DNA of 26,733 nucleotides from a virus. Both the position numbers and the translations under genes were made by a program. Shown here piece by piece: positions 1 through 26,733 of this stretch. The notes beneath the pieces are model-generated. The model saw only the letters and a program-made list of their open reading frames with translations, searched no databases and was not told the DNA's origin. Positions within the stretch are counted from its first letter, which is position 1. Each line of letters opens with the position of its first letter. The stretch lies in IMG/VR virus record IMGVR_UViG_3300004151_000038, positions 1-26,733 of that record. One strand, written 5' to 3'.

Positions 1-59
1 TTGGATAGAATGGCAGATTCCGGTTCTGTTGGTTGGGGGTTCGAGTCCCTTCGGAGTCA
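1..59 (+). tRNA. tRNA-Arg (anticodon CCG), 5' end cut by window edge
   Basis: The 3' three quarters of a tRNA can be folded by eye. The anticodon stem is GCAGA (13-17) with TCTGT (25-29) around loop TTCCGGT, placing anticodon CCG at 20-22, which reads Arg CGG codons. The T stem is GGGGG (35-39) with CCCTT (47-51) around loop TTCGAGT. The 3' acceptor strand is CGGAGTC (52-58) followed by discriminator A59. CCA is not encoded. The acceptor 5' strand and most of the D stem lie outside the window. tRNA 3' ends are common integration targets, and phage-type genes begin just downstream. Confidence 0.9.
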
Positions 60-73
60 CAACCCCATTACAC

Positions 74-106
74 AAACCCCTAAGACACAGTGAGTTATAG
101 GGGTTT
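74..106 (+). terminator. Terminator of the tRNA-Arg transcript
   Basis: AAACCCCTA (74-82) pairs with TAGGGGTTT (98-106) and is followed by more T residues (TTCTTTT). This is a rho-independent type hairpin 15 bases after the tRNA. Confidence 0.7.
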
Positions 107-115
107 TTCTTTTGA

Positions 116-136
116 TAGGGTACAAAATAGGGTACA
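116..136 (+). repeat. Direct repeat TAGGGTACA x2 next to the tRNA (possible attL arm sites)
   Basis: TAGGGTACA occurs at 116-124 and again at 128-136, a 12-base period, just after the tRNA terminator. Short direct repeats beside a tRNA 3' end are where tyrosine integrases place arm-type sites, so this may be part of attL. No second copy of the tRNA 3' end, and no integrase, was seen in the window, so the role is only inferred. No gene was found between 137 and 294. Confidence 0.3.
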
Positions 137-294
137 CTTTTTTTGTAACAGAATAGGAATAAAAGTAAAACATTCTTTACATTTATTATTGTTTTCCCCT
201 TTATTGGTGGGGGTTTCAGCTGCAAACATAATTATTTTATTTTACTTTCAATAACTTTTGAAACCTTTTGGAAAGTCTTTTAAGTATAGGCAAT

Positions 295-322
295 AAAAAA
301 AGGGGACAATTAAGCCCCCCTT
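295..322 (-). terminator. Terminator closing the left minus-strand cluster
   Basis: Read on the minus strand, AAGGGG (322-317) pairs with CCCCTT (305-300), followed by a run of T (through 295). It lies five bases past the stop codon of the 149-aa gene. Confidence 0.75.
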
Positions 323-327
323 CTTAT

Positions 328-777
328 TTATATGTTTCCTATTTGCCTTAAAGTATTTACCTCAAATGGGTCTGTTATGTAAATAATAAAGCTGAAATAT
401 TTTTGTGTTGAGTCGTCAAAGAATTCTGGGGAACAATGAAACCCAATTCTATAAATCAGTTTATTGTATGTGTCTTCCAATATTTGAATTAATTCCCACT
501 CACATAAAACAGCAACTATTTTTTTATGTACTTCAGACCCTGCTTTAGCTGAAATAACAGCAGTATCATTGTCTAATAGTAAGTTTAAGTTTTCATTGTT
601 AGGGTCAACCCATTTCAAATACTGCTTAGAAAGTTCAATTTCAATTGCAGAATTTTTAAGTTTATCTGCAACAGTATTTAAATGACTTCTAATGTCTTCT
701 AATTCAGCAATGAATGAATTATACTGTCTGTATGCTTCTGGGTCAGCATCATTTTTTAATACTTTAATGTACTTCAT
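328..777 (-). CDS. Hypothetical protein (149 aa), last gene of the left minus cluster
   Basis: I do not recognise this protein. It begins MKYIKVLKNDADPEAYRQYN and has a helical, charged N-terminal half (residues about 15-55) that could form a coiled coil, followed by a mixed alpha/beta C-terminal half. There is no signal peptide, membrane segment or cysteine motif. The 47-base gap upstream holds TATGTTTG on the minus strand about 30 bases before the start, which fits the Bacteroidota -7 element TAnnTTTG. It may therefore be expressed from a host-type promoter rather than the phage-type motif seen elsewhere. A strong terminator follows. It lies nearest the tRNA, a position often held by accessory or lysogeny genes, but no function can be read from the sequence. 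Confidence 0.7.
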   Translation of the reverse strand: MKYIKVLKNDADPEAYRQYNSFIAELEDIRSHLNTVADKLKNSAIEIELSKQYLKWVDPNNENLNLLLDNDTAVISAKAGSEVHKKIVAVLCEWELIQILEDTYNKLIYRIGFHCSPEFFDDSTQKYFSFIIYITDPFEVNTLRQIGNI

Positions 778-825
778 ATCTGTTTGGTTTTAAAAATTTA
801 TACAAACATAGTAAAATATTTCCAA

Positions 826-1122
826 TTAATACGTTTTCTTTTGCATGTAGTTGTTTAATTCTTGCAGGCTTATTTTTGTTCCATTTACTTTAACTGCTTG
901 CAATTCCCCATCATGTAGCAACCTTTCAATTGTTCGGGTGTGTACTTTTAAATATTCTGCTGCTTCTTTTACTGTCATTAGGGGACTGTATTCTACAGCT
1001 TTTATTTCTGGCAGCTTTTGGGGCTGCTGCTGAAACTGGGGGTGCTGTTGCATATAGCTTTCAAAGCATTCTTTTACAATACGCTTTAATTCTTCTTCAC
1101 TGGTTACTATTATATTTCCCAT
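826..1122 (-). CDS. Excisionase-like helix-turn-helix DNA-binding protein (98 aa)
   Basis: The C-terminal half (residues about 47-95) is an excisionase/MerR-type winged HTH (HTH_17 family). The segment MTVKEAAEYLKVHTRTIERL gives the helix-turn-helix and LQAVKVNGTKISLQELNNY the wing and following strand. The N-terminus is acidic and helical, with a Gln/Pro linker (QQHPQFQQQPQ). Proteins of this shape act as recombination directionality factors or as small transcription regulators. Its location a few hundred bases from the tRNA fits an excisionase of an integrated element, although the partner integrase is not in the window. A regulatory role cannot be excluded. Start: ATG at 1122. Confidence 0.85.
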   Translation of the reverse strand: MGNIIVTSEEELKRIVKECFESYMQQHPQFQQQPQKLPEIKAVEYSPLMTVKEAAEYLKVHTRTIERLLHDGELQAVKVNGTKISLQELNNYMQKKTY

Positions 1123-1148
1123 ATAAACTATTATTTATTAATTGATGT

Positions 1149-1188
1149 GTCCCCAGCAGCTTCAACAGTTGCTGCTGTTGCTGGGGAC
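1149..1188 (-). other. Strong stem-loop between the 79-aa and 98-aa genes
   Basis: GTCCCCAGCA (1149-1158) is a perfect inverted repeat of TGCTGGGGAC (1179-1188), with a CAG/CTG-rich 20-base loop. It sits directly after the stop of the 79-aa gene on the minus strand. It lacks a T tract on that strand, so it could be a weak terminator, an mRNA-stabilising 3' structure or a leader element of the HTH gene. Confidence 0.55.
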
Positions 1189-1195
1189 TTTGTAA

Positions 1196-1435
1196 TTATT
1201 CACCATGCATTATTTCATTCTCTAATTTTTCATTCAGCATTCTTAAAATAACAGCCTTTGTTATTCTTTTGTCCTGTGGGGGTTGTAATTGAAGCTTTGC
1301 ACAACTATCAAACCCCCACTGCATTGTATTGCCGTTGTCATAAAAGTTTAAGTTACCTGCTTTGTTTTTAAAAGCGCCTGCTTCAGTTTCTTTTACAAGC
1401 TTCATTGCATTTTTAATCATTGTTTTCATATTCAT
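1196..1435 (-). CDS. Small hypothetical protein (79 aa)
   Basis: This is an unrecognised small protein, basic at its N-terminus (MNMKTMIKNAMKLVKETEAG) with a helical C-terminus ending RMLNEKLENEIMHGE. The middle, NLNFYDNGNTMQWGFDSCAK, looks like a small beta element. Start is ATG at 1435, with a second in-frame ATG two codons later. The motif TATTTATAGGAAA lies 17 bases upstream and matches the promoter-like motif before the nuclease gene at 5510. A strong hairpin follows the stop codon. It is probably a small phage regulatory or accessory protein, but nothing specific supports a function. Confidence 0.65.
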   Translation of the reverse strand: MNMKTMIKNAMKLVKETEAGAFKNKAGNLNFYDNGNTMQWGFDSCAKLQLQPPQDKRITKAVILRMLNEKLENEIMHGE

Positions 1436-1805
1436 TTATTTTAAGTGTTTCCTATAAATAGTCAAAAAAAATATTCCCACATACAAAATATATAATTTTT
1501 TCTGACATTTCCAAACTTTCAACCAACTTTATTTTTGTTCAACCACACCAAACCCCCACCAATACAAGCTAATGTAAAGGTTATACTTCTACTTTCGTTT
1601 CTGTTTCTGGGTTTGGGTGCTATGCTATGGCTATAACCCCCATCGTTTCTATTTCTTTGTACGAAATAATTTATAAAAAGTTACAATTGAAGTTACTTTT
1701 GTTTCTGTTGCTTCAACTTATATAGTTCTTCTTTCCAGTACTGGGGGCGGTTGAAGGCTATAACAAACAGTACATTGAAGAAGAGTTTAACTATTTTTCA
1801 TTTTT
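1436..1805. other. 370-bp non-coding gap
   Basis: No convincing gene was found here. It holds the promoter-like motif at 1448-1460 (minus). TATTTTTG near 1530 on the plus strand fits the host -7 consensus TAnnTTTG, but no plus-strand gene follows. A short inverted repeat, ATTTC-tttgtac-GAAAT, lies near 1650. The minus strand is open for about 33 codons (roughly 1794-1693) but has no usable start. The stretch may be a degraded gene or the 3' region of the lysis transcript. Confidence 0.5.
1448..1460 (-). promoter_or_regulatory. Promoter-like motif TATTTATAGGAAA
   Basis: The minus-strand sequence ACTATTTATAGGAAAC nearly matches ACTATTTATAAGAAA before the genes at 5510 and 6883. The TATTTATA core ends 17 bases before the ATG of the 79-aa gene. 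Confidence 0.5.
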
Positions 1806-2186
1806 TCAGGGCTTTGCTTGTTTTTCTTCTAAGTCTTTAAGCTTTGCATTTAATACTCTTTTTTCTGCTTCTAATATATAATTCTTTATTTTTAATTTTT
1901 CAATCTTTGCTTGTTCTTCTTCTAACTCTTTAACCTTTGCTTTTAACTCTTTAATCTTTGTATCAAATTCTTGAATTTTATTTGATGAGCGGTTAGCGAC
2001 CTTAAAAAAGAATATGCTAAATAACAGAATATAGATAGGCATTGCTACTAAATATATAGCATTGTCTTCTTCATGCAACATAGTTTCCGCAAAAATAAAC
2101 AAACCAAAACAAGCAATATAGAATAGTACAACACTGTCACCTGATATAACAAGGCCGTCAAAGAATTTATTAATTTTATCCTTCAT
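1806..2186 (-). CDS. Two-helix membrane protein with C-terminal coiled coil (126 aa), lysis cluster
   Basis: Two hydrophobic segments are visible at about residues 18-36 and 43-62, with a short acidic loop (HEEDN) between them. A strongly charged heptad-rich helix follows from about 70 to the end, rich in K, E and L (for example ELKAKVKELEEEQAKIEKLK). This is an inner-membrane hairpin carrying a soluble coiled coil. It is the fourth gene of the sigma-endolysin-spanin unit, 18 bases after the spanin-like gene. By position and topology it could be a second holin, an antiholin or a lysis regulator. Family membership is not recognised, and an unrelated envelope role is possible. No terminator was found just after it. 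Confidence 0.7.
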   Translation of the reverse strand: MKDKINKFFDGLVISGDSVVLFYIACFGLFIFAETMLHEEDNAIYLVAMPIYILLFSIFFFKVANRSSNKIQEFDTKIKELKAKVKELEEEQAKIEKLKIKNYILEAEKRVLNAKLKDLEEKQAKP

Positions 2187-2204
2187 GTTTTTTCCCCAAA
2201 TATA

Positions 2205-2618
2205 TTACTTTTTCAAACAATACAACAGTACAGCAAACAGCAGTATAACCCCCCCCAACAACACATATATTTTATAACTGGGTTTATATTCAACCTTTAC
2301 AACTGGTACTTCAACTTTTACTTCTTTATATATGGTGTCCTGTTTCAATTGCACCCCCAAACTGTCAGAACCAACTGAAAACAGCTTTACAACTGTATTT
2401 TCTTTTGTTATGGTCACTGTATCTTTCAAAAATTGGGTTGCTATAACAGTGTCATGTGTATAACCTACTATTGTATCAGTCACAGTTACAGTGTCTTTTG
2501 CTTTAATTAGTTCTGGGTGCATTGTTATAAGCCTGTTTAAACGTTTCTGGGGTGTCCTACAGCCCCCAATAATAGCTACAGCAATAACTAACACCCATAT
2601 TTTCAGTATATTTTTCAT
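2205..2618 (-). CDS. Candidate unimolecular spanin (u-spanin): lipoprotein with C-terminal membrane anchor (137 aa)
   Basis: The N-terminus is a lipoprotein signal peptide: MKN, hydrophobic residues 5-17, then lipobox IGGC with Cys20 as the predicted acylated residue. The C-terminus is a single transmembrane helix (about 115-135) ending LYCLKK. Between them is a roughly 90-residue periplasmic stretch rich in Thr, Val and Asp (VTVTDTIVGYTHDTVI, VKVEVPVVKVEYKP) that looks beta-like. An outer-membrane lipid anchor plus an inner-membrane anchor in one chain is the T1 gp11 (u-spanin) topology. Such proteins fuse the two membranes in the last step of lysis. It lies 6 bases after the endolysin gene, the expected neighbour. 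The residue after Cys is Arg, which does not look like an inner-membrane retention signal. Confidence 0.7.
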   Translation of the reverse strand: MKNILKIWVLVIAVAIIGGCRTPQKRLNRLITMHPELIKAKDTVTVTDTIVGYTHDTVIATQFLKDTVTITKENTVVKLFSVGSDSLGVQLKQDTIYKEVKVEVPVVKVEYKPSYKIYVLLGGVILLFAVLLYCLKK

Positions 2619-2624
2619 AGTCTA

Positions 2625-3203
2625 TTACATTTTACTAATGTCTGTAAGCAGCTTTATAAGGCTATTACACAGCTTTTCTTTAATAAGTGGGTCTTCTATT
2701 AACTGAAGGTCTTGCTTATTGTCCTGAAAGCCCCATTCAAGTAAACATGATGGGTGCAGGGACATTAATACTGTAAAGTTTTCTTCATAGTCTGGGTCTT
2801 TGTCACTGTAGAAGTCTTTGCGCCATTGCATTTCAGGCACATCTTTTACCAGACCTTCATAAATATAGGTTGCAAAAGTGTCTGAAAGCGTTTGACCTTT
2901 ACAAGTCCAGATGCTTGCATTACGGGCGTTTGCCCATTCCCCACATTTTGCAGCGTTGTTGTGAAGACTGAAGACAAAAGCGGGGGCTTTTATTGCATTC
3001 ATTATACTTTTGCGCTGCAACAGCCCAATTTCAAAATTGGTTGTAACTGTTTCAACCACACAAACCCCATTATTTAGCAAGCCTTCTTTTACTTTTGCTA
3101 AAATTTCTCTACTCCAAATATACTCTTTGTGTTTTCCGTCGGGGCTGGCTTTCCCAGCTACGTTTGCACCATGTGCAGCATCTAAAATTATTGTTCTACT
3201 CAT
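2625..3203 (-). CDS. Endolysin: N-acetylmuramoyl-L-alanine amidase, zinc Amidase_3 type (192 aa)
   Basis: The protein cleaves the bond between MurNAc and L-Ala in peptidoglycan. The Amidase_3 pattern is complete. ILDAAHG supplies zinc ligand His11, KEYIW supplies Glu27, FSLHNNA supplies His81, and LLEWGF supplies the catalytic Glu156. The domain fills the whole chain, so there is no separate wall-binding domain and no signal peptide; export would need a holin. Its ATG overlaps the last codons of the upstream sigma gene by 8 bases (3196-3203), so the two are probably translationally coupled. The u-spanin candidate follows. This start is favoured because residue 2 leads straight into the first beta strand. 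Confidence 0.92.
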   Translation of the reverse strand: MSRTIILDAAHGANVAGKASPDGKHKEYIWSREILAKVKEGLLNNGVCVVETVTTNFEIGLLQRKSIMNAIKAPAFVFSLHNNAAKCGEWANARNASIWTCKGQTLSDTFATYIYEGLVKDVPEMQWRKDFYSDKDPDYEENFTVLMSLHPSCLLEWGFQDNKQDLQLIEDPLIKEKLCNSLIKLLTDISKM

Positions 3204-3693
3204 TTATTTCTTTGTATTTCTGTTGTATTCTATGTATTATTGTCTTTATATTACCTTCAGAAAGCCCCATTAATTCAGCAATTGCAGCGTATTTAAGACC
3301 CTGCATTTTATATTCAATAATTTGTTGTTGCTGGGGTGTAAGTGTTTTGTAAAAGTCTGTTGCTGGGGTGTCTTCTTTTTCAAATGCAGCATTGTAACAG
3401 ACCCCAGCCCCAAATTCACCAACAATGTCTGATGCAATTTCTGGTCTATTACTTTGAACCTTATAACGTCTGTATATATCAGTAACAGCACTTTTTATAC
3501 AAGTTCCAATAAACGCTTCAGGTGTGTAACTATCTTTTTTGCTGAAGTTCTGCCACAACTTAATATAAGTCAGCTGTACAACTTCTTCAACCTTTTGTGT
3601 TGAATGGGTTGTAAAGAACTTATATACATAGCTGTTGCATAGCTTGTTTATAAAAGCTTTGTGCTGTGTTATATAAGCGTCAAATTCAGTCAC
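3196..3693 (-). CDS. Phage ECF-like sigma-70 family factor (165 aa)
   Basis: Region 2 covers about residues 8-80. VEEVVQLTYIKLWQNF is the core-binding helix, and FIGTCIKSAVTDIYRRYK the -10-recognition end. Region 4 covers about 115-162, with LTPQQQQIIEYKMQG then the HTH YAAIAELMGLSEGNIKTIIH. The linker is short, as in ECF factors, and there is no region 1 or 3. The start is GTG at 3693. Ten bases upstream lies AAATATTTATTAATA, the same motif found before the virion genes, so the gene may activate its own transcription. It heads the endolysin-spanin unit, which suggests it turns on lysis and/or virion genes late in infection. Its role is inferred from family and context. Confidence 0.88.
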   Translation of the reverse strand: MTEFDAYITQHKAFINKLCNSYVYKFFTTHSTQKVEEVVQLTYIKLWQNFSKKDSYTPEAFIGTCIKSAVTDIYRRYKVQSNRPEIASDIVGEFGAGVCYNAAFEKEDTPATDFYKTLTPQQQQIIEYKMQGLKYAAIAELMGLSEGNIKTIIHRIQQKYKEINE

Positions 3694-3698
3694 TATTT

Positions 3699-3713
3699 TT
3701 ATTAATAAATATT
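3699..3713 (-). promoter_or_regulatory. Promoter-like motif before the sigma/lysis unit
   Basis: The minus-strand sequence AAATATTTATTAATA ends close to the GTG start of the sigma gene. The TATTTATT core is at 3711-3704, 10 bases from the start. It matches the plus-strand motif set. Confidence 0.5.
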
Positions 3714-3745
3714 TGCAATGAAGTTTTGTTTAAGGGAGTGCAAAT

Positions 3746-3764
3746 AAGCCCCTTTGCGGGGCTT
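3746..3764 (-). terminator. Terminator after the polymerase-like gene
   Basis: AAGCCCC (3746-3752) and GGGGCTT (3758-3764) form a perfect 7-bp stem with a 5-base loop. It sits between the end of the 478-aa gene and the sigma promoter. The T tract on the minus strand is short (ATTTG), so termination may be partial. Confidence 0.6.
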
Positions 3765-3793
3765 TTGGCTTGTGATTGAAGAAAGTGTTGTTG

Positions 3794-5230
3794 TTACACC
3801 ATTGCCCCGTTAGAAACCTTGTATTCAAATAATTTGGGGTCTTTTAAAACGTAGTCTGGGAATTCATTTTTTATTGTTTCTTTTATTTTTTCTAATGAAT
3901 TTGAAGTTGCAATTATTCCCCTACCAATACAATAAGTAAACACCATTTCTTTTGTAATTTCAATTTTTGTTTCTTCTTCTTTGTATTCAAAGTTGTATTC
4001 ATTCCCATCTGTTGCAGTCTGGGTTGTTGCAAAGCTTTCAAATTTAAAATTGGGGACTGTTGTAAAATGGCTTTTAATAATGACTAAAGCCCTGTCTAAG
4101 TCTTCATTTTTAATTATCCAACTGTCATGTACAGTAACATTAAAAATGTCTTGTGCTGTCAAGTCGTTGCATATAACATCTAATACTTTGTGGCTTTCCA
4201 TTCTTTGAAGCATAATTGCAAATTGGTTATACCCATTTTTTGTTTTAAAAGCATTTACCCATTTATTAATAGCAGGGAATTCAGCAGCAAATACTTTCTT
4301 TTCCTTTAAATATGAAGAAGGCTTTGAAAATAGTACACACATCATTATTTTTTTAGCTTCTTTTCTGGTTAATTTTTCAGTTACAAAATTGTCATAGAAT
4401 AACCCCGATATAACCCAGCTATTAAACTTTTCAATTTCCTTTTTATCTGCTTCTTTTAATTCTTTTTCGCAAAATTCCCACACCTTAACTGCTTGTTTAT
4501 CAATGTCTATGGGGGTGTTTCTACTAACATTATGAGAGTAATATATAGAATTAATAATAAGAGACATAAAGAAAGGCTGTGAATTACTAATATCTATTTG
4601 GGTAAATTCCCCCTCATTACAGAATTTAATGTTGCTTTTTAAATTGGTTAAATTAGTGTCCAATCTAAAATTGGTTTTATTTCTTTTAAAATAAAGTCTG
4701 TTTTCTTTTATTTTGTCGATTAACTTATATTGTTGTATTCTTGCATTGATGTCTTCAAATTGTTGTACAATTGAAAAAGCTTTGTCTATGTCTATTCCCC
4801 TTACAAATTCAGTAAAGTAAGACTTCATTTTTTTAAACTGGTCTTTAGTTTCTTTCAGTCTGAATTTTTCTTTTTCAGAATTGAAGAAAGCAATTTTTTG
4901 TTTTAAAAAAGTAATGTTTTCAATTTCAATTTTTACAACGGGGGAATGTTTTTCTTCTCTTAATTTATAACCCCTTGTTTTTTCACCTTCAATGTAATTG
5001 TTATCTACATATATTATGTGACTGTTTACAAAGAATGAAATGTAACGTTTGTATTCATGTGTAATACCTTGTAATTTTCTGGCTGAAACACTTGTAAACC
5101 CGTTTTCATCTGTTGTAAAAGAAGTAAAATTTGAAAGAAGTTCTAATGCTATCTGTTTGTCTAAATAGTTCTGGCATTCAATTTTTTTCAAATGTTCTTC
5201 AGTTGTGTAATAATAAATTCCTTTTTTCAT
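3794..5230 (-). CDS. Single-subunit polymerase-like protein with Pol I/T7-type motifs A, B and C (478 aa)
   Basis: No standard label fits with certainty, but the C-terminal half shows the family A polymerase order. RLDTNLTNL (189-197) resembles the template-contact motif before the palm. FTQIDISNSQPFF (209-221) resembles motif A, with Asp213. R289-x3-K293-x3-M297-x3-F301 has the exact spacing of the O helix (motif B, R-x3-K-x3-F-x3-Y). FPAINKW follows, and VTVHDSWI (365-372, Asp369) resembles motif C; the HDS form is also that of T7 RNA polymerase. The first 170 residues are helical and charged, with no visible exonuclease. A replication or priming enzyme, or a template-directed RNA polymerase, are both possible. 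It is transcribed alone, away from the structured divergent region, and ends at a hairpin. Start: ATG at 5230, preceded by A/T-rich sequence. Confidence 0.7.
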   Translation of the reverse strand: MKKGIYYYTTEEHLKKIECQNYLDKQIALELLSNFTSFTTDENGFTSVSARKLQGITHEYKRYISFFVNSHIIYVDNNYIEGEKTRGYKLREEKHSPVVKIEIENITFLKQKIAFFNSEKEKFRLKETKDQFKKMKSYFTEFVRGIDIDKAFSIVQQFEDINARIQQYKLIDKIKENRLYFKRNKTNFRLDTNLTNLKSNIKFCNEGEFTQIDISNSQPFFMSLIINSIYYSHNVSRNTPIDIDKQAVKVWEFCEKELKEADKKEIEKFNSWVISGLFYDNFVTEKLTRKEAKKIMMCVLFSKPSSYLKEKKVFAAEFPAINKWVNAFKTKNGYNQFAIMLQRMESHKVLDVICNDLTAQDIFNVTVHDSWIIKNEDLDRALVIIKSHFTTVPNFKFESFATTQTATDGNEYNFEYKEEETKIEITKEMVFTYCIGRGIIATSNSLEKIKETIKNEFPDYVLKDPKLFEYKVSNGAMV

Positions 5231-5260
5231 AGCTCTATATTAAATTTTAGCTCTAATAAA

Positions 5261-5324
5261 GTGTGGGGAAAAGGGAGCTAAGAACCTTTTTCAACGGGCA
5301 ATTACCCCCGTCTATTCCCCACAC
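5261..5324 (-). ncRNA. Compact three-way-junction element upstream of the polymerase-like gene
   Basis: Three nested perfect stems fit in 64 bases. The outer stem is GTGTGGGG (5261-5268) with CCCCACAC (5317-5324). The second is AAAAGG (5269-5274) with CCTTTT (5285-5290). The third is ACGGG (5294-5298) with CCCGT (5307-5311). Loops are 10 and 8 bases and junction linkers are 0, 3 and 5. It ends 30 bases before the 478-aa gene, so on the minus strand it would be a structured 5' leader (riboswitch-like, or autoregulatory by the encoded protein). As DNA it could equally be an origin or cruciform. It is unusually GC-rich for the region. No known RNA family was recognised. Confidence 0.5.
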
Positions 5325-5352
5325 ATAAATAAATAGTAAAATAATTTTTTTG

Positions 5353-5396
5353 TTTCAAGAGTTTTTGAAATTATTTTTTGCGTTTTTCGCAAAACG
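5353..5396. promoter_or_regulatory. Two short inverted repeats in the divergent region
   Basis: TTTCAA (5353-5358) pairs with TTGAAA (5365-5370) over a 6-base spacer. CGTTTT (5381-5386) pairs with AAAACG (5391-5396) over TCGC. Both lie in the A/T-rich divergent control region and could be operators or part of an origin. Confidence 0.4.
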
Positions 5397-5421
5397 TCCT
5401 AAAATTCAAAAATTTAGGACG
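5395..5421. promoter_or_regulatory. Inverted repeat CGTCCTAAA-n9-TTTAGGACG (operator candidate)
   Basis: Perfect 9-bp arms at 5395-5403 and 5413-5421 are separated by nine bases, so the centres are about 18 bases apart. This is a typical dimer-binding operator layout. It lies about 90 bases before the nuclease start in the divergent region. Confidence 0.5.
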
Positions 5422-5430
5422 ATTTATTTT

Positions 5431-5446
5431 GTTAAATATATTTAAC
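5431..5446. promoter_or_regulatory. Perfect 16-bp palindrome GTTAAATATATTTAAC
   Basis: The sequence equals its own reverse complement with no spacer. It lies ten bases after the 5395-5421 inverted repeat, between the divergent transcription units. It is a repressor or initiator site candidate. Confidence 0.5.
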
Positions 5447-5489
5447 ATTATTTTTTTCCTAATAAACTGTCGTTTTTATTTTTTCAAAC

Positions 5490-5502
5490 TATTTATAAGA
5501 AA
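5490..5502 (+). promoter_or_regulatory. Promoter-like motif TATTTATAAGAAA
   Basis: ACTATTTATAAGAAA lies just upstream of the nuclease gene; the core ends 12 bases before the ATG at 5510. The same 15 bases recur before the gene at 6883. Confidence 0.5.
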
Positions 5503-5509
5503 ATGAGTG

Positions 5510-6088
5510 ATGAACAATACAGAATTCAACGAACATCTACAGTTTGCAGCCAACAACGAAAATTTTATAAGTAATGTGCTTTGGGGCTGGGGTTATAGCG
5601 CTGTTAGCAAAAGTGACATTGCATGTTATGAACCAATGAAGTTTGATTTATTGGTTTTCAACGAAAAAAAACAAACCTACTTTTCAGCTGAATGCAAAAG
5701 AGACGCTTTAGCACATTTAACGGGCAACCTTGCTGTTGAATTTGAAAGCAACGAAAAACCCAGCGGAATAAGTGTAAGCAATTCACATTTTTACTTCTTC
5801 ACATGTGATAATGTGAAGTATAACAACGACTTTACAACTGTTGATATTAGCACTTGTGATGTGTATATTTTAAATACAAATGATTTAAAACAACTTGTAA
5901 CGGGCTGCAAAGTGGTTGAAGGGGGTTACAATAACCTTTCAAAATTTTATTTACTGCCAATTTCAAAAATAAACCAGAAAGCAAAAAAATATTCATTCAC
6001 CTATAACTTTGTCTGGGACACAGATTTAGAATTTTATCAGAAAAATATTTTACCAAAAGCACAAACCAAATTTAAAAAATATGAATAA
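5510..6088 (+). CDS. PD-(D/E)XK superfamily nuclease (192 aa)
   Basis: The fold signature is visible near the middle. MKFDLLVF carries Asp46, SAECKRD carries the Glu61-x-Lys63 pair, and GNLAVEFE carries Glu77, followed by PSGISVS and the hydrophobic strand HFYFFT. This order (D, ExK, then E and S/T-G-I) is that of small phage nucleases related to Holliday-junction and restriction endonucleases. Its last codons overlap the methyltransferase gene by 8 bases (6081-6088), so the two are probably coupled. Possible roles are restriction partner of that methylase, recombination or resolution nuclease, or host DNA degradation. The start was set at ATG 5510; an in-frame GTG lies one codon upstream (5507). 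The ATG at 5503 is in another frame. Confidence 0.7.
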   Translation: MNNTEFNEHLQFAANNENFISNVLWGWGYSAVSKSDIACYEPMKFDLLVFNEKKQTYFSAECKRDALAHLTGNLAVEFESNEKPSGISVSNSHFYFFTCDNVKYNNDFTTVDISTCDVYILNTNDLKQLVTGCKVVEGGYNNLSKFYLLPISKINQKAKKYSFTYNFVWDTDLEFYQKNILPKAQTKFKKYE

Positions 6089-6815
6089 AGAAGACGTATT
6101 AAAACAATGTATTGTAGAAGGTTTAATTATTAAATTACCAGACACACAATTAGAACGAAAAATTTATACAGATGTAGCTAAGGCTTTAGAATTAATTGGG
6201 GGAAAATGGAATAGAAGTAAACAGGGCTTTGTCTTCAATGAAGACCCCACCGCCCTTTTAACTCAAATTCAAAACGGCGAAAAAAGAAATTTGAAAAAGG
6301 AATTTCAATTTTTTGCAACCCCAGACGACGTTGCAGACTTCATGATAGATTTAATTAGAGTAGATGAAGGCGACAGTGTATTAGAGCCTTCAGCAGGTCA
6401 GGGAGCGCTTATTAAGGCGTTATTAAGACAATACCCCAATACAAAAGTAGATGCTTTTGAATTAATGGATATAAACAGGGAATTCTTAAAGAAAATACCT
6501 GAAGTAAATTTAATTGGTGAAGACTTTTTGACTACACCAATTGAAAAGAAATATGACCTTATTATAGCTAACCCCCCATTCAGCAAAAACCAAGATATAG
6601 ACCACATCATGAAGATGTATAGTCATTTAAAAGTTGGGGGTGTTCTGGCTTCAATTTGCAGCAAGCATTGGACTTTTGCAACTGGAAAAAAAGAAACTGC
6701 ATTCAGAAATTTTATTGAAAAAGAAAATTGTACTGACATATTTCCCTTAGAACACGGGCGCTTTAAAAGTTCTGGAACTATGGTTGGCACACAATTAATA
6801 GTGATTTACACTTAA
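6081..6815 (+). CDS. N6-adenine DNA methyltransferase (244 aa)
   Basis: The SAM-binding motif I is LEPSAGQGA (101-109). The acidic residue after the next strand is in VDAFELMD (123-130), and catalytic motif IV is IIANPPF (161-167), the NPPF/Y form of gamma-type adenine methylases. FFATPDDVADFM (78-89) matches the (F/Y)xTP segment before motif I. Residues 15-55 form a small N-terminal module, with LERKIY, GGKWNRSKQGFVF and NEDP, that is often joined to this type of methylase in mobile elements. No separate recognition domain is evident, so specificity cannot be read. The overlap with the upstream nuclease gene suggests a functional pair, although orphan methylases in phages also protect against host restriction. 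Confidence 0.88.
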   Translation: MNKEDVLKQCIVEGLIIKLPDTQLERKIYTDVAKALELIGGKWNRSKQGFVFNEDPTALLTQIQNGEKRNLKKEFQFFATPDDVADFMIDLIRVDEGDSVLEPSAGQGALIKALLRQYPNTKVDAFELMDINREFLKKIPEVNLIGEDFLTTPIEKKYDLIIANPPFSKNQDIDHIMKMYSHLKVGGVLASICSKHWTFATGKKETAFRNFIEKENCTDIFPLEHGRFKSSGTMVGTQLIVIYT

Positions 6816-6860
6816 ACAAAAAAATATTTTCAAAAAAGTTGAATTTACTTTTTTTGATAC

Positions 6861-6873
6861 TATTTATAAGAAA
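6861..6873 (+). promoter_or_regulatory. Promoter-like motif TATTTATAAGAAA
   Basis: ACTATTTATAAGAAAC matches the site at 5490. The core ends 14 bases before the ATG at 6883. Confidence 0.5.
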
Positions 6874-6882
6874 CAATTAAAA

Positions 6883-7329
6883 ATGAAAACTATGTGGTTT
6901 AAAAGAAAACAAGAAAAAGAAGTTGAAATTTCTGAAGAAGAAAAACAACAAATTTTAAAAAGCAAAGAAATTGCTGAAGGCATTTTAGATGAAATTGAAG
7001 AAATAATTAATTCTACACCTGAATACAAAAAAATTAGTCTGGGTGCAGATTTAATAATAGAAACAGTTAATCATTTTAACTGGTATAAAAATATAATTTT
7101 TGGAAAGCAAAGTATTAATATTATTTGTGAAAGTTTTTGTTCACAAAAAGAATATGAGAATGAAATTAAAAAATATTCTGATTTACAGAAAAATTATAGA
7201 CCCCAATGGTTGTTTTATTTAATAAAACAACACAATGAAAAAGCTGAAGCTGTCAGAAAAATTTTCAAAGAAAAAATATTAGATGCCGAAATTGAAAAAT
7301 ACATTAAAGAAAACAATGAAAACAATTAA
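6883..7329 (+). CDS. Hypothetical charged helical protein (148 aa)
   Basis: I do not recognise this protein. It is rich in Lys and Glu, with long predicted helices and a basic start (MKTMWFKRKQEKEVEISEEE). There is no membrane segment or metal-binding motif. The C-terminal stretch (about 105-146) is again a charged helix. It follows a promoter-like motif and overlaps the next small gene by 14 bases if that gene starts at 7316, so they are probably co-translated. It belongs to the early-looking block between the methylase and the packaging genes. Function unknown. Confidence 0.75.
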   Translation: MKTMWFKRKQEKEVEISEEEKQQILKSKEIAEGILDEIEEIINSTPEYKKISLGADLIIETVNHFNWYKNIIFGKQSINIICESFCSQKEYENEIKKYSDLQKNYRPQWLFYLIKQHNEKAEAVRKIFKEKILDAEIEKYIKENNENN

Positions 7330-7492
7330 ACTTATTCTGGCATTATCAGCACTGGCTGCAACAGTTATATTGACAGGCACAACCTTGTATATTTGGCTGT
7401 ACATTTTCGCCTGCATTACAGGCTATAACCTTGTGCAGCTTTCAAATTCTGTAGCAAATATTAAAAGAATAAACAAAAATATTCACTCATAA
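7316..7492 (+). CDS. Small two-helix membrane protein (58 aa)
   Basis: From ATG 7316 the protein reads MKTIKLILALSALAATVIL, followed by a second hydrophobic stretch (about 23-42) and a basic tail, KRINKNIHS. It is therefore a tiny membrane protein with two helices or a long hairpin. An upstream in-frame ATG at 7283 would add 11 charged residues. The 7316 start is preferred because it gives a clean membrane-protein N-terminus and a 14-base overlap with the preceding gene. A superinfection-exclusion or holin-like role is possible, but nothing in the sequence decides it. Confidence 0.65.
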   Translation: MKTIKLILALSALAATVILTGTTLYIWLYIFACITGYNLVQLSNSVANIKRINKNIHS

Positions 7493-7493
7493 C

Positions 7494-7541
7494 ACCCAGC
7501 GCCCCAGCTGCATTACTGTTGTAGTTGGGGGCTTGCTGGGT
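7494..7541 (+). other. Stem-loop with bulged G/C-rich stem
   Basis: ACCCAGC (7494-7500) pairs with GCTGGGT (7535-7541). Inside it, GCCCC (7501-7505) pairs with GGGGC (7528-7532), and AGCT can extend the stem past a bulged G. It fills the only sizeable plus-strand gap without the TATTTAT motif. There is no T tract after it, so an mRNA-processing or stability element, or an attenuator, fits better than a simple terminator. Confidence 0.55.
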
Positions 7542-7558
7542 TAAATAATTAATTGAAA

Positions 7559-7942
7559 ATGAAAAATTATAACTGGAATAAAAACAGCATTGAATTCAAA
7601 GCTGCAACTAAGCTTCAAAAGGGCTGGGGCTGGCTTGAAGACTACCAAAATGACCACAATACACTGTGCATTTTGAATGATGAAGAATTAACCAATATTA
7701 CTACACATTTACTTATACAACGGAATAAGTTAACTACACTGATTAACAAGCTAATTAAGGACTTTACAAAAGAAACATTTTTTGGAATAGATACAATAAT
7801 TAGGGGCTTAATTTACATTAACCGATTAAGCGAAAACATAGCGCTAATGCTCGATGAAGCACTTTTTAGAACATTAAAAAATATAAATATAAATGATACT
7901 AACAGCCCAAACAATTCAACAGATAGCAGCACAAGTTTATAA
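7559..7942 (+). CDS. Hypothetical protein (127 aa)
   Basis: This is an unrecognised, mostly helical protein. The N-terminus, MKNYNWNKNSIEFKAATKLQ, is followed by GWGWLEDYQND and a long helical region (about 40-110). The C-terminal tail is rich in Asn, Ser and Thr and looks disordered. Start was set at ATG 7559; an in-frame TTG two codons upstream (7553) is less likely. The 3' end overlaps the sigma-like gene that follows by 50 bases. It follows the 7494-7541 stem-loop rather than a promoter-like motif, so it is probably read through from upstream. Confidence 0.7.
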   Translation: MKNYNWNKNSIEFKAATKLQKGWGWLEDYQNDHNTLCILNDEELTNITTHLLIQRNKLTTLINKLIKDFTKETFFGIDTIIRGLIYINRLSENIALMLDEALFRTLKNININDTNSPNNSTDSSTSL

Positions 7943-8450
7943 TGAAAATGACCTATGGGATATTGCTAAACACTATTCCAAATGCGACTTTGAAGACATT
8001 ATACATGAAGTCATTTTGCAAATTTATACAATGTCACCCCAAAAAGTAAAACAACTTTATAAAATGGGTGTGTTGAAGTACTATATAATTTACATTATCA
8101 AAACTTCAGCAACAAGCCCCAGCAGCGGCTTTCAAAAAAAATATTATAGAAATATTGAAACGAAAGACCAGCTGCATAAATTTAAAGATGCTGCATTTGA
8201 AGAAAAAACTATTGAAGAAAGGCAAATTGAAGAAGACTTTTATAATAAGGCTGTTGCAGCCTGCACAGGGAGCGAAAAAGACAAAAGAAAACAATATATT
8301 TTAAGAACCATTTTTGAATTATACTTTGAAAATAATTTATCTATTCGACAAATTGCAAAGTGTTCAAAATTAAGTACCAGTACGGTTTATAACTATTTGA
8401 AAGTAATAAAAGAAAACATCAAAAATTCAATTACAAATGATAACAATTAA
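7893..8450 (+). CDS. Second sigma-70-like factor (185 aa)
   Basis: Residues about 20-85 resemble sigma region 2 in divergent phage factors. CDFEDIIHEVILQIYTM gives the core-binding-type helix, then YIIYIIKTSATSPSSGFQKK the end that would meet the -10 element. A charged linker follows. Residues about 135-178 form a region 4-type HTH: ILRTIFELYFENNLSIRQIA then KLSTSTVYNYLKVIKENI. Similarity to standard ECF factors is weak, so it could instead be a terminase-small-like or other HTH regulator. It overlaps the genes on both sides (50 and 14 bases), so it belongs to a tightly packed unit just before the packaging genes. A role as the middle- or late-gene sigma factor is inferred. Confidence 0.6.
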   Translation: MILTAQTIQQIAAQVYNENDLWDIAKHYSKCDFEDIIHEVILQIYTMSPQKVKQLYKMGVLKYYIIYIIKTSATSPSSGFQKKYYRNIETKDQLHKFKDAAFEEKTIEERQIEEDFYNKAVAACTGSEKDKRKQYILRTIFELYFENNLSIRQIAKCSKLSTSTVYNYLKVIKENIKNSITNDNN

Positions 8451-8715
8451 TTTTTTATTTGCCTTGTGTGGGGCGCTTGCAGGCTGGTTTATAAGCGAGT
8501 TTGAACCATTTCAAGTTTTCATTTATGGCTTAGAAAATAAGTTTAAAAATAAGCGTTTAAACTGGGTTTATTCCAATATCATTTTAAAAGTCTTTAGCTG
8601 TTGCAAGTGCTTTGCATTTTGGTTTACTCTTATTTTCTTTTTGCAGCCATTTACAGCAATATTTGCTTCAGCAATGGTTTATACTTACAAAAGAATATTA
8701 GATAGCAAGTTTTAA
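8437..8715 (+). CDS. Small membrane protein with CCKC motif (92 aa)
   Basis: The first hydrophobic segment (INFLFALCGALAGWFI) and a second (about 58-82, CFAFWFTLIFFLQPFTAIFA) frame a central polar region. SCCKCFAFW stands directly before the second helix. The pattern of a short basic loop then C-x-K-C-F-x-F-W is one I associate with small phage membrane proteins of unknown role; a metal-binding or acylation site is possible. It overlaps the preceding sigma-like gene by 14 bases. It may act in exclusion or lysis, but this is unsupported. Confidence 0.65.
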   Translation: MITINFLFALCGALAGWFISEFEPFQVFIYGLENKFKNKRLNWVYSNIILKVFSCCKCFAFWFTLIFFLQPFTAIFASAMVYTYKRILDSKF

Positions 8716-8734
8716 AACAAAAAATAGAAATAAA

Positions 8735-8747
8735 TATTTATAAGAAA
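8735..8747 (+). promoter_or_regulatory. Promoter-like motif TATTTATAAGAAA
   Basis: ATAAATATTTATAAGAAAA lies before the first gene of the packaging block; the core ends 11 bases before the ATG at 8754. The same 19 bases recur at 23414-23432. Confidence 0.55.
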
Positions 8748-8753
8748 ACTATT

Positions 8754-9173
8754 ATGAAAGTTTACAAACAAGAAGAAATTACGGAAATACAGGAAAATTT
8801 TGAATGGCTAAGAAAAAAGGAACATTTTAACACAAGTGATGCTGGGAGAGTTGCAAATATGTCTTCAAAGTACTTAGGGAAAACGGTTAATTGCATGAGT
8901 TGCGGGGGGGGGCTTTGGAAAGCAAAATGGGACTTAGTAGGCTGGTTTAGTGGCATTCTGGCAGCTGTTGAAGCTGGTACAATTCTAATTGAAGAAGACA
9001 TTTTCAAAGCTGTAGAAGAAGCTGAAGCTTCAAAAACTGATGAAGAAATTATTATAGATATTGAAATTGATGCAGCACCCCCTGTTGATGTCCCAGCCGC
9101 AGAAACAATTGTGGAAAAAGCAAAAAAAGAAGTAATAGAATATTCAAAAAAGAAACGTGGTTTTAAATTATAA
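8754..9173 (+). CDS. Hypothetical protein preceding the terminase genes (139 aa)
   Basis: The N-terminal part (about 1-75) is compact, with NFEWLRKKEHFNTSDAGRVA then NCMSCGGGLWKAKWDLVGW. One CxxC pair stands beside a run of three GGG Gly codons (nine G at 8904-8912). The C-terminal half is acidic and then Ala/Pro-rich and disordered (DAAPPVDVPAAE), ending in a basic tail, SKKKRGFKL. The acidic linker and basic tail resemble those of small DNA- or protein-adaptor proteins found before TerS in Bacteroidota phages. No enzymatic motif is seen. It opens the block of virion and packaging genes. Confidence 0.7.
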   Translation: MKVYKQEEITEIQENFEWLRKKEHFNTSDAGRVANMSSKYLGKTVNCMSCGGGLWKAKWDLVGWFSGILAAVEAGTILIEEDIFKAVEEAEASKTDEEIIIDIEIDAAPPVDVPAAETIVEKAKKEVIEYSKKKRGFKL

Positions 9174-9178
9174 TAGAC

Positions 9179-9616
9179 ATGAGAGACTTTAAATACACAA
9201 AAGCAAAAAAGGCTAAAACCCTTAAACAATTTACTTATAGAATTCAAAAATATTTTGAAGAAATAAAGAAAACTGGGGGTGTCCCAACAGTTACAGGACT
9301 GGCTAACAGTCTGGGTTATAGCCGTTCTGGTTTAATCAAAATGAGAAATAAAAATAGCAAAATTAATGAAGTTGTTGAATATGCTAAACAATTCATTGAA
9401 GAATACTTAGAAAGCTTATTGTTTGGCCCAAAGGGTTTTATGTACAGCAAGAATATTTCTTTCAGTTTAAAGAACAATTTCAACTGGAAAGAAACAATTG
9501 ATGAAACAGCAAATATTAATACTAAAGTAGTTGTAAAGCTGAATTATACTGATGAAGAAGACAATGCTACTACTGATACAAATGCAAATAAAACTGATGA
9601 AATAGAAAATGAATAA
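9179..9616 (+). CDS. terS: Probable terminase small subunit (145 aa)
   Basis: A short N-terminal HTH is visible at about residues 35-58 (GVPTVTGLANSLGYSRSGLI), in the style of DNA-packaging small subunits that recognise the pac or cos site. The helical stretch FIEEYLESLLFG then follows, which could form the oligomer core. The C-terminus is a beta strand pair and an acidic, Asn/Thr-rich tail. It lies five bases before the large terminase gene, the expected neighbour. The identification rests on the HTH position and context rather than strong similarity; an alternative is an unrelated DNA-binding regulator. Confidence 0.75.
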   Translation: MRDFKYTKAKKAKTLKQFTYRIQKYFEEIKKTGGVPTVTGLANSLGYSRSGLIKMRNKNSKINEVVEYAKQFIEEYLESLLFGPKGFMYSKNISFSLKNNFNWKETIDETANINTKVVVKLNYTDEEDNATTDTNANKTDEIENE

Positions 9617-9621
9617 TAAAT

Positions 9622-10869
9622 ATGAGTTCAAAAAATGATAGTGAAATAACGTTAGAATTATACAACCCCCATAAATTTCAAAAACAAGTTCATAAAATAT
9701 GTACTGAAGGTGAAGAATTTAGGGTTATAACCGTTTGTGCAGGCCGTCAAAGCGGAAAGACACAATTAGCTATTAATCAGGTTTTTTTATGGGCTTTTAA
9801 AAAGCGAAACACTGTAATTGGGTTTGTTTCCCCCAGTGACGGCCAAAGTATCAAAATTCAAAATGAAATGATTAAGCTGTTACAGAATAGCGGTTTAATT
9901 TTGAATTCTGTAAGGGGTATTTCAAATAGGAAAATTAAATTTATTAATGGCAGTGAAATACGTTTTTTTAGTTCAAAGTCGAATGATTCAATAAGGGGGC
10001 AAACGCTGCAATATTTGGTTATTGATGAAGCAGCATTTATTTTACAAGAAGTATTTGAAAACATCTTATACCCTACACTTGCTGTTGCTGGTAAGCGCTT
10101 GTTAATTACTTCAACCCCAAAAGGTAAGAACTATTTTTACCAGCTTTATAGTAAGGGAAACAATGAAGAATACAAGAACTATTATAGCTTCAAATTTACT
10201 TCTTCAGATAACCCTAAAGCAAACTTAGAAATTATTGAAGAAGCAAGAAAAAATAACAGTGAAGCATATTTTAGACAAGAATTTTTAGCTGAATTCATAG
10301 ACAAAAGCGGTGTTTTTCAAAATGTAGACTATGCTGCAATACTTGACAGACAGCAACCTATGACAGGGTTCAAATACTTCTTTGGCTGTGATATTGGAAT
10401 GAGAAACGACAGCACAATTATTTGTGTTTTTGACAATTTTGGCAACCAGTGCGACTATGTACGATTAACCAAAGTAGAAGCATACCAGATTAAAAACAAA
10501 ATAATTGAACTAAACTTGAAATGGAAACCAAAGAAAATATATTTGGAGCAAAACGGTATTGGAAACCCCATTCTAAGCGACTTGAAAGCAATTCACAAGT
10601 TGAACAATTTAGAAGGCTTTAATACTGATAACCGTAAAAAAGAAGAAATAATAAACAATTTGGTTTACGCTTTAAATAATGGTGAATGTCTGTTGTTGAA
10701 TGATAAACTATTAAAGGATGAATTTAAAAGCTTTGTTGTAAGCTACACAAAAAACGGAAACCCCCAATTCTTTGCAGATTCAGGACACGATGACATAGTG
10801 ATGAGTACAGCAATTGCTTATAACTGCTATCAAAAAAATAGAACCATAGGCAGTTACAGCGTAATGTAA
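9622..10869 (+). CDS. terL: Terminase large subunit (415 aa)
   Basis: This is the ATP-driven DNA-packaging motor and nuclease. The ATPase has Walker A at GRQSGKT (41-47), Walker B with catalytic Glu in YLVIDEAA (131-138), and the coupling motif LITSTPKG (161-168). The C-terminal RNase H-like nuclease has FGCDIGMRNDST (first metal Asp at 257), a central Glu in IYLEQNGIG, and the last acidic pair in SGHDDIVMS (Asp about 390-391). The length is normal for a single-ORF Terminase_6-type large subunit. A gap of about 40 bases with a promoter-like motif separates it from the tail chaperone gene, and portal and capsid genes lie more than 10 kb downstream instead of next to it. Confidence 0.95.
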   Translation: MSSKNDSEITLELYNPHKFQKQVHKICTEGEEFRVITVCAGRQSGKTQLAINQVFLWAFKKRNTVIGFVSPSDGQSIKIQNEMIKLLQNSGLILNSVRGISNRKIKFINGSEIRFFSSKSNDSIRGQTLQYLVIDEAAFILQEVFENILYPTLAVAGKRLLITSTPKGKNYFYQLYSKGNNEEYKNYYSFKFTSSDNPKANLEIIEEARKNNSEAYFRQEFLAEFIDKSGVFQNVDYAAILDRQQPMTGFKYFFGCDIGMRNDSTIICVFDNFGNQCDYVRLTKVEAYQIKNKIIELNLKWKPKKIYLEQNGIGNPILSDLKAIHKLNNLEGFNTDNRKKEEIINNLVYALNNGECLLLNDKLLKDEFKSFVVSYTKNGNPQFFADSGHDDIVMSTAIAYNCYQKNRTIGSYSVM

Positions 10870-10895
10870 GAACAAAAACAAAATTGAAAATAAAA

Positions 10896-10908
10896 TATTT
10901 CTAAGTAA
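10896..10908 (+). promoter_or_regulatory. Divergent copy of promoter-like motif (TATTTCTAAGTAA)
   Basis: AAAATATTTCTAAGTAAAAA lies before the tail chaperone gene. The core ends 7 bases from the ATG. One position differs from TATTTATA, so this is the weakest member of the set. Confidence 0.35.
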
Positions 10909-10910
10909 AA

Positions 10911-11513
10911 ATGAAAGAAGTAATTATAAATAATAAGCAGTACAGTTTTCCTGAAAAATGGAGTGAAATTACATTGCAGACATACAAAAGAATTGTTGAC
11001 AGCGCTGTTATACTGACTGATGAAACCAGCGGAAACATTGCAAAAACAGCTGCAATAGCTGCAAAAATTCTGGACATTCCAATAAAAGAATTATACTTCA
11101 CAACACAAACAGAATTCAATAAAATAATTGAATTATTGGTGTTTTTAAATGATGAAATAGACGCTTCTTCAAAAAAAAATTCAGTTGAAATAAATGATGT
11201 AGTATACAGTATTAAAGCGGATTTAGAAAAACTAACCGTTGGTGAAATGGTCAGTTTTGAAATTGCTACACAAAATTCAAACAGGCTTGTAGACCTCATT
11301 GCACCTTCATTAGCACTTCTTCTTAGAAGGGAAAAAAATGAATTTGATGCAGATAATTATTTTTCTTTTATTCAACAGATTGAAGAAAATGTAGATGTAG
11401 AAACAGCTACAGCTATGTCTGCTTTTTTTTTGAGTGGCGAAAACATCTATATGAAGAAGTTTTTGCAGACTTATTTAAGGGAAACGGAAACAGCGGAAAT
11501 AGTAGCAAATTAG
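10911..11513 (+). CDS. Tail assembly chaperone, upstream (G-type) product (200 aa)
   Basis: This resembles the Bacteroidota phage tail chaperone family. It has a beta start with FPEKWSEITLQTYKRI, a helical middle, and SLALLLRREKNEFDADNY followed by FSFIQQIEENVDVETATAMS before the end. Such proteins bind the tape measure protein while the tail tube forms. The gene ends at TAG 11511, but an overlapping -1 frame, open from 11384, carries a well-formed C-terminal domain. The short and the fused forms would thus be made in a fixed ratio, as for lambda G and GT. It follows TerL and precedes the tail terminator. The function is inferred from family resemblance and the frameshift layout. Confidence 0.75.
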   Translation: MKEVIINNKQYSFPEKWSEITLQTYKRIVDSAVILTDETSGNIAKTAAIAAKILDIPIKELYFTTQTEFNKIIELLVFLNDEIDASSKKNSVEINDVVYSIKADLEKLTVGEMVSFEIATQNSNRLVDLIAPSLALLLRREKNEFDADNYFSFIQQIEENVDVETATAMSAFFLSGENIYMKKFLQTYLRETETAEIVAN

Positions 11514-11698
11514 CGCCTTTTGCGTGGTTTGGAATTGTAGAAAAACTGGCTTTGGGAAACATAAATAGTTTTGATGCAGTTTATAAACAAAATTTCATTT
11601 TAGCACTGAATTTATTAACATACTGGAAATTAAGAGATGAAGAAGCAGAAAAAATAAGAAAAGAAGAAGAAAAAAAATTAAATAAATGGAACAAATAA
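10911..11698 (+). CDS. Tail assembly chaperone, -1 frameshift (GT-type) product, about 262 aa
   Basis: After 173 codons in the first frame, slippage by -1 on T-TTT-TTT (11423-11429) leads into a frame that stays open to TAA 11696-11698. It adds about 89 residues, including FAWFGIVEKLALGNINSFDA and LALNLLTYWKLRDEEAEKIR, typical of the second half of phage tail chaperones. The -1 frame has no ATG between its upstream stop (TGA 11381-11383) and its end, so independent initiation is unlikely. The heptamer has the right phase for -1 slippage. The nearby GGGAAAC at 11479 is out of phase. The fused product overlaps the next start codon (11686) by 13 bases. Confidence 0.7.
11423..11431 (+). other. 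Slippery T9 run, -1 frameshift site
   Basis: Nine T residues read as gcT TTT TTT TTG in the chaperone frame, which gives a perfect X XXY YYZ heptamer. Ribosomal -1 slippage or polymerase slippage on the run would both reach the downstream frame. Confidence 0.65.
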
Positions 11699-12183
11699 CT
11701 ACATACAACCAACTAATAAAAGTATTTGAACTTATTGCACAACAGCACAAGCAGTTAAACAGCTGTTTTATTGGTCGAAACTGGGAATTAGGCAGCGAAA
11801 ACGCTAATATAAAATTTCCTGTGTTACAGGTCAAACCCAGCACAGCAAGACTTATTAAAAATTCAAATGATAAAAGATACAACTGTGCAGAATTTAGCAT
11901 TAGTATTAGGGTTTTAGACCTATTGCAAAAAGAAGAATTGAATAAAACAGACGTTTATTCAGATACCTTTCAAATTGTACAAGACATTGTAAGCCTTATT
12001 AGTACACACCCCTACTTCAAAGAAAAATTCTGTGAAATAACCAACAATACAGTAGAAGCTATTGCTGAAGAAGAACTTACAACCCTTAATGCTGCGGGCT
12101 GGTCAACAGTTTTGCAAATTAAGGTGCTGAATTGGGGGGGGTACTGTGGAATTCCTTTGGACTGGTCAACTGACATATTTTAA
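11686..12183 (+). CDS. Probable tail terminator / tail completion protein (165 aa)
   Basis: The protein has the size and pattern of tail terminators (gpU-like). It starts with a helical N-terminus, then strands with CAEFSISIRVLDLLQ, a helix SDTFQIVQDIVSLISTHP, and the last strand WSTVLQIKVLNWGGYCG. Such proteins form a hexameric ring that caps the tail tube and joins it to the head. A run of eight G encodes Trp-Gly-Gly near the end. Its ATG lies within the end of the frameshifted chaperone product, and the neck-type genes follow. The assignment is by pattern and order; no catalytic residues apply. Confidence 0.6.
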   Translation: MEQITTYNQLIKVFELIAQQHKQLNSCFIGRNWELGSENANIKFPVLQVKPSTARLIKNSNDKRYNCAEFSISIRVLDLLQKEELNKTDVYSDTFQIVQDIVSLISTHPYFKEKFCEITNNTVEAIAEEELTTLNAAGWSTVLQIKVLNWGGYCGIPLDWSTDIF

Positions 12184-12195
12184 TTTTTAATACAA

Positions 12196-12579
12196 ATGGA
12201 AAATATCAAAAATATACTGAATGAAATTTCTTTAGAATTAACAGCTGAAATTAAGACTATAATTAAAGCTGGGGGACACATTAAGACTGGTTTAATGTAC
12301 AATAGTATTGTTGTTGAATGTGCTTATAACCCCCTTGCAAATAAGTCTGGGTTTGTATTTGTCATTGATGCACCCTATTATTTTCAATATGTGAATGGAA
12401 ATTTTGAATTAATAAAGCAGCTGGTAGACAGTGCTGTATATAAGGCAGCTAAAGCAAAATTCAAAGAAGAAATAAACAAAAGTGTAGATACAAGCCAAAA
12501 AGCTAAAAGCATTATTGACCAGCTGGGGGGCTTTATACAGGCAGCAATAAAAGAACAACTTTTAAAAAAGCTAATATAA
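12196..12579 (+). CDS. Head-tail joining (neck) protein, gp10-like, copy 1 (127 aa)
   Basis: The segment GGHIKTGLMYNSIVVEC, followed by a strand and DAPYYFQYVN, is the pattern of HK97 gp10-type neck proteins, in which H/R-x-TG-x-L/M is followed by (A/P)YxxxxE/N. It then continues with a helical C-terminus ending KEQLLKKLI. It has a clear relative in the next gene (same HIKTG-x-M and P-x-YF elements), so the two look like tandem paralogues. They would sit at the head-tail interface, next to the tail terminator encoded upstream. No start alternatives are needed: ATG 12196 gives a clean N-terminal helix. Confidence 0.65.
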   Translation: MENIKNILNEISLELTAEIKTIIKAGGHIKTGLMYNSIVVECAYNPLANKSGFVFVIDAPYYFQYVNGNFELIKQLVDSAVYKAAKAKFKEEINKSVDTSQKAKSIIDQLGGFIQAAIKEQLLKKLI

Positions 12580-12939
12580 ATGAAAATAAGCGATGCAGCA
12601 GTATATATGACAGAAAGGTTAACGGCTGAATTAAAAGGCATTATAACAAGCGAAAACCATATAAAAACGGGCTTTATGCATAGAACATCTGAAGTAAAAT
12701 TTCTTTCTTCAACCTATGACGGAAAAACCCGCTTCATTTTTAGTTTAAAAGTCCCTTCTTACTTTTCATTGGTTGAAAAAAGAAGAAACGAACAAGGAAA
12801 GCCTTACATGCTGCAAATGATAAAGCAAAGCAGCACCTTTCAAGAATGCTTAAAAGTGTTTTACGATGCAATTTTACAGGACTTTGGACAGCAAGTAATA
12901 GAACAATTAAAGAATAAAAAGGAATTCAAAAATTTATAA
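12580..12939 (+). CDS. Head-tail joining (neck) protein, gp10-like, copy 2 (119 aa)
   Basis: This protein shares NHIKTGFMHRTSEV and VPSYFSLVE with the HIKTGLMYNSIVV and APYYFQYVN elements of the preceding protein, at the same spacing, and has a similar N-terminal helix (LTAELKGIIT versus LTAEIKTIIK). It starts immediately after the stop of copy 1, so the two are translated together. It has an acidic-basic C-terminal helix (FGQQVIEQLKNKKEF). Two diverged neck proteins side by side suggest duplication followed by specialisation, perhaps one facing the tail and one the head. Which copy does what cannot be read from the sequence. Confidence 0.65.
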   Translation: MKISDAAVYMTERLTAELKGIITSENHIKTGFMHRTSEVKFLSSTYDGKTRFIFSLKVPSYFSLVEKRRNEQGKPYMLQMIKQSSTFQECLKVFYDAILQDFGQQVIEQLKNKKEFKNL

Positions 12940-12940
12940 C

Positions 12941-14380
12941 ATGGCAATAACTTTAAAAAATAATATTAGATACAGAACTCCAGCTTTTAACCCGTTTTAT
13001 TTGGTTTTAGACAGCACAAACAAGACTGAAACAGGCTTTTGTTATATAGTTGACTTGTATAACGCTGGTACAACGACACTTCAAAGGCGTTTAAGAGTGC
13101 AGCCAAACCCGTTAAATAGTAATTATGGTGTTATTGACCTTCAACAGTACTTTGCAGACCGTTTGAGCGGTGACCCAATGACTATAAATTTTTCTGTTGC
13201 TTGTGAAAACACTGCACAACAGCATAGAACTGACATTAAGTTAGGTGAAGAAATTCAATACAATTGGAGTTTTTACGATAACTTTTATAGTTCAATTGCT
13301 GGCTTTGAAAACAATGTAGGCTTTACAAGCAACACACAGCATTCTTATTCAGTTGGTGACTACATATACATTACGCAACAAAGCGGGGCAACCTATGACA
13401 ATTATAACGGTGTAATGCAGGTTGTAAACATACCCAATAATTACGCTGTTATTGTAAACTATCAATTTTTGGGGTCAACACCTGTTGAAAGCGGGCAAAC
13501 AAGATATAATGACTACAGAAAAACCGTTTCATCTGGTCTTACAAATTATTCCTCAATAATGGCTTTTGATGCAGCTTTTGAGGACTTTGACACAATAGTC
13601 TGGACTGCCTATACTGAAAACCCCCAAATTTTAAGCGTATTAAATGACTTTACGGGGTCAACAGCTTATACTGTTAGGTTGACAAACAACGGTTTTTTGA
13701 ATGTAGCTTGCAAAAATAGCAGTGACATTAATAAAATATATGTGGGGAACGCTGGCAGCGAAGTTGAATTAAACAAAACTGCACCTTCTTCAGTAACTAA
13801 CTTTATTTACCGTTTCCCATTTGCTCCAGAAAGCATAAATGAAAACTTAGGTTATGACTTTATTTCAGCTGGTACACCTTCATATTCAGTAAGAATTACA
13901 AGCAATTCAGGAACTACACTAAATAAGCATTACTTCTACATAAACGAAGCTTGCACCCCAGACGGGGCTGTAGAACTTCTTTTTGAAGACCTTTTGGGGT
14001 CTTATATCCCTTTCAACTTCAATTTTATAACAAGTGAAAATGTAAATATTGAAAGAAAAACTTATAAAAAAAGTATTGAATATGGCTTAAACAATGGAAA
14101 CTACATGTATAACCCACAAAGCCAAACAAACAAAATTTATTCAATAAACAATAAAGAAACTATAAGTGTTCACACTGGTTACATTGATGAAACCTTAGTT
14201 TCAATTATTGAACAGCTGTTGCTTTCAAAAAATGTTTACTGGAATAAAGAAAATGCAGGTGTTTATTTACCTGTAACAATTACAGACAGCAGTTTTGCAA
14301 GAAAAACCAGCCTTAGAAACTCCCTTATTGACTACACAATAACTTTTGAATTAAGTAATAATAGACCGCTAAATATTTAA
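12941..14380 (+). CDS. Virion structural protein, probable distal-tail/baseplate component (479 aa)
   Basis: No catalytic motifs are seen. The protein is almost all beta and rich in Tyr, Asn and Thr. It begins MAITLKNNIRYRTPAFNPFY and continues with Tyr-rich strands, including an SH3-like stretch at about 130-180 (YSVGDYIYITQQSG). The last 100 residues (YKKSIEYGLNNGNYMYNPQS, then LVSIIEQLLLSKNVYWNKEN and a final strand) form the kind of C-terminal domain seen in baseplate proteins of Bacteroidota phages. It abuts the neck genes on one side and the large fibre-bearing protein on the other, so a place at the tail tip is likely. Exact homology is not recognised. Confidence 0.6.
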   Translation: MAITLKNNIRYRTPAFNPFYLVLDSTNKTETGFCYIVDLYNAGTTTLQRRLRVQPNPLNSNYGVIDLQQYFADRLSGDPMTINFSVACENTAQQHRTDIKLGEEIQYNWSFYDNFYSSIAGFENNVGFTSNTQHSYSVGDYIYITQQSGATYDNYNGVMQVVNIPNNYAVIVNYQFLGSTPVESGQTRYNDYRKTVSSGLTNYSSIMAFDAAFEDFDTIVWTAYTENPQILSVLNDFTGSTAYTVRLTNNGFLNVACKNSSDINKIYVGNAGSEVELNKTAPSSVTNFIYRFPFAPESINENLGYDFISAGTPSYSVRITSNSGTTLNKHYFYINEACTPDGAVELLFEDLLGSYIPFNFNFITSENVNIERKTYKKSIEYGLNNGNYMYNPQSQTNKIYSINNKETISVHTGYIDETLVSIIEQLLLSKNVYWNKENAGVYLPVTITDSSFARKTSLRNSLIDYTITFELSNNRPLNI

Positions 14381-14382
14381 GA

Positions 14383-17300
14383 ATGAATAACAACGTAAAA
14401 CTATACATAAAAGAAAAGGGGTTTGTAGAACTTGCTGAAGAATTCCCAATAAGTCTAAATTTTAGTGTTGCAGACATTGCCGACATTACAAAGCGTTCTG
14501 GGTCTTTTTCAAAAACTATTTCAGTCCCTTCAACCCCAGCAAATGACTTACTTTTCGGGCAACTGTATAACATTTGCACAAGTGATAATGAATTTGACTT
14601 GAATAAAAAATATGAATGTATATTATTTCAAAATGAAGTTCCTGTTTTTGAAGGCTATATTATACTTCAAAACATAGTCAAAAACCCCAACAGCAATTTC
14701 TTCAATGAAAATTACGATGCAGTATATAACATAACACTGTATTCAAAAACAGTTGACTTTTTTACGATAATTGACGGAAAATATTTAGATGAAATTGACT
14801 TTCATATAAACACACACCAAATAACAGATACAGACATACTTGCAACGTCTGCACACACTTATTTAGATGTTTACAAATACTTCAATTTTTTTAATGGGGG
14901 TGCAACCTATGAACCTGCTGACTTTTGGCATGCAATTTACGCTAAACAGTATGCAGACCGTATTATAAGTGATGCTGGGTACAACTATAACCCAGCTGAA
15001 AGTACATTTTTAAATGAAGAACCATTTACAAAGCTTGTTATTCCTTACAGCGGCACACTGAATGTAAAAGACAAAACATTGTGGGAAAATGAAAAGTTTT
15101 ATGGTCAACAAACAGCCACAACAGCACACAATTTTACATGGTTAAACCAAATTAAAAGCGGTGCATTTCAGTTTGATAATTACTACACACCATATTTCAA
15201 AAACAGTTACAGTGAACCAGTTGGGGTTGTTTATACTGCTTCAATGGGGGGTGTGCAAAACATTGTATTTGAAGCTTCAGGACAAATTAACTACAGCGCA
15301 AATACTGACTGTTGGTATGGTGACTACTTTGGACATACACCCAGCAATATAACAGGACATACAAGAGTAAGACAAATTCCCATTAAAATATTAGTAAAGA
15401 AAAATGGGGCTGTTGTTGCTCAAAAAAACGTCTATTCAAATACACTTCTTTTACCAGTAAAAGACAGTCCAGACCTTACAACCCCAGACATGACAGCTGG
15501 TACACAATATACAGCAAGTTGGACTGTTAGCGGCACACTTGACAATTTGAATTTATATAATGGGGACACATTGCAATTAGAATATATTTTTGATGCTTTC
15601 GGCAACTGGTCAAACTTTGGGTTTTATTCAAATTCTGGTCAAACAGGTTATCAAAATGTAATTTCATTCAATATTACAGACAGCATTTACCCCGCTGGCA
15701 CATTTACAATAAATAATGCAAGCTGGTATAATAACCCCATTGGTACAACAACCAGACAAAATTACGATGTAGTAGACATAAATAACTACATTCCTAAAAA
15801 TGTAAAACAGAAAGACTTTTTAGCCACAATTTTAAAGACTTTCAATTTATATATTGATGTAGATAACACTGACTACAACAGGCTTTTAATAAAGCATAGA
15901 GATGAATTTTATAACACCCAAATTTATAAAGACTGGTCAAATAAAATAGATAGAAGCAAAGAAATTACAGTAAAATATTTACCAGACCTTCAAAAGAAAG
16001 AAGTTACATTAACTTATAAAGACGGGGGGTCTGACTGGGACAAAGCGTACAAAGACTTTTATAATGAAACATACGGGCAACAGAAAATAGTTTATGAAAC
16101 TGAAACTGTAATTGGTGAAGAAAAGAAAGAAAACAGTTTGTTTTATTCTGCACCATTGGTTTACAATGGAAACTTAGTTGTAAGTGGCATTCAGTCAAAA
16201 GAACCCAAAAACCTTTATTTACTTTACGATGGGGGGCAACAGCAAGGCAGCTGGAGTTTTAAATTTGGTAACACAACACATAATTTAACTGGTTATTCTT
16301 ACTGTGGACACTGGGACAACCCCACACAACCAGCGTTTGACTTGAATTATGGGGAAAATAAAGCCTATTTTATTGACCTGAATTACTATACAGAAAACAA
16401 CCTGTACAACCTATATTTTGCAAATACATTCAGACAAATAGCAGAACAAAAAATGATAACTGCATATTTTGTATTGAATGAAAATGATATTGCAACACTG
16501 AAATTTTCAGACAAAATAATAATTGACAATAATTCTTACGTTCTAAACAGTATAAGTGACTACAACCCATTCAGCAAAGCACCTGTAAAAGTTGAATTGG
16601 TGCAATTTGATGACATTTACACAAAGCCAAAAGGAAGAAAAAAACCAATAAAAATTTCTGGTCACACTTTTCAAAATATTAGTTCACTTGTAAAGCCACA
16701 AATACAGGCTAATTTATTGAACAATACAATAAGTGCAGGTGCTTCAATTATTGATGTAAAGGGCAATGCAAACAGAATTGATGCAAGTGAAAATGTTTAT
16801 GTAATAGGGAACAAAAATACTATTGAGGGGGGAACAAAAGATGTTTACTTATTCAATACAAGCAACCAGACAATTACAAGTGATTTACAAAATGTAATGC
16901 TTTTTGGTGTTTCAGATGAAAGCTACAGTGCTACTTCAAATTCATTTGTTGTAAATGCTGAAACAATTGCTTTAAGCGGTAATGTGACAATAAACAATTC
17001 AACAATTGCAGAAATTATAAGCAGTGCAACAACTTCAACAAGTTTGCAAAATGGTTTAAACACATTCACAGGCGGTACTTCTACAGCCCCCAGCATAAAT
17101 ATAAGTGCAGCAACTTTAAATAGTTTGAATGTAAGCGGGTCTTCAGCTTTGGGGGCTGTTTCAGCAACTTCAATTTTTTCAGGTGCTACAAATTTAAATT
17201 TAATTTTTGCTTCTACAACCCACACCCATACTTTAGCAAATATAACAGCAACTGCACATACACACAGTATAAGTGAAATTGCAGCAGCTGGGAATAGTAC

Positions 17301-18135
17301 GAATGTACAGTACAACAACGGGGGCAATTTTGCAGGAAGTGACAATTTTATATTTGAAGAAACACCAATTTTAACTAATGTTTCATTGTCAGTAAAAACT
17401 GATGGTGACAGTAAAGCAGCACTAACATATTTACTTGACAATACAACCCCAGTTACACAGTTAAGAGCTACTGGCAATGCTGACTTTGAATTAGGCTTTG
17501 GTAGTAGTTTAGACACGCTTATTCATTGCAATAATAGTACAAACCTTATTGGTATAAAGACTTCTACACCAACACACCTTTTAACTGTAAATGGGTCTTT
17601 GTCAGCTGTTACAGCGTATGCAACAAATATTTATTCAGGTGCTTCAAACTTAAATACTGTTTTTTCTTCAACTGGTCATAGTCACAGCTTAAACCAAATT
17701 ACAGCAACTGGACATACTCACAACAGTTATATTACATTACCCGTTGTAGCTTCAATTGCAACAACTTTTACCCCTTCAGACTTAGCTGTCTATTACATTG
17801 GGGGCGGTGGTATGCCTTCAACGACGGCAAGAAGTAGACGTATTTATATTTTTAACGCTGGTATAATAAAGGCTGCTACAGTATGGGGTTATTGCCCTGC
17901 AACTGCTGGCAGCGGTGAAAATATTAGCATGTATATAAGGCTTAATAATTCTTCTGACACACTTATACAGACTGAAGGTGTAGCAGCAAACGCCCGTAAT
18001 TGGGAAAATACAGGCTTATCAATTGCAGTTGCATCTGGGGACTATATAGAAATTAAAATGATTTGCAGCTCTTTTGCTACCAATCCCATTTTTGATACTT
18101 TAAATGGTTATGTACTATTAGAAATTAATCAGTAA
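14383..18135 (+). CDS. Tail tip/baseplate protein fused to tail fibre domain (1250 aa)
   Basis: The first about 770 residues resemble the large baseplate protein of Bacteroidota siphophages. These have an N-terminal strand set (LSFSV-type, here LNFSVADIADITKRSGSFSK), then WSNKIDRSKEITVKYLPDLQ and VTLTYKDGGSDWDKAYKDFY. Residues about 775-1120 are low-complexity, Asn/Ser/Thr/Ala-rich and fibre-like, with two copies of a 40-residue module carrying HxH pairs at 947/949, 959/961, 1099/1101 and 1111/1113. The last 130 residues (VASIATTFTPSDLAVYYIGG onwards) form a beta-rich head that could bind the receptor. In T4 gp37, HxH pairs bind iron in a trimeric shaft; a similar role is inferred here. Joining the hub-type part and a fibre in one chain is notable. 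No chaperone or cleavage signature was seen. Confidence 0.75.
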   Translation: MNNNVKLYIKEKGFVELAEEFPISLNFSVADIADITKRSGSFSKTISVPSTPANDLLFGQLYNICTSDNEFDLNKKYECILFQNEVPVFEGYIILQNIVKNPNSNFFNENYDAVYNITLYSKTVDFFTIIDGKYLDEIDFHINTHQITDTDILATSAHTYLDVYKYFNFFNGGATYEPADFWHAIYAKQYADRIISDAGYNYNPAESTFLNEEPFTKLVIPYSGTLNVKDKTLWENEKFYGQQTATTAHNFTWLNQIKSGAFQFDNYYTPYFKNSYSEPVGVVYTASMGGVQNIVFEASGQINYSANTDCWYGDYFGHTPSNITGHTRVRQIPIKILVKKNGAVVAQKNVYSNTLLLPVKDSPDLTTPDMTAGTQYTASWTVSGTLDNLNLYNGDTLQLEYIFDAFGNWSNFGFYSNSGQTGYQNVISFNITDSIYPAGTFTINNASWYNNPIGTTTRQNYDVVDINNYIPKNVKQKDFLATILKTFNLYIDVDNTDYNRLLIKHRDEFYNTQIYKDWSNKIDRSKEITVKYLPDLQKKEVTLTYKDGGSDWDKAYKDFYNETYGQQKIVYETETVIGEEKKENSLFYSAPLVYNGNLVVSGIQSKEPKNLYLLYDGGQQQGSWSFKFGNTTHNLTGYSYCGHWDNPTQPAFDLNYGENKAYFIDLNYYTENNLYNLYFANTFRQIAEQKMITAYFVLNENDIATLKFSDKIIIDNNSYVLNSISDYNPFSKAPVKVELVQFDDIYTKPKGRKKPIKISGHTFQNISSLVKPQIQANLLNNTISAGASIIDVKGNANRIDASENVYVIGNKNTIEGGTKDVYLFNTSNQTITSDLQNVMLFGVSDESYSATSNSFVVNAETIALSGNVTINNSTIAEIISSATTSTSLQNGLNTFTGGTSTAPSINISAATLNSLNVSGSSALGAVSATSIFSGATNLNLIFASTTHTHTLANITATAHTHSISEIAAAGNSTNVQYNNGGNFAGSDNFIFEETPILTNVSLSVKTDGDSKAALTYLLDNTTPVTQLRATGNADFELGFGSSLDTLIHCNNSTNLIGIKTSTPTHLLTVNGSLSAVTAYATNIYSGASNLNTVFSSTGHSHSLNQITATGHTHNSYITLPVVASIATTFTPSDLAVYYIGGGGMPSTTARSRRIYIFNAGIIKAATVWGYCPATAGSGENISMYIRLNNSSDTLIQTEGVAANARNWENTGLSIAVASGDYIEIKMICSSFATNPIFDTLNGYVLLEINQ
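17155..17724 (+). repeat. Two copies of a 40-residue HxH module in the fibre
   Basis: Copy 1 is 17155-17268 (AVSATSIFSGATNLN ... THTHT ... AHTHS). Copy 2 is 17605-17724 (AVTAYATNIYSGASNLN ... GHSHS ... GHTHN). In both, the two HxH pairs are 12 residues apart. The copies are about 150 residues apart in the protein, and the DNA between them is not repeated. Confidence 0.7.
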
Positions 18136-18155
18136 AAACAATACTTGAAATTTAA

Positions 18156-18168
18156 TATTTATAAATAA
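18156..18168 (+). promoter_or_regulatory. Promoter-like motif TATTTATAAATAA
   Basis: TTTAATATTTATAAATAAAAT lies before the tape measure gene; the core ends 11 bases from the ATG at 18175. Confidence 0.5.
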
Positions 18169-18174
18169 AATATA

Positions 18175-20346
18175 ATGGCAGACCAATTAATATTAGACTT
18201 AGTTATAAATGGTGAAGGTGCAAATACTTCAATTTCCGAAATGAAAAAACAAATTAAGGAATTGAAAAGCGCTATGCTGAATTTAGACCCCAACAGTGAA
18301 GAATTTGCAAAAGCTGCTGAAAAAGCAGGTGAATTAGCAGACAATATAGACGATGCAGGCGAAGCAATGAATTCTATGAAAGGCCAAGGGACTTTAGAAG
18401 GCGTGAATTCTTCTTTGGGTCGCATGGATGAAAAGATGCAAAATTTAGACTTTGACGGGCTTGCAAAAGATATTTCTTTAATGGCTACTTCAATAAGTAA
18501 CATAAAACTAAGCGACTTTACAAAAGGACTTCAAAGTATAGGTTCAGCTTTGGGCAAACTGGGAGCTGCAATACTAACAAACCCCATTTTTCTTTTAGCT
18601 GCTACTATTGCTGCTGTTGCAGGTGCAACTTATTTGCTTATTAAAGCGGTAAATGAAGAAACAGATGCAGAAAGAAGAAATAGATTAGCCCGTGAAGCTG
18701 TCAATGATGCAATGAATGAAGGTAAAGCTTCAGCAGCTGAAAGCGAAATAAGATTAAATGCTTTGTTAGCTGTTGTAAATGACCACACAAAAGCAGAAAA
18801 TGAAAGACAGGCTGCATTAGATTCAATGAATGGGATAATGGGTACAACTTTAACCCTTACTGATGACCTTACAGTAGCAACACAAGCGTATATTGATAAG
18901 CTTATTACACAGGCGCAAACAGATGCTATTGTAAAGCGAATGGCAGAAATTAAAAACCAGCTTGCAGACGTAAAAAAGCTAAATGAAGATGCACAAGTAA
19001 GCACACTTGACAAAGTTGCTTTGGGTGTCAATGACTTATTAGGTTTAAGGGCGTGGGGTTCTACTGAAGAAAGAAAAGAAAATGCAAGGGTTGCAACTTC
19101 TGTTGAAGACCTAAATGCACAGTATACAGCATTAGAAATTCAATTGAAAAGTTTAACCCCAACAACTGCGGCAAATACTGATGAAACAAAAAAAGCTGCT
19201 GAAGAAACAAGAAAAGCTGAAAAAGCTATTGCAGATGCAGAAAGAGCCGCTGAAAAATTACGTTTGGAACTTGAAAGACTTACAAATGAAGGCCGAAACT
19301 GGTACGATAAATTACTCTATGACAATAGCAGCCCCATTGATAAAATTAATACTGACTTCAATAAAATGTGGGATGCAGCCGATTTATATTATTCAAAAAA
19401 CATTATTTCATTTGAAGAATATAACAACGCTTATAAACTAATAAACGAAAATTTTCACAAGAAAATTGAAGAAGAAAATAATAAACACCTTGCACATACA
19501 GAAGCTACTGAAGAAGAAAGACTGAAAGAAAACTTAGATGCTGCACAAAATTATTTTGATGAATTATTGAAAAATGAAAACAATGATGAAAACAGCATTA
19601 AAGCAATACTTGCAAGAAAGCAACAAGCTTTTTATGACTACTACAACGGGCTTTTAGATTTAGAGACAAAGAAAGCAGATGAAGACGGAATACGAACAGA
19701 AACAGAATTAGCAAGAATAGATGCTTTAATAGCAAAAAGAAATGAATATACAGCTGTAGCTGTTGAAGGTGACAAACAAACAACAGAAAGCAGCGAAGCA
19801 GCAAGAATACAGCGCTTAAATGATAATATTTCAACACTTGAAAACTACAGGGCTGTTAATGACACAATGGGAAATATTAGCAGTTCATTTTTTGAATTTT
19901 TGGGAAACCTTTCTGAAGGGAATGCAAAGAGACAAAAGAAAATTGCTAAAGTGGCTTTTGGGGTGAATAAAGCAACCAGCGCTGTAGAAACTGCTATTAG
20001 CACTTCACAAGCCATAATGAAAATTGCAGCTGACACACCAACACCTTTTTCAATTCCATTGCAAATACTTACAGGTATACAGGGAGCGGCACAAATTGCA
20101 GCAATTCTTTCAAAAAAGTTTCCTGAAAATGGTGACAGTGGCAGCGTTTCAAATAGTTCAATTAATGCAGCTGCAACAACAGCCACACCCAGCAACCAGA
20201 CTTTGTTTAGCAGTGGGGGCGGCACACCTTCTAACATTACACCATTTGCAAACCAGCAAATGACACAGAAAGTTTATGTATTAGAAAGTGACATTACAAG
20301 CACACAGGCAAATGTTCAGAAAGTGCAGGTGCAGAGCGTGTTTTAA
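18175..20346 (+). CDS. Tape measure protein (723 aa)
   Basis: The start MADQLILDLVINGEGANTSI and the next helix ISEMKKQIKELKSAML match the N-terminus of phage tape measures, in which a short beta start is followed by a long coiled coil. Residues about 125-160 are a hydrophobic segment (NPIFLLAATIAAVAGATYLL) that could insert into the host membrane at DNA ejection. A long charged coiled-coil region (about 330-580) and a second hydrophobic region (about 610-660) follow, then a Ser/Thr/Asn/Gln-rich tail. Using about 0.15 nm per residue, it predicts a tail near 108 nm. No lytic domain or long tandem repeat was seen. The chaperone pair at 10911 would be its assembly partner, although 7 kb away. 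Confidence 0.88.
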   Translation: MADQLILDLVINGEGANTSISEMKKQIKELKSAMLNLDPNSEEFAKAAEKAGELADNIDDAGEAMNSMKGQGTLEGVNSSLGRMDEKMQNLDFDGLAKDISLMATSISNIKLSDFTKGLQSIGSALGKLGAAILTNPIFLLAATIAAVAGATYLLIKAVNEETDAERRNRLAREAVNDAMNEGKASAAESEIRLNALLAVVNDHTKAENERQAALDSMNGIMGTTLTLTDDLTVATQAYIDKLITQAQTDAIVKRMAEIKNQLADVKKLNEDAQVSTLDKVALGVNDLLGLRAWGSTEERKENARVATSVEDLNAQYTALEIQLKSLTPTTAANTDETKKAAEETRKAEKAIADAERAAEKLRLELERLTNEGRNWYDKLLYDNSSPIDKINTDFNKMWDAADLYYSKNIISFEEYNNAYKLINENFHKKIEEENNKHLAHTEATEEERLKENLDAAQNYFDELLKNENNDENSIKAILARKQQAFYDYYNGLLDLETKKADEDGIRTETELARIDALIAKRNEYTAVAVEGDKQTTESSEAARIQRLNDNISTLENYRAVNDTMGNISSSFFEFLGNLSEGNAKRQKKIAKVAFGVNKATSAVETAISTSQAIMKIAADTPTPFSIPLQILTGIQGAAQIAAILSKKFPENGDSGSVSNSSINAAATTATPSNQTLFSSGGGTPSNITPFANQQMTQKVYVLESDITSTQANVQKVQVQSVF

Positions 20347-20377
20347 ACATTTTTATTGAACAAAAAACAAACAATAA

Positions 20378-20390
20378 TATTTATTCAAAA
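20378..20390 (+). promoter_or_regulatory. Promoter-like motif (TATTTATTCAAAA)
   Basis: ATAATATTTATTCAAAAAA lies before the prohead protease gene; the core ends 14 bases from the ATG at 20400. Confidence 0.45.
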
Positions 20391-20399
20391 AAGAAATAC

Positions 20400-21083
20400 A
20401 TGAAAGAAAAAGAAGAAGACTTAAAGACAGTTGAATTTATTTTGAAAGATGAAACTGAAAAAGAAATTGGGTCAATAGACATAATTAGCATTGTGCAGAA
20501 CCCCGCAACTGAAGTTAATTTTCAGATGTTTTCAAAAGGCCAAAAAACAGAATGTAAGTTCAGTGAAGAAGGTAGCGAAAAACAGGAAATTACAGGGTTA
20601 ATAATGAGAGCAAACAAGAAAATTCTAAGGCAGGACAAAAACGAAAATTTCTATTACTGCATATTTTCCCCTTCAACAGTTAGACAGTCTGCACAATTGT
20701 ATTTTAAGCATAAAAACAATACAAAAACAAATTTGGAGCACTCAAATTATGAAATATCAAATAAAATTTATTTGTTTGAAAGCTGGGTTGTTAGAGACCC
20801 AAAAGATAGTGAGGCAAATGCATTAGGATTTAAAGATATTCAAAAAGATGATTGGTGGGGAACTTTCAAAGTTGAAGACAAAGCTTTATGGGACTTTCTG
20901 AAGCAGCATTACAAAAACGGGGGTTTTTCATTAGAAGGTATATTTTCAATAAATGAAGACCTATTTGAACAAAATGAAATGTCAGATGAACACTTGTACA
21001 GCATTGTAAAAGAAATAATTAGTGATGAAACAACCCCAGATGAAATAAAGCATACCCAAATTAAGGGTCTGTTATTTAGCTAA
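20400..21083 (+). CDS. Prohead maturation protease, XkdF-type (227 aa)
   Basis: The serine-protease pattern of phage prohead proteases is visible. EITGLIMRANKKILR (63-77) forms the first strands, NLEHSN carries the catalytic His114, FESWVVRDP (126-134) the next conserved strand with a likely supporting acidic residue, and GGFSLEGIF (174-182) the nucleophile Ser177. The conserved stretch DDWWGTFKVED (150-160) lies between them. It would cut the scaffold and perhaps the capsid N-terminus during head maturation. The gene starts after a motif-bearing gap and is followed by a scaffold-like gene and the capsid gene, the normal head order. The first about 60 residues are charged, variable and possibly self-cleaved. 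Confidence 0.85.
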   Translation: MKEKEEDLKTVEFILKDETEKEIGSIDIISIVQNPATEVNFQMFSKGQKTECKFSEEGSEKQEITGLIMRANKKILRQDKNENFYYCIFSPSTVRQSAQLYFKHKNNTKTNLEHSNYEISNKIYLFESWVVRDPKDSEANALGFKDIQKDDWWGTFKVEDKALWDFLKQHYKNGGFSLEGIFSINEDLFEQNEMSDEHLYSIVKEIISDETTPDEIKHTQIKGLLFS

Positions 21084-21116
21084 TACACAGTACATTGAAC
21101 GCTTTTCACATATAAA

Positions 21117-21129
21117 TATTTATTAGTAA
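21117..21129 (+). promoter_or_regulatory. Promoter-like motif (TATTTATTAGTAA)
   Basis: TATAAATATTTATTAGTAAA lies before the scaffold-like gene; the core ends 16 bases from the ATG at 21141. TATAAATA, the T4 late -10 sequence, overlaps its left end. Confidence 0.45.
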
Positions 21130-21140
21130 ATAAAATAATT

Positions 21141-21788
21141 ATGGATTACAAAAAGACATTAGACAAAATTAAAGGCTTGTTTTCGACTGAAAAGAACGCT
21201 TTTAAGGACATTGCAGGGGAAAACGGTATGGTTTATCGTTTGTCTGAAGATGGCGTTGCTGTAGGGGCTGAAATAAAAATTATCATGAATGAAGGAGCTT
21301 TAACGCTTATTCCTTCTGGAGTAATTCCAATAGAAGGTGTTGACTGTGTAGTTAACAATGGTTTTATTGAAGAAGTAAGAACAGAACAAACTGTAATTAA
21401 TCCTGAAACTGGTGAAACTGCACCAAAAGTTGAAGACTTAGCACAAGTTGAAGACAAAGAAGAAGCTGCACCAGAACAAGCTCCAGAACAGGAACAAAAA
21501 CCAGCAGAACCAGCAGAACCAACTGCACCAAATGTAAATGAAAAGATAACTGCAATTGAAGACAGGCTTTCAAAACTTGAAGAAATGATTTCTAACCTTG
21601 TTCAAAAATTGGAGCAAAATATGTCAGCTGTTGAAGACAAACAAAAACAACTTGAAAAAGAAGTTGAAGAATTTGGAAAAACCCCAATGACAGAACCAAT
21701 TTCAAAAACAAACAGATTTAAATTTCAAAAAGAACAACCTAAAAATGAATGGGTTGAAAAAATAAGAAAACAAATTAATAAACAATAA
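21141..21788 (+). CDS. Probable capsid scaffold protein (215 aa)
   Basis: The protein has a small beta domain at about 20-75 (MVYRLSEDGVAVGAEIKIIM, then GVIPIEGVDCVVNNG). A Glu/Pro/Ala-rich linker follows at about 100-130 (APEQAPEQEQKPAEPAEP), and then a coiled coil at about 133-180 (KITAIEDRLSKLEEMISNLV). The C-terminus is basic (PKNEWVEKIRKQINKQ). Acidic, helical, with a basic C-terminal capsid-binding end is the usual scaffold design. It sits between the protease and the capsid gene, only 14 bases before the latter. Another possibility is a structural or decoration protein. No sequence relative is recognised. Confidence 0.6.
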   Translation: MDYKKTLDKIKGLFSTEKNAFKDIAGENGMVYRLSEDGVAVGAEIKIIMNEGALTLIPSGVIPIEGVDCVVNNGFIEEVRTEQTVINPETGETAPKVEDLAQVEDKEEAAPEQAPEQEQKPAEPAEPTAPNVNEKITAIEDRLSKLEEMISNLVQKLEQNMSAVEDKQKQLEKEVEEFGKTPMTEPISKTNRFKFQKEQPKNEWVEKIRKQINKQ

Positions 21789-21802
21789 TAAAAAAAATTA
21801 CT

Positions 21803-22726
21803 ATGGCAAATTTTGATGTATCGAGTTTAACAAACTACGCAAAAGAAATTGGGTTTGATTTATTTTCCGCAGCAATCGGAAATGCACAAACCTTCAAAGA
21901 TGGGAATGTAAGAATAATTAAGGGCGCTGGTAGCACTTTTAAAATTCCTGTTATCAGTCACACTTTAAAATTGCAAACAGGCGGTTGTAATTTAAGTGGC
22001 ACTTCAACTACTTCTTTGTCACAAGCTACTTACAACTTAGTAAAGTTGAATGTAAAAGAAAGCATTTGTGACACTGATTTAAAAGATAAATTTTTAGATG
22101 AATATTTACCTCTTAGTCAAAATTCAAAAGATGTTATTCCTTTTGAAGAAGACTTTTTAGCAACTTTTACAGCTTCTTTGTCAAAGTCAATTGACATTGC
22201 TTACTGGAATGGTGACACTGACACAGGTTTACAGGGAATATTTAATTTACTTACTGGTACTTCAATGTCAGCATCTGTTGTAACTGTTTCAACTTCAGCT
22301 GCAACAACTTCAGCAAATATTGTAGATTTAGTTGAAACAGCTGGTGTTGCAATTCCTGCTGATGTAGCAAGCGAAGAAAAAATATTGTGGTGTTCTTACA
22401 ACAACTACGGCAAATATTTAATTGGTTCTTCTAAAGCATATCAAACAACTTATACAAAAGAAGACTATCAAAATGGAAATGGCGTTCCTGTTTGGAATAT
22501 TCCAAATTTGGTTATAAAACCAACTATCGGAATTCAAGACGACAAACGTATGTTAATCGTTTCTAAAAATAATATTGGTGTTGGAACTGGTGATGAAAGA
22601 GATATGGGTAATGTAAATGTAATTTATGACCAAGTTGCACACTACAACCACATTGAAGCTAACTGGAAAATGGGCGCTGGTATTGCTGCACCTTCACAGG
22701 CAGTATTTATTAAAGTTACAGCCTAA
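21803..22726 (+). CDS. Major capsid protein, HK97-fold type (307 aa)
   Basis: This matches the capsid family of Bacteroidota siphophages. It has an N-terminal helix (DVSSLTNYAKEIGFDLFSAA), a long strand and loop with IKGAGSTFKIPVIS, then CDTDLKDKFLDEYLP and the glycine-rich E-loop to P-domain region. The A-domain strands include NIVDLVETAGVAIPADVAS and EKILWCSYNNYG, and the end reads MGAGIAAPSQAVFIKV. The length is average for the family, and the N-terminus is short, consistent with a separate scaffold. A strong terminator and then a promoter-like motif follow, so the gene ends its own transcript. It is preceded by the protease and scaffold genes. Confidence 0.85.
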   Translation: MANFDVSSLTNYAKEIGFDLFSAAIGNAQTFKDGNVRIIKGAGSTFKIPVISHTLKLQTGGCNLSGTSTTSLSQATYNLVKLNVKESICDTDLKDKFLDEYLPLSQNSKDVIPFEEDFLATFTASLSKSIDIAYWNGDTDTGLQGIFNLLTGTSMSASVVTVSTSAATTSANIVDLVETAGVAIPADVASEEKILWCSYNNYGKYLIGSSKAYQTTYTKEDYQNGNGVPVWNIPNLVIKPTIGIQDDKRMLIVSKNNIGVGTGDERDMGNVNVIYDQVAHYNHIEANWKMGAGIAAPSQAVFIKVTA

Positions 22727-22743
22727 CCAATAACGAATTAAAC

Positions 22744-22764
22744 AAGGGGGCTTAAAACCCCCTT
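22744..22764 (+). terminator. Terminator after the capsid gene
   Basis: AAGGGGG (22744-22750) pairs perfectly with CCCCCTT (22758-22764) over a 7-base loop, 17 bases after the capsid stop. The T tract is short (ATATTT) and merges with the next promoter-like motif. Confidence 0.7.
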
Positions 22765-22765
22765 A

Positions 22766-22778
22766 TATTTATTAATCA
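22766..22778 (+). promoter_or_regulatory. Promoter-like motif (TATTTATTAATCA)
   Basis: CTTATATTTATTAATCAATA lies directly after the capsid terminator and 22 bases before the next ATG. It is the most distant of the set. Confidence 0.4.
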
Positions 22779-22795
22779 ATAAAAAATAAAACATT

Positions 22796-23317
22796 ATGAG
22801 TTGTTCAATATTAAATACAGGCTATGCAATACCTTGTGCAGAACTTTCTAACAGGGTTGCAGGTACATTTGACATATATATAGCAACCTATTCAGCTTCT
22901 ACAGTTTTTACTGTAGATGGAACAGGAGTTATTACAGGTGCAACAGGGTACAACCAATTTTACAAATTTGAGTGTAACCCCGAAACAATAGAACCAACTG
23001 AAGAAAGAGAATTCAATAAAACAAACTTAACTGGTAAATGGTCACAGAGCGTAAACGGTATTATCTATGACATTGACCAGACGGGACGTAATTTATTTGC
23101 ATTGCTGACAATGAACAGGAATTTTGTTATAAGCAAAGCAAATGACGGGAATTTTTATCTATTCTTCAAAGAAAAAGGTGCATGGGCAAATACTGGTAGC
23201 ATTAAGCACGGTAAAGCAATGACAGACCCCAAACAAATAGAATTTACATTTTCTGAAGACTGTACAGCACCAGCTGTAGAAGTTTCAGCTGCATTTATTA
23301 CTACATTAGGTTTATAA
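22796..23317 (+). CDS. Probable major tail tube protein (173 aa)
   Basis: The pattern is that of Bacteroidota phage tail tube proteins. It starts CSILNTGYAIPCAELSNRVA, then DIYIATY. The middle is a strand with GYNQFYKFECNPETIEPTEE. Next come NGIIYDIDQTGRN and FYLFFKEKGAWANTGSIKHG, and it ends with AMTDPKQIEFTFSEDCTAPA. The two halves with a central loop fit a tube subunit. It lies between terminators at 22744 and 23368 with its own promoter-like motif, consistent with a protein needed in many copies. The order (capsid then tube) is unusual, since most tail genes are upstream. A decoration protein is an alternative. Confidence 0.6.
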   Translation: MSCSILNTGYAIPCAELSNRVAGTFDIYIATYSASTVFTVDGTGVITGATGYNQFYKFECNPETIEPTEEREFNKTNLTGKWSQSVNGIIYDIDQTGRNLFALLTMNRNFVISKANDGNFYLFFKEKGAWANTGSIKHGKAMTDPKQIEFTFSEDCTAPAVEVSAAFITTLGL

Positions 23318-23367
23318 TTTATATTTTAAACATTTTTCGTTTTTTCATATAATTAATTTTAGTGTGA

Positions 23368-23388
23368 GGGGGTGCAATTTAGCACCCC
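23368..23388 (+). terminator. Terminator after the tail-tube gene
   Basis: GGGGTGC (23369-23375) pairs with GCACCCC (23382-23388) over a 6-base loop, followed by TTCTTC. It lies 50 bases after the stop, with the stretch between A/T-rich and otherwise empty. Confidence 0.7.
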
Positions 23389-23418
23389 TTCTTCATTTGA
23401 ACAATTTCAATAAATAAA

Positions 23419-23431
23419 TATTTATAAGAAA
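23419..23431 (+). promoter_or_regulatory. Promoter-like motif TATTTATAAGAAA
   Basis: ATAAATATTTATAAGAAAA, identical over 19 bases to the site at 8735, lies 10 bases (from core end) before the ATG at 23437 and directly follows the terminator at 23368. Confidence 0.55.
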
Positions 23432-23436
23432 AAAGT

Positions 23437-23829
23437 ATGCTTCAATTAAACAAGAATACAGAAAACTCTATTGTTTTCACAGCAAACGAAATGACTAATT
23501 CAACCTGTTTTGTTTTTGAATTGGTTAACCAAAGCAGCAACCAGCCTTATTATTTCACAGCCCCCAATTTGTCTTTATCAAATAGATACAATGAATTTTC
23601 AGTTGTTGAAACTGGCAGCACATACCAGAATTTGACAGCTGGTACAATTAGCTTGCAGGTAGGAATGTACAATTATTCAATTTATTCTTCAGATGTTCAA
23701 CAGATAGTACTAACTGGAAGTGTTGTTGAAATGGGAATTTTAGAAGTTGTTGGTGAAACAGCTAATACTTATTCACAGGGCTTTTTGAATACAAGCGGAA
23801 ATACAAAATACTTTTTGGGTCAAATATAA
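23437..23829 (+). CDS. Small beta-rich virion-block protein (130 aa)
   Basis: The protein is unrecognised by family but is a single beta-rich domain. MLQLNKNTENSIVFTANEMT is followed by Tyr- and Asn-rich strands with FELVNQSSNQPYYFTA, then GTISLQVGMYNYSIYSSD and the C-terminal NTSGNTKYFLGQI. Proteins of this outline, beginning MLxLNKN, recur in Bacteroidota phages next to head or tail genes and could be minor virion or decoration proteins. It is transcribed from its own motif-bearing gap between the tail tube and the portal genes. No signal peptide. Confidence 0.65.
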   Translation: MLQLNKNTENSIVFTANEMTNSTCFVFELVNQSSNQPYYFTAPNLSLSNRYNEFSVVETGSTYQNLTAGTISLQVGMYNYSIYSSDVQQIVLTGSVVEMGILEVVGETANTYSQGFLNTSGNTKYFLGQI

Positions 23830-23855
23830 ATTATTGAACAATTCAAGTAGATAAA

Positions 23856-23868
23856 TATTTATAAATAA
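23856..23868 (+). promoter_or_regulatory. Promoter-like motif TATTTATAAATAA
   Basis: ATAAATATTTATAAATAAAAG lies before the portal gene; the core ends 13 bases from the ATG at 23877. Confidence 0.5.
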
Positions 23869-23876
23869 AAGAAATT

Positions 23877-25160
23877 ATGCAAGAAAACAATAGAAAACAA
23901 ACATTTTCAGTACCTGTAGGAAAACCAAAAACTGAAGAAGTAAACTTTGAAAAATTTGCAGGTGCAGACAGCTTTATAACTGGGAATAACATATTTAAAC
24001 CTTCTTACGAAGAAAGAATTAATAACAGATGGAACATTGTAAACTGGGGTACTGATAACCTTTTTCCCCAACACTTAGTAAATATTCTTAGTTGTGTTCC
24101 TGAACATTCAGCAGCTGCAAAACGTTATACAGACTTAATTTCTGGACAAGGTTTTAATATTCCCAGCCAAATAAGTAGCAATTACAAAGCGTTTATTTCA
24201 AATGAATTTGGTGAAGAAACACTTATTGAAGTTGCATACAAATTAGCCTATGACTTAAATGTATTTGGCTGCTATGCAATTGAAATTACCTATGCAAAAA
24301 ATGGGAAAAACATAGCAATTTTAAAACATATTCCAGTACAAAATTTAAGAAAAGCAGTTGTAAAAGACGGTGAAGTAGAAGGCTATTATTATTCTGAAAA
24401 CTGGTCTAAGCCTACAAAACACACCCCCATATTTGTCCCAGAATTCAACACTAAACTAAGCACAAAAGAATTTCCAACACAAATATATTTTAACAAACAA
24501 TATTTCCCTAACACTGATGTTTACAGCATTCCCAGCTATTACAGTGTTATTAATTGGTTGTTACTTGAATATAACATAGGGCTGTTTCATATAAGCAATA
24601 TTAAAGCAGGCTTTAAGCCTTCAATTATATTCAGCTTTGCACAAGAACCAGAAAAAGAAGTACAGGAAAAAATTTATGCAGCACTGAAAGAAAAATATGA
24701 AGGTGCTGAAAATGCGGGGCAAATTATTTTATTATTCAGTCCCAATGCTGAAGGCAAACCAGAAATAAAAGAAATACAGCCTAATAACAATGACAAACAG
24801 TATTTGGAAATGATACAGCTTGTAACCCAAAAAATATTAAGCGGTTGGAGAATTCCCAGCCCCGACATTTTGGGAATTCCCAGCGCCAAAGGTTTTTCAA
24901 ATGGGAATGAACTTTTAATAAATGAATACAGGTTGCAAACTACAGTTATAAACCAGCTTCAAAGTTTCATTGAAAAAGACTTGAATTACTTAGCTTCTTT
25001 CAATGGAATTTATGACCCCATTATTTTCAATAAATACATTGATGAAGAACGCTTTGCAACACTTTCAAAGCTGTATACTTCAAACAATACAGCACAACCT
25101 TCAGCAGCTGCAACCACAGCAGACACTGAAGACCAGAACAAGAAAAACAATTTAATATAA
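23877..25160 (+). CDS. Portal protein (427 aa)
   Basis: The portal is the twelve-fold ring through which DNA enters and leaves the head. The sequence fits a portal of Bacteroidota phages. NIVNWGTDNLFPQHLVNILS (about 53-72) and EHSAAAKRYTDLISGQGF form the N-terminal part. DLNVFGCYAIEITYAKNGK and the wing with HIPVQNLRKAV follow, then LEYNIGLFHISNIKAGFKPS, the stem-type helical section with YEGAENAGQ, and the crown region WRIPSPDILGIPSAKGFSNG. The C-terminus is disordered (Ala/Thr/Gln-rich). It lies downstream of the capsid gene rather than next to TerL, which breaks the usual TerL-portal-protease order. Confidence 0.85.
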   Translation: MQENNRKQTFSVPVGKPKTEEVNFEKFAGADSFITGNNIFKPSYEERINNRWNIVNWGTDNLFPQHLVNILSCVPEHSAAAKRYTDLISGQGFNIPSQISSNYKAFISNEFGEETLIEVAYKLAYDLNVFGCYAIEITYAKNGKNIAILKHIPVQNLRKAVVKDGEVEGYYYSENWSKPTKHTPIFVPEFNTKLSTKEFPTQIYFNKQYFPNTDVYSIPSYYSVINWLLLEYNIGLFHISNIKAGFKPSIIFSFAQEPEKEVQEKIYAALKEKYEGAENAGQIILLFSPNAEGKPEIKEIQPNNNDKQYLEMIQLVTQKILSGWRIPSPDILGIPSAKGFSNGNELLINEYRLQTTVINQLQSFIEKDLNYLASFNGIYDPIIFNKYIDEERFATLSKLYTSNNTAQPSAAATTADTEDQNKKNNLI

Positions 25161-25166
25161 TTAGCT

Positions 25167-25706
25167 ATGTACACAGACTTTTACGGAATAATTGATGTCA
25201 ATTATATAAAGCTAAACAGCCCAATAGCTGCTACTTTACAAGATGAATTTATTGACCCATATATTGTTATGGCACAGGAAAAACACTTGTTACCAATTTT
25301 GGGAACGACTTTATATAATGACATTCAAAGCCAAATTTCAGACTATATTAATTCAGGAACTTCAATAAGTGATACTTACATTTTGCTTATAAACAACTAT
25401 TTAAAAAATACACTGCTTCACTGGTCACTTTATGAATTGTTACCTTTCTGCAACTACAAAATTACAAACATTGCTATAGCAAAGAAAAGCAGCGAGTTTT
25501 CACAGCCTTCAGACCTAAGCGAAATGAACTATTTGCGAAATTCTATTAAAAGCACTGCACAATTTTACAGCGAAAGGTTAGAAGAACACTTGAAAATGAA
25601 TTATACATTGTACCCCAAATTCTATGAATACACACAGAATACAGATACAACCACACCCCAGAAAACAAATACTTTTTGCGGAATTTATTTAGGGAAAAAC
25701 ATTTAA
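25167..25706 (+). CDS. Head-tail connector/adaptor protein (179 aa)
   Basis: The pattern is that of the DUF6712-like connector proteins of Bacteroidota phages. LQDEFIDPYIVMAQEKHLLP and ILGTTLYNDI form the first helices. YILLINNYLKNTLLHWSLYE is a long helix, followed by a Gly/Ser-rich linker region with IAKKSSEFSQPSD and the helical end YSERLEEHLKMNY. Adaptor proteins with this all-helical fold bind under the portal. It starts seven bases after the portal stop, as expected for its partner, and the holin-like gene follows within a few bases. Assignment is by resemblance and order. Confidence 0.75.
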   Translation: MYTDFYGIIDVNYIKLNSPIAATLQDEFIDPYIVMAQEKHLLPILGTTLYNDIQSQISDYINSGTSISDTYILLINNYLKNTLLHWSLYELLPFCNYKITNIAIAKKSSEFSQPSDLSEMNYLRNSIKSTAQFYSERLEEHLKMNYTLYPKFYEYTQNTDTTTPQKTNTFCGIYLGKNI

Positions 25707-25710
25707 TACT

Positions 25711-26214
25711 ATGAAATACTACTTTACTAATTTACTTTCCTTTATTGTCTCACTGAAAACAAACGTTTTTGCACAATTTGCTATAATACTAATGGCTATA
25801 ATTTCACAATACAAACTGGTTATTGTATTTCTATTATTATTAATAATAACGGACTTAATTTTAGGTATTTGGGCAAGCTATAAAAAGAAAATTAGGGAAC
25901 AAAAATTGAAACTGAAATTCTGGGAAAAATTCGTTTTTTTCTATCAAAATATTGACTGGGACAAAGTATTTAAGATATTTGAAAAAGCATTTTTATATAT
26001 GGGGTTAACTTTAATATTTGGTCTTATTGAATATTTCTTTTGTAATATTATAATTGAGGGTTACACTATTACAAAAATTGCAATGCTTGTTATGTGTGGT
26101 TATGAGGTTATGTCAATAATGAAAAACATGGCTGTTATTAGTCAAAGTTCTGTTTTCAATAAACTAAAACAAATTTTTAAAAAGAAACTGGGGGCGGAAA
26201 TTGAAAAGATTTAA
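25711..26214 (+). CDS. Holin-family membrane protein (167 aa)
   Basis: Several hydrophobic stretches are visible: about 18-32, 35-54 and 91-125, and a shorter one at about 120-135. LVIVFLLLLIITDLILGIWA leads into a basic loop, SYKKKIREQKLKLK, which is the D-x-x-LGI-x-A-x-K pattern of the phage_holin_4/toxin-secretion holin family. The C-terminus is basic and helical (KLKQIFKKKLGAEIEKI). Holins open the inner membrane at the end of infection to release the endolysin. This gene is in the plus-strand virion block while the endolysin and spanin are far away on the minus strand. An unrelated membrane role is possible because the family is only loosely matched. Confidence 0.7.
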   Translation: MKYYFTNLLSFIVSLKTNVFAQFAIILMAIISQYKLVIVFLLLLIITDLILGIWASYKKKIREQKLKLKFWEKFVFFYQNIDWDKVFKIFEKAFLYMGLTLIFGLIEYFFCNIIIEGYTITKIAMLVMCGYEVMSIMKNMAVISQSSVFNKLKQIFKKKLGAEIEKI

Positions 26215-26285
26215 GCAAATAAGGCCAAAATAAGCCCCTACAGCAACCTTTCTTTAACCAGTTGAAGAAACTACTATTTCAAAGC

Positions 26286-26311
26286 AAAAGCCCCCAGCAA
26301 AGGGGGCTTTT
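26286..26311 (+). terminator. Bidirectional terminator at the end of the virion block
   Basis: AAAAGCCCCC (26286-26295) and GGGGGCTTTT (26302-26311) form a perfect 10-bp stem with A and T tracts on both sides. It serves both the holin gene on the plus strand and the minus-strand gene beginning beyond the right edge. Nothing else was seen between 26215 and 26346. Confidence 0.85.
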
Positions 26312-26346
26312 CTACTTTATCCTGATAACTTGTTTATAATTGGGTC

Positions 26347-26733
26347 TTATTTTTTTTGTAAAATGCAACCGATTAAATTTTCTTCTACTCGGTAAATTGA
26401 ACCGTCCATTAATTCAATTTCTGCACCTACTACTTTCATTGACTTTATTGTTGAATTGTACCATGCACAGTCCCAGTAATTTTGACCATAATTTGAGGCG
26501 TTTTTATTAATTGGGCCTGTTACCTGTCCATTGAATTCACTATTACTTCTTATTGAACATTGAACTATGTCACCAACACCATTAAAAGGAACTACAACAA
26601 ATGTAGCATATTTTATTGGTGTACTATTTTTATTTACAAAATTCAAGTAATAAGAAACACCTCCTGCTGAATTGGCTTGTCTATGCACATATCTTTTTAG
26701 CAATTTTGTACCCCTCGTAAATTGAGCAGAATG
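26347..26733 (-). CDS. 5'-truncated accessory or host protein, beta-sandwich (at least 129 aa in window)
   Basis: The frame stays open past the right edge, so the N-terminus is missing; the TTG at 26703 is not taken as a start. The visible part is an all-beta domain with YYLNFVNKNSTPIKYATFVV, then VPFNGVGDIVQCSIRSNSEF, a glycine-rich turn GPINKNASNYGQNYWDC, and WYNSTIKSMKVVGAEIELMD followed by a short basic end. This resembles the DUF5780-type domain found in secreted bacterial and phage-borne proteins. It runs toward the virion block and shares the bidirectional terminator at 26286, so it is probably outside the late operon. It may be a moron or a host gene past the phage; the sequence does not decide. 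Confidence 0.7.
   Translation of the reverse strand, partial: HSAQFTRGTKLLKRYVHRQANSAGGVSYYLNFVNKNSTPIKYATFVVVPFNGVGDIVQCSIRSNSEFNGQVTGPINKNASNYGQNYWDCAWYNSTIKSMKVVGAEIELMDGSIYRVEENLIGCILQKK

Follow-up and report, generated by a model that had tools for sequence, protein, structure and literature searches.

An apparently undescribed family of minimal superfamily A-type polymerases in small phages, huge phages and integrative elements of Bacteroidota

Family A polymerases are the ancestors of repair DNA polymerases, of the T7 and mitochondrial RNA polymerases and of the primase of SCC elements. That primase, CcPol with its partner MP, is proven to make DNA primers de novo (Rice 2023, PMC10061031), and CcPol resembles Pol I so closely that housekeeping Pol I comes up when CcPol is used as a search query (PMC10061031). 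The TV-Pols have been predicted to be primase-polymerases as well (Iyer et al. 2008, PMC2579912; PMC10061031). A further set of such enzymes, divPolA2, has been described in barbaviruses, ICP1 and phages of Vibrio and Aeromonas (Yutin et al. 2024, PMC11348598). The neighbours of its genes vary, and the genes lie apart from the replication cluster (PMC11348598); Yutin et al. left both repair synthesis and RNA polymerase activity open as its role (PMC11348598).

The window analysed here is a 26,733-base IMG/VR virus record, taken at its full length. On its minus strand, positions 3794-5230 form an open reading frame with an ATG start and 478 codons, whose 478-aa product had been read in a preliminary description as a single-subunit polymerase-like protein. 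The features of this locus are as follows, with conservation given as counts among 94 non-redundant members of the family to which the protein belongs.

3794-5230, minus strand: 478-aa minimal family A-like polymerase, with an N-terminal helical/beta domain of ~180 residues, palm and fingers, and a C-terminal tail
4643-4666, minus strand: template-strand arginine motif R189-L-D-T-N-L-T-N; family consensus GR-x-H-T-N-x-T, R189 in 94/94
4568-4597, minus strand: motif A, IDISNSQPFF (residues 212-221), with catalytic D213 and sugar-gate position Q218, both 94/94; fold match to the Pol I palm
4328-4366, minus strand: motif B/O-helix, R289-x3-K293-x3-M297-x3-F301; K293 in 94/94, R or K at 289 in 93/94, helix 289-301 in the AlphaFold model
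4118-4138, minus strand: motif C, V-T-V-H368-D369-S370-W; D369 in 94/94, H368 in 88/94, S370 in 89/94
5231-5506, no strand: AT-rich intergenic region with many hairpins, separating the polymerase from the divergent gene, 276 bases, 26% GC; candidate origin or priming site
3196-3693, minus strand: sigma-70-like factor gene, 100 bp downstream of the polymerase; Pfam Sigma70_r2 and r4
5507-6088, plus strand: divergent first gene, 193 aa, nuclease-like by eye (AECKRDA); no Pfam match

The motifs IDISNSQPFF, R289-x3-K293-x3-M297-x3-F301 and VTVHDSW were all found in the order A, B, C that the preliminary description had claimed, and its numbering of Asp213, Lys293 and Asp369 is correct on the 478-aa translation. 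The spacing that it had called right for this type of enzyme was likewise borne out, with 8 residues from K293 to F301, as from K631 to Y639 in T7 RNAP and from K522 to Y530 in T7 DNAP. It had also pointed to the HDS form of motif C as that of T7 RNAP, which does have HDS at 811-813, and to the lack of an exonuclease; neither an exonuclease nor any other recognised extra domain was found in the protein. Nine residues are invariant in all 94 non-redundant members (R189, D213, S217, Q218, Y279, K293, F314, E345 and D369), and N216, P219, K329 and Q342 are each present in 93. Eight positions after the O-helix lysine (K+8) the same members have Phe in 83 cases and Tyr in 11, the window protein having F301. 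As the catalytic set is conserved across homologues, these motifs are beyond chance, and the protein is a real superfamily A-type polymerase relative which automated annotation misses.

Single-sequence searches against Pfam, PHROGs and the PDB, together with viral and genome scans, gave nothing or the chance matches ABCA1 R1 and RegB; a match to CREB-binding protein in a later search was also due to chance. By tblastn, homologues ~25-29% identical were found in uncultured mega phages (lowest E 7e-11), whose genomes of 595-735 kb are among the largest known for phages, and another on a Hymenobacter plasmid (E 2e-18). The family was opened up by a motif A pattern built from a seven-member alignment, with which 80 IMG/VR loci were recovered. 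Patterns from a larger alignment added 40 bacterial loci, mostly in Bacteroidota with a few in Planctomycetes and Verrucomicrobia-type bins. Within a sample of 395 genomes from the Bacteroidota phylum, 21 gave matches, of which ~15 were strong. No model in Pfam, PHROGs or NCBIfam covers this family, which is why annotators have missed it. In particular, PF00476 (DNA_pol_A) matched neither the window protein nor seven family members, and it was silent throughout 14 of 16 records that carry the gene.

We call this group the NSQP/HDS family. It is apparently undescribed: no paper describing it was found in a literature search that left subscription journals and preprints mostly outside. It is a variety of the minimal superfamily A polymerases known from mobile elements, and its distribution is both wide and unexpected. 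As a deeply conserved, unnamed branch found in phages of 27 kb and of 735 kb as well as in defence islands of bacteria, it offers a natural set for asking which residues set DNA versus RNA synthesis and the need for a primer, and a handle on how replication starts in the small phages and satellite-like islands of Bacteroidota, which is poorly known.

AlphaFold models were obtained for the window protein (pLDDT 79.9) and for a 397-aa family representative (pLDDT 90.9). Foldseek searches of the PDB with the window model were led by Pol theta, Bst Pol I, Taq and Klenow (E 1e-3 to 5e-3, probability ~1.0), none reaching E 0.001 despite that probability. With the family representative, the apicoplast polymerase and mycobacterial Pol I were best and 10 matches had E <1e-3; the mitochondrial RNA polymerase 3spa (E 0.004, probability 0.99) followed behind the family A DNA polymerases. 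Whole-chain TM-scores to the PDB matches were low (~0.2-0.44), so the agreement in fold concerns the catalytic core, and the N-terminal domain differs. Among viral structures, the best match (TM 0.86) was a 403-aa protein of an uncultured marine phage that is annotated 'putative DNA polymerase I', with divPolA2-type proteins of Aeromonas and Rheinheimera phages ranking lower. The structure comparison proposed in the preliminary description thus returned a predicted right-hand palm/fingers arrangement with a family A core match. Conservation, the AlphaFold models and Foldseek all back its view of a Pol I/T7-type palm, and the predicted models support a right-hand palm/fingers fold of superfamily A for the 478-aa protein.

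We compared the family with its described relatives. divPolA2 proteins are similar in being ~430-aa enzymes with no exonuclease and with an unrelated N-terminal domain replacing the thumb, and in having GR...R...L-I-D-G/E followed by a motif A of the form D-x4-x-P. They differ in the motif A itself (DFKALHP or DYSQLWP, versus DIxNSQP in the family), in a motif C that is HDS, HDA, FDE or YDE, and in their hosts, divPolA2 being found in gammaproteobacterial phages. An hhalign comparison with divPolA2 gave E 6.5e-16 and probability 98.6 over 192 columns, covering the palm only (reversed control 0.76). The other profile comparisons, whose E-values are likewise single-comparison values to be read against reversed controls of 0.28-0.76, gave 1.3e-4 for the Pol A pair found in huge phages, a weak 0.0095 for Ma-LMM01 MAP_030 (the single putative TV-Pol compared), 0.012 for T7 DNAP and 0.086 for T7 RNAP; the two T7 comparisons are not decisive, since these families also miss each other (E 0.085). 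In a core tree of 200 columns, built from a remote alignment and unrooted, the window protein grouped with L008 (support 0.98), and with L009, the Flavobacterium-type L092 and Aestuariivivens L094 (1.0). A long internal branch in this tree parts the NSQP family from all seven divPolA2 sequences. Membership in divPolA2 was accordingly narrowed to a sister relationship, the family falling outside the clade of those seven. Provisionally, given the remote alignment and the unrooted tree, these sequence comparisons place NSQP/HDS as a sister of divPolA2 outside its described set.

The family shares with TV-Pol and CcPol the character of a minimal superfamily A polymerase of viruses and mobile elements, together with the template arginine, the two catalytic aspartates and RxxxK. 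It differs from TV-Pols in context: no D5-like helicase, nor the serine resolvase that accompanies TV-PolN, was seen around the NSQP gene, whose neighbours are a tyrosine integrase, AAA_24 and DUF3871, or phage genes. In contrast to CcPol with its closeness to Pol I, no member tested reaches a Pfam polymerase model. MAP_030 of Microcystis phage Ma-LMM01 (L134:22746-24266, minus strand) probably corresponds to the TV-Pol that Iyer et al. mention for this phage; where its motif C seems to lie it has IHNS, Asn standing in for Asp. With DNA polymerase I and T7 DNA polymerase (PF00476) the family has in common the palm, the O-helix RxxxK-x7-[YF]G, the order of the motifs and Foldseek probabilities of ~1.0, whereas it lacks the exonuclease, has HDS in place of HDE and gives no significant Pfam match. 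The distance from the O-helix Lys to the motif C Asp is also shorter, at 73-105 residues (76 in the window) against 132 in T7 DNAP.

Terminase (Pfam) and tail, capsid and portal-type genes (by eye) lie on the plus strand of the window, and a shorter minus-strand block begins with the polymerase and continues with the sigma-70-like factor, an amidase, a spanin-like gene and small genes. The polymerase had been described as transcribed alone; this is not supported, as 100 bp separate it from the sigma-70-like gene at 3196-3693, which lies downstream on that strand, and this gap holds no terminator-like site. The absence of a linked helicase or primase was confirmed by model searches of the window, which found neither gene. 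A related genome, G001 (28,080 bases), has the same layout and is probably complete, given its exact terminal repeats of 141 bases. Its polymerase is 54% identical to that of the window over 411 aa, compared with 23-36% for the shared structural proteins, and is the best-conserved protein common to the two. More distant copies occur in G003 and G002 (L073, L009). Models for Pol B, DnaG-type primase and DnaB helicase found no match in the window, G001 or G003, and no Pol A was found in G001, G002 or G003; in G001 the NSQP gene is the sole polymerase-like gene. The window virus is a small virus of Bacteroidota-type bacteria whose NSQP/HDS gene is its only recognisable copying enzyme. By eye, a gene of 156-158 aa resembling the divergent 193-aa gene of the window is the first divergent gene in G001/L008, and is divergently placed in L009.

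The structured region noted beside the gene was also borne out: as single-stranded DNA, 5231-5506 folds with a z of -5.1 against shuffles. In a comparison of 106 segments along the phage it comes first for structure (z -5.8), and it contains exact stems, for example GTGTGGGGAA/TTCCCCACAC. In G001 the counterpart region has a z of -6.6 and takes second and fourth place among 112 segments. The region would suit a priming or initiation site; a regulatory function is also possible.

These data allow us to propose a role, to which we give about an even chance: that the protein is a minimal family A-type polymerase which makes DNA and most likely starts the replication of small phages and mobile elements. 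In this model the hairpin-rich stretch upstream of the gene would, when single-stranded or melted, be bound by the N-terminal domain; the palm (D213, D369) and the fingers lysine (K293) would then synthesise a short DNA primer or the start of a leading strand, from which the helicase and Pol III of the host would carry on. Huge phages that encode DnaB together with PolB or Pol III may use the protein as an accessory enzyme for priming or repair. We infer DNA synthesis, primer-independent start, site of action and hand-over to the host from the invariant catalytic set, the family A fold matches, the Gln at the sugar gate and the mostly Tyr/Phe K+4; from the place of the gene as the sole, best-conserved replication-like gene of small phages; from its integrase and AAA_24 neighbours and its ATGA overlap with a DNA_pol_A gene in two huge phages; and from the structured upstream region in both the window and G001. 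CcPol-MP of SCC elements and the TV-Pol predictions serve as precedents (PMC10061031, PMC2579912). Against this stand the HDS motif C and the window's own Met at K+4, both as in T7 RNAP; moreover, no neighbour of the window gene was recognised as an SSB-like partner such as CcPol has in MP. The structured intergenic region may also serve regulation rather than replication. Of the three roles offered in the preliminary description, that of a primase-polymerase or plasmid-style replicase fits best, and that of a second transcription enzyme is possible and weaker.

In an alternative that we consider unlikely, the protein is an accessory DNA polymerase of repair or recombination, which would work with the AAA_24 (Sak4/RecA-like) ATPase in gap filling or in the extension of recombination intermediates. 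Most jumbo and mega phages with the NSQP gene also carry Pol B, or Pol III (two of them), as well as DnaB. This co-occurrence, the AAA_24 neighbour in integrative elements and the variable setting of sister divPolA2 away from the replication cluster (PMC11348598), for which Yutin et al. suggested such a role (PMC11348598), speak for this alternative. The small phages, however, have no other recognisable replication gene, and a phage of 27-28 kb is unlikely to keep a repair enzyme as its one, best-conserved enzyme. In two huge phages (LR756511 and IMG/VR record G007) the NSQP gene overlaps a ~428-aa DNA_pol_A-domain gene by the four bases ATGA. These pairs are located as follows.

L002, 4794-7240: ATGA-overlapping NSQP and DNA_pol_A genes; Pol III alpha elsewhere in the same genome
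L010, 9842-12312: ATGA-overlapping NSQP and DNA_pol_A genes; Pol III alpha elsewhere in the same genome

We also considered the NSQP protein as the missing primase of the mega phages. The DnaG N-terminal and zinc-ribbon models mostly fail, but Toprim_2 matches in 7 of 16 records weakened this idea; as many huge phages with a copy have such a Toprim (DnaG-like) candidate, a primase is not obviously missing in them, which counts against our preferred primase-polymerase reading. At the jumbo phage loci (L006, L004 and ~30 others), two conserved genes with no Pfam match accompany the polymerase, one of ~180 aa close downstream (34 loci) and one of ~440 aa upstream (33 loci).

Given its T7 RNAP-like motif C, the protein could instead be a minimal RNA polymerase of the single-subunit type, for which a promoter within the structured region would drive transcription of part of the phage genome. 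Besides the HDS motif, the Foldseek match to 3spa (E 0.004, probability 0.99) and an adjoining sigma-factor gene suggestive of a transcription programme favour this, and the idea was already raised for divPolA2 (PMC11348598). We nevertheless judge it improbable. HDS alone is no marker of RNA polymerases, as VHDS is also found in some divPolA2 proteins. The sugar-gate position (motif A Asp +5) is Gln in 94/94 family members, Glu in T7 DNAP and Gly in T7 RNAP, and K+4 is Tyr or Phe in 82/94, Tyr in T7 DNAP and Met in T7 RNAP; the window protein itself has Met (M297), like T7 RNAP. In Pol I-type enzymes a bulky residue at the sugar gate shuts out ribonucleotides. The family as a whole does not show the single-subunit RNA polymerase signature of a Gly sugar gate, Met at K+4 and Tyr at K+8; its protein is about half the length of the T7-like enzymes (PF00940), with which it shares the K-to-Y/F spacing of 8, and has no recognised promoter-binding N-terminal domain. 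Both PDB fold searches rank DNA polymerases above RNA polymerases, the profile match is better to PolA (E 1.3e-4) than to T7 RNAP (0.086), and the association with integrases also argues against transcription. PF00940 itself gave no match, in a search that is uninformative because its controls were equally silent. Judging from these residues, DNA rather than RNA synthesis is favoured by the Gln sugar gate and the usually aromatic K+4.

In bacteria, the gene is adjoined by a tyrosine integrase in 23 of 40 loci, and in 10 of the 40 an AAA_24 (Sak4/RecA-like) ATPase and DUF3871 lie nearby. A recurring integrative element of Flavobacteriia and their relatives, with variable cargo, was seen at L092, L095, L097, L099-L101, L103, L106, L111, L112 and L123; it consists of the tyrosine integrase, the NSQP polymerase, the AAA_24 ATPase and DUF3871, the last two missing in L092. 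PADLOC models identified CBASS (phospholipase, cyclase, E2), a Lamassu LmuB-like protein, MzaC and PDC-M60A as cargo. That the polymerase serves defence or conflict between elements, for instance through unusual DNA, and travels with defence islands is very improbable: CBASS, Lamassu-like and other defence genes in the bacterial elements speak for it, but the gene sits at the mobility end beside the integrase, is kept across differing cargo and in phages, and has sister families that are replication or accessory enzymes. The Hymenobacter plasmid encodes its own Rep_3 initiator, a point against the primase-polymerase role. Small neighbours at L103:11634-11981, L129:6178-6537 and L008:11804-12292 matched no Pfam family.

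Taking the primase-polymerase reading further, we tentatively suggest, at somewhat less than an even chance, that the family is an independent, further type of primase-polymerase whose core is that of Pol I. With this single gene, 27-28 kb phages and defence-carrying integrative elements of Bacteroidota would start their replication at a hairpin-rich origin next to the gene itself, and mega phages would have captured it.

Two minor features of the window were also observed. A second, weaker sigma/HTH protein is encoded at 7893-8450. At positions 1-59 of the plus strand lies a tRNA-like sequence truncated at its 5' end (Rfam RF00005, 30.4 bits, gathering threshold 29); it may be the trace of an attachment site, or of a repeated tRNA at which the contig broke off.
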